A stretch of 44,595 bases of DNA, taken from assembly GCA_016223005.1 (NCBI GenBank), contig JACRPW010000046.1, positions 1-44,595 on the forward strand. The letters are read 5' to 3'. The notes beneath the pieces were generated by a model that searched no databases, was not told the DNA's origin, and saw nothing but the letters and a program-made list of their open reading frames with translations. A program made the translations under genes and the position numbers. Origin of the DNA: Deltaproteobacteria bacterium (GTDB lineage Bacteria > Desulfobacterota > GWC2-55-46 > UBA9637 > GWC2-42-11). Each line of letters begins with the position of its first letter. Positions within the stretch are counted from its first letter, which is position 1. Below are positions 1 to 44,595 of this stretch, piece after piece.

Positions 1-790
1 CCTTTGCAGACCAAAGTATCAGTTCTTCGCTGAATCTGCTTAAATGCCTCATTAAAATTGAGGCTGCTCCGCAAAACTCTATGCAAAAGTCCCTGTCGCT
101 CACAGAGTCAAGGCTGTTGTCAGTTGGTTTTGCAAACCCCAATTCTTTTGCTATAAAATCCCTGTCCAGAGGATACGGACTTCCTGCAAGCGCACCAGCG
201 CCAAGGGGCATGGCATTCACACGCTTATAGCAGTCTCCAAACCTTTCATAGTCCCGTTTTAACATCTCATAGTATGCAAGGATGTGATGACTAAATAAGA
301 TTGGCTGAGCCCGCTGGAGATGCGTATAACCGGGCATTATGCAGTCAAGATTTTTCTTTGCAATGTTTACAAAGGTTTTTTGTAAATTTCTTATAAGTCC
401 CTGAACCTCTTTAATCTCATCCCTTAAATATAATCTCATATCAAGGGCAATCTGATCATTTCTGCTTCTTGCAGTATGCAGTTTCCCGCCAACAGAGCCA
501 ATCTTCTTAATAAGTCTTTTCTCTATTGCCATGTGGATGTCTTCCATATCAGATGTAAATTTAAACCTGCCTGCATCAATCTCTTTTTCAATTGTCTTGA
601 GTCCAGAGATAATCTTATCTGCCTCTTTCTTTGTAATAATCCCTACCATTGCCAGCATTCTTGTATGGGCAATTGAACCCATAATATCATGCCTATAAAG
701 CCTCTTATCAAGTAAGATTGAGGCATTAAACTCCTCAACAAGTTTATCTGTTTCCTGTGTAAAACGACCTGACCATGGTTTGGATTTCAT
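1..790 (-). CDS. argH: argininosuccinate lyase, 5' part (gene runs off the window)
   Basis: This is the N-terminal ~263 residues of argininosuccinate lyase, which splits argininosuccinate into arginine and fumarate in the last step of arginine synthesis in the cytosol. The translation starts [10 protein letters not shown], the usual ArgH opening, and continues with the conserved HTARSRNDQ motif and the [11 protein letters not shown] motif that form the active site of the fumarase/aspartase superfamily. The start at 790 gives the standard N-terminus, with a GAAGGTG ribosome site just upstream. The 3' end, including the catalytic serine loop, lies beyond base 1. A sigma-70-like promoter sits at 890-918. 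Identification is by motif and is firm; nothing looks damaged in the visible part. Confidence 0.95.
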
Positions 791-889
791 ATATCACCTT
801 CTATCCTCAATAATTATTTCGGAAAGGGGTTTATCTTTACAACCACATCCTTATGCCAACAAGTTGCACACCTCATCCTCCATGTGGCT

Positions 890-918
890 ATTGTAGATAC
901 AAAATGGCAGTTTGTCAA
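890..918 (-). promoter_or_regulatory. sigma-70-like promoter for argH
   Basis: On the minus strand a perfect -35 box TTGACA (913-918) is followed after exactly 17 bases by TACAAT (890-895), five of six matches to the -10 consensus. Transcription would start near 883, leaving a leader of about 93 bases before argH. That leader could encode a 20-residue Cys-containing peptide (876-814), but it has no well-spaced ribosome site, so I do not call it a gene. Confidence 0.6.
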
Positions 919-1019
919 TTCTATATTCCCAAGATATATTCCCAAGAAAAAATACTTGACAGGATTTTTTAGAACTGTTAAAAAAAACAATAATTTAAAG
1001 AGATTCTGGATAAATCCAG

Positions 1020-1076
1020 GGGGGCTGTCCCTAATTTACGGAGCAGAGCAGAGTCGTAGAATAGGGACTGTCCCCC
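1020..1076. repeat. REP-like imperfect inverted repeat
   Basis: Two GC-rich arms, GGGGGCTGTCCCTA near 1021 and TAGGGACTGTCCCCC ending at 1076, are near-perfect inverted complements around a ~28-base centre. The GGGAC(T)GTCCC core resembles palindromes mobilised by REP-associated transposases. It lies in the leader just before the barrel-protein ribosome site, so it could also form an RNA hairpin near that start. Confidence 0.55.
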
Positions 1077-1093
1077 AAAATAGGAGAAAAACA

Positions 1094-2404
1094 ATGAAGA
1101 GACTATTAGTTTTATTAGTTGCTGTGTTTGCTGCCAGCCTGTTGACAGCATCTTCATATGCTGCTGATGCTAAATTTAACGGTCATTACAGGGTAATGGG
1201 ATTTATGGTTGAAAATATGTCACAAAACGGCAGCCTTCAGAGGCCAGGTGCTGATGAAAAATGGTCTTATGTAGAGCATAGATTGAGGTTGAACATAGAT
1301 ATTTATGAGGGTCCTGTTATGGGAAGGCTGCAAATCAACTCTGCTGCCCCATTCTCTCAAGGTTACAAGTGGGGCGAGGGGCAGGATTCTTCTGGATGGA
1401 ACCGTGAGATGTTTCTTCAGTTTCCATTAGGGGGCGCTGTTGTCAAGGTAGGTAAATACTGGGCAACAAGTCCTTACACACTTGGAGAATTTATACATAT
1501 GGGGACATGGGAGGGACTTACTATCACATATCCTGTGAGCCCTGCCCTTACTCTCATTGCCTCTGTCTTTGACACATCTGACGCATCAGAGGATGATGCT
1601 AAACTTTATGCACTGGTTATCCCATACAGCCCTGCTGGCTCTGTTTTTAGCGGTGTGCTTGGCTGGTACTATTATGTAGATAATAATAGTACTACTGCTG
1701 GAACATATAGAGAAGATAGACCTATGTGGCTTGTCGGAACAGTAGCAGCTGCACAAGGTCCGTGGAATGTCCGACTGACAGGCGCCGCTATGTTTGGTGA
1801 TACAGATATAAATATTGCTGGTGTCTCGTCTTCTTATGATTATAATGCGCATGCTTATGATGTCAGGGCAAGTTATAACTTTGCAAAGGCAGGTGGTCCC
1901 CCACTTACTTTAGAGGCAATATATGGGTATGGTAGTGGTGATGACAATCAGACTGCTTCTGACCGTGACTATAAAGAGTTTAGAACCCCAACGCCGTCAT
2001 ATACCCATACCTCCATATTTCTGGATGGGGGTGATTCAGGAGATGGCGGTGCCCAACTTGCCCATCCCGCCCGTTCACAGGCTGGCGGTATTGGCAACCT
2101 AAGCTGGATTGGTTTAAAGGCATCGTACAAACTAACAGCCAAGTCTACACTAAATGCCTCTGCATCAACCTTTTATCTTGCTGAAAAGACAGCTAACAAT
2201 CCATCATACGATTATCAGGATGATGAGTTGGGGCAGGAATATAATCTTGCGTTTGTTCATCAATTGGCAAAGGGTCTTAGCCTAACCCTTTCAGGCGCAT
2301 GGTTTATACCAAATGAAAAGGGCTGGACAACAACGACTGCCGCAGCCACAGCGCCAGATGACACCGTTAGTGAATATATGACAAAGTTATTCTGGAGTTT
2401 CTAA
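1094..2404 (+). CDS. outer-membrane beta-barrel (porin-like) protein
   Basis: A 436-residue exported protein. The open frame extends upstream to 884, but the ATG at 1094 is chosen because TAGGAG lies just before it and it begins with a textbook signal peptide (MKRLLVLLVAVFAASLLTA, cleavage after SYAADA). The mature part is rich in alternating aromatic/hydrophobic and polar residues typical of barrel strands (for example LTLIASVFDTSD, YDVRASYNFAKAG) and ends in KLFWSF, a C-terminal aromatic residue as recognised by the BAM machinery. No family-specific motif is visible, so the substrate is unknown. It is followed by two TPR genes after a terminator. Porin-like is an inference from architecture. 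Confidence 0.75.
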   Translation: MKRLLVLLVAVFAASLLTASSYAADAKFNGHYRVMGFMVENMSQNGSLQRPGADEKWSYVEHRLRLNIDIYEGPVMGRLQINSAAPFSQGYKWGEGQDSSGWNREMFLQFPLGGAVVKVGKYWATSPYTLGEFIHMGTWEGLTITYPVSPALTLIASVFDTSDASEDDAKLYALVIPYSPAGSVFSGVLGWYYYVDNNSTTAGTYREDRPMWLVGTVAAAQGPWNVRLTGAAMFGDTDINIAGVSSSYDYNAHAYDVRASYNFAKAGGPPLTLEAIYGYGSGDDNQTASDRDYKEFRTPTPSYTHTSIFLDGGDSGDGGAQLAHPARSQAGGIGNLSWIGLKASYKLTAKSTLNASASTFYLAEKTANNPSYDYQDDELGQEYNLAFVHQLAKGLSLTLSGAWFIPNEKGWTTTTAAATAPDDTVSEYMTKLFWSF

Positions 2405-2422
2405 AAATACAGAATTCATAAG

Positions 2423-2443
2423 GCGAAAAGCGAAAAGCGAAAG
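2423..2443. repeat. heptamer array, GCGAAAA/GCGAAAG x3
   Basis: Three tandem 7-base units GCGAAAA, GCGAAAA, GCGAAAG, then a decayed GCGATCG. It is an intergenic member of the window-wide heptamer family and doubles as the left arm of the terminator. Confidence 0.7.
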
Positions 2444-2472
2444 GCGATCGGTTTAAGTCTTTCGCTTTTCTA
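2433..2472 (+). terminator. Rho-independent terminator built from a heptamer repeat
   Basis: AAAAGCGAAAG (2433-2443) pairs perfectly with CTTTCGCTTTT (2459-2469) across a 15-base loop and is followed by CTATTTT. It lies between the barrel-protein stop and the ribosome site of the first TPR gene. The left arm is part of a three-unit GCGAAAA/G tandem heptamer array starting at 2423. Confidence 0.7.
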
Positions 2473-2490
2473 TTTTAAGGAGGTAAATTT

Positions 2491-3555
2491 ATGATTAGTG
2501 TAAGGACACTTGCCATGACTATCATAGTAGTTTTAGTCTCTGGCTACAGCATAGCCTCCCAGTATGAGTCTCAAGGCAATATGTATTTTTCAGCAGAGAA
2601 CTATACAGAGAGTGCATCTAGTTATGAAAAGGCTTTGGCTGAAAATCCAAACAATAAGACAGCACTTCTTATGGCTGGATGGAGTTATTTTAAGATTGAA
2701 AGATATGAGGATGCAAAGGCACAGTTTGAAAGACTGAATAAACTTAATAAAGATTCAATGGATGCCCTTGAGGGTCTGGGATGGACAGACTTTAAACTTG
2801 GCAACTATAAGGAATCTCTTAAAATCTTTGAAACCATGAGGGGAAAGGATAAAACCCATGTAGGCGCTATAGAAGGAATAGCCTATAATCATTTTAAACT
2901 TGGCAATTTGCCAGAGGCAAAAAAATACCTTGCTGCAGCATTGTTTGAAAATCCGTATTCTTCTGACAGCAATCTGATAAGGGGATTCGTTGCATTGCAG
3001 GAAAAGGATTTTTCCACAGCCATAACCTTCTTTGAGGAGGCTAAAACACACTCCAGTAAAAAGGACGCAGACATCTATGCTGGACTTGGAAACGGATACA
3101 TGGGCAAAAAGGACTACAACATGGCAGACTACTATTACAACACCGCGTTGGAGATAAAGCCTAAAAATCAACTGGCGATTGCAGGCAAGGGGCAGTTATT
3201 TGTTATTAAACAGGCAGTAATGGCAGAAGGTGCCAGACTTTTGTTGGATGGAAATTTCAAGGGTGCCATAGAGGAATATCAGAAGGTTCTGCAGTTATAT
3301 CCTAACTGGGTGGAAGTCTATGCAGCAAAGGGCTGGACAATGTATAAAAAGGGTGATTACAAAGGCGCATATACAGAATTTAATAAAGGGCTTAATATTT
3401 ATAAACTCTCGTATGACATCTATGACGGCATTGGCTGGAGCGCCCTAAAACTAGGGATGAAAGATGAGGCTGAAAAATCCTTTAAAAAGGCGCTTGAAAT
3501 CTTTCCCGGATATGTAAGTTCGCAAGAGGGGTTAAGGCAGATTAAAACCAAATAA
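2491..3555 (+). CDS. exported TPR-repeat protein (354 aa)
   Basis: A protein of tandem tetratricopeptide repeats behind an N-terminal signal sequence (hydrophobic residues ~6-22, ending SIASQYES). Repeats of about 34 residues run through the whole chain, with the W/G/Y-A-pattern visible in AGWSYFKIERYEDA, GLGWTDFKLGNYKES and AKGWTMYKKGDYKGA. TPRs make protein-protein scaffolds, and the signal places it in the periplasm or at the outer membrane. AAGGAGG precedes the ATG by 7 bases. It is followed after only 29 bases by a larger TPR gene with the same repeat style, so the two probably work together. The partner is unknown. Confidence 0.85.
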   Translation: MISVRTLAMTIIVVLVSGYSIASQYESQGNMYFSAENYTESASSYEKALAENPNNKTALLMAGWSYFKIERYEDAKAQFERLNKLNKDSMDALEGLGWTDFKLGNYKESLKIFETMRGKDKTHVGAIEGIAYNHFKLGNLPEAKKYLAAALFENPYSSDSNLIRGFVALQEKDFSTAITFFEEAKTHSSKKDADIYAGLGNGYMGKKDYNMADYYYNTALEIKPKNQLAIAGKGQLFVIKQAVMAEGARLLLDGNFKGAIEEYQKVLQLYPNWVEVYAAKGWTMYKKGDYKGAYTEFNKGLNIYKLSYDIYDGIGWSALKLGMKDEAEKSFKKALEIFPGYVSSQEGLRQIKTK

Positions 3556-3584
3556 AGTAATCAATTTCTTCATGGGAGGCGCGT

Positions 3585-6026
3585 ATGATTAGAAAGATTT
3601 TGGTCGTATTGACGGTAGTATCCTTCATGGTAGTCATTACCTCTGGACAGTTGTCTGCCCAGGACATCCAGAAGGCAGGCAAACTTTATAATGAAAAGAA
3701 ATACAGTGAGGCATATACAGAGTTTGAAAAACTCTATAAGACTGACCCTAATAACATAGATGCCTTCAATGGAATGGCATGGTCAAAATTTCAGATTGGG
3801 AGGGTAGAAGAGGCAGAAAGGATGTTTAAAGACATCATAAGAAAATCTCCATATCATGCAGGCGCCAGTGAAGGGCTTGCTGCTGTTGGTATAAAGAGAT
3901 ACGAAAACTTTAACAAGGCATGGGCGCAATACTATGCCGGTGATTTCAAAAATGCTGTAAAATCCTTTGATGCTGTTGTTCAGGACAAACAGGGCCTCCT
4001 CCCTGAAAAAGAGATGTGGAGGGTATATCTGGGATTGGGTTACAGTCATTCAGGCAATAAAGAATATAAAGAGGCAAGAGAGGCATTTAAGGGTTCTTTA
4101 AAACTACAAGATAATTACGATGCCCATAAGGGTATAGGACTTATTGAATTTGAGAACAAAAACTTTAGTGCTGCAATAGAGTCATTTAAGCAGTCATTAA
4201 AACTAAATCCTGTTCAGTATGATGTGCAGTCCCTTCTTTCATGGGGTTATTTCAGAGCCAACAGAAATGATGAGGCTATAGACGGGTTTAAGAAACAGAC
4301 GGTCATCTCTCCGTATGATGCTGATGCACATTACGGGTTAGCACTTGCCCTTAATAAAAAGGGCGATAGAAAATCCGCACTTATAGAATTCTATGCTGCA
4401 ATAAACATCCTGCCTGGATATGTGGCAGCCGAAGAGTTTTTAAAGACCATAAGGGGTGCTAAAGAATACAAGGAACTTTATCCGTATCTCGGCTGGTCAC
4501 TTTATCATGCAGGACTTTTCAAAAACAGCCTTCTAGTATTTGAATCGGGTATTCGTGAGTATTCCTCTGACGACGACCTGTTGAGAGGTGCTGGCTATGC
4601 TGCACTTAAACTTGGAAAATATAATGAGGCAATTGAATATTCCAAAAAATCCCTGTCAATCAACCCAAACCTAATGCCTGTGTACGAGACATCCTTTGCC
4701 CAGGAGACTGGATTCCCTTACAGGCTTTACAGCGATGCACAAACAACGCTCGCATGGTCTTATCTTTACAAGAATGACTATACAAAGGCTGAAGAATCAT
4801 TCCTAACAGCCATTAAAACACACCCTGACTGGCCGGATGCAAACAGCGGACTGGCGTGGGTATATTATTCACAGAAAAAATATAATGATGCTGAAGAACA
4901 GTTTAACAAGGCTATTAAGGTTGACCCTACTTACGCAGATGCATATTCAGGTTTATCTGCAGTTGCAAATGCAAGGCTTGGCAAGTCAGGGGATGGATGG
5001 AGGTTTTACTACACAGGGCAATCTGATAAGGCAAAAGAGTTTTTTGTCAATCTTTTAAAGGAACAGAACTTATCCCCTGAAGCACGTTTAAGTGCCACAA
5101 GGGGTCTTGGATGGAGCAGCCTTATGCTTAAGAATTATGATGATGCAGAAAAATACTTTGGTTCTATTCTCAAGGATAACAGTAATGATTACGATGCCAT
5201 ACTGGGCATAGGGTATGTATCCTACAACAGAAATAACTTTAATGAGGCAATAAAATATCTAAAGAATGCTGTAAAGGCATTTCCATATGATGCAAATGCA
5301 GAGATAACACTTGGTTGGAGTTATTATAAGAGGAAGGACTATGCAAACAGCCTTATTGAGTTTAGAAGGGCGGTCCAGTTAAATCCTTATATTGCAGAAC
5401 CTTACAGAGGTGTTGGTTTTTCCCTCATAAAGATTGGCAGGGTTGACGAAGGAAAGGCAAGTCTTACATCTGCTATAAATATATACCCACAAGGTGTTAA
5501 TAATGATGAACTGGCAGCACTAATCAAGGAAAAGAAGGAATTGAATGACCTCTATATTACTATAGCGTGGTCATACTACAATTACGGCAGGTTTGATGAT
5601 GCAGTGTCTGCAGTAGACACTATCAGGAAAAACAGCATTAAATATGCAGATGCTGATATGCTGGAGGGTTACATACATTACAAGAAAAAGAACTATGACA
5701 ATGCAATTAAACTATTTACCCAATATCTGTCATCATCGCCAAAGACTGAAAAGGGATTTGGCAAATACAGCGAGGCAGTCTTGACACTGGCATCGGCATA
5801 TTACAACAAGCAGGACTATGATATGGCAATCCAGACATTTAAAAAACTTCAGGAACTCCATAAGGATGACGATATATGGGCTGCACCTTATGACGGCATG
5901 GGATGGAGTTATCTAAAGAAGGGCAGCAAGGTTGAGGCAGAAAAATTCTTCAACAAGTCTCTTCAACTGGCGCCCGGGTATGTAAGTTCCCTTGATGGTT
6001 TAAATGAACTAAAGAAAGGGAAATAG
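3585..6026 (+). CDS. exported large TPR-repeat protein (813 aa)
   Basis: A long TPR solenoid with a signal peptide (residues ~1-26, ending SGQLSAQ). I count more than fifteen repeats. Many share the same G-x-x/a-W-S signature at helix A (GMAWSKFQIGR, GLAWVYYSQKKY, GLGWSSLMLKNY, TLGWSYYKRKDY, GMGWSYLKKGS), so the gene grew by internal duplication. It ends with the same AEKFFNKSLQLAPGYVSS-type repeat as the upstream gene (EKSFKKALEIFPGYVSS), pointing to a shared ancestor. GGGAGG lies before the ATG. Probably a periplasmic scaffold co-transcribed with the 354-residue TPR gene; its cargo is not visible. Confidence 0.85.
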   Translation: MIRKILVVLTVVSFMVVITSGQLSAQDIQKAGKLYNEKKYSEAYTEFEKLYKTDPNNIDAFNGMAWSKFQIGRVEEAERMFKDIIRKSPYHAGASEGLAAVGIKRYENFNKAWAQYYAGDFKNAVKSFDAVVQDKQGLLPEKEMWRVYLGLGYSHSGNKEYKEAREAFKGSLKLQDNYDAHKGIGLIEFENKNFSAAIESFKQSLKLNPVQYDVQSLLSWGYFRANRNDEAIDGFKKQTVISPYDADAHYGLALALNKKGDRKSALIEFYAAINILPGYVAAEEFLKTIRGAKEYKELYPYLGWSLYHAGLFKNSLLVFESGIREYSSDDDLLRGAGYAALKLGKYNEAIEYSKKSLSINPNLMPVYETSFAQETGFPYRLYSDAQTTLAWSYLYKNDYTKAEESFLTAIKTHPDWPDANSGLAWVYYSQKKYNDAEEQFNKAIKVDPTYADAYSGLSAVANARLGKSGDGWRFYYTGQSDKAKEFFVNLLKEQNLSPEARLSATRGLGWSSLMLKNYDDAEKYFGSILKDNSNDYDAILGIGYVSYNRNNFNEAIKYLKNAVKAFPYDANAEITLGWSYYKRKDYANSLIEFRRAVQLNPYIAEPYRGVGFSLIKIGRVDEGKASLTSAINIYPQGVNNDELAALIKEKKELNDLYITIAWSYYNYGRFDDAVSAVDTIRKNSIKYADADMLEGYIHYKKKNYDNAIKLFTQYLSSSPKTEKGFGKYSEAVLTLASAYYNKQDYDMAIQTFKKLQELHKDDDIWAAPYDGMGWSYLKKGSKVEAEKFFNKSLQLAPGYVSSLDGLNELKKGK

Positions 6027-6058
6027 TCCATACACAATCTGGTATCAAATCCTCAAAA

Positions 6059-6116
6059 TTGGTAGCCGCACCCTTTAGGGTGCGTCATAACGCAGGCTAA
6101 AGCCTGCGGCTACCAA
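6059..6116. repeat. three-arm palindromic (cruciform) repeat
   Basis: An outer 12-bp perfect stem (TTGGTAGCCGCA at 6059-6070 with its complement at 6105-6116) encloses two perfect hairpins, GCACCC/GGGTGC (6068-6083) and CGCAGGCT/AGCCTGCG (6091-6108). This is REP/BIME-like. It separates the TPR pair from the PqqD cluster and may also stop transcription. Confidence 0.75.
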
Positions 6117-6152
6117 AATTTATGTAAACATATTTATTGCCTTTAGTATAGA

Positions 6153-6410
6153 ATGAAGAAACAACTTATGGACATAGCAGTCAGCGAAACAGGTTTTGTC
6201 TTTGACCCGTCAACAGGACACACCTACCGCCTCAATAAGACAGGGATGGTAATTGTAAAGATGCTCCAGGGCGGTGATGATATAAATATGATTGCAGAAA
6301 GATTGGCAGAAGGGTTTGACACTAATAAAGACAGGGCAGTTGAGGACATAATAGAGTTTCTTTCATTGTTGAAAACTATGGGGTTCAGGATAGATGTACC
6401 GAAAGTTTAA
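6153..6410 (+). CDS. PqqD-family peptide chaperone (RRE-type domain)
   Basis: An 85-residue protein with the PqqD-family pattern: a beta-hairpin containing FDPSTGHTYRLNKTG, then helices with V..IAERLAEGFD and a C-terminal segment EDIIEFLSLLKTMGF. PqqD and related RiPP-recognition elements bind the leader region of a precursor peptide and hand it to the modifying enzyme. No strong ribosome site is seen before the ATG. It overlaps the ATP-grasp gene by 17 bases, so translation is probably coupled. No PqqE-type radical SAM enzyme is nearby, so this is not the pqq pathway. Family assignment is good; the bound peptide is unknown. Confidence 0.8.
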   Translation: MKKQLMDIAVSETGFVFDPSTGHTYRLNKTGMVIVKMLQGGDDINMIAERLAEGFDTNKDRAVEDIIEFLSLLKTMGFRIDVPKV

Positions 6411-7461
6411 TATTGGGGTTACAGGACTGAACTCAACAGACAGCCCTGCCCCTGGCATAGCGGTGATGAAATGTATTAGTGAAGTCACCACATGGAAGGG
6501 CAGGGGAATAGGTTTCGGCTATGATGCCCTTGATGCAGGGCTTTATGTAAAGGATTACTTTTCTCATTCGTATTTACTTCCTTATCCATCTGAGGGTGCA
6601 GATTATCTTTTGAATAATATTCTAAAGGTGCACAATGAGGTTGGACTTCACTTTATCATCCCTACACTTGATTCTGAACTTTATAATTTCCTGTCTATAG
6701 AAAATGACATCAATAAACACGGCATAATGACCTTTCTGCCTGCCAGAGAACAATTGGAGTCATGTTCAAAGATAAACATAGGAAAACTGGGAGACAGGCT
6801 GTCAATAAGTGTGCCGCAGGACTATTGCATTAGAAAGACGGACAAACTTGGGGCAGCGGCTGATACAATAGGTTTTCCACTTATAGTAAAGGGACTGTTC
6901 TATGAGGCTTACAAGGCAAATAATATGAATGAGGCAATGGGCTTTGTAAACAAAATTACAAAGAAATGGGGAATGCCTGTAATCCTCCAGCAATACATAG
7001 AGGGTGAGGAATATAATATTACTGCGGTTGGAGACGGCAGAGGGGATTACATAGGCGCTGTGTGTATGAAAAAACTATATATTACGGACAAGGGAAAGGC
7101 ATGGTCAGGAATAACCATAAAGGATAATTCGCTTTTTGAGATTACTGAAAGGTTTTTTGCATCAATGAAGTGGCGTGGTCCTCTGGAACTTGAACTTATA
7201 AAGGATAAGAATACAGGTGAATACAATCTCCTTGAGGTCAACCCTAGATTTCCTGCATGGATATATCTGGCAAAGGCAGCAGGCATAAATCTTCCGTGGC
7301 TGACAGTTAAGATTGCCTGCGGTGAGAAGGTGAAAAAAACTACTGAATACAAAATAGGCGTGATATTTAACAGATATGTGGATGAAGTCATATTAAAGGT
7401 AGATACCCTTGATATACTAAATACGAAAGGAGCGATACATTATGAGCAAAAGACCTTATGA
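6394..7461 (+). CDS. ATP-grasp carboxylate-amine ligase
   Basis: A 355-residue enzyme of the ATP-grasp fold (CarB/PylC-like). Visible features are the N-terminal Rossmann-like domain (FNIGVTGLNST), the ATP-binding strand GFPLIVKGL, the hinge VILQQYIEGEEYN and the metal-binding motif LLEVNPRFPAW near the C-terminus. Such enzymes activate a carboxylate as an acyl phosphate and join it to an amine. Position between a PqqD-like protein and a PLP decarboxylase, with overlaps on both sides (17 and 20 bases), suggests it works on a peptide or amino acid in the same pathway. Substrates cannot be read from sequence. Confidence 0.85.
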   Translation: MYRKFNIGVTGLNSTDSPAPGIAVMKCISEVTTWKGRGIGFGYDALDAGLYVKDYFSHSYLLPYPSEGADYLLNNILKVHNEVGLHFIIPTLDSELYNFLSIENDINKHGIMTFLPAREQLESCSKINIGKLGDRLSISVPQDYCIRKTDKLGAAADTIGFPLIVKGLFYEAYKANNMNEAMGFVNKITKKWGMPVILQQYIEGEEYNITAVGDGRGDYIGAVCMKKLYITDKGKAWSGITIKDNSLFEITERFFASMKWRGPLELELIKDKNTGEYNLLEVNPRFPAWIYLAKAAGINLPWLTVKIACGEKVKKTTEYKIGVIFNRYVDEVILKVDTLDILNTKGAIHYEQKTL

Positions 7462-8800
7462 AAGACCCACAATGGTCAAACATATTGTCGGTATGATGAA
7501 TGAGATGGGCATGCCGTCAGGACTTAACAGATGCACTGATATAGACGGCATTTCTGTTGATGGTTTGCTAAAGGAATTTGGTTCGCCCCTTGTGGTCTTT
7601 TCAGAGACCGTCATGCGGCGGAAACTCTCTGAATTAAAGAGGGCATTTGAACTCAGATACCCGAAGGGCCAGATTGCATGGTCATACAAAACCAATTATC
7701 TTAAGGCTGTCTGTAGTGTAATGCATCAGGAAGGCTCATGGGCTGAGGTAGTATCAGAGCATGAGTATGAGATGGCAAGAAGGCTTGGTGTAAGCGGAAA
7801 CAGGATAGTCTATAATGGGCCATACAAACCTGAACAGTCCCTTATGACCGCTGTCAAAGAGGGTGCGATAATAAATATAGACAGCCTTGTTGAGGTCCAT
7901 TTTCTGGAGAAACTTGCAGCCTCTATAGGAAAACAGATTGAGATAGGCATGAGAATTAATATGGATACAGGCATGTACCCTGCATGGGACAGGTTTGGTT
8001 CAAATCTGGAGAGCGGACAGGCTTATGAGGTTGCAAAGCGTATTATCTCAGGCGGAAAACTTAAACTTGTATCCATCCATGCCCATATCGGCACATTCAT
8101 TCTTGAACCAAAGTTTTACTTAAATGAGGTGATGGGCATGTGCGCATTTGCCTCCAGATTAAAAGATGAATTCGGGGTGGTGCTAAAGTACTTTGATATT
8201 GGCGGCGGCTTTGCATCAAGAAACAGGCTTAAGTCAACATACCTTCCCACAACCTATATGGCGCCAAGTTTTGATGCGTATGCAGAGAATATCTGTAAAA
8301 TCGTGCTTGAGGCATTTCCCCATGACAACCTGCCAACATTGATACTGGAGACAGGAAGGGCGCTTGTTGATGAGGCAGGCTCCCTCATAACCACTGTAGT
8401 TGCTACAAAAAGGCTGCCATCAGGCATACGGGCGATTATCCTTGACGCAGGGGTAAACCTGATGGTTACGAGTTTCTGGTATGATATGGAAATGATGCCT
8501 GTGCAGGACAGGGGGGCATTTCTTGAGGACCATGTCATATACGGACCATTGTGCATGCAGATAGATGTGGTGAGGGATTACATAAAACTTCCGCCCCTTG
8601 ACAAGGGTGACGCCCTTGTAGTGAGACCATTCGGTGCCTATAATACAAGCCAGTGGATGCAGTTCATCAGGATGAGACCCCCTGTAATATTGATAGGCGA
8701 AGATGGCAGTGTGGATATTATAAGGGAGGCTGAGGATGTAGCATACCTGCAGGAAAAGGAAATACTCCCTGAAAGATTAACTCTCCATGAGGAAAATTAA
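7442..8800 (+). CDS. class III-fold PLP decarboxylase (LysA-like) with leader-like N-tail
   Basis: A 452-residue alanine-racemase-fold PLP enzyme like diaminopimelate or ornithine decarboxylase. The PLP lysine lies in AWSYKTNYL, the glycine-rich phosphate loop in FDIGGGFASRNR, the substrate-side E-x-GRAL in LETGRALVDEAG, and a C-terminal YGPLCMQID segment is in the position of the usual C-E/D-specificity loop. The catalytic domain starts near residue 30. The first ~27 residues are extra and contain PYERPTMVKHIVG, a YxxPxM motif like RiPP leader peptides. It overlaps its neighbours by 20 and 14 bases. Decarboxylase rather than racemase is inferred from length and LysA-like motifs. Confidence 0.85.
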   Translation: MSKRPYERPTMVKHIVGMMNEMGMPSGLNRCTDIDGISVDGLLKEFGSPLVVFSETVMRRKLSELKRAFELRYPKGQIAWSYKTNYLKAVCSVMHQEGSWAEVVSEHEYEMARRLGVSGNRIVYNGPYKPEQSLMTAVKEGAIINIDSLVEVHFLEKLAASIGKQIEIGMRINMDTGMYPAWDRFGSNLESGQAYEVAKRIISGGKLKLVSIHAHIGTFILEPKFYLNEVMGMCAFASRLKDEFGVVLKYFDIGGGFASRNRLKSTYLPTTYMAPSFDAYAENICKIVLEAFPHDNLPTLILETGRALVDEAGSLITTVVATKRLPSGIRAIILDAGVNLMVTSFWYDMEMMPVQDRGAFLEDHVIYGPLCMQIDVVRDYIKLPPLDKGDALVVRPFGAYNTSQWMQFIRMRPPVILIGEDGSVDIIREAEDVAYLQEKEILPERLTLHEEN

Positions 8801-10886
8801 AAGCTGGATTAAAAACGAAAAGTTCATCTTTTTTATTGATACCGTCCTATACAGTTACTCGCAGATACTCTTTGCAAAAAACAGGTTTGTCGGTCTCTTT
8901 ATCCTATCATCCACATTTGTCCATCCCAGTATAGCCGTTAATGCCCTGCTTTCTTGTATCTTTGCAAACTCCTTTGCATTGGGTCTAGGTATAAACAGGC
9001 TTGAAATCAGGGCAGGGCTGTATGGGTTTAATGCAGTCCTTCTCGGCATGTCCATGACCCTTTACATGGGGATAAGGGGCATGCAGGCGATTGTATATAT
9101 ATTACTTTTCTCTTCGCTGTTGACAGTTGTAACAGGGACGTTGTCTGTTTTTTTGAAAAGGTTTTCGCTCCCGTATATGAGTATCCCTTTTGTCCTTGTT
9201 ACATGGCTTGCCATTCTTGCCGGTGACGGTGCGGGAAATACTAAGAACTATATTATATTCACTTATCCTGAGATAGAAACATTCCTTACGAATATTGGCT
9301 ATATAATCTTTAGCCCCAATTCCTTATCAGGCATATTGGTGCTCGGAGGTTTATTCCTGTATTCAAGGCTTATGGGTATTGTCGTTATAATCTCATATCT
9401 TGCATGCATTGCCTTCGTGTCCATATTTCCAGCATATTCCCTCTTTATGACAGCAGGCGGTTTCAATGCCATACTCACATCTATTGCAGTTGCAGGTATA
9501 TTCTTTGTCTTAAGTGCAAAGAGTCTGTTTATAGGTATCATTGCCTCTGTATTTACGGTTATAACAGGAAGCGCCTTTTCGTCTATACTTTTAAATTATG
9601 GACTGCCTGTGCTTACCATCCCATTTAACCTTGTTACCTTGTTGACACTCTATATGATGGACAGGTGTGTATGGCATAATGACCTCCGCAGGGTGCAGAT
9701 ACCTGAATCTCCTGAAGGGAATGTCATGACATCCATCAGGCAGAAAGAGGGAGGCAGGATAAATCTGTTAACAGACAGGAGATTGTCGCTGCCATTTATG
9801 GGGTGGTGGTTTGTCAGCCAGAGTGTTGACGGCGTCCACACTCACAAGGGGATATTTAGATATGGGCTTGACTTTGTTGTCCCTGGCAAAAACGGAAAGC
9901 CATATAGTAACACAGGTGAAGGACTTAATGAACATTACTGTTATGATATGCCTGTGATTGCATCTGCTGACGGTATAGTTGCCGCTGTAGTATCATCTGT
10001 AACAGATAACCCTGTAGCCTCCACAAATCTGCAATACAACTGGGGTAATTATGTTATCATTCAGCACTGCCCTGATTTCTTTTCTGTAGCAGCCCATCTC
10101 AGACAAAAAGGCATTACGGTTAATATTGGGCAGGTAGTGAAAAAAGGGCAGACAGTGGGTTATGCGGGCAGTTCAGGATTGTCCCCTTACCCGCATCTGC
10201 ATATCCAGTTTCAACCAGCAGTATCTATGTGGTCGCCAACACTTCCGCCTCATTTTTCAGACTTTCTTGTAAGACATAAAGATTATGACGAATATATAAC
10301 TGTCGGCATCCCTTCTGAACAACAAACTGTCATGAATCTCCCTGCTGACAATAGTGTGAGAGAGGCAATAGGATTTGAACTTAGAGAAAAAAGCAGATAC
10401 GAACTCAATTTCAACAACAAAGTCTTTTTTGAAGACTGGCTCTTTGACATGGACTCAGATGGTCTATTATTTATTGAATCATCTCTTCATAAGGACAGGC
10501 TTTATTTTATTAAGGGAGATACATCCATCTCATTCCTTCGGTATAGCGGCACCAGGAAGAGCGGACTGTTTATCTTAAGTCTTGGGATAGACAAGATACC
10601 ATTTTATGTGGATGATAGGATGAAGTTTCAAAGGACAACACCCTATCTTGATATAATCACAGGGATAAGGGCATATCTGTTTGATATTATCATCCCTTTT
10701 TACAAAGGACTCAGATTTTTTATAACCCATACATTTAAGGCAGGTGTAAATGAATATCTTTTGACCAGCAGGATAAATGGGAGGACAATGGATATCGCAG
10801 AACGGACGATTGTCTTTGAAAGAGGTGTTAAAGAGATAATCTTCAAGTCAAGACATATTAACTGTATAATGAAAAGGGTGGATTAG
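8787..10886 (+). CDS. urea-transporter-like membrane domain fused to M23 peptidase
   Basis: A 699-residue fusion. Residues ~35-295 hold about ten membrane segments with a urea-transporter-family signature (NALLSCIFANSFALGLGINR, RAGLYGFNAVLLG, repeated in the second half as SIAVAGIF..FSSILLNYGLPVLTIPF). Residues ~325-475 are an M23 (LytM-like) domain: RYGLDF at 358-363 stands where HxGxD is usual, AAHL at 435-438, and PHLHIQ at 469-474 provides the HxH zinc ligand. Since the first His is replaced by Arg, activity is uncertain, although related M23 subfamilies also use RYxxDF. The last ~200 residues are beta-rich and unassigned. The gene ends the PqqD cluster. Fusion is real: one unbroken frame. 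Confidence 0.8.
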   Translation: MRKIKSWIKNEKFIFFIDTVLYSYSQILFAKNRFVGLFILSSTFVHPSIAVNALLSCIFANSFALGLGINRLEIRAGLYGFNAVLLGMSMTLYMGIRGMQAIVYILLFSSLLTVVTGTLSVFLKRFSLPYMSIPFVLVTWLAILAGDGAGNTKNYIIFTYPEIETFLTNIGYIIFSPNSLSGILVLGGLFLYSRLMGIVVIISYLACIAFVSIFPAYSLFMTAGGFNAILTSIAVAGIFFVLSAKSLFIGIIASVFTVITGSAFSSILLNYGLPVLTIPFNLVTLLTLYMMDRCVWHNDLRRVQIPESPEGNVMTSIRQKEGGRINLLTDRRLSLPFMGWWFVSQSVDGVHTHKGIFRYGLDFVVPGKNGKPYSNTGEGLNEHYCYDMPVIASADGIVAAVVSSVTDNPVASTNLQYNWGNYVIIQHCPDFFSVAAHLRQKGITVNIGQVVKKGQTVGYAGSSGLSPYPHLHIQFQPAVSMWSPTLPPHFSDFLVRHKDYDEYITVGIPSEQQTVMNLPADNSVREAIGFELREKSRYELNFNNKVFFEDWLFDMDSDGLLFIESSLHKDRLYFIKGDTSISFLRYSGTRKSGLFILSLGIDKIPFYVDDRMKFQRTTPYLDIITGIRAYLFDIIIPFYKGLRFFITHTFKAGVNEYLLTSRINGRTMDIAERTIVFERGVKEIIFKSRHINCIMKRVD

Positions 10887-10895
10887 ACTTTTTGT

Positions 10896-10914
10896 GTCAG
10901 CCGAGACGGCTGAC
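10896..10914. repeat. perfect 7-bp hairpin after the fusion gene
   Basis: GTCAGCC and GGCTGAC flank a GAGAC loop. No T-run follows, so it is a hairpin and not a clear terminator by itself. Confidence 0.55.
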
Positions 10915-10930
10915 CTATAACTGAAAAGCA

Positions 10931-10967
10931 AGAGGGGACAATTTGCCCCCTCTATATGTTTTGCTGT
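10931..10967. terminator. bidirectional terminator between convergent genes
   Basis: AGAGGGG (10931-10937) pairs with CCCCTCT (10947-10953), with outer AGCA/TGCT pairing. On the plus strand ATATGTTTTGCTGTTATT follows, and on the minus strand TGCTTTTC. It lies between the convergent fusion gene and the cytochrome c gene. Confidence 0.55.
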
Positions 10968-10969
10968 TA

Positions 10970-11308
10970 TTACTTCTGAAGGTCTGTCTTTAAAAACTTT
11001 ATAACATCAGCAATGTCTTTGTCGCTAATCTTGCCTTTCATCGGAAGCATATCCCCTGGTATCTTTGGATATTTCTTTGCCTTCCCTCCACGTCCCTCAA
11101 GGATTATCTTTTTGATATCCTCGTCCTTGCTTTCTAATATAAATTTATTGCCCTTCTGTGCAGGCCCAACAGGGCTGCCCTGCCCTTTATCACCATGGCA
11201 TGCTAAACAGTTTGCCATGTATACTGCCTTGCCGTCTGCATAGGCTGTTCCCGCAGAAAGGGAAAATGCTATTACTGCTGCTGATGCTAATGTTACTACC
11301 TTCTTCAT
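10970..11308 (-). CDS. periplasmic class I cytochrome c, monoheme
   Basis: A 112-residue exported cytochrome. The ATG at 11308 is preferred over an upstream one at 11344 because AAAGGAGGAAG lies just before it and the product then starts with a clean signal peptide (MKKVVTLASAAVIAFSLSAG, cleaved near TAYADG). Heme is bound by CLACH. The distal methionine is probably in the MLPMKGKISDKD segment, giving the usual order CxxCH-Met-C-terminal helix of small soluble cytochromes. It is divergent from the cytochrome b fusion and shares its upstream region, so they may be one electron-transfer unit. A soluble electron carrier is the expected role. Confidence 0.9.
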   Translation of the reverse strand: MKKVVTLASAAVIAFSLSAGTAYADGKAVYMANCLACHGDKGQGSPVGPAQKGNKFILESKDEDIKKIILEGRGGKAKKYPKIPGDMLPMKGKISDKDIADVIKFLKTDLQK

Positions 11309-11472
11309 CCTTTTCTTCCTCCTTTTTATTGTTTCTCCCTGCACTATCTTTGTGCCAGAAGTTCTTTAATCTTTTCTATTATCTGCACAGATGGGTAACT
11401 ATAAAACCGCCGAGATTATATGCCTGAACTCCCTGCTTGTCAATAAAAATTATTTACATAAAAATTATTTAC

Positions 11473-11498
11473 CCCAAAAAACAATGTCTATTTTTGGG
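11473..11498 (+). promoter_or_regulatory. predicted activator-binding site (UAS), copy 1
   Basis: Arms CCCAAAAA and ATTTTTGGG flank an AATGTCT-containing centre. The site matches 24 of 26 bases with the one at 29377-29402 when both are read in the direction of their target gene. Its centre is about 110 bases upstream of the -12 element of the sigma-54-type promoter at 11582, the usual distance for an enhancer-binding protein. Confidence 0.7.
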
Positions 11499-11581
11499 AT
11501 TTAGTTTAATATTACCCCAAATAATTGCCATATTATCAAAAGGGTATATATGATTTTAGTCATATCAGTATTTTTCTGTAA

Positions 11582-11597
11582 TGGTTAAAATGTTGCA
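11582..11597 (+). promoter_or_regulatory. sigma-54-type (-24/-12) promoter for the cytochrome b fusion
   Basis: TGGTTAAAATGTTGCA has GG and GC exactly 10 bases apart and a perfect TTGCA -12 element. The -24 side matches only in TGG. The start of transcription would be ~11608, 30 bases before the ATG. Support comes mainly from the shared upstream site. Confidence 0.55.
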
Positions 11598-11637
11598 TAA
11601 TTTCGTAAAACCTTAACAATAGGCAAGGGAGGTTAGA

Positions 11638-13620
11638 ATGTTTGATAAGGTATTATCCATGGGTCATAAAGGTCTTCTTATTATAGAAGAGATATTCAAT
11701 AGGATATTCTCTCCAAGGTTTAACCCATTGTATTACCTTGGGGCAATTGCATTCTTCTTTCTATGGTTTGACTTTGTATCAGGTATATACCTCCTCTTTT
11801 ATTACAGGATAAGTGTTGATGAGGCATATAAATCTATTGAATACCTGACAAACAACCAGTGGTATCTGGGCGGCATAATGAGGAGCATTCACAGATATTC
11901 ATCTGACGGGCTTATGATCGCCATGCTCCTGCATCTTGTGCGGGAATTTTTAAATAATAGATTCCGCAGTTGGAGATGGGTGGCATGGGTAACAGGTGTG
12001 GTGCTTATGGTTACCTTCTGGGTAGAGGGTGTAACAGGCTATTGGATGGTATGGGACCAGAGGTCGCAGGTCATAGCATCTATAACTGTCAAATTTCTTG
12101 ATTTTCTCCCTATATTCGGGGAGCCCATTTCCCGGGCATTTTTGAGTAATTCCATGGTTTCAAACCTCTTGTTCATAGGTATAATATTCCTGCATCTATC
12201 TATTCCTACCCTGATACTTATAGCAGCATGGATACATCTAGTAAGGATTTCCAGACCTGTTATTCATCCGCCTGCAGCACTGAATAAAACCATAGGCATC
12301 TTGCTCATAGCAGTATGTATTATAATCCCTGCAACAAGCCAGATACCAGCAGATTTAAATATTGCTGCAGCAAGGTTTGGCATAGACTGGCTTTATCTGC
12401 CTGCCTACCCCATGATTGCTGCACTGCCTGTATGGTACTCATGGCTCTTTGCAGGCATCGGCACTTTAGTCCTGACATTTCTTCCATGGCTTATAAGAAC
12501 TAAAAAACTGCCAAAGGCAGAGGTCAGACTTGAAACATGCAATGGGTGTGAACTCTGCTTCAAGGACTGCCCTTATGAGGCAATATATGTGAGGAAAAGG
12601 TCTGACGGCAGACCGTATGAGTTTGAGGCAGTTGTTGCTGAAAAGAAATGTGCATCCTGCGGACTCTGTATAGGTGCATGTGATTTTCACGCAATTGCAT
12701 CAACCGAACCAAAGATTTTGGCAGTTGTCTGCGGCTATGGTGTCCAGATGAAAGGGCTTATAGACCCTGAAACAAGGGCACTAAAAGATATGCCGAATTG
12801 CCGTGTTATGATATTGCCGTGTGTTGCAATGCTTCAGCCAATAATGATGGAACATGCCTTTAAATCAGGGGCAGACGGTATGTTTATAGCAGGGTGCGAG
12901 GTTAATGACTGCCACTATAGAGAAGGCAATAGATGGCTTGAACAGAGGATATTGAATGTCCGTCCCCCTGTCCTGAAAAAAAAGACAGTTGACATTGATA
13001 AAGTAAGGGTTGTATGGCTGTCTAAAATCCACACTAAAGACTTTTTCACTACACTTAAGGATTTTAATAATGAACTTACAACAAAAAAGGGCTCAGGTAA
13101 AATAATAAGGCAGAGGTTTATAAAAGACAGACTTACACCAATGGGCATCTCTATATTAACCCTTGCTGCTGCAATAACAGTCTATCTCTCTGATGTCCCC
13201 TATACATTTTTTAAAGAAAGGGATTCGCTTATGGTATTTAGTTTCAAGCACAGCGGGAAGCCATCAAAGGTCAAGGCGGCTTTATCTAATGAAGAATTGG
13301 AAAAACTGCCAAGGCATATGAGACCCAAATCAGAGATTGTGTTAAGGAGATTTCCTGTTTATGCAGAGGTGCAGATTGACAATAAAATAGTCATGGCAAA
13401 ATCTTTCAGACCTGCAGGGTTGTGGCAGAACGGCTCATCATTTGTATTTGAAAATATTATTGTGGAACCCGGCATGCACAATGTAGTCATAAAGTTAAGC
13501 GAGTCAAACAATCCTAATAAATTTGATGTTATTTATGAAGACACGATTGATTTCAAACCAGGTGCAAGGATTGCATTTGATTTTGATGAGAAGGGACAGA
13601 GGTTTGTTATTGCGGAATGA
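11638..13620 (+). CDS. cytochrome b / ferredoxin / FlpD (MvhD-like) fusion
   Basis: A 660-residue membrane fusion. Residues ~1-300 form a cytochrome b6-like membrane domain: paired histidines in HRYSSDGLMIAMLLHLVREF and again in FLHLSIPTLILIAAWIHLV can hold two b hemes. Residues ~300-350 carry two [4Fe-4S] motifs (CNGCELCFKDCP, CASCGLCIGAC). Residues ~360-460 match the FlpD/MvhD hydrogenase iron-sulfur subunit (VCGYGVQMKGL, ILPCVAM, GADGMFIAGCEVNDCHYREG). A further membrane helix at ~500 anchors a C-terminal periplasmic domain. MvhD passes electrons to heterodisulfide-reductase-type proteins, so this chain may link quinone or periplasmic cytochromes with a cytosolic Hdr-like partner. GGGAGG precedes the ATG. 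The exact partners are not in the window. Confidence 0.85.
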   Translation: MFDKVLSMGHKGLLIIEEIFNRIFSPRFNPLYYLGAIAFFFLWFDFVSGIYLLFYYRISVDEAYKSIEYLTNNQWYLGGIMRSIHRYSSDGLMIAMLLHLVREFLNNRFRSWRWVAWVTGVVLMVTFWVEGVTGYWMVWDQRSQVIASITVKFLDFLPIFGEPISRAFLSNSMVSNLLFIGIIFLHLSIPTLILIAAWIHLVRISRPVIHPPAALNKTIGILLIAVCIIIPATSQIPADLNIAAARFGIDWLYLPAYPMIAALPVWYSWLFAGIGTLVLTFLPWLIRTKKLPKAEVRLETCNGCELCFKDCPYEAIYVRKRSDGRPYEFEAVVAEKKCASCGLCIGACDFHAIASTEPKILAVVCGYGVQMKGLIDPETRALKDMPNCRVMILPCVAMLQPIMMEHAFKSGADGMFIAGCEVNDCHYREGNRWLEQRILNVRPPVLKKKTVDIDKVRVVWLSKIHTKDFFTTLKDFNNELTTKKGSGKIIRQRFIKDRLTPMGISILTLAAAITVYLSDVPYTFFKERDSLMVFSFKHSGKPSKVKAALSNEELEKLPRHMRPKSEIVLRRFPVYAEVQIDNKIVMAKSFRPAGLWQNGSSFVFENIIVEPGMHNVVIKLSESNNPNKFDVIYEDTIDFKPGARIAFDFDEKGQRFVIAE

Positions 13621-13690
13621 CAAAACTTTTTTAAAACTGTTTTAAAACTTGAAGAAATCTGGCAGGCGGTGTAACATTATATGATTCATT

Positions 13691-16525
13691 ATGGACAGGA
13701 TTATCATCAAAGGTGCAAAAGAACATAATCTTAAAGGGATTAACCTTGAAATACCAAGGGATAAACTAGTTGTAATAACAGGTGTCAGCGGTTCAGGAAA
13801 GTCATCCCTTGCCTTTGATACAATATATGCAGAGGGGCAGCGCAGATATGTGGAGAGTCTGTCCGCATATGCAAGGCAGTTTCTTGAACAGATGGATAAA
13901 CCTGATGTTGAATCCATTGAGGGACTATCCCCTGCCATAGCCATTGAACAGAAGACCACATCAAAAAACCCCCGCTCAACAGTCGGCACTATTACAGAAA
14001 TCTATGATTATCTAAGACTCTTGTTTGCAAGGATTGGCAAACCGCACTGCTACAAATGCGGCAGGGAGATTACTGCCCAGACTGTCCAGCAGATGGTTGA
14101 CAGGATTATGGATTTTCCTGAAGGGACAAAGACCATCCTTTATTCTCCAATTGTAAGAGGAAGAAAGGGTGAATATAGAAAGGAATTGGAGCAGTTGAGG
14201 AGAGATGGTTATACAAAGGTAAAGGCAGATGGTATTGTCATGGATTTAATAGAAGATATTCATCTGGACAAAAAGAAAAAACATGACATAGATGTTATAA
14301 TAGACAGGCTCATCATAAAGGAAGGGATTGTAAAGAGACTTACGGATTCTGTTGAGACCGCAACAAAACTGTCCGATGGTATTGTGAAGATAGAGATTGC
14401 AGGGGGGCAGGAGATACTTTTCAATGAAAACCTTGCCTGCATCGCCTGCGGTATAAGTTATCCTGAAATGACCCCGACCATGTTTTCATTTAACAGCCCC
14501 CATGGCGCCTGCCCTGAATGCAATGGTCTTGGAGGTAAACTATATTTTGACCCTGACCTTGTTGTGCCAAATAAGGAACTCTCTTTAAGGGATGGTGCAA
14601 TTGCCCCGTGGGAGAGAAAATCATCCATATATTTTCATCAGATGATAGATGCCATTTCCAGCCATTATAATTTTGACATATACACACCATTCAAAGACCT
14701 TCCCAAAAAGATTCAGGATTGCCTTTTGTATGGTTCTGGTGATGAAGATATAGAATTTTACTATGAAAAGGGGGACAGGAGACATTATTACAAAAGGGCA
14801 TTTGAAGGGATTTTAAAGAATCTTGAAAGAAGGTATCATGAGACAGAATCTTTTGGTGTCAGAGAAGATTTATCCCTTTACATGAATACCCAGCCATGTC
14901 CTGTATGTAATGGTTCAAGACTGAAAAGGGAGGCACTCTTTGTAAAGATAGACGGCAGGTCAATACATGATATTACAAAGATGTCAATAAAAGAGGCGCT
15001 GTCATTTTTCACAGAACTTAAACTTGGCAGGACTGAAACAGAGATAGCAAGAAGGGTTTTGAAAGAGATTTTAGAGAGATTTGGCTTCCTTGTCAATGTA
15101 GGGCTTGATTATCTGACACTGGATAGACCATCTGCAACCATGTCAGGAGGTGAAGGACAGAGGATAAGACTTGCAACGCAGATTGGTTCAGGACTTGTGG
15201 GTGTTTTATACATACTTGATGAACCGTCCATTGGCCTGCATCAGAGGGATAATACAAGACTCTTATCTGCATTAAAAAGGCTCCGTGATATGGGGAATAC
15301 CGTGCTTGTGGTTGAACATGATGAAGAAACGATTTTGTCTGCTGATTGTGTTATTGATATGGGTCCCGGTGCAGGTGAAGAAGGCGGAAGGATTGTGGCA
15401 CAGGGAACACCTTGTGAAATTATGCAAAACCCTGATTCTCTTACAGGCAGATATTTAAGCAAGGTTGTGGAAATACCTCTGCCATTAAAGAGGGCTAAAC
15501 CTGATGGAAGGTTTCTTACAATAAAAGGTGCGAAGGCAAACAATCTTAAGAATATTACAGTTAAAATCCCGATTGGCATTATAACCTGTGTTACAGGTGT
15601 ATCAGGTTCTGGCAAAAGCACCCTGATTATAGATACGCTTTATAAGGCGCTGGCACAGAGGCTGTACCATTCAAAAGAGCGGGCAGGTGAGGTTGATGCA
15701 ATCTCAGGGCTTGAGTTTTTGGATAAGATTATTGATATTGACCAGTCACCTATCGGGAGGACCCCGCGTTCAAATCCTGCAACATATACAGGGGTTTTTA
15801 CACCAATACGGGATTTATTTGCACATATCCCTGATGCACGGATGATGGGTTATAAGGCAGGCAGATTCAGTTTTAATGTTAAAGGCGGCAGGTGTGAGGC
15901 ATGTGAAGGCGATGGTGTAATAAAGGTAGAGATGAGCTTCCTGCCCGATGTATATATTACCTGCGAGGTTTGTAATGGCAGGAGATATAATAGAGAAACC
16001 CTTGATATAAGGTATAAGGGTAAAAATATTTCAGAGGTACTTGATATGACGGTGCTGGAGGGCCTTAAATTTTTTGAGAATATTCCGTCTGTCAGAGAGA
16101 AACTTAAAACCCTTTTTAATGTGGGGCTTGGTTATATAAAACTCGGTCAGTCTGCAATAACCCTTTCAGGCGGTGAGGCACAGAGAATCAAACTGGCAAA
16201 GGAACTTTCAAAGAGGGCAACAGGAAGGACATTATATATCCTTGATGAACCTACTACAGGACTGCATTTTGCAGACATTCAGAAACTTCTGGATGTGCTG
16301 CAGAGTTTGAAGGCAGGCGGAAATACTATAGTTATAATTGAACACAATCTGGATGTCATAAAGACAGCAGACCATATAATTGATTTAGGTCCTGAGGGTG
16401 GGAATGAAGGAGGAATGATTGTTGCTGCAGGAATGCCTGAAGATGTGGCACAGGTCAAAGGCTCATACACAGGACAGTTTCTGGAAAGGGCCATTTTTTA
16501 CAATCAGCATGGAAAAGTAGTTTAG
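13691..16525 (+). CDS. uvrA: UvrABC excinuclease subunit A
   Basis: A full-length (944 aa) UvrA, the DNA-damage sensor of nucleotide excision repair. Two ABC modules are present: Walker [15 protein letters not shown] near residue 31 and [14 protein letters not shown] in the second half, ABC signatures MSGGEGQR and LSGGEAQR, and Walker [10 protein letters not shown] and LDEPTTGLH. Zinc modules appear as CYKCG..., CIACG...CPEC and CEACEGDG...[10 protein letters not shown]. The start gives [17 protein letters not shown], the standard N-terminus; a ribosome site is weak. The last 63 bases overlap the convergent cbiL gene. Confidence 0.97.
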
Positions 16526-17224
16526 TCTTCTGCCTTTTATAAGGTTAATGTCCCTGATAATCTCTTCATCATTTAGTCCTGCATTTGAGATAAAAACAGC
16601 GCTTTCCATTAGATTTAACTCTTCTAGGATAGGGATAATCTTATCCATCACTTTATTAATCTTCATTAAAATAACAGTGTCAAATTCCTTTAATGTTTGT
16701 TTAATTTTGTTGTGTTCATAGGTTGCAGGTATCACTGCAACCCTTTCACTGCCTTTTACCAGCGGGGTGCAGGCTATGGCAGATGCAGCATTTATAGATG
16801 AAACACCGGGTATTATCTTTACTGTGAATTGTGAATTGTGAACTGTGAACTGTTCAAGAAGGTAGATAAATGTAGAATAAAATAATGGGTCGCCGATTGT
16901 GATAAATGCCACATCCCTGCCGTTTTCAATCTGCTCTATAATCTGCCTCTTTGCCTCTTTCCATGTGTCCACAAGTTCATCCTGATTCTTTTTCATGGGG
17001 AATGTGAGTTCAAGGATTTCTTTATCCTTTATATCTATAACCTGTTTCACTATATCAAGGGCGCGGCTTTCCCCTTCTGACTTTGATTTAGGCACAGCAA
17101 TCACATCAATCTCTTTTAACATCCTTGCTGCCTTTAATGTCATGAGTTCAGGGTCGCCAGGACCTATACCTATGCCATATAAAATACCGTGGGATGTGAG
17201 GTGTGAGATGTGAGGCGAACTCAT
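16463..17224 (-). CDS. cbiL: precorrin-2 C20-methyltransferase
   Basis: A 253-residue SAM-dependent methyltransferase of corrin-ring synthesis, adding the C20 methyl group to (cobalt-)precorrin-2. The family motifs are [27 protein letters not shown] and [11 protein letters not shown]. It is the last gene of the riboswitch operon and overlaps cbiET by 4 bases (ATGA). Two heptamer arrays are translated within it: the N-terminus [11 protein letters not shown] before GILYGIG, and [11 protein letters not shown] just before KIIPGVSS, where normal family members have a short turn. The 3' end overlaps uvrA by 63 bases on the opposite strand. Confidence 0.92.
16824..16851. repeat. heptamer array in cbiL, GTGAATT/GTGAACT x4
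   Basis: Four 7-base units: GTGAATT twice, then GTGAACT twice. Read on the cbiL strand it encodes QFTVHNSQF with no stop in any frame. It sits just before the conserved IPGVSS motif. Confidence 0.85.
17189..17216. repeat. heptamer array at the cbiL start, GTGAGRT x4
   Basis: Units GTGGGAT, GTGAGGT, GTGAGAT, GTGAGGC. It supplies almost the whole N-terminal extension of CbiL upstream of the first conserved strand. Confidence 0.75.
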
Positions 17225-18621
17225 TGATTTTTCTCCCCAACGATTATAAAGACAGGATTATGTGCATTAAAGAGGTGAAGGTCAGCGACATCTCCCTGCT
17301 GTAAGCATGCAGGGACAGGCTTTGTCTTTGCAATATTTACAGAGGTAACCTCTGTATTCCATTTTAACCCTTTAAAAGACTTGGCAGCAGTTGATAAAGT
17401 TTCAATGGTTATGGCATTTATAACCATCCTCCCTCCCTGTTTTAGTCTCTTTGCACATACATCTATTATCCTGTCAATATCTTTTCCGCCGCCGCCAATA
17501 AATACAGCATCCGGAGAGGGCATGCCTTTAAGCACAGAAGGGGCAACCCCATTTATTACTTCCATATTTTTTACATTAAACCTCTTTTTATTTTTCTCAA
17601 TACAGGTAATCATCTTTCTGTCTTTTTCAACAGCAAAGACCTTTCCTTGTTTTGCAAGAAGTGCTGATTCTATGGATACTGAACCGCAGCCTGCGCCAAT
17701 GTCCCAGACAATACTGTTCTGTTTGAGTTTTAGTTTTGATAAACTAATAATGCGGATTTCTTCTTTTGTGAGCATGCCGTTGGGATGGCTGAAGGAAGAA
17801 TCTGGGATACCGAAACTACCGTGATACGCCTGCCCCCGAATGTTTGTATCGGGGGTGATGCCTGCCCCCGAATGTTTGTATCGGGGGTGTGATGCGTAAA
17901 CAGCCTTTTCCTTCTGACTCCTGACTCCTGACTCCTGACTTCGCATCAGTATCATCACATTCAGCGGTGAAAAGTCTTTTTTGGAAATTAGGGATAGTGT
18001 TCCTTTTGTAATCCTTTCCCTATCAGTCCCCAAATCCTCACAAATATAGGCAGTATAATCTTTTATGCCTTTGTCAAGGAGTGCCTTTGCTATCTTTGAA
18101 GGTGTATTTTGAGGGTCTGTAAAAATGCCAACTTTATTGTATGCCGATATTTCATCAATTATATCTTTTTGACCCCTGACTTCTGACTTCTGATCCCCGC
18201 TTAAAGCCTGCGGGGACAGGCTCCTGACCTTTCCTCTTCCATGCACACTTAAAAACCTTGCATCATTCCAGTTTTCTTTGATTCTTGCGAATGCCTCCTG
18301 CATAGTAGAGGCATTTGGGATTATCTCTATCGTGTCTTTACCAAACCTTTTTAGGATAAAATCCGCAATACCGAAGAAGTTGGGGTCCCCTGTGGCAAGG
18401 ACGACAGCATAGTGAGGAGTGAGGAGTGAGGAGTGAGGAGTTAAAACCTTTATGATTTTATTCAAATCAGAGCCTATCACAATTCTTTTTCCTTTAAACT
18501 CAGGAAAATAGGCAAGATGCCGCCTGCCGCCTATTAGAATAGAAGCATTCTCGATTAGTTTTAGTATCTTCTTTGAAAGGCTCTCCTTGCCTTCTATGCC
18601 TATGCCAATAATATAAGTCAT
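17221..18621 (-). CDS. cbiET: precorrin-6Y/7 C5,15-methyltransferase (decarboxylating), CbiE-CbiT fusion
   Basis: A 466-residue bifunctional enzyme (CobL type) that methylates C5 and C15 and decarboxylates the C12 acetate of the corrin precursor. The CbiE half shows GIGIEGKESLSKK, ILIGGRRHL and LATGDPNFFGIA. The CbiT half shows LTKEEIRIISLSKL, WDIGAGCGSVSIE (SAM loop) and DAVFIGGGG. It overlaps cbiD by 4 bases (ATGA). The coding frame has been invaded several times: heptamer arrays at 17914, 18176 and 18411, two CCCCCGA hairpins at 17833 and 17865, and GC hairpins near 17288 and 18195. Together they add roughly 70-90 residues, mainly at and before the E/T linker, without breaking the frame. 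Confidence 0.93.
   Translation of the reverse strand: MTYIIGIGIEGKESLSKKILKLIENASILIGGRRHLAYFPEFKGKRIVIGSDLNKIIKVLTPHSSLLTPHYAVVLATGDPNFFGIADFILKRFGKDTIEIIPNASTMQEAFARIKENWNDARFLSVHGRGKVRSLSPQALSGDQKSEVRGQKDIIDEISAYNKVGIFTDPQNTPSKIAKALLDKGIKDYTAYICEDLGTDRERITKGTLSLISKKDFSPLNVMILMRSQESGVRSQKEKAVYASHPRYKHSGAGITPDTNIRGQAYHGSFGIPDSSFSHPNGMLTKEEIRIISLSKLKLKQNSIVWDIGAGCGSVSIESALLAKQGKVFAVEKDRKMITCIEKNKKRFNVKNMEVINGVAPSVLKGMPSPDAVFIGGGGKDIDRIIDVCAKRLKQGGRMVINAITIETLSTAAKSFKGLKWNTEVTSVNIAKTKPVPACLQQGDVADLHLFNAHNPVFIIVGEKNQ
17288..17315. repeat. diverged copy of the CCCCGC...GCGGGG hairpin in cbiET
   Basis: CCCTGC and GCAGGG form a stem and are followed by ACAGGCT. It matches about 22 of 28 bases with the copy at 24070 and encodes the ACLQQGDV segment near the C-terminus. 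Confidence 0.5.
17829..17889. repeat. two tandem CCCCCGA/TCGGGGG hairpins (32-bp period) in cbiET
   Basis: Stems CCCCCGA and TCGGGGG around a 9-base loop at 17833-17855 and again at 17865-17887, in a 32-base direct repeat each led by GCCTG. Part of this is read as TPDTNIRGQA in the CbiET protein. The third copy is in cbiD at 19440. Confidence 0.85.
17914..17941. repeat. heptamer array in cbiET, CTGACTC x3 + CTGACTT
   Basis: Four units; on the coding strand they read RSQESGVRSQ. The opposite strand has a TGA in every 21-base cycle, the coding strand none. Confidence 0.85.
18176..18215. repeat. heptamer pair CTGACTT with attached GC hairpin in cbiET
   Basis: Two CTGACTT units plus a decayed third (18176-18194) run straight into a CCCCGC (18195-18200) / GCGGGG (18210-18215) hairpin followed by ACAGGCT. 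The hairpin matches 25 of 28 bases with the one at 24070. The block is translated as SLSPQALSGDQKSEVRGQ. Confidence 0.75.
18411..18445. repeat. heptamer array in cbiET, AGTGAGG x4
   Basis: Four perfect units and a decayed fifth. Encodes LTPHSSLLTPH just ahead of the conserved VVLATGDPNF motif of the CbiE domain. Confidence 0.85.
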
Positions 18622-19766
18622 GTTTTAATCATAACCTCACCTTCATATCCGACCAATATGCAATTTATATTATCGGTGGCTGCAATATCGGCTGCATTTT
18701 CTTTGACCTTTTCACAGACTGTTTTCAAAATGTTTTCCAGATTGTTTTCCTTTAAAATATAAAACACCTGCCTTGCTGTATTTGCATTTTTGATGTTTTC
18801 AATAATATCATATTTCGCCCCTGCCTTTTTTACAAGGTTGGACAAAAAGTCAAATTCGATGCTGGAATCTGTGCAGTGGGTTTTAAAGTACCCTGCTGCA
18901 AGTTTGCTGAACTTCCCAAATTGTCCCGCAATAATAATTTTTTTTATTCTCGACTCTCGACTCTCGACTCTCGACTCTTTTAACGCATACCCCATATGGT
19001 CGCCGACAAGTATAAATGCCTCTTCAGGCAATTCCAATTCCTTTTCTAAAGTTTTTTCACTGCTCCTCCCCGTTGAAAATACCAGTTCTTTACAGCCTGA
19101 TGCAATTGCAACATCTATTGCGCAGGTTATGGAATGGCGGTATGCGGATAGAGATAATGGTTCAACAATGCCTGTTGTGCCTAATATGGAAATGCCCCCG
19201 ATTATTCCGAGGCGGGGATTCATTGTTTTTTTTGCGATTTCTTCGCCATGCGGGACAGAGATAACTACTGTGATGCGTGATGCGTGATGCGTGATGCGTG
19301 AAAAAACCTCCCTAACATCATTCTTAATCATTTTTCTTGGCACAGGATTTATTGCAGGCTCGCCGACTGGAATTGCAAGCCCCGGTTTGGTAACAATGCC
19401 GATGCCTTTGCCGCCGAAGACCGTGATGCGTGATGCCTGCCCCCGAATGTTTGTATCGGGGGCGTGATGCGTGAATTGAAATGCCTTATTATTTCTGACT
19501 TCTGACTTCTGACTTCTGACTTCTGCAACAATCTCTGCCCCATTTGTTACATCAGGGTCATCGCCTGCATCCTTTATGACAGATGCAGAGGCTCTATTTT
19601 TGCCTAATTCACATCTGTAAATAGGAAGGATAACAACATTTCCAATCGGCAGGGTTATCTCAACATCTTTAACTTTTTTTTGCGTCAAAAATGCTAAAGC
19701 CGCTGCCTTGACAGCAGCGGCTGCGCATGCACCTGTTGTATAGCCTTTACGAAGCTCTTTCTTCAT
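18618..19766 (-). CDS. cbiD: cobalt-precorrin-5B C1-methyltransferase
   Basis: A 382-residue CbiD, which methylates C1 in the anaerobic cobalamin route. Diagnostic motifs are the start LRKGYTTGACAAAAVKAA, DAGDDPDVTNGAEI, GIGIVTKPGLAIPVGEPAINPVPR, GGISILGTTGIVEPLS and FSTGRSSE. It starts inside the end of the membrane-protein gene (20-base overlap). Four arrays are translated in frame: RSQKSEVR, the THHAPDTNIRGQASRIT block with a GC hairpin, THHASRIT, and ESRVESRESR. All fall between conserved blocks, so the enzyme is probably active but has enlarged loops. Confidence 0.93.
   Translation of the reverse strand: MKKELRKGYTTGACAAAAVKAAALAFLTQKKVKDVEITLPIGNVVILPIYRCELGKNRASASVIKDAGDDPDVTNGAEIVAEVRSQKSEVRNNKAFQFTHHAPDTNIRGQASRITVFGGKGIGIVTKPGLAIPVGEPAINPVPRKMIKNDVREVFSRITHHASRITVVISVPHGEEIAKKTMNPRLGIIGGISILGTTGIVEPLSLSAYRHSITCAIDVAIASGCKELVFSTGRSSEKTLEKELELPEEAFILVGDHMGYALKESRVESRESRIKKIIIAGQFGKFSKLAAGYFKTHCTDSSIEFDFLSNLVKKAGAKYDIIENIKNANTARQVFYILKENNLENILKTVCEKVKENAADIAATDNINCILVGYEGEVMIKT
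18949..18976. repeat. heptamer array in cbiD, CTCGACT x4
   Basis: Four perfect units, encoding ESRVESRESR before KKIIIAGQFGK. Confidence 0.85.
19270..19300. repeat. heptamer array in cbiD, GTGATGC x4
   Basis: Four perfect units plus GTGA, encoding SRITHHASRIT before VVISVPHG. Confidence 0.85.
19423..19477. repeat. GTGATGC heptamers interrupted by a CCCCCGA hairpin, in cbiD
   Basis: Two GTGATGC units (19423-19436), then the CCCCCGA/TCGGGGG hairpin (19440-19462), then GTGATGC and GTGAATT. The hairpin appears to have been inserted into, or copied together with, a heptamer array. The frame remains open. Confidence 0.85.
19495..19522. repeat. heptamer array in cbiD, CTGACTT x4
   Basis: Four perfect units, encoding VRSQKSEVR after the conserved NGAEIVAE block. 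Confidence 0.85.
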
Positions 19767-20169
19767 TAAACCTTTTCCAGAAATATCCGAGCATAATACC
19801 TAAAACCACTGCAAGCACAAGCCCCTGTATTGCCTGAGGCACATTGAAGTTATACCTGTCTGGAGTTGTCAGGGCAAGACCATATGCCCCTCCAAATAAA
19901 ACAATCCATAAGAAGATGGCTATATAAACCCCTTTTGTGATACTACTCTTAAATGGCAGCCATCCTTGCAGGAGATTTAAAAAACCGCTCACAACAATGC
20001 CAAACACAGCACCGCCTACCCCAAATGTAATTATGTGCTGTAAAGGGGTCTGTTCAAATGGGAATGCACTAGTAATTACATTAACACCAATGGCAATCCA
20101 CCCCCAGAGTATGCCGCTAGCGGCACCCAAAACAATGCCCTTCCTCCAATCAATAGATTGAAATTGCAT
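19747..20169 (-). CDS. small membrane protein in the cobalamin operon (possible cobalt uptake)
   Basis: A 140-residue protein with about four membrane helices (residues ~12-32, 45-65, 82-102 and 112-132). AGGAGG lies 7 bases before the ATG. It follows cbtB and precedes cbiD, which it overlaps by 20 bases. CbtB normally pairs with the multi-helix CbtA permease, but this protein is shorter than CbtA and I do not see CbtA's histidine motifs. A role with CbtB in cobalt uptake is therefore inferred from position only; the family is not recognised. Confidence 0.65.
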   Translation of the reverse strand: MQFQSIDWRKGIVLGAASGILWGWIAIGVNVITSAFPFEQTPLQHIITFGVGGAVFGIVVSGFLNLLQGWLPFKSSITKGVYIAIFLWIVLFGGAYGLALTTPDRYNFNVPQAIQGLVLAVVLGIMLGYFWKRFNEERAS

Positions 20170-20190
20170 ATATACCTCCTATGTTAAGTT

Positions 20191-20262
20191 TAGGAGTTCT
20201 GGAGTTGCGGAGTTAAGGAGTTAAACTCTTAAACTCTTAAACTCATTAACTCTTAACTCACA
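20191..20262. repeat. octamer-period GGAGTT / AACTC repeat forming a hairpin
   Basis: Four 8-base units of the form NNGGAGTT (20191-20222) are followed by AAACTCTT twice and decayed copies. The two halves are partly complementary, so a long imperfect hairpin can form between cbtB and the membrane-protein gene. It shares the GAGT core with the heptamer arrays. Confidence 0.7.
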
Positions 20263-20270
20263 ACTGTTCT

Positions 20271-20447
20271 TTAGTGGCACGGCATCCCTAAAACATGCCT
20301 GAAATCATGGAATGTGTCATGAACCATTGGGATAATGGTATCAACACCATACAGGATTACAACCATTGAACATGCCACTGCTGCAAGAACCAATGCCGGC
20401 AGAAATGCCCTTGAAAATGTAAAATCTTTGCTAAATATTCTTTCCAT
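20271..20447 (-). CDS. cbtB: CbtB-like cobalt transporter subunit
   Basis: A 58-residue single-helix protein. After a short cytosolic start (MERIFSKDFT) comes a membrane helix (residues ~14-36) and the histidine-rich C-terminus HDTFHDFRHVLGMPCH. That ending is the hallmark of CbtB, a predicted cobalt-uptake subunit often found under B12 riboswitches. AAGGAGGAATTTAAA precedes the ATG. It lies in the riboswitch operon between hupE-like and membrane-protein genes. Strong by motif and context; transport has been inferred for the family from regulation. Confidence 0.88.
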   Translation of the reverse strand: MERIFSKDFTFSRAFLPALVLAAVACSMVVILYGVDTIIPMVHDTFHDFRHVLGMPCH

Positions 20448-20501
20448 TTTAAATTCCTCCTTTTTTAATTTGAAATTTTGAAATCCTTAATCACAACCTT
20501 T

Positions 20502-21092
20502 TTATGCAAAAGCCAGATAAATCCCGGCTATCGTGATTACACTGCCGGCATAACGAAACAGTTGAGGTCTATCAAGTTTTTTGAATAAGATGCTGACACC
20601 GATACCGGATAAATGCAGTAAAGAGGTTGCAAGGACAAAACCTATGCTGTAGTTAAGTCCTGATAATCCTGCAGGTATTTCTGTTCCATGTGCATGCCCA
20701 TGAAATACTGCAAAAAGGCCAACAATTGTCATGCTTAATGCCAGAGGTAAACTTACTGCCGCAGAGATAAGAACACCGAGAATCAATACAGACATGACAA
20801 TCCCCTGTTCAATAAACGGCACAGCAACACCGAACATGCCCAAAACAGAGCCTAAAATCATTATGCTGACAAAGGTAAGGGGGATAGACCATACAGCCCT
20901 GCCGCCTGTCTGCGCTGCCCATATGCCGACTGCGAGCATTGCAAGGATGTGGTCTATGCCGTTAAGCGGATGGCTAAATCCGTATGCAAATCCGGTTGTA
21001 TGCCCAATGCCGGTATGGGCATAAACTAATGACGGTGTTAAAATAATGGCGAACAACAACAGCAATAAATCTCGCTTAAATATCTTCTTCAT
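20502..21092 (-). CDS. HupE/UreJ-family nickel/cobalt permease
   Basis: A 196-residue protein with a signal-like N-terminus (ending SLVYAHTG) and about six membrane helices. The family motif HPLNGIDHILAMLAVGIWA, with His and Asp that bind metal, follows the first mature segment, and a second histidine cluster HGHAHG lies in the middle. HupE/UreJ proteins carry Ni or Co. Position inside the cobalamin operon, after cbiXC and before cbtB, points to cobalt. Confidence 0.9.
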   Translation of the reverse strand: MKKIFKRDLLLLLFAIILTPSLVYAHTGIGHTTGFAYGFSHPLNGIDHILAMLAVGIWAAQTGGRAVWSIPLTFVSIMILGSVLGMFGVAVPFIEQGIVMSVLILGVLISAAVSLPLALSMTIVGLFAVFHGHAHGTEIPAGLSGLNYSIGFVLATSLLHLSGIGVSILFKKLDRPQLFRYAGSVITIAGIYLAFA

Positions 21093-21108
21093 AATCTCCT
21101 CCTGTTTT

Positions 21109-21129
21109 AATTTCTAATTTCTAATTCCC
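21109..21129. repeat. short heptamer array AATTTCT x2 + AATTCCC
   Basis: Two perfect units and one decayed unit in the gap between hupE and cbiXC. Confidence 0.5.
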
Positions 21130-21148
21130 CCGCCATCACCTCCTTATC

Positions 21149-22243
21149 CTATAACTTTTCTTCTGCCATAATCAATAATGCATTTACAATCGCCACTGCA
21201 ACTGTAGAGCCGCCTTTCCTCCCTTTGATTGAGATGTAAGGCACATTAAGTTTCATCAATTCTTCCTTGGATTCTTTTGCATCAACAAAACCCACAGGCA
21301 CACCTATAACAATCGCAGGTTTTATATTTTGTGTTTTAATCATTTTTACAATCTCAAGGAGCGCAGTCGGCGCATTGCCAATGGCAACAATTTTGGAGTT
21401 TGGAGTTTGGAGTTTGGAGTTTGGAGTTAAAGAAAATCCGCATTCAAACGCCTTTCTCATTCCTGCCGCTGTTTTCGTGATGCCTGCCTCTTTCGCAAAC
21501 TCCGCCACATCTTTATCCGCCACAAAACATCTCACAGCGCCGCCAAACTTATTCAGCCTTTCCTTGTTTATCCCAACTTCTATCATCTTCACATCTGTAA
21601 TTATATCAGAGCCTCTTGAAATTGCATCTATGCCTGTTTCAATTGCATTATTGCCGAACCTGACCAAGTCAGCATATTCAAAATCCGCAGTTGTATGAAT
21701 CAGACGCTTTACTATCGGCAGTTCTGGTGAATTGAATTTTGACTCATCCAGTTGTTCGCTTATAAGGCGAAAGCTTTCTGCCTCTATGGGATGCTGGGCT
21801 ACAGTTGGGAGTTGGGAGTTGGGGGTTGGGAGATTTGTTTTCAGTTTTTTACTCTGAACTCCGAACTCCGAACTCCGAACTGATCTTATCCTCTCTACTG
21901 CCACATCCACAAGTTTCTCATGATAGCCGAGATGCGGCACAAGGATAATATTCAAATCAGGGTATTTCTTTTTTGCAGTTTCTACTTCAAAAGGCAGGTC
22001 TTTTGTCACATGGGCGCCCATATATAAAAAATATGGATGCACGATTATATTTCTGATGCCCTTTTTTACCAGAATATCAACAGCGCCCTGAAAATCAGGC
22101 TGGGCAAACTGCAGAAACGCAGGCTGGACAACAGCATGACCGCCTCTATTTCTGACAGACTCTGCAACCCTTACAAGTGTATTATTTGCCTCTTTGACAG
22201 GGCTTCCATGTCCGAGGATAAGAACAGCCGTGATGTTTGACAC
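21149..22243 (-). CDS. cbiXC: sirohydrochlorin cobaltochelatase / precorrin-8X methylmutase fusion
   Basis: A 364-residue fusion. Residues ~1-115 are a short CbiX chelatase (LILGHGSPVKEANN with the metal-binding His; VHPYFLYMGAHVTKDLP), which inserts cobalt into sirohydrochlorin. Residues ~150-364 are CbiC (HPIEAESFRLI, RLIHTTADFEYADL, GSDIITDVKMIEVGI, GNAPTALLEI, IGVPVGFVDAKESKEEL), which moves a methyl group to give cobyrinate. The linker between the domains is largely made of two heptamer arrays (RSSEFGVQS and LPTPNSQLPT), and a third (LTPNSKLQTPNSK) lies before GNAPTALL. It is the first gene after the B12 riboswitch. Confidence 0.93.
   Translation of the reverse strand: MSNITAVLILGHGSPVKEANNTLVRVAESVRNRGGHAVVQPAFLQFAQPDFQGAVDILVKKGIRNIIVHPYFLYMGAHVTKDLPFEVETAKKKYPDLNIILVPHLGYHEKLVDVAVERIRSVRSSEFGVQSKKLKTNLPTPNSQLPTVAQHPIEAESFRLISEQLDESKFNSPELPIVKRLIHTTADFEYADLVRFGNNAIETGIDAISRGSDIITDVKMIEVGINKERLNKFGGAVRCFVADKDVAEFAKEAGITKTAAGMRKAFECGFSLTPNSKLQTPNSKIVAIGNAPTALLEIVKMIKTQNIKPAIVIGVPVGFVDAKESKEELMKLNVPYISIKGRKGGSTVAVAIVNALLIMAEEKL
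21392..21426. repeat. heptamer array in cbiXC, TTTGGAG x5
   Basis: Five perfect units, the longest array in the window, encoding LTPNSKLQTPNSK within the CbiC domain. Confidence 0.85.
21804..21831. repeat. heptamer array in cbiXC, GTTGGGA x4
   Basis: GTTGGGA twice, GTTGGGG, GTTGGGA. Encodes LPTPNSQLPT in the linker between the CbiX and CbiC domains. Confidence 0.85.
21854..21881. repeat. heptamer array in cbiXC, CCGAACT x3
   Basis: CTGAACT then three CCGAACT units, encoding VRSSEFGVQ at the end of the CbiX domain, only 22 bases from the GTTGGGA array. Confidence 0.85.
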
Positions 22244-22260
22244 AATATCTCCTTTTCCTT

Positions 22261-22297
22261 AAAATAAAAATCCCCAGTCCTTTTGGGAACTGGGGAT
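22261..22297 (-). terminator. riboswitch-linked Rho-independent terminator
   Basis: On the minus strand ATCCCCAGT pairs with ACTGGGGAT and is followed directly by TTTTTATTTT. It sits between the B12 riboswitch and cbiXC, so ligand binding probably decides whether RNA polymerase stops here. Confidence 0.85.
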
Positions 22298-22353
22298 TAA
22301 CCGTTTTTTTAATCCATATCCTTTACCTTCTTTACCATAGAAGGTGTGTGAAG

Positions 22354-22529
22354 TATATCATGGCAGGTCTCCTGACTTGCGGTTTAGCCTACTCTCTGTC
22401 GCCTTCCCAGTGAAAACCAGTGGCATTTGTGCAGATTTCGTTACCGCTCACAGTGGCGGGTCCGTGAGGGATTTTCACCCCCTTCCCTATTCTACCTCTA
22501 AAACATATTCCAGAGGTCACCATGATATA
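22354..22529 (-). ncRNA. cobalamin (B12) riboswitch
   Basis: The minus strand carries the B12-box AGTCAGGAGACCTGCC near its 3' end, the internal GCCACTG and GGGAAGG segments of the conserved core, and a perfect closing P1 stem: TATATCATGG at the 5' end pairs with CCATGATATA at the 3' end. It lies 111 bases upstream of the first cobalamin gene, with a terminator between. High B12 is expected to turn the operon off. Confidence 0.95.
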
Positions 22530-22531
22530 AA

Positions 22532-22560
22532 ATTATAGTATTTTGAATCCCTTACCTTAA
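22532..22560 (-). promoter_or_regulatory. promoter of the cobalamin operon
   Basis: A perfect TATAAT -10 box (minus strand, 22532-22537) ends three bases before the riboswitch P1 stem, putting the transcription start at its 5' edge. The -35 region (TTAAGG, 17 bases upstream) is poor. Confidence 0.55.
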
Positions 22561-22907
22561 ATAGAGGATGAAAGTCAAACAAAATCTGCACTCTTGTTCC
22601 GTAACAATCAAAAGTAGACATTTGGGAAAGACCAAAAGTAGACATCAGGGGTAAACCCCCACACCAATACCAAGAGACTCTAACGTCCTTTTAAACTGTA
22701 TCTCCCCTTCATCATCCCCTTTTTTGTATTTGTAATGCCAAAACTAAACGGGGCGTCCATTAATTGACAAAATAAAATAAAGGGGAAATATAATATTCAG
22801 GAGATAACAATGCCGAAAGGAAGGCAAGTTGGGTGGAGAAAGAATTAAATGGGCTTGCCCTTTATATTTATAAATATAGGATAGTACTCCACTAAAGCAA
22901 CCTCTCT
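22561..22907. other. gene-free stretch with direct repeats and a mini transcription unit
   Basis: CAAAAGTAGACAT occurs twice (22609-22621 and 22632-22644), perhaps remnants of a mobile-element end. Downstream, TTGACA (22764) and TATAAT (22789), 19 bases apart, precede a good ribosome site (CAGGAG) and a 12-codon frame from 22810 to 22848 (MPKGRQVGWRKN). A hairpin (GGCAAG/CTTGCC) ends in TTTATATTTA at about 22870. It could be the truncated head of a lost gene or a small RNA or leader-peptide unit. Confidence 0.4.
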
Positions 22908-23681
22908 TTACTGCTTTGCCTCCAATATATTGAGGAGTGCATCTGCATCAACATAGCCTGGGATTACTCTCCCGTCAGGCAATATTATAAATGGCGTGCC
23001 GTCTATGCCGAGGGTTTTGGCGAGTTTTATATTTTCGTCTATCTCTTTTGCCTCGCAACCGGGCTTGGGCAGTTCTTTACCCTCAAAGGCGTCTTCCAGC
23101 ATCTTTACAGACTTTTTGCACAGGATTGCCTTTGATTTTTCATATGCCTTTGGATGAGATTGAAGTGGATATAGTTTTATGTAAAAGGCAATATCTTTCC
23201 TTTTCTCAATAATCTTTTTTGCCTCTTTGTGTAGTTCCCTGCAATACGGACAGTCAGGGTCATCAAAGATTATGATTTTGAGCGGGGCATTTGGACTTCC
23301 TATTACAAGCGCATCTTCAAGAGGTATCTGGCTTGGGTCAATCCTTCTTTGAGACGCAGGTTTTCCTATGTCAGAGATAGGGATAAACCGAGCCAGCACT
23401 ACATATTTTTTTGCAAAATCAAGATACGCAGTAAAATCATTCCCTTCCTGAATTCCCCTTATCTCCCACAACCCCTTAACAGGGCTCATGCCTATAGATT
23501 TCACTTCTGCCTTTAATATATTTTTTGCCTCTTCTAGTGTAATCTTATGACAGTCAGTGCATTCCTTGCCGCACCCCTGTATCTGTTCGTTTGTTTGAAA
23601 TGCATCGGCAACATAGCTAAAAAGGGTCAGATAAACTATACTTAAAAAAACAATAGCAATAAAATTCAATATCCTTTTCAT
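22908..23681 (-). CDS. DsbC-like thioredoxin-fold disulfide isomerase with a CxxCH motif
   Basis: A 257-residue exported protein. The ATG at 23681 is chosen over one at 23759 because GAGGTG lies just before it and the signal peptide MKRILNFIAIVFLSIVYLTL then comes first. The C-terminal thioredoxin fold holds CPYC in DDPDCPYCRELH and the cis-Pro loop GTPFIILPDGRVIPGY, as in DsbC/DsbG, which reshuffle disulfides in the periplasm. Unusually, CGKECTDCHK soon after the signal contains a CxxCH that might bind heme or act as a second redox pair. Function likely; the heme is unproven. Confidence 0.85.
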   Translation of the reverse strand: MKRILNFIAIVFLSIVYLTLFSYVADAFQTNEQIQGCGKECTDCHKITLEEAKNILKAEVKSIGMSPVKGLWEIRGIQEGNDFTAYLDFAKKYVVLARFIPISDIGKPASQRRIDPSQIPLEDALVIGSPNAPLKIIIFDDPDCPYCRELHKEAKKIIEKRKDIAFYIKLYPLQSHPKAYEKSKAILCKKSVKMLEDAFEGKELPKPGCEAKEIDENIKLAKTLGIDGTPFIILPDGRVIPGYVDADALLNILEAKQ

Positions 23682-23801
23682 TGTTTGCACCTCACATATA
23701 TCTTCCAAATATTTAATATATTGCCTGCACAATTGCAAGGTTTTAAATAAAACCAGCAAAAAACTATCAAAGCTCTAAAACCTTTTATCCTGTTGTCTCT
23801 A

Positions 23802-23931
23802 AAAAAAAGGGGGGCAGAGCCTATGGAAGTGAGGTTATACTGGCATCTTAAACCGCAACACGCTGTATAGGCTGTCAGGCACGAACAGTGTTTTGGCTGG
23901 ATACCAGAAATTATCTCTCCCCCCTTTTTTT
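23802..23931. repeat. 130-bp element bounded by 13-bp perfect inverted repeats
   Basis: AAAAAAAGGGGGG at 23802-23814 is exactly complementary to 23919-23931. Inside lies a GCCTAT/ATAGGC pairing and otherwise non-coding sequence. A GCCCTGC/GCAGGGC hairpin (23934-23964) follows at once. It could be a MITE, part of a mobile-element end, or a structured RNA; I cannot decide. Confidence 0.55.
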
Positions 23932-23970
23932 AAGCCCTGCCAGAAGCAGAATCTCCAGCAGGGCAGTCTT

Positions 23971-24129
23971 GATGAAGTCGTAAAAAGTCTGAAAACATAC
24001 ATTTTGTCATTCCCGTGAAAACGGGAATCTAGTCTTTCCAAATAGTTGCACCGCATCTGGATACCCGCTCCCCGCTTAAAACATGCGGGGACAAGCTTCG
24101 CGGGTATGACGACTTTTTACGAGACCATC
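23971..24129. mobile_element. 159-bp MITE-like element with imperfect terminal inverted repeats
   Basis: GATGAAGTCGTAAAAAGTC (23971-23989) and its near complement at 24111-24129 (15 or more of 19 bases) form the ends. Within are ATTCCCGT-GAAA-ACGGGAAT (24009-24028) and a nested hairpin, ATACCCGC/GCGGGTAT around CCCCGC/GCGGGG (24061-24107). It has no coding capacity. A truncated copy of the right half lies at 41370-41441. Confidence 0.7.
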
Positions 24130-24133
24130 AGTC

Positions 24134-25177
24134 TTAAGCAGTGTTTTTCATAAAGAGCGCTGCTGTTTTCGCGTTATCAGTTTTGTAAGTGTTATTCCTT
24201 TTAAGTTTGCAGTCAGGGCAGTATTCAATATGGTCTGCATTCAACCCTTGTGAAAGCAGCCTCTGCCTTACCCTCATAAACACGCTGTCTGCTGCCATCG
24301 GCATCCCGCACCCTCTGCAAAGGAGGATACCCTTTTCACATTTAGTTTCTGCATTAAACCATTTATCCAATCTTAACCTTCTATCTATAATTATGCATCT
24401 TTCAGGACATGCCTTTTCACAAACAGGACAGCCTTTGCATAAACTATGATTATATACTAGGAATATCTTCTCATCTTCCCTGCCCCTTGCCCCTTGCCCC
24501 TTGCCCCTTTTTAATGCAAGCGCGCCTGTTGGACATACATTACTGCAGTTTTGACATAGGGTGCATCTCTCTCCTATATCTATCCATGCGGTTCCGGGAA
24601 ATGGCAGCCTGTCAGAGGATGAATTAAATAAACGCCCCAATAACCCCTCATTAAAAAAATATCCTCTGTCATTATCATTGCCATCTACATTATCAGAGAT
24701 TTTAAATGCCCGCTCATAGCCGTTTCTGGCAAAGAACTCTGCAAGTTTTTTAAGATGTCCTGTTTCTTTGCACTCATTGCATCCAATCAAATTTACGGAA
24801 CTGCCATTTGATAGAATTCCAGTTAAACCCCTAAAAGAGATACTGGAGATATGAGAGGTATAGATTGCCAAATTTTTGTCAGCGCCATTATATTTAAAGC
24901 CTGTTCTTTCACAGATAAAGATTATTTTTTTGCCTTCTTCCGAAAGTTTTATCCCTTTTAACATGGAACTATTTGCGTCCATATCATCTATAGCGTTTAC
25001 AGGGCAGACCTGATAGCATAAGCCGCATCTTGTGCATGATTCATGGTTTATGAATGCAGATTTTCTGTTTCCCTTGCTTGCAGCCTTAATCGCCTTTTCA
25101 GGACAGATCAATACGCAATTAGCGCATCTATTCTCCATTATGCATATGTCCTGTTTGACAGCAGGATAGTTATCCAT
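24134..25177 (-). CDS. polyferredoxin with four [4Fe-4S] motifs
   Basis: A 347-residue cytosolic iron-sulfur protein; the ATG at 25177 is chosen because AAGGTGG lies before it. Cluster motifs in order: CIMENRCANCVLICP, CTRCGLCYQVCP, CTLCQNCSNVCP and CKGCPVCEKACP. Two extra Cys pairs (CRGCGMP, CPDCKLK) near the C-terminus look like a zinc ribbon. Between the cluster pairs a ~100-residue segment contains IGCNECKETGHLKKL. It is the last gene behind the molybdoenzyme, separated by a hairpin. It may carry electrons for that system or aid its cofactor loading. A TGCCCCT heptamer array is translated as RGKGQGARGRE. Confidence 0.85.
   Translation of the reverse strand: MDNYPAVKQDICIMENRCANCVLICPEKAIKAASKGNRKSAFINHESCTRCGLCYQVCPVNAIDDMDANSSMLKGIKLSEEGKKIIFICERTGFKYNGADKNLAIYTSHISSISFRGLTGILSNGSSVNLIGCNECKETGHLKKLAEFFARNGYERAFKISDNVDGNDNDRGYFFNEGLLGRLFNSSSDRLPFPGTAWIDIGERCTLCQNCSNVCPTGALALKRGKGQGARGREDEKIFLVYNHSLCKGCPVCEKACPERCIIIDRRLRLDKWFNAETKCEKGILLCRGCGMPMAADSVFMRVRQRLLSQGLNADHIEYCPDCKLKRNNTYKTDNAKTAALFMKNTA
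24481..24508. repeat. heptamer array in the polyferredoxin gene, TGCCCCT x4
   Basis: Four perfect units, encoding KGQGARG between the third and fourth cluster motifs. Confidence 0.85.
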
Positions 25178-25199
25178 ATTTCTCCACCTTACAAAATTT

Positions 25200-25234
25200 C
25201 CCCAGCGCCGCTTACTGCTGGAGCGGCACTGGGG
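25200..25234 (-). terminator. hairpin between molybdoenzyme and polyferredoxin genes
   Basis: CCCCAG-C-GCCGC pairs with GCGGC-A-CTGGGG around an 11-base loop. On the minus strand AAATTTTG follows, a poor T-run, so it is more likely to lower downstream expression than to stop it. Confidence 0.5.
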
Positions 25235-25260
25235 AATGAAAAGCAAATACCTATCTTTAA

Positions 25261-28110
25261 TCAGATAACTTTAGCAGAAGGCGCTTCTACTGCAACAATT
25301 CTGGCAATAATATCCACATATCCGGGGAACCCAACTATCGGTGACAGTAAGTTGGGGTCAACCAACTGGTTCACATTGGCAGTGTAATCCTTCTGCTGGT
25401 AGGTCGTGCCAACACCCGGCGAGAAACGACCGCCTCCTCCGTATGGCATCTTCAACACACTCGGACGAACCGTATCTGTCACAAGGACAACACTCTTCTG
25501 TGTCTTGCCAAGCATATTCTCAATCGTAATTACATCTCCGGTATTTACCCCATTTGCCTCTGCATCCTTTGGATTCATAGCACATGCACCAACGCAGTGG
25601 GTGCCTTTTGTAAACCTCTTTTTTGCCACCTTCATGCTTCCCTGCGGCATACCCATACCGTTTTTCTCTGTAACCCAGTCTGCCACCTCAGCCTCAAACT
25701 CCTTATTCAATGGCCACCATATGCTGTCAGTGGGCGTCTCTGCCTGCTGCGGATTGGCGTATGTGGCTGTCATGCCCTGATGCACCCTGGCAGAAATCAA
25801 CTGGAACGGATACTTCTTTACCATCTCTGCATATCTCGGACTTGCAGGATTATAAGGAGGGTCAAACCAGAAGAATGTGGTCGGGTATTTATCCCATTTT
25901 ACTCCTGTGTATTTTTCAAGGATTTCGAACCCGTATGGTTTTGCGCCGCCCTTTATATGCTCATTATAATTCTCCATCCTGCTCCAGACAAACTCAATCT
26001 TGCCAGATTTGTGCTGAATTACCTGCTCATACCTTCTCCACGCCATAGGCCATACAGCAACACCCTGATGCTTCCTCAGCCAATCCACTGTTATCGGCTC
26101 GCCCTGAATCACCTTTTTCTCATTGTCTATCTTCACCCTTCCTGCCTCAAGGGAATCCGGTGTGCCGATGAGTGTATAGCCCTTAGGAAGTTTTGGATAT
26201 GGAAGAGGCTCGCCCACATTCTTTTTACCAGGCGTCCCTTCAATTGCCTCAGTCCAGAATATATCATCATGCTTATATTTGAGCCAGAACTCCTTCGGGT
26301 CAACATCCTTATCGCCATTGTCATAGAGCGCCTTTGCAACGGCATTCATTATCTCAACCTGAGTCTTTGCCTCGCCGAGCGGCTTTATCACCTGATCCCT
26401 TAAAACAGCAACAGGACAACTTGGATATATATCTGCAATGCCATACCTCTCCAGATAGTTTGCCGCAGGGAGCACTACATCAGCATACAGAGCGTTCTCA
26501 AGGTAGACGGAGTCTATGCTGACATTCAGATCAAGAAGATACTCGCCTGTCTTAGGGTCAACTGCAGTAAGCGCCTCCTGCCATTTCCATGTAGCGCTTC
26601 CGCTTATCATTGTATTCCCGCCGATTTCGAACCTTGCCTTGATTGGATATTTATAGCCCTTAAAAGGACCATACTTGATTTCTACCCCTTCAAGGATCCT
26701 CCTTGGATGGTCGCCAACCACATCCTCCCAGCCTGCAGGCCAATCGCTCATCTCATCCATGTGCAAATCGCCCTGCTTGCCTTTGACAGTCTTGCCATTA
26801 ACAGTTCTCGTGATTTCCCTGCCCTGGAAGTGTCCGGCATAGCCGTCCTTGCTGATTCTTACCTGATTGCAGTCAATGACCCCGCCCGGCGCCTCAATGT
26901 TGCCTGTTACAACATCAATGGCTGTGCCAAACATGGATGCTATATAGCCTGCAAATCTGTGGCCGATGCCGTTCATGCCCCAGACAACTGCGCCAGGCTT
27001 TGTGGTTCCGATGAGCTCGGCGATTTCCTTTATCTTGTCTTTTGAGATGGTGGTCTTTTCCTCTGCCCATTCTAAAGAGAAGTATTTAAGCCCGTTGCCG
27101 TCGGTCTTATTCCAGTAGGACTTGAACTCCTTCACAAACTCATCAAAACCCTTTGTGTATTTTGCTATGAAGTCTTTGTCCTCGTATCCCTTTTCGAGGA
27201 TATACCTCAAGATAGCGCCCAGTAAGTGGTTGTCGGTGCCCGGTCTTATCGGCACCCACTCTCCGCCGTTATTGGCTGCCCATGCAGCGGTATTGCACAT
27301 GGCAGGGTCAACAACGATTACCCTGCAGCCCTTGAGCGCTGCTGTAACTGTTCCCCTGCTTTCATAATGGATCCTTGTGGCAGTGAACGGATTCCAGCCG
27401 AGATACACGATATATTTCGGAAGAGGGAGGTCATCATACCCCATTTCTTTCAGACTTCCGTCAGACTGTCGGACAAGGACAGGCCTCATCAAATCAGGCT
27501 CCCACCTCTTGCCGTTTATGAAGTTCTTGGGACCGAACCTTCTCGGCACATCGCAGATACTGCCGTGCTCAACAACATGAGGGCAGGCAATAGCCCCGCG
27601 GCCCATGCGGTAGTAAGGCTGTGTATCCGTCATGTCGCCTGTGTCAACAATCACTGACTCTCCGCCGCCGTGTTTCTTTTTAATCTCCACAATCTTTTTG
27701 GCTATGTGATTCAATGCCTCATCCCAACTTACCCTTTTAAACTTCCCTTCCCCGCGCTTTCCAGTCCTCATCATAGGATGTAGTATCCTGCCTGTTGAGT
27801 TTATTAGACCGCACCCTAATGGCCCCTTGCCGCACATCTTGCCGTGGTTGTAGGGGTCTGCATAGTTTCCATAAATCTTTTCTACCTTGCCGTCCTTTGT
27901 ACAGACCTCCAGCCCGCACTCACTTGGGCAGTAGGAATCATAGGTATATTTCACATCATAACCTGTAAATTTACCTTCTAATTCCTGCTCGCTCCCTGCC
28001 TGCAGTTTAAGATTTGACTGGGAAAAGGCATTGAGGACATTAAATCCGAGAGGGGCTGTTGCTCCAACTGCTGCGCCTAATTTTATAAAGTTTCTTCTTG
28101 ATATTTTCAT
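25261..28110 (-). CDS. Tat-exported molybdopterin oxidoreductase, catalytic subunit (DMSO-reductase family)
   Basis: A 949-residue catalytic subunit. It begins with a twin-arginine signal (SRRNFIKLGAAVG), then an N-terminal [4Fe-4S] motif CPSECGLEVC...GKMCGKGPLG, and the molybdopterin-binding domains (LGWNPFTATRIHYESRG, DPAMCNTAAWA, IRPGTDNHLLGA, NALYADVVLPAANYLERYG). The likely Mo ligand is the Cys of HGSICDVP. The C-terminal domain shows KRFTKGTHCVGACAMNPKDAEANGV. It resembles the Arr/Ttr/Psr branch that reduces or oxidises arsenic and sulfur compounds, but the substrate cannot be set from sequence. The FeS subunit starts upstream with a 4-base overlap (28107-28110). No NrfD-type anchor is present, so a cytochrome may link it to the membrane. 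Confidence 0.88.
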   Translation of the reverse strand: MKISRRNFIKLGAAVGATAPLGFNVLNAFSQSNLKLQAGSEQELEGKFTGYDVKYTYDSYCPSECGLEVCTKDGKVEKIYGNYADPYNHGKMCGKGPLGCGLINSTGRILHPMMRTGKRGEGKFKRVSWDEALNHIAKKIVEIKKKHGGGESVIVDTGDMTDTQPYYRMGRGAIACPHVVEHGSICDVPRRFGPKNFINGKRWEPDLMRPVLVRQSDGSLKEMGYDDLPLPKYIVYLGWNPFTATRIHYESRGTVTAALKGCRVIVVDPAMCNTAAWAANNGGEWVPIRPGTDNHLLGAILRYILEKGYEDKDFIAKYTKGFDEFVKEFKSYWNKTDGNGLKYFSLEWAEEKTTISKDKIKEIAELIGTTKPGAVVWGMNGIGHRFAGYIASMFGTAIDVVTGNIEAPGGVIDCNQVRISKDGYAGHFQGREITRTVNGKTVKGKQGDLHMDEMSDWPAGWEDVVGDHPRRILEGVEIKYGPFKGYKYPIKARFEIGGNTMISGSATWKWQEALTAVDPKTGEYLLDLNVSIDSVYLENALYADVVLPAANYLERYGIADIYPSCPVAVLRDQVIKPLGEAKTQVEIMNAVAKALYDNGDKDVDPKEFWLKYKHDDIFWTEAIEGTPGKKNVGEPLPYPKLPKGYTLIGTPDSLEAGRVKIDNEKKVIQGEPITVDWLRKHQGVAVWPMAWRRYEQVIQHKSGKIEFVWSRMENYNEHIKGGAKPYGFEILEKYTGVKWDKYPTTFFWFDPPYNPASPRYAEMVKKYPFQLISARVHQGMTATYANPQQAETPTDSIWWPLNKEFEAEVADWVTEKNGMGMPQGSMKVAKKRFTKGTHCVGACAMNPKDAEANGVNTGDVITIENMLGKTQKSVVLVTDTVRPSVLKMPYGGGGRFSPGVGTTYQQKDYTANVNQLVDPNLLSPIVGFPGYVDIIARIVAVEAPSAKVI

Positions 28111-28709
28111 GACTTCACCTCCTCGGCAGTGCCGCTTATATCAATCAGTTTATCCCTTCCATCCATGATATAAGCAGTCTGTGGTTTTGTTTTAAACTCA
28201 GCCCTCAGGACATCAGTTTTATTTTCTTTAAGGAGTTTAGAGACCTTGCTGTTCGGGTCATTCAAATCTCCGAAATACCTTGCATTGCCTATACAGTTCC
28301 TCACGCATGCCGGCTCCTCCAGACCTGCATCAAGCCTGTGCGCGCACCATGTGCATTTGTCTGCCTTGCCTGTAGATTGATTTATGTATCTGGCATCATA
28401 CGGACATGCAGTAGCACAGTAACCACAGCCGATACAGAGGTCTTCTCTTACAAGCACTGCCCCATCGCTCCGCTTAAATGTAGCGCCTGGCACAGGACAC
28501 GCCTTGATACACGGCGGATTTTCGCAGTGATTACACAGCACAGGCAGGAAATACCTCTTGTTGTTTGGATACTCGCCAACATCATAGATGCCGACCCTTG
28601 CCCTGGAGTTGCCCATAGGCACTTTATTCTCCATCTTGCATGATGATTGGCATCCATAGCATCCTGTGCATTTTCTTAAGTCTATGGCAAAGCCATACTT
28701 TTTAGACAT
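28107..28709 (-). CDS. four-cluster FeS electron-transfer subunit of the molybdoenzyme
   Basis: A 200-residue ferredoxin-like subunit of the PsrB/TtrB/DmsB type, which wires the molybdenum centre to its electron partner. Cysteine motifs: CTGCYGCQSSC, CNHCENPPCIKACP, CIGCGYCATACP and CTWCAHRL...CVRNC, the standard arrangement for four [4Fe-4S] clusters. The ATG at 28709 follows AGGAGGGG and gives MSKKYGFAIDLRKC. There is no signal peptide; such subunits are co-exported with the Tat-tagged catalytic chain. Confidence 0.92.
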   Translation of the reverse strand: MSKKYGFAIDLRKCTGCYGCQSSCKMENKVPMGNSRARVGIYDVGEYPNNKRYFLPVLCNHCENPPCIKACPVPGATFKRSDGAVLVREDLCIGCGYCATACPYDARYINQSTGKADKCTWCAHRLDAGLEEPACVRNCIGNARYFGDLNDPNSKVSKLLKENKTDVLRAEFKTKPQTAYIMDGRDKLIDISGTAEEVKS

Positions 28710-28802
28710 ATCATCCCCTCCTATTTTACTTGCAAGTATTGTTTGTTCTTCTTTTTCTCTATCTCTCCAATCATTTGCTTCACCGCACACTATAACCTCT
28801 AC

Positions 28803-29165
28803 TTATTTTTTATAGCGGTCGCCTGCTTCAGCAGGTTCGCCGCCATAAAATGTCCTTGCGTTATCCGCGCCCCATCTATGGCATTCCAGACACTCTGTCT
28901 TATCAACCTTTCTGCTTAAATTCTGAGGCATGGCAGATTTTCCTACGGTAGTTCCGCCCACACCTTTCTTATCTGCACTCACCCAGCCATTTGACTTATA
29001 AGGCTGCAAATGGCATTTTTCACAGTCCACTCCGTTCTCATCATGGTTTGTGTGAAAGGCTTCTGGATTGTATCTTGCCTTCATATCTTCAGCTGCCTTT
29101 ACCAGCCCTACACTCCCGAAAACCACTGCGAGAAGAACACAGATTAAAGTCTTTTTTCTAAACAT
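28803..29165 (-). CDS. periplasmic diheme cytochrome c, first gene of the molybdoenzyme operon
   Basis: A 120-residue exported protein with a signal peptide (residues ~1-24, ending GLVKAAE) and two heme motifs, CEKCH and CLECH. The extra histidines FHTNHDE could be the distal ligands, giving bis-His hemes as in small tetraheme or c7-type cytochromes. Being transcribed with the molybdoenzyme, it probably exchanges electrons with it in the periplasm. AAGGAGGTGTCAGC precedes the ATG, and a sigma-54-type promoter lies ~100 bases upstream. Confidence 0.88.
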   Translation of the reverse strand: MFRKKTLICVLLAVVFGSVGLVKAAEDMKARYNPEAFHTNHDENGVDCEKCHLQPYKSNGWVSADKKGVGGTTVGKSAMPQNLSRKVDKTECLECHRWGADNARTFYGGEPAEAGDRYKK

Positions 29166-29262
29166 GCTGACACCTCCTTTCGTGTTTTTTTGCTGCTAAT
29201 TTTTTTACTTAAAATAAGACACACCTGTATAACCTCACCTCCTTTCCATTTGTTATTAAAAT

Positions 29263-29278
29263 AGCAATTATAATGCCA
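29263..29278 (-). promoter_or_regulatory. sigma-54 (-24/-12) promoter of the molybdoenzyme operon
   Basis: On the minus strand TGGCATTATAATTGCT has TGGCA and TTGCT with GG and GC exactly 10 bases apart, a near-consensus sigma-54 promoter. Transcription would start near 29251, 86 bases before the cytochrome ATG. Confidence 0.8.
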
Positions 29279-29376
29279 ATGTATATCTAGTTGATTTATA
29301 AGACTTTTTCTTTAAAAATATCTCTTGACATTGTTACAGATGAAACATATGATGCAACATAAATTGAAACAGAGGT

Positions 29377-29402
29377 CCCAAAAATAGACATTCATTTTTG
29401 GG
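29377..29402 (-). promoter_or_regulatory. predicted activator-binding site (UAS), copy 2
   Basis: A perfect 9-bp inverted repeat, CCCAAAAAT and ATTTTTGGG, with an 8-base centre. It lies about 125 bases upstream of the -12 element of the operon and 51 bases ahead of the activator gene. 24 of 26 bases match the site at 11473. Confidence 0.75.
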
Positions 29403-29405
29403 TTT

Positions 29406-29438
29406 GTAAAATAGCGAGGGTTTTAATCGCTATTTTAC
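29406..29438. promoter_or_regulatory. 12-bp perfect inverted repeat before the activator gene
   Basis: GTAAAATAGCGA and TCGCTATTTTAC flank a 9-base centre. It ends 14 bases before the activator ATG, and the ribosome site (GAGAGGTG) follows. It could be an operator or a leader hairpin for self-control. Confidence 0.6.
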
Positions 29439-29452
29439 AGAGAGGTGATGAT

Positions 29453-30763
29453 ATGGGTATCCCTGCCATTAGTCCAAATAGTCCATTTGCCTTTGAGTCT
29501 ATCTCTCAAAGCGCTATCTTTTTTGTAATGGATGAAAAATGCAATATACTTTCAATGAGCGGTGCGGCTAAAGAGAAATGCAGGTTGAATGACAATGATA
29601 TTGCCAGAGGAGTGTGGTGTGATGCTGTTCTTGACGGGTTCCCTCTCTATGACTGTCCGCCCAAAAGTTTCGGGGTATCCAGCGGAAATTTGAAGACCGC
29701 AAATGGCAAGATGGCAGGGACATTTATCTATTACCCTATAAAAGATGAGAAAGGCAGGATTGTGGGGAGTATCTGGAATTTTATAAGGCAGAGCAGCAGT
29801 TGCTGCAATATAATGGAAGATGAGTCATTCTGGGCAACAAAGAATAAAACCATGGGCATAACGATTCAGAGGGCGATTATTGCTGCAAAAAAAGATTCCC
29901 CTATAAGCATATTCGGCGAGACAGGAACAGGAAAGACAGTTCTTGCAAAGTTTATCCATCAGCAGAGTCAGGTAAGGGAGGGCCCGTTCATCCACATAAA
30001 TTGCTCAACCATCCCCGAGACACTCTTTGAATCAGAGTTATTCGGTTATGAAAAGGGGGCATTTACAGGCGCTAACACTGAGGAAAAGGGCTATATTGCT
30101 GCGGCTGACGGCGGAACACTCTTTCTGGATGAGGTGGCGGACATGCCTTTAACTTGTCAATCTAAACTATTGACATTTCTGGACACCAAAAGATATCAGC
30201 CGCTCGGCGCCACAAAAGAGAGGATAAACCGTGTAAGGATTATATCTTCTTCCAATAAACCACTCTGGGAGATGACAAAGAATCGGGAGTTCAGACAGGA
30301 CCTTTTTTTCAGGCTTTCTGTAATAAGGCTCTTCATGCCGCCGCTTCGGGAAAGGAAAGAGGATATTCCCACGCTTGTCAACAACTTTTTAGGCGGTAAA
30401 AAACGGATAAGTTCGCAGGCTATGAGACTAATCTTATCACATCCATGGCATGGGAACATCAGGGAACTTACATCCGTATTGGAGAGCGCGTGCGTATGCA
30501 GCGCTGACGAGGAAATCATACAGCCCGACCATCTCTGTCTTAACTATGAAGAGAATGAAACAAACGGCCGCTTAAAAAATGGGATGACAAATCCTGATGA
30601 TGAGAAATACAAGATACTTTTGGCATTAAAAAATTCTTCCAACAACAAGACAATGGCTGCACAACTCCTTGGATTAAGCCGCATTACCTTATGGCGAAAG
30701 ATGAAAAAACATGGTCTTGAGGTCAGTAAAGATTGCGGTGCGGACTGCAGCTGTCATAAATAA
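29453..30763 (+). CDS. sigma-54-dependent transcriptional activator with Cys-rich sensor
   Basis: A 436-residue enhancer-binding protein. Residues ~10-115 form a PAS-like sensor with unusual cysteines (C30, C43, WCDAV, YDCPP, SSCC at ~117). The AAA+ domain (~130-350) shows Walker A GETGTGKT at 155, the sigma-54 contact loop GAFTGA at 202-207 and Walker B GTLFLDE at 221. A Fis-type helix-turn-helix (AAQLLGLSRITLWRKMKKHG) lies at the end, followed by a Cys-rich tail DCGADCSCHK. It is divergent from the molybdoenzyme operon and very likely activates it. The cysteines suggest sensing of metal, metalloid or redox state; the signal is unknown. Confidence 0.92.
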   Translation: MGIPAISPNSPFAFESISQSAIFFVMDEKCNILSMSGAAKEKCRLNDNDIARGVWCDAVLDGFPLYDCPPKSFGVSSGNLKTANGKMAGTFIYYPIKDEKGRIVGSIWNFIRQSSSCCNIMEDESFWATKNKTMGITIQRAIIAAKKDSPISIFGETGTGKTVLAKFIHQQSQVREGPFIHINCSTIPETLFESELFGYEKGAFTGANTEEKGYIAAADGGTLFLDEVADMPLTCQSKLLTFLDTKRYQPLGATKERINRVRIISSSNKPLWEMTKNREFRQDLFFRLSVIRLFMPPLRERKEDIPTLVNNFLGGKKRISSQAMRLILSHPWHGNIRELTSVLESACVCSADEEIIQPDHLCLNYEENETNGRLKNGMTNPDDEKYKILLALKNSSNNKTMAAQLLGLSRITLWRKMKKHGLEVSKDCGADCSCHK

Positions 30764-31404
30764 ATATAAACCCCGCAACTAACCTGTCTGCTTGTCGCAG
30801 ACCTGCCTAATTTAACCCTTCATTAAAAAAGAAAAATAATGTATATTTTAATCTGGCAGCAAATCAGCGTCTGTAAAAAGCGAAAAGGGAACAAGGCGTC
30901 GGGGTAAAAACCTTGACACTTTGGCAAGGGATTACAGATTGAGCATCATCTCCATTATAAATATAGCATTAAACGCACTAAGAATAAATAAGATGGGGGA
31001 CAAAAAGGATTTATTTTCCTCTTTCTTTTGGGAGCAAAGACTATCTGTCTATTGTGCCCCCTTTGAATGATGTGATGGGGATAGTTGGATAATACTACTC
31101 TGGCTGTCCTTGGCATGAAAATAATTTACTCCAGACCCAACAGTTCTGTCCAAGAAAATAAATCCCCTTTTCTGTCCTTTTCTGTCGTCCCCTTTTCTGC
31201 CCTCCTGCCCTTTCTGTTTTTCTGTGCTTTTTCTTGATGACTTTCTCTGCCTTCTTTGATAATCTCTTTCTTATGCCTGCCTGTCGGCAGACAGGGGTAT
31301 AATCCTCCTTTTTTGATGTGTTGTAACTGCTTGAGAATTATACCATTTTTGAATTTACAAAAAAGATTTTATACTACCAAACATGTCAAATAAAAGAAGA
31401 AGAG
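30764..31404. other. 641-bp gene-free stretch with inverted repeats
   Basis: No gene is supported here. It contains an inverted repeat of ~23 bases (GGGGACAAAAAGGATTTATT-type arm at 30996-31020 and its imperfect complement at 31153-31177), a pyrimidine-rich tract (31140-31260) and a CCTGTC/GACAGG hairpin (31278-31295) echoed near 30783. It looks like decayed REP-like elements. Confidence 0.5.
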
Positions 31405-32952
31405 ATGCTTTCTAAAATCCTATCCAGTGCTATAATCGGCATTGATGCATATATTGTTGAGGTAGAGGTAGATATCTCTCCCGGACTACCTGTGTTTTCT
31501 ACTGTCGGACTCCCTGACAATGCTGTTAAGGAAAGTAAAGATAGAGTCAAGGCAGCAATAAAAAACTCAGGTTATGAATTCCCGACCATGAGGATTACTG
31601 TAAACATTGCACCTGCTGATATAAAAAAAGAAGGCACAAGTTTTGACCTGCCTGTTTCAATCGGCATACTTGCCGCGCAGAAACTGCTTAAGACTGATAA
31701 ACTTAATCAATATCTCATAGTTGGTGAACTTTCATTAAATGGGGATATTAAACCTATAAAGGGTGCGCTTTCTATGGCAATCACTGCAAAGACTTTAGGA
31801 TTAAAAGGTATTATACTGCCGGAGGAAAATGCAGAAGAGGCAGCCATTGTTGAAGGTATAGATGTTATTCCTGTTAAATGCCTTTCCCAGTTAGCAGAGT
31901 TTTTTAATGGGGGCATAGAAATTAAACCATGTAAGGTAGATGTCAATGCCTTTTTCAAAAGGGAAGGCGATGCCTTATTGGATATAAATGAGGTGAAAGG
32001 GCAGGAGCATGTAAAAAGGGCACTGGAGATTGCAGTGGCAGGAGGGCATAATATCTTAATGATTGGGCCGCCCGGCTCAGGGAAAACAATGCTTGCAAGG
32101 AGGATTCCAACCATTCTTCCTGATATAACTATGGATGAGGCGATTGAAACAACAAAGATTCACAGCGTTGCAGGACTATTGAATAACAAACAGGTGCTTG
32201 TCACAACGAGACCTTTCAGAAGCCCCCACCACACTATTTCTGATGCAGGTCTCATTGGAGGGGGGCAGATTCCAAAACCAGGTGAGGTGTCTCTTGCACA
32301 TAACGGAGTTTTGTTTTTAGATGAACTCCCTGAATTTCATAAAAATGTTTTAGAGGTATTAAGGCAGCCCCTTGAAGACGGCAAGGTTACAATATCCCGG
32401 GCAGCCGTTTCAATTACATATCCAACATCCATCATGCTGGTTGCTTCATGTAACCCATGTCCTTGTGGTTTTTTCGGAGATTTAAGCAGGACATGTCAGT
32501 GCACCCCATTACAAATCAGGAGATACAGGGCAAAACTATCAGGACCACTCCTTGATAGGATAGATATCCATGTGGATGTACCGGGAGTCAAATTCAGGGA
32601 ATTATCTGATGAAAGGGGAGGGGAAGAATCGTCTGAAATAAAGGAGAGGGTCAATACGGCAAGGAAGATACAAGATAAAAGGTTTTCTATACTCCATACA
32701 AAATCAGGCAGAAGGATATACTGTAATGCCCAGATGTCATCAAGACATATCAAAAGATTCTGTGAAATAGGCAGTGACAGCAAAGGACTTCTTGAAATGG
32801 CAATAGATAAACTCGGACTTTCTGCGCGGGCGTATGCAAGGATATTAAAGGTTGCAAGGACTATTGCAGATATTGAAGGAAGTGAAAATATTGGGTCGCC
32901 CCACATATCAGAGGCGGTTCAGTACAGGAGTCTGGACAGAAAGGTTGTATAA
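31405..32952 (+). CDS. YifB/ComM-family Mg-chelatase-like AAA+ ATPase
   Basis: A 515-residue protein of standard YifB/ComM length. The N-terminal domain has [26 protein letters not shown] and [15 protein letters not shown]; the AAA+ part has Walker [17 protein letters not shown] and Walker [12 protein letters not shown]; a Cys motif [11 protein letters not shown]...CQC follows, and the C-terminus is the Mg-chelatase-like helical domain. ComM acts as a branch-migration helicase in natural transformation of some bacteria; here the role is unproven. AAGAAGAAGAG precedes the ATG. Confidence 0.93.
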
Positions 32953-32959
32953 ATAGCAG

Positions 32960-33006
32960 AGGCACAGGAGACAATATGCTTGGCAAACAAGGATGGGTGC
33001 CTTTTA
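32960..33006 (+). terminator. weak terminator between convergent yifB and resB
   Basis: AGGCAC (32960) and GTGCCT (32997-33002) could pair and are followed by TTTT, but the loop is long (31 bases). Confidence 0.3.
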
Positions 33007-33008
33007 AC

Positions 33009-34427
33009 TTACTGGTATTTTCGGGTGAAATGTCTTATCTGTCTTATTATTCCTGCTTCATCTGCCAGAAGCCCCCTTGCCTTTATGGATAGTCTTAATA
33101 GCGGCACTTTGGACTCCCTGTCAATCCTGTACATAATCATATACCAAGTCATATATATCCTCATTGCCATTGCAGCAAGCACCAGTATACCTGCAAACCA
33201 GAGTATTGCTACACCAGGGTCATAGCGATAACTCAATATTGTTGCCTCCATAAACTCCTTGATGTCTACTGCCCTGTCCTCAATGGTCAAATAACCGCCG
33301 AGTTCAAGTTTCCCAATCTTTTCTTTATCCTTTATACCATTTGCCATTAGTCCTTTGCCTTTTACCATATATACATCTACAGAGGGAATAATCTTTTCAG
33401 TCCTGCCATCCTTTCTAAACAGTGTGCCGACCCTTAGATTTTTAAAAACAAGGGCATCTTCTATGCCGGGAAGTATTGCCTCTTTCCCTATCTCTACCTC
33501 AATTCCAATAGGACTCTTGTCCATTGTTACCTTTAACTTCTGCTCAAATGCCGCCTGATAAAATGTAAAGCCGCCGTATTCTAATGGGTCATTTACCTCA
33601 ATAATCTTTTCAATGATTAGTTTGTCATCTCTAATCACCATTAACCTGCTCTTCCAGTCTTTTGGAAATAGCGATTCATCCTTTATTTTATATTTTATTG
33701 GTTTATCCTGCCAGCCAAGGGCAATTGCAAGCCTTGACAGTCTTTCTTTTGGATAGTCTATAGAGGGCATCTGGTTGTATTCGGTTGTGAACTCAGCCAG
33801 TTTGACCTTAAATGGCAGTTCTTCTGCCTTTTTGCCGAATAGTTTATTAAATCTGCTCTGTACAGATGGCTGGATTGTTTTTATCTCATCAGGATATATT
33901 ATAATCTCATCTTCAAATGCAAAAAGGTATGTCAGGAAAAAACCGATGAAACAGAGAAATATTCCAAGATGGTAAAGGCATGTAAGCCATTTATAAGATA
34001 ACCCCTTTATCATAATGGTTTTGCTGGTGTCAGAATACAATTTTCTAAAACCAAGTTTTTTTATGAATATTTCATCAATCTCATCTTTTCCATTTAACTG
34101 TATTATGTGAGTTGAGATAAATCCTGTGTCAAGAGGTGTTTCTTTGCATAGTATAAGAAACCGCTCCCATGTGCATATTGTAAGGTTCACAAACAATAAA
34201 AGACTGACTATAAGGAACAATGGGGTTGAAAAGAGGTTCATGAGTCCGAATATCTTCACAAGCAATACAAACCTGCCGCCCTCATTTATATAGTCTTCAA
34301 TATTTCCACCTTGCGGAAATATAGTCCCTGCAAGATAGAATACAGCCAGTATCCCCAGAAATAGAATTGAGGTCTTTATGGAAGAGAACTTTTTGTATAG
34401 ATAGTTATTACGAATTTGCATTTTCAT
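33009..34427 (-). CDS. resB: ResB/Ccs1-like cytochrome c biogenesis protein
   Basis: A 472-residue membrane protein of the system II cytochrome c maturation complex. Helices lie at ~17-37 and ~62-85 in the N-terminal part (ASIKTSILFLGILAVFYLAGTIFPQ pattern), at ~148-170 and near the C-terminus, around a long periplasmic domain (residues ~180-410) with GGFTFYQAAFEQ, the usual ResB motif. It overlaps ccsA by 4 bases (ATGA); the two proteins together move heme and attach it to CxxCH motifs, consistent with the c-type cytochromes in this window. Confidence 0.9.
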   Translation of the reverse strand: MKMQIRNNYLYKKFSSIKTSILFLGILAVFYLAGTIFPQGGNIEDYINEGGRFVLLVKIFGLMNLFSTPLFLIVSLLLFVNLTICTWERFLILCKETPLDTGFISTHIIQLNGKDEIDEIFIKKLGFRKLYSDTSKTIMIKGLSYKWLTCLYHLGIFLCFIGFFLTYLFAFEDEIIIYPDEIKTIQPSVQSRFNKLFGKKAEELPFKVKLAEFTTEYNQMPSIDYPKERLSRLAIALGWQDKPIKYKIKDESLFPKDWKSRLMVIRDDKLIIEKIIEVNDPLEYGGFTFYQAAFEQKLKVTMDKSPIGIEVEIGKEAILPGIEDALVFKNLRVGTLFRKDGRTEKIIPSVDVYMVKGKGLMANGIKDKEKIGKLELGGYLTIEDRAVDIKEFMEATILSYRYDPGVAILWFAGILVLAAMAMRIYMTWYMIMYRIDRESKVPLLRLSIKARGLLADEAGIIRQIRHFTRKYQ

Positions 34428-35314
34428 ACTGCATAAATATGCAGACTTGGGATGCCCAGCAGTTTAGAAAGCCAGTTGACACCAAGGAATGTCATCAGCA
34501 TACATATAAATCCAAGAATATTCAGCAAGGATGCAGGCAGACCTCTCCACTTTGGGATAGTCATTGCATGAAGGTACATGGCAAATACGGTCCATGTTAT
34601 AAGCGACCATGTCTCCTTCGGATCCCAACTCCAATATCTTCCCCATGCTTCATTTGCCCATGCAGCGCCTGAGAATACGCCGAATGTAAGCAGGGGAAAG
34701 CCAAACAGCACGAGTTTAAATGATGTCCTGTGAAACACCTCTATATTATTCATATCCAGTCCATAATCAAAAGACTTCCCTCTTTTCAGTCTTGGATTTA
34801 TAAAGAGATAGACCATCTCTATACTGCAACTCACCACAAATACAGCGTAAGAGAGAAATGCAAGGATTACATGATATTCAAACCACCAACTCTGCAACGG
34901 CGGTGAAAGCGGTTCTACAGCAGGGTTTCTTGAAAGGAGTGCATAAAGTGATGCGCCCATTGACATAAGGGTTACAGGTATCCCTGCAAGGTGTATGCCT
35001 TCCCATTTTCTTGAAACATAAATGTATGTGAAAGAGGCAGTCCATGCAAACCATGAAAGGCTTTCATATAATGTCTGGAATGGTGCGCGTTGTGCCTCTA
35101 TGGTTCTGAAGATTATTAGCGCTGCATGGATAACAACCACTGCCCATAAAATACCTGCTGCCGTCTTTCCGATAGAGTTCTTTTTTGTGAAGAGATATAT
35201 CAGATATAAAAAAAGGCACACACCGTAAAAAAAAGCGATAAGCCAGAATATCCTCAGTTCTGTAGTTAAGAGGAAGGCATCCCTTGATAAGATAGTATCA
35301 ATAGTTGAAGTCAT
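34424..35314 (-). CDS. ccsA: CcsA/ResC-like heme-handling protein
   Basis: A 296-residue protein with about eight membrane helices and the tryptophan-rich WWD signature WANEAWGRYWSWDPKETWSLITW that binds heme in system II cytochrome c maturation, plus conserved histidines on either side (EYHVILAF, YLHAMTIP). It is the first gene of the ccsA-resB pair. No clear ribosome site lies before the ATG at 35314; instead a 12-bp inverted repeat abuts it. Confidence 0.93.
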   Translation of the reverse strand: MTSTIDTILSRDAFLLTTELRIFWLIAFFYGVCLFLYLIYLFTKKNSIGKTAAGILWAVVVIHAALIIFRTIEAQRAPFQTLYESLSWFAWTASFTYIYVSRKWEGIHLAGIPVTLMSMGASLYALLSRNPAVEPLSPPLQSWWFEYHVILAFLSYAVFVVSCSIEMVYLFINPRLKRGKSFDYGLDMNNIEVFHRTSFKLVLFGFPLLTFGVFSGAAWANEAWGRYWSWDPKETWSLITWTVFAMYLHAMTIPKWRGLPASLLNILGFICMLMTFLGVNWLSKLLGIPSLHIYAV

Positions 35315-35316
35315 AA

Positions 35317-35378
35317 AAAATCAAAACTTTTAAAATTTGATTTGTAATTTTTAACTTTGCTTTTTGAGTTTTGATTTT
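35317..35378. repeat. A/T-rich inverted repeat touching the ccsA start
   Basis: AAAATCAAAACT (35317-35328) is perfectly complementary to 35367-35378. The sequence between is a run of degenerate ~7-base A/T units (TTTGATT, TTTTTGAG...). It lies 3 bases from the ccsA ATG. Confidence 0.55.
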
Positions 35379-35470
35379 ATCTACCATACCTATATTTAAT
35401 TTGACAAGGCAAATATTTGTGTATATATTTGAAACCGCTAAATTCCAAAAAGAGAGGGAATAATCAGGTC

Positions 35471-35779
35471 ATGAACAAGATAAGATGCCAATGCTGCAGC
35501 AAAGAACTTCAGCCGGGCAGCATAAAATATGTTATTGAGATAAAGAGTTTTGCTGATTTTGATGGCTATCTTGAGGAATATCAAGGTGATATAGAAGACG
35601 GCATGTTAGACATTCTTGAAGATATGTCAGATACTGATACAAAGACGATTGAGGAGGATGTTTATCAGGAACGGGTGTTTATACTTTGTAAGGACTGTAA
35701 GGCAAGGTTTGTAAAAGACCCATTCTGTATGGAGAGGGAAACCTTTGAAAACGAGCATATGAAAGGGACAGTGCATTAA
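35471..35779 (+). CDS. small zinc-ribbon-like protein
   Basis: A 102-residue protein I do not recognise. The ATG at 35471 is preferred over an upstream one at 35417 because the product then begins MNKIRCQCCSKELQ, with a metal-binding Cys pair. A second pair comes in ILCKDCKARFVKDPF near the end, so a single zinc ribbon is likely. The middle is strongly acidic (YQGDIEDGMLDILEDMSDTD). It precedes an FmdB-type zinc-ribbon gene by 33 bases. Confidence 0.65.
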   Translation: MNKIRCQCCSKELQPGSIKYVIEIKSFADFDGYLEEYQGDIEDGMLDILEDMSDTDTKTIEEDVYQERVFILCKDCKARFVKDPFCMERETFENEHMKGTVH

Positions 35780-35812
35780 ACAGCATCAAGGATAAAAGGG
35801 AGGGATGTATAA

Positions 35813-36091
35813 ATGCCAATATATGAGTATGTCTGCAAATCCTGCGGCATGGAATTTGAGGTAACACAGAAGATTTCTGATGAACCCTTAAAAGAATGCC
35901 AGCGCTGTTCTTCTAACAAAATTGAAAAGGTCATTTCACCATCTGCATTTGTGCTGAAGGGAAGCGGCTGGCATAAAAGTGATTATGCCTCAAAGGTGAA
36001 TGACCCATCTAAAAAGAGTCCTGAAAAGGATTCATCATGCCCTGCTGCATCATCTTCTTCAAGTGCATGCTCCACATGCCCGCAGGCATAA
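35813..36091 (+). CDS. FmdB-family zinc-ribbon protein
   Basis: A 92-residue protein of the FmdB/CxxC_CxxC_SSSS family: it starts MPIYEYVCKSCG, continues with CQRCSSNKIEKVIS and GSGWHKSDYAS, and ends in a Ser/Cys tail (CPAASSSSSACSTCP). The two CxxC pairs hold one zinc. FmdB-type proteins are suspected regulators or ribosome-associated factors; the role here is open. AGGGAGGGATG lies just before the start. Confidence 0.9.
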   Translation: MPIYEYVCKSCGMEFEVTQKISDEPLKECQRCSSNKIEKVISPSAFVLKGSGWHKSDYASKVNDPSKKSPEKDSSCPAASSSSSACSTCPQA

Positions 36092-36107
36092 TAAATAGTA
36101 AGTTTTT

Positions 36108-36962
36108 TTACATCACACATATGCCTTTTATCAGGCATTTCCTGCATTTTTCAGGATCTTTCTTTTTCGGACATCTGTCCAGAATACCAAGCCTGCACAG
36201 GCTAAAATCATATTTTACAGGGTCGTCCGCATCTAGTCTTTTTAGGTTCTCTGTGATTTCCTCTGCCATCTCCCAGTCAGGGGATTTTCTGTTTGTAAGT
36301 CCGATATACTTTGATATTCGGGCTATGTGAGTGTCAAGCGGTATAATCAGTCTGTTTGGGTGTATCTCTTTCCATAAACCTAAATCCACATCCTTTTCCC
36401 TAACCATCCACCTTAAATACAGGTTTAACCTTTTGCAAGGACTCCCATCTGATGGAGAAGGGAAAAAGAATCTTACGCCAGCATCTTGAGGAAGTTTGCG
36501 CCTGCCATAAATAGGCATGGAATCTAATTTCAATACCCTGTCAGAAAAACTTATAAGGGCAGGTTTTATATTCTTATCATAAGGATTATAACCTTTCAGA
36601 AAGAATCCTTTAATAGAGCCGCCTTCCTCTATCATCTGTTTTACAAAATATATAAGACAGGCAATGTCTCTACCTTTATTAAATCTATGGGAGAAATTGT
36701 TAAATAATTGTGTATGTTTTTGAGGGTTAAATCTTACTGTGAATCTGTAAGGAGACCAGTCCATTACATCCAGAATATAGTTTATGCTTTTAAGGATGCC
36801 TTCCACCTTGCCGTATGCAAGGGATGAGGCAATCAGTCCTGTAATCTCCTTGTCTTTTGGGTCTTTAAACTTATGGACAAATTCAAGGGGGTCAGGGGAG
36901 ATGGAGTTTATATCAAATGATTTGTAGAGTTTATTGAGGAGAGTCTTTAGTTTGTGGTTCAT
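36108..36962 (-). CDS. TIGR02757/DUF2400 family protein
   Basis: A 284-residue protein matching the DUF2400 family by its opening (LNKLYKSFD...PDPLEFVHKF...DKEITGLIASSLAYGKVEGI), the RLNLYLRWMVREKDVDLGLW block and HIARISKYIGLTNRKSPDW. The helix-hairpin pattern and the C-terminal cysteines (CRLGILDRCPKKKDPEKCRKC) recall the HhH-GPD DNA glycosylase fold with an FeS loop, but no enzymatic activity is assigned. Its start lies inside the end of the NlpC/P60 gene (32-base overlap). Confidence 0.88.
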   Translation of the reverse strand: MNHKLKTLLNKLYKSFDINSISPDPLEFVHKFKDPKDKEITGLIASSLAYGKVEGILKSINYILDVMDWSPYRFTVRFNPQKHTQLFNNFSHRFNKGRDIACLIYFVKQMIEEGGSIKGFFLKGYNPYDKNIKPALISFSDRVLKLDSMPIYGRRKLPQDAGVRFFFPSPSDGSPCKRLNLYLRWMVREKDVDLGLWKEIHPNRLIIPLDTHIARISKYIGLTNRKSPDWEMAEEITENLKRLDADDPVKYDFSLCRLGILDRCPKKKDPEKCRKCLIKGICVM

Positions 36963-38256
36963 TGGTTACAAGGGTTATCCCTTTTAGTCTATTTATAAAT
37001 GCACCGCTTTTTGTACGGCTACCCAGATTTAAATCAGTGACAACTGTAGAGTTTACTGCCTTGAAACCATCTGCATCACCATAACCGAATAATGAATGGA
37101 TTACATAATCCCTGTTGTCAAACTTTCCTAGATACAGCATTATATGACCATTAAGACCTATCAGTGTTATACCAGGGACAGCGGATTTGACGGCTTCCTT
37201 TAGGTCATTAGCCGAACTGCCATTGTCAGTATGTCCAAGCAGTTTACCTGTTGAAATCTGCTGTCTTGAGTTTCTGGGCAGGTATATCCCGACTGTTGCA
37301 AATACATCTTTAATAAACGAGGAGCAGTCTCTTTTGCCATGTATATTACCCCAGCCATATCCTTCACCCAGTGTTTTAAATGCCTGTTGTATGATATTTT
37401 TTTTTGTATATGGCAGGAAGCCTTTATTTACATCTGATGTCTTACTGATGTATGCACTGCCCCGAATAAGAAGTTTGCTGTCTTTAGTTTTGTATGGAAA
37501 TGCTACAATCCATCTTTTTTCATCCTCTCCTGTTATTGAAAGTCGTGTGCCCATGGGCAGTCTTTCCAAAATCTTTTTAAGTTCACGGTCTTCATAAACA
37601 TCAACAAAACTTCCTGTGATTATAAGGAATTGGTTATTGTCAGGAAGTATTTCATCTCTATCTTTTGCAAAAGCAACATCATTCAGTCTAATCCAGCCTC
37701 TCACAAAACTGGCCTGGAAGAACCCCCACTTTTTGTCTTTACTCACATGAAGCAGGGCAACAATGGAAGGCGGATATATTTTTGAGTATTGGATAGTGTC
37801 AAAGTCTTTTGAATTCGGATATTCCCGAATGGGTTCAATTGTTGGGAATGCCCTTATGTCGGCTGTGTTTGTTATAACGCCAAATCTTATTTCTGTTATA
37901 TCTTCTGCACCTTCAAGGTTTATGTTTTCCTCCAATTCTCTGAAGAACCGCTGTCCTATTTTTCTGCCGTTTTTATCAAACCTCTTCTTATCAACAGGCA
38001 AAGGGTCGTGAGTGAGATACTGCTTTATTTTGCTGCCTGATATTGTTCTATACATTTCTTCAATCTTTGCCATCTGGTCAATTGATGTAATGGTGGAGTC
38101 ATTAAATTTATATATTTTATCGGCATCCATCAGAACTGCATCATGGTTATCCAGCCTATCTATCCAGAAGGAAGGAGAGGCAGTAACATCATAGGCATAT
38201 CCGTTGCTGCTGATATGGATTAAAAGTAATATTGTAACAATTATGTACGGTCGCAT
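36931..38256 (-). CDS. secreted SH3 / NlpC-P60 cell-wall peptidase
   Basis: A 441-residue exported enzyme: signal peptide (MRPYIIVTILLLIHISSNGYA), SH3-like bacterial domains (~130-290, with KKWGFFQASFVRGWI and ERLPMGTRLSITGED), then an NlpC/P60 domain (~295-420). The catalytic Cys is in KRDCSSFIKDVF and the His in NGHIMLYLG. Such enzymes cleave gamma-D-Glu-diaminopimelate bonds in peptidoglycan peptides. It overlaps ybeY by 16 bases and DUF2400 by 32 bases, so is translated as part of that operon. Confidence 0.9.
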   Translation of the reverse strand: MRPYIIVTILLLIHISSNGYAYDVTASPSFWIDRLDNHDAVLMDADKIYKFNDSTITSIDQMAKIEEMYRTISGSKIKQYLTHDPLPVDKKRFDKNGRKIGQRFFRELEENINLEGAEDITEIRFGVITNTADIRAFPTIEPIREYPNSKDFDTIQYSKIYPPSIVALLHVSKDKKWGFFQASFVRGWIRLNDVAFAKDRDEILPDNNQFLIITGSFVDVYEDRELKKILERLPMGTRLSITGEDEKRWIVAFPYKTKDSKLLIRGSAYISKTSDVNKGFLPYTKKNIIQQAFKTLGEGYGWGNIHGKRDCSSFIKDVFATVGIYLPRNSRQQISTGKLLGHTDNGSSANDLKEAVKSAVPGITLIGLNGHIMLYLGKFDNRDYVIHSLFGYGDADGFKAVNSTVVTDLNLGSRTKSGAFINRLKGITLVTNEPQTKDSPQ

Positions 38257-38693
38257 ATAAGCCTTTCCTCTTCCCTTTTCATCTTCTTTGCCTTTATGCC
38301 GCCCTTTTCATGTTCATATCCAAACAGATGCAGAATGCCGTGTATCAAGAGCCTTTTAATCTCCATATCCATAGGGACATTCATAGATTTTGCCTGCTCT
38401 TTTGCCTTTTCAACGGATATGACAATATCACCCAGAAGATACCTTGAACCGTGAACCGTGAACCGTGAACCGTTTTTTCCCCTTACAGAATCCATTGGGA
38501 AGGAAAGGACATCTGTTGGTCTGTCTTTTTTCAGGTATCTTTTGTTTAATTCCCTGATAAAATCATTGTCAGTAAACAGTATGCTTATTTCAGCATTATC
38601 AGGACAGTCAAGATTTTTGAGTATCTTTGCTATAACTCCTTTTATGCTGTCTCTTTTTACCTTTACCCTTTTACATGAGATTATAATATCCAT
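38241..38693 (-). CDS. ybeY: endoribonuclease YbeY (16S rRNA maturation)
   Basis: A 150-residue protein with the zinc motif HGILHLFGYEHEKGG of YbeY, a single-strand RNase that helps process 16S rRNA and control ribosome quality. The ATG at 38693 is chosen over one at 38747: it lies one base after the phoH stop and gives the usual length. Between LSFPMDSVRG and LLGDIVIS there is an inserted heptamer array read as SRFTVHGSR. Confidence 0.93.
   Translation of the reverse strand: MDIIISCKRVKVKRDSIKGVIAKILKNLDCPDNAEISILFTDNDFIRELNKRYLKKDRPTDVLSFPMDSVRGKNGSRFTVHGSRYLLGDIVISVEKAKEQAKSMNVPMDMEIKRLLIHGILHLFGYEHEKGGIKAKKMKREEERLICDRT
38444..38471. repeat. heptamer array in ybeY, GTGAACC x3
   Basis: TTGAACC then three GTGAACC units, encoding GSRFTVHGSR. 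The only array far from the cobalamin region. Confidence 0.85.
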
Positions 38694-38694
38694 C

Positions 38695-39702
38695 TTATAC
38701 TTCTTCGTCTTCAGAAACCCTTTCCCGTTTTTTCCCAACCCTGTCATAAGCCTTTATAATATCCTGAACCAACGGGTGTCGGACAACATCCTTTTCAGAG
38801 AAATATACAAACTCTATCCCTTCTATGCCGTAAAGCACCCTCTGAACCTCCACAAGCCCTGACGGTTTTGCAAGAGGTAAATCTATCTGGGTTATGTCTC
38901 CTGTGATAACTGTCTTTGAACTAAAGCCAAGCCTTGTTAAAAACATCTTCATCTGCTCGCTTGTTGTATTCTGTGCCTCGTCCATTATTACGAATGAATC
39001 ATTGAGAGTCCTGCCCCTCATAAATGCAAGCGGTGCGATTTCTATAATCCCTCTCTCTATTAACTTCTGTGCCCTTTCAAAATCCATCATGTCATGAAGG
39101 GCATCGTAAAGGGGTCTTAAATACGGGTCAACCTTTGCAGTAATATCACCAGGCAGGAAACCAAGTTTTTCGCCTGCCTCTACAGCAGGTCTTGTAAGTA
39201 TTATCCTCTCAACCTCTTTTCTGGAAAGGGCTGCAACAGCCATTGCCATTGCAAGATAGGTCTTGCCAGTTCCGGCAGGACCTATGCTAAAGACAATATC
39301 ATATTTCCTTATAGCATCTATGTATCCCTTCTGGGCAATACTTTTAGGTGCAATAACCTTTTTCTTAAAAGAGACATAGACCGTGTCCATGAATATATCT
39401 GTGAGATGTGCATCCTTCTCAATGCTGCACATCCTTATTGCATAATCAATGTCCGTGGAATGGAGATTGTAGCCTTTTAAAAGGAGATTGCTTAATTCCT
39501 TCAGAAGTCTTTCCGCAAGAAGAACCCTTTCTTCTTCACCTTGAATTGTAACGATATTCCCTCTGGTATCCAGTCTGACGGCAAGTTTTTTTTCAAGCCG
39601 TTTCAGGTTTTCACCATGCTCACCAAAGAGTGTGAGTGCAATGGCATTATCTTCTACCTCAAGTTGCCTGATACTCTTTTCAAACCACTTTTCTTCACGC
39701 AT
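38695..39702 (-). CDS. ybeZ: PhoH-like ATPase (PhoH/YbeZ)
   Basis: A 335-residue PhoH-family protein. An N-terminal KH-like part ([18 protein letters not shown]) precedes the ATPase with Walker [14 protein letters not shown], the [16 protein letters not shown] motif and Walker [11 protein letters not shown], then [10 protein letters not shown]. It is typically encoded with ybeY, as here, and is thought to work with it in RNA processing. It overlaps the broken GH57 gene by 8 bases. Confidence 0.93.
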
Positions 39703-40255
39703 ATAATTCTTTATACCAATTTACATCCACATCAGGGAATATATCGTCCCTTTTCTGACAGTATTCAAGAAAGTTCGTCTCTTCTTTACTCAATTCTTCC
39801 CCCTTACCCTTTTTCCATGCCATCTGTGACAGTCTCTTAAAATCGTCATAGTGTCGGACAACCCTCATCTCTGCATAATCTTTCGCAGCAAGGGTTGATA
39901 TTAAGAACTGCCAGTCTGAAGATTCAAGTATAAGGAGTTCCCTTGCCGTCTGCTTTAATATCTCCTGCAGCAGATTGTCATCTTTTTTATCGGCAAACTT
40001 TTTTGCAAGTTTTATCATCTCGCCTTCTGCCTCGTAGATGTGCTTCCATGTCCACTGGTTTGTGTCATTAAGCCATATCCAGTGATACCCGCCCTCGCCC
40101 CATGAGCCCTCAGGCAGGGATATAACCTGCAAAGGTTTTACCTTATCAAGATATTCTCCAGCAGTTACCATTTCTACCCTGCTGTCAGTATGAAATGCCT
40201 TGATTACATGATACAGCCATTCAGGGCAGCCTTGAAAGTGCCCTATTTGGCACAT
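39695..40255 (-). pseudogene. GH57 glycoside hydrolase, C-terminal fragment
   Basis: This frame carries the C-terminal part of the GH57 alpha-glucan branching enzyme/amylase family, entering at GHFQGCPEWLYHV (normally ELFGHWWFEGPxWL) and continuing with SWGEGGYHWIWLND, LLILESSDWQFLIST and YAEMRVVRHYDDF. It is one frame off from the N-terminal part at 40221-41300 and has no real start of its own. The junction lacks the segment before GHWW that contains the catalytic Asp. Confidence 0.8.
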
Positions 40256-41300
40256 ATTCTGTTTTGTCAGCCAAATCAGCCTTTGAATCAGTTACCTGCC
40301 AGTACCTCAGTCCGCCAGGGAACCTCTTTTTGTGAAAGTCAAGATAGTTAGGGTCTCCTGGATAGCCGTGTTCACCGCTCCAGACCTGCACACCTGTTTT
40401 CGGGTCCCTTGTAAATATGGCAACAGGCATTTTACCTTCAACTGCAGGTCCAACCCAGTAGATGCTATAGGGCGTCTTTTCAGTATCCTCTGGCGGAGGT
40501 TTATACTGCTCTGAAAATCTTGTCCATAAAGACTTAAGGGCATCAAACCTGTCAAGATACACACCTATTGCCTTTCCACCCTTAAGAAGATGGGAATCAA
40601 TAAAGAAGTATTCAATATTGTTTTCACTTAAGAATTCTTCAACACCTTTTCTCATATATGGCTTTGTATTTTTTTCTGTCGGAACAGGTGGTTTCCATTC
40701 ATACCGCGGTCTATAGGCACATTCAGGAAGCCATATACCTCTCGGATTTTTGCCATAATGCCTTATATAAGATGAAACTGCCTGCTTTACCTGTGCCTGA
40801 ATGCTTTCATCCCTTGAGAGAAGTGGAAAATAACCATGGGTTGCCCCGCAGGTGATTATTTCTATGTGGTTGGCCCTCTGGAGTTCCGCAAATGTAGATA
40901 CAATATTCTGATTGTATTTTTCTACAAAGTCCTTATATATGTTCCTGTAAAAATCAAGCCACATTCTTGCAACCGCTAAATAATCAGGCTGTCCTAGTCT
41001 TTCGAATTCGGCAATATCATTCTTTGCTGCCTCAAGTTTCTGTCCAAGATATGCCTTGAACTCTGTCTTAAAAGAATCGCTGGCAAGCATCTCTGTAAGA
41101 ATGGGTGTCAGACCAATGGTTACCTTAGGGCTTATACCCTCTATTATGAGGCGGTTAAAGACATTCAAGAGCGGGATGTATGTTTCAGCAGCAGCCTCGT
41201 TGAGCCAGTCTGTTCCATGCGGCCATCTGCCGTGGGAAAGGACATACGGAAGGTGTGAATGCAGAACGAATGTAAATGAACCTATTTTATCTTTGTCCAA
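40221..41300 (-). pseudogene. GH57 glycoside hydrolase, N-terminal part, frameshifted and internally deleted
   Basis: The first 350 residues match a GH57 1,4-alpha-glucan branching enzyme: TFVLHSHLPYVLSHGRWPHG, TIGLTPILTEML, CGATHGYFPLL, the nucleophile region GIWLPECAY (Glu193) and VWSGEHGYPGDPNYLDFHKK. After ADLADKTEYVP the frame runs out within 8 residues, and the family continues in the next frame only from GHWW onward. Roughly 40-60 residues are missing, including the expected acid/base Asp of the (F/Y)DxELFGHWW motif. A true deletion leaves an inactive enzyme; an assembly error is possible. Confidence 0.82.
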
Positions 41301-41369
41301 AATACCTCCTTAATTTGGTAGTTAGGATTTATAATTATCACAATATTGTTTTTTTTCCAATTTATAAAT

Positions 41370-41441
41370 GATGAACTTGTAAAAAGTCGTCATACCTGCG
41401 AAGATTGTCCCCGCATGTTTTAAGCGGAAAGCAGGTATCCA
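41370..41441. mobile_element. truncated copy of the MITE-like element
   Basis: GATGAACTTGTAAAAAGTC matches the terminal repeat of the 23971-24129 element at 17 of 19 bases. It is followed by CATACC(C/T)GCGAAG, the CCCCGC...AAGCGG hairpin and a GGTATCCAG, reading as the reverse complement of its right half. It sits between the divergent GH57 remnant and lptD. Confidence 0.75.
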
Positions 41442-41537
41442 GAAATAGTTACTGATTTTAAAGATTTCTGTCAATTCCCTCTTGTAAGGGTGCTGGTAAT
41501 ATGTTAATTTAGGCAACCAACTGTTAAGAGGTTAATA

Positions 41538-43745
41538 ATGTTTATGTTTTTCAAGAAGATTAATTTATGGTTTTTTTTCTTTTCTGTTCTTATTTCTCAT
41601 TTCTTATTTTTCTTCACCCATGGTGTCTCTTTTTCTGAAAACGGCATTCAACTATCTTCCAAACTCCCTGTATATATAGATGCAGATAGTATAACATATG
41701 ATAGAGAAAAGAATACCTATTATGCAAATGGCAATGTGATTGTTACACAGGAAGGTTCAACAATAAGGGCATCAAAGATGGCTATTGATATGTTGGAAAG
41801 TCTTGGCACAGCAGAGGGGAATGTGGAATTAACTGATGAGGGCGGTAATGTATTAAAGGGAGATAGGCTTGATTTTAATATAGATACAAAAACAGGAACA
41901 GTCAAAAACGGCAGGATGTTTTACAAAAAACAAAATGTACATATAAGCGGAAGTGAAATCAATAAGGTGGGTGAGGAGTCATACAATATAAGAAACGGGG
42001 CATTTACCACCTGTGATTGCAAAGAGGATGAATCACCTGCATGGAAATTTTCTGCAAGCAAGGCAGATGTAATAGTCGGGCAGTATATGAATGCACGAAA
42101 TGTATTCCTCCATATAAATGACAAACCTGTGCTTTATTCACCATACCTTGTGCTTCCTGTGAAAAGGGAAAGACAGACAGGGTTTTTGTTTCCAAAATTC
42201 GGTTATTCTGAACTTCGCGGCTTTAAAATGGATAACGCCTTTTTCTGGGCAATATCTGATAACACAGATGCTACATTCTATCTGGATGTAGAAGCAAAAC
42301 GGGGACTGGGTAAGGGCGGTGAATACAGATACACACTTAGTAATAATACAAAAGGGCAGTTCTATGTTTATCAATTTCAGGAGGATGATATAGACAGGGT
42401 CAGACAGTTTAGGAGTGGAAGCAGTAACCTCTCAAAACCCCAGACGGCATCTGATAACAGGTGGATACTCAAATTAAAACATGACCAGACATTTCCTGAC
42501 AACATTACCTTGAAAGTGGATATAAACAGGGTAAGTGATGATGAATTCTTTATTGATTTTGCCAAAGATAAAAAAGTTGACAGCAGTGAATATTTTACAG
42601 ATTTTAGCAAAGGACTGACGGGGAGGTCGCTTGAGAGCCTTGAAAGCAACATCTCATTAAACAAAAGGTGGGATAGATTTAATCTGAATGGACAGTTCAG
42701 GTATTTTGATAATCTTTTAAGTGCGGATGATGACACGGTTCTACAGAAACTCCCTGAGATAACCCTTACAGGCACAAACCAGCAGGTCATTAAAACACCG
42801 TTTTATTTTTCCCTTGAATCATCATTTGTTAATTTTCAAAGGGACAGAGGCACCAAAGGACAGAGATTGGATATACATCCAAGAATCTCTCTGCCATTAA
42901 CCCCTGATGGATATTTTGAGTTTACTCCATCTATTGGCTACAGAGAAACATTATGGTGGGTTGATAATATGACAGGGCATTATTATGACAGGGGTATATA
43001 TGACCTGCAGGCAGACCTTACAACAACATTTGTGCGGATTTATGCACTTGATGGTAAAGAACAGAAATTAAAGCATACAATCAGGCCAAAAATAACATAT
43101 ACATATATTCCTGATGATGACCAAACTAGTCTACCTTCATTTGACGATGTTGACAGAATTACTAGGAGCAACACCTTTAACTATTCTGTAAATACAATCT
43201 TAACCAGCAAATTTTCTTTGGATAACAAAACATATACAAGGGATGTTGTATATCTGGATATTAAACAAAGTTACGATATAAACGAGGCCACAAGGGATTT
43301 GTCATCATCCACTGATAAAAGAAAGCCATTTTCAGATGTAACTTTAGAGACAATATTAAAGCCGTTTGATTGGATGTCAGCAAGTTGGAAAAGGCAGTAT
43401 GATGTCTATGATAATTGGTTTGAAAAACAAGACACATCTTTTGGGATTAGCAGTAAGAGAGGTGATAATTTGAATCTTTCATATCGATATATCAGAAATG
43501 ATGTAGAGTATCTTGACGCTGGCGCAAGGTTTAAGGCAACAGATACTGTAGATTTAACATACAATTACAGGTATTCATACAGCGGCAGCAAAGGCATAGA
43601 AACAGAATATGGGGTTGACTATCATAAACAGTGCTGGGGTGTTTCGGTCACATTTACAGATAAACTGGAAGAAAAGCTCTTTATGGTAACATTTAATCTA
43701 TTAGGGCTTGGGCAGGTCGGCGGCATCAGTGGAGGCATGAAATAG
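41538..43745 (+). CDS. lptD: LPS-assembly outer-membrane protein LptD
   Basis: A 735-residue LptD (OstA/Imp), which with LptE inserts lipopolysaccharide in the outer leaflet. After a signal sequence (hydrophobic residues ~9-30) comes the OstA beta-jellyroll (IDADSITYDREKNTYYANGNVIVTQEG...GDRLDFNIDTKTGTVKNG), then the cysteine pair TCDC and a large beta-barrel with the LptD block YSPYLVLPVKRERQTGFLFPKFG. It implies an LPS-type outer membrane. The start shows no strong ribosome site (AAGAGGTTAATA). Confidence 0.93.
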   Translation: MFMFFKKINLWFFFFSVLISHFLFFFTHGVSFSENGIQLSSKLPVYIDADSITYDREKNTYYANGNVIVTQEGSTIRASKMAIDMLESLGTAEGNVELTDEGGNVLKGDRLDFNIDTKTGTVKNGRMFYKKQNVHISGSEINKVGEESYNIRNGAFTTCDCKEDESPAWKFSASKADVIVGQYMNARNVFLHINDKPVLYSPYLVLPVKRERQTGFLFPKFGYSELRGFKMDNAFFWAISDNTDATFYLDVEAKRGLGKGGEYRYTLSNNTKGQFYVYQFQEDDIDRVRQFRSGSSNLSKPQTASDNRWILKLKHDQTFPDNITLKVDINRVSDDEFFIDFAKDKKVDSSEYFTDFSKGLTGRSLESLESNISLNKRWDRFNLNGQFRYFDNLLSADDDTVLQKLPEITLTGTNQQVIKTPFYFSLESSFVNFQRDRGTKGQRLDIHPRISLPLTPDGYFEFTPSIGYRETLWWVDNMTGHYYDRGIYDLQADLTTTFVRIYALDGKEQKLKHTIRPKITYTYIPDDDQTSLPSFDDVDRITRSNTFNYSVNTILTSKFSLDNKTYTRDVVYLDIKQSYDINEATRDLSSSTDKRKPFSDVTLETILKPFDWMSASWKRQYDVYDNWFEKQDTSFGISSKRGDNLNLSYRYIRNDVEYLDAGARFKATDTVDLTYNYRYSYSGSKGIETEYGVDYHKQCWGVSVTFTDKLEEKLFMVTFNLLGLGQVGGISGGMK

Positions 43746-43755
43746 GGGATAGCAT

Positions 43756-44595
43756 TTGACCAAAGAATCTTTTAAAGAAAAACTCCTTTCCCTCATCAGC
43801 AAATTTGAAAAGGACAAGCACCACTATCTCTCCAAAAATTATCTTGAAGCGCAGGTTCGACAGGATTTCATCAATCCCCTGTTTGAGGCCCTCGGCTGGG
43901 ACATTGAAAATAAAAAAGGCCTTTCGCCATTTGAAAGAGATGTCATCCTTGAAAAAGGAGAAACATCAGGAAGGCCTGATTATAATTTCAGGATAGACGG
44001 CGCAACCAAATTCTTTATTGAGGCAAAGGCGCCGTCTGTTGCGCTAGACAATGTCCATCATATCCTTCAGGCAAAGACATACGCTTGGTCAACCAAAGAG
44101 GTCTATTTTGTCATACTCACCGATTTTGAGGAATTCAAACTCTTTGACGCATCTTTAAAACCTAATCCCAAATATCCCAACGAAGGGCTTATCTTTGATT
44201 TCAAGCACACCGATTATCTTGAAAACATAGATAAACTTTATCTTCTTTCAAAAGAAGAGGTTGAGAAAGGCTCTCTTGAAAGACTTCTTCCAAGAGATGT
44301 CAAGAGCAAGCGTCTCCGCATCCCTGTTGACAGGGCATTTCTTGAGGACATGACAGCATGGAGGGAAGAACTTGCAAAGGACATCCATAAGAGAAATCCA
44401 AACCTTGATGCCTGTCCCGTTGTGTCTTTAAACGGGATCAGAATCCTGAACGATGTTGTTCAAAAACTCCTTGATAGGATTATCTTTATCCGCATTGCTG
44501 AAGACAGGAAAATCAGAGACCCCCGCGAACTTCAGGAGATTGTTGAGGTATGGAGGCACGAGGGCAAAAGAAAGCCTCTTTTAACGCATTTAAAA
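43756..44595 (+). CDS. type IIG-like restriction-modification protein, 5' part
   Basis: The frame is open from a TTG at 43756 to the window end, 280 residues. It starts TKESFKEKLLSLISKFEKDKHHYLSKNYLEAQVRQDF, then INPLFEALGWDI, and a PD-(D/E)xK nuclease motif: Asp75 in GRPDYNF and Glu89-x-Lys91 in FFIEAKAP. The later part (DRIIFIRIAEDRKIRDP) leads into the methyltransferase half found in Eco57I-type combined enzymes, which lies outside the window. TTG is the best start: GGGGAT is upstream and it follows lptD by 10 bases. Confidence 0.8.
   Translation, partial: MTKESFKEKLLSLISKFEKDKHHYLSKNYLEAQVRQDFINPLFEALGWDIENKKGLSPFERDVILEKGETSGRPDYNFRIDGATKFFIEAKAPSVALDNVHHILQAKTYAWSTKEVYFVILTDFEEFKLFDASLKPNPKYPNEGLIFDFKHTDYLENIDKLYLLSKEEVEKGSLERLLPRDVKSKRLRIPVDRAFLEDMTAWREELAKDIHKRNPNLDACPVVSLNGIRILNDVVQKLLDRIIFIRIAEDRKIRDPRELQEIVEVWRHEGKRKPLLTHLK

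Follow-up and report, generated by a model that had tools for sequence, protein, structure and literature searches.

Organization of the locus

The window, that is, the whole stretch of DNA that was analyzed (44,595 nucleotides), contains at positions 6153-10886 four open reading frames on the plus strand, which overlap by 17, 20 and 14 bases. The first (6153..6410) encodes a PqqD-fold protein of 85 amino acids, the proposed adaptor (Pfam PqqD, 7.2e-12), and the second (6394..7461) an ATP-grasp carboxylate-amine ligase of 355 amino acids (Pfam ATPgrasp_Ter, 1e-12). The third (7442..8800) encodes an AR-fold PLP decarboxylase of 452 amino acids, which has an FslC-like layout and is not a DAP decarboxylase (Pfam Orn_Arg_deC_N, 1e-33, and Orn_DAP_Arg_deC, 7e-11), and the fourth (8787..10886) a fusion of 699 amino acids that joins a UT-fold domain to an M23 peptidase domain (Pfam UT, 7.7e-50, and Peptidase_M23, 3e-14). 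The overlaps and the family assignments had been given in a preliminary description of this DNA, and both the coordinates of the reading frames and the Pfam matches agree with them.

Upstream of these genes, also on the plus strand, lie the barrel gene and the two TPR genes that the same description had mentioned. The first (884..2404) encodes a barrel or porin-type outer-membrane protein, a probable accessory, which matches Pfam Alginate_exp (5.4e-6) and, weakly, DESULF_POR1, and which ends in F; the GTG start called for it probably lies too far upstream. In an 83%-identical relative (L035), the equivalent place is occupied by a barrel that likewise matches Alginate_exp weakly. The genes for TPR protein 1 (2491..3555) and TPR protein 2 (3585..6026) follow; each product matches Pfam TPR and has an N-terminal hydrophobic segment, and both are probably exported. 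Orthologues of TPR protein 1 occur in the same position in three related loci (L033-L035) with 47-61% identity, those of TPR protein 2 in the same loci with 49-68% identity, and a partial gene related to that for TPR protein 2 is located upstream of the cassette in L119. The TPR genes are separated from pqqD by a gap of 126 bp, without overlap; in L033-L035, there is either a gap of 12 bp or an overlap. The 126-bp gap contains a REP-like element, a palindromic intergenic repeat of the GGTAGCCGC...GCGGCTACC type (6068-6120), one half of which (23 bp, 6092..6114) was found in nine places genome-wide with at most two mismatches, compared with none for the control. This repeat half is an inserted feature and lies outside the conserved cassette.

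Elsewhere in the window, a cobalamin riboswitch was found on the minus strand at 22345-22539 (126.6 bits). A single protein of 660 amino acids encoded at 11638-13620 fuses cytochrome b, ferredoxin-type and FlpD/HdrA-like domains, and its gene is adjoined by a small cytochrome c gene on the minus strand (10970-11344).

Conservation and distribution of the cassette

When 46 loci were read together with their flanks, the ligase gene was present in all 46, pqqD in 44 and the UT-M23 gene in 43, in identical order, and every missing cassette gene coincided with a contig end. These loci had mostly been retrieved by means of the decarboxylase, eight of them by means of UT-M23, and therefore the presence of the other cassette genes is independent evidence. 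Their hosts are Nitrospinota/Desulfobacterota-type, Myxococcota and Gammaproteobacteria-type genomes. When genome contigs were scanned with the decarboxylase, 12 loci were obtained under the labels Nitrospinota, Deltaproteobacteria/Desulfobacterales, Myxococcales/Polyangiaceae and Rhodocyclaceae, and one labelled just "bacterium". By whole-genome search, the decarboxylase was found in 10 of 198 genomes of the window's phylum but in just 2 of 63 of its class, and the two other genomes of its family were both negative; the corresponding numbers were 16 of 189 for the phylum of a Myxococcales locus and 10 of 274 for the class of a Rhodocyclaceae locus. Alignments of the ligase and of the decarboxylase marked the same 10 of the 198 genomes, with one weak extra match for the ligase.

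Since the same order recurs in 46 loci and the ligase and the decarboxylase mark the same genomes, the arrangement is far beyond chance, and the four genes form the single conserved unit that had been proposed; the four families do occur together in other genomes, as the neighborhood survey called for by the preliminary description was meant to establish. The genes also diverge together: Mantel correlations of protein distances were 0.84-0.90 among the ligase, the decarboxylase and UT-M23, and 0.67-0.75 with PqqD (0 of 500 permutations). This co-divergence and the patchy distribution suggest that the cassette was transferred or lost as a unit. A fixed gene set that is linked across phyla, yet rare in each, is a strong sign of a single selected function. 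No cassette member reaches the cut-off of a curated functional model of NCBIfam, PADLOC gave no match to a defence system, no description of this gene set was found in the open-access literature, and its function is, as far as could be found, uncharacterized.

The TPR and barrel genes are more than bystanders. A TPR gene was located on the same strand within about 6-8 kb in 26 of the 31 loci having enough downstream sequence, while this search found none near L040, L066, L070 and L076. Barrel-like genes, whose products end in F or W, were found in at least 14 of the 31 loci having enough sequence, which is a lower bound, because the crude C-terminal-aromatic rule that was used misses fused, over-extended or differently ending reading frames. 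L037 and L044 each encode a single protein that combines TPR repeats with a probable barrel.

Several loci vary in other respects. In L119 (G019:C301, 1783-3923), a TPR gene and pqqD are followed by two ATP-grasp ligase genes in tandem, and PqqD is extended at its N-terminus by a Cys/His-rich region. Four gamma-type loci (L067, L068, L071 and L073) encode a PqqD with about 170-200 additional N-terminal amino acids, for which neither of the two proteins tested gave a Pfam match; a helix-turn-helix suspected by eye in this region was rejected on the same result. A second copy of the pqqD-ligase-decarboxylase start is located at a contig end in G074 (contigs C9 and C14), and G480 also has two copies (L071 and L073).

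The decarboxylase and the ATP-grasp ligase

The marks of an AR-fold PLP decarboxylase are present: K83 (the PLP lysine), R306, C371 and D375 are invariant in 45 of 45 copies, and the glycine loop at G254-256 is invariant as well. The first methionine, which does not vary among the aligned sequences, also backs the start of the protein. Each of the seven other genomes searched contained at least one additional, distant homologue.

Although the family names (LysA, carbamoyl phosphate synthase-like) might suggest primary metabolism, with enzymes for lysine, polyamines or carbamoyl phosphate clustered by chance, such an origin is hardly conceivable and is already contradicted by the data. The decarboxylase scores 200 bits against the NCBIfam LysA model, for which the cut-off is 297.9; the Arg and Glu with which LysA binds DAP are replaced by T343 (T/S) and M372 in the 45 copies; and the same genome contains a separate, canonical LysA that keeps the CESGD and Arg motifs. 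Identity as LysA was rejected for these reasons, and a polyamine or carbamoyl-phosphate function was ruled out by the residues and the cut-offs. The ligase scores likewise remain below all curated NCBIfam cut-offs, and the cassette is conserved across phyla. Neither enzyme thus matches a known primary pathway; such a match would have counted against the preliminary description.

The closest solved relative of the decarboxylase is the N-citrylornithine decarboxylase 7kh2 (FslC; E = 2.5e-49), with BtrK also among the solved relatives, and the best NCBIfam model is that of FslC, the score being under its cut-off. In FigC, H357 and R387 contact citrate, Y331 and R290 belong to the amide region, and C354 functions in catalysis (PMC7857480). 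When mapped via the 7kh2 alignment, these residues correspond to I374, Q404, Y347, R306 and C371, respectively. The two citrate positions do not have the FslC residues, being Ile in 44 of 45 copies and Gln in 44 of 45 copies, and Y347, which corresponds to the amide-proximal Tyr of FigC, does not vary. Because the aligned residues of catalysis and of the amide side have been retained and those on the citrate side have not, we infer an N-acylated amino acid other than citrylornithine as the substrate.

The relationship to FslC could also indicate a small-molecule metallophore or amide, for which the ligase would replace an NIS synthetase, the decarboxylase would act like FslC or SbnH, and the UT channel and the barrel would export the product. 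This is very improbable, however: the citrate-binding His and Arg are replaced in nearly all copies, the genome has no IucA/IucC (NIS synthetase), no receptor gene belongs to the cassette, and PqqD and M23 would be left unexplained. A citryl siderophore role in particular was rejected because of the replaced residues and the absence of IucA/IucC from the genome.

The AlphaFold model of the ligase (pLDDT 90) predicts an ATP-grasp fold near the L-amino acid ligases. The top match of the fold search was 2pn1, an uncharacterized carbamoyl-phosphate-synthase-like protein, followed by RizA and, further down, by another L-amino acid ligase, 3vot, at 14-17% identity.

The PqqD-fold protein and the search for a precursor

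The cassette protein is the single match to the PqqD family in the source genome (PF05402, 45.9 bits; cut-off, 23.4). Among 43 copies, the positions GF-FDP-G-F-N-TG and D-F are conserved, and there is neither a conserved Ser, Cys or Lys that could serve for attachment nor a conserved C-terminus. A covalent carrier comparable to BtrI was rejected on this account, and the lack of a conserved nucleophile or C-terminus makes an adaptor the more likely role.

PqqD proteins form the leader-binding RRE family, and graspetides are made by ATP-grasp enzymes. It could therefore be proposed that PqqD recognizes the leader of a distant or uncalled precursor, which would be tailored by the ATP-grasp enzyme and the decarboxylase and freed of its leader by M23. 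The nearest NCBIfam models of PqqD, those of lasso-peptide and rSAM-RiPP chaperones, point in the same direction, although all of the scores are under the cut-offs. Nevertheless, a RiPP-type pathway is decidedly unlikely, because no small reading frame besides PqqD is conserved near the 46 loci, and the genes that are conserved next to the cassette include no radical SAM enzyme, YcaO protein or cyclase. The lack of a radical SAM enzyme and of a usual precursor gene had been noticed for the four-gene cluster and was thus borne out by the survey. Other clusters of small reading frames were discarded as precursor candidates, as they were antisense shadows of pqqD. With regard to the "leader-binding" protein of the preliminary description, the membership in the family is retained, but the binding of a leader in this cassette found no counterpart in a precursor. 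Since no conserved small reading frame accompanies the cassette, PqqD may bind something other than a classical RiPP precursor, or a precursor may be encoded far from the cassette.

The UT-M23 fusion protein

In this protein, a UT-fold membrane domain (about residues 1-290) is followed by a variant M23 domain (about residues 330-500) and a beta-rich C-terminal region. Its model (pLDDT 81) retrieved urea channels and then M23 peptidases in the fold search, with a TM score of 0.83 by target length for 3k3g. The pore positions, which we take to be a Gln/Glu pair and two Thr on the basis of what is known of dvUT and of the alignment, have changed: the second-half Glu of dvUT is found in 0 of 39 copies (A, S or other), the Gln is kept in 16 of 39, and the Thr are mostly Ser and Ala. 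Therefore, of the membrane transport protein that had been described, the UT fold stands, while transport of urea or a peptide does not follow from it, and the domain probably does not act as a urea channel.

The residues expected to bind zinc and to catalyze hydrolysis in an M23 metallopeptidase (H353, D362, H437, H470 and H472) are invariant in 39 of 39 copies, and the spacing between His and Asp is 9 residues instead of 4. A membrane-anchored M23 protein with a similarly widened spacing is encoded beside a type III-A CRISPR locus on a Thermus thermophilus plasmid (L054, 7641-8600); because this protein stands alone, its variant site being related but the cassette absent, it was rejected as a cassette locus. 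The 40 residues past the last helix contain on average 6.9 K+R and 3.6 D+E, and this positive charge, together with the known topology of SLC14, suggests a possible cytoplasmic location of the M23 domain. This charge argument is weak, and a wall hydrolase would not readily be expected on that side. The earlier suggestion of a membrane peptidase that trims a peptide is thus upheld for the conserved M23 site but not for the trimming, given the side indicated by charge.

These features bear on the possibility that the cassette modifies the envelope, by attaching an amino acid with an amine end to a wall precursor, a lipoprotein or the TPR/barrel partner, with M23 opening or editing the wall and the UT domain as an anchor. 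The constant TPR partner, the frequent barrel, the intact M23 site and the genes for an OmpR-type response regulator and a histidine kinase that immediately precede the cassette in several loci would be in agreement with such a function. It is rather unlikely, however, since PqqD, the ligase and the decarboxylase are cytoplasmic by sequence, the membrane side of M23 is uncertain, and there is no direct link to a wall precursor.

Proposed pathway

We favor, with a confidence that falls a little short of even, a horizontally distributed, envelope-linked biosynthetic cassette in which PqqD, the ligase and the decarboxylase make a product that is handled at the membrane. The PqqD-fold protein would hold an acceptor, which could be a peptide, a protein tail or a small molecule, and the ligase would join an amino acid to it by an amide bond. 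The decarboxylase would then strip the alpha-carboxylate from the attached amino acid to leave an amine, following the logic of BtrJ/BtrK, MccE, FslC/FigC and SbnH. At the inner membrane, the UT-fold domain might pass or anchor the product, the fused M23 domain might hydrolyze a peptide or amide bond in the product or in the wall, and the TPR and barrel proteins might complete the route across the envelope. The order of ligation and decarboxylation is the best-supported part of this mechanism, whereas the acceptor, the product and the roles of UT, M23, TPR and barrel proteins are inferred. If two residues can be added, tandem ligases are to be expected, as in L119. The original view that the genes are the parts of a pathway for making and moving a modified amino acid or peptide is supported.

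More tentatively, the cassette could represent a previously undescribed envelope system, in which the PqqD-fold adaptor, the amino acid ligase and the decarboxylase would make an amine-ended modification or messenger, to be handled by a channel-peptidase fusion and a TPR/outer-membrane-barrel partner, and which would have spread across phyla by horizontal transfer. If so, PqqD adaptors would extend beyond RiPP and cofactor pathways, the FslC/BtrK/MccE branch of decarboxylases would gain a new substrate, and a UT-fold protein would gain a role.

Comparison with known systems

The XrtA/PEP-CTERM system shares with this locus a TPR protein (PrsT) and an AR-fold decarboxylase (PEP1), but an exosortase system was rejected, as the scores were far below the cut-offs and the genome has no match to the exosortase family PF09721. 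LysA has the fold and the catalytic residues in common with the cassette decarboxylase, in which the Arg and Glu of DAP recognition are missing. RRE-dependent RiPP pathways with PqqD chaperones likewise place an adaptor of the PqqD family beside modifying enzymes, whereas the cassette comes without a precursor and without a conserved radical SAM, YcaO or cyclase gene alongside. The UT-fold domain shares the ten-helix fold of the SLC14/dvUT urea channels at 21-26% identity in the fold comparison; in contrast to these, the cassette protein lacks the second-half Glu in 39 of 39 copies and carries a fused M23 domain. The siderophore enzymes FslC/FigC and SbnH resemble the cassette decarboxylase in the CMQ-D/CMN-D loop and in the Tyr of the specificity helix, but H357 and R387, which serve for citrate in FslC/FigC, are Ile and Gln in the cassette, and the NIS synthetase is absent from the genome.

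BtrI of the butirosin pathway is a covalent acyl carrier, unlike the cassette PqqD, which has no conserved attachment residue, and we know of no UT-M23, TPR or barrel protein in that pathway. In its core, however, the BtrI-BtrJ-BtrK system, whose chemistry has been described (PMC7857480), is built like the cassette, from a small partner protein (85-90 amino acids), an ATP-grasp ligase and an AR-fold decarboxylase.
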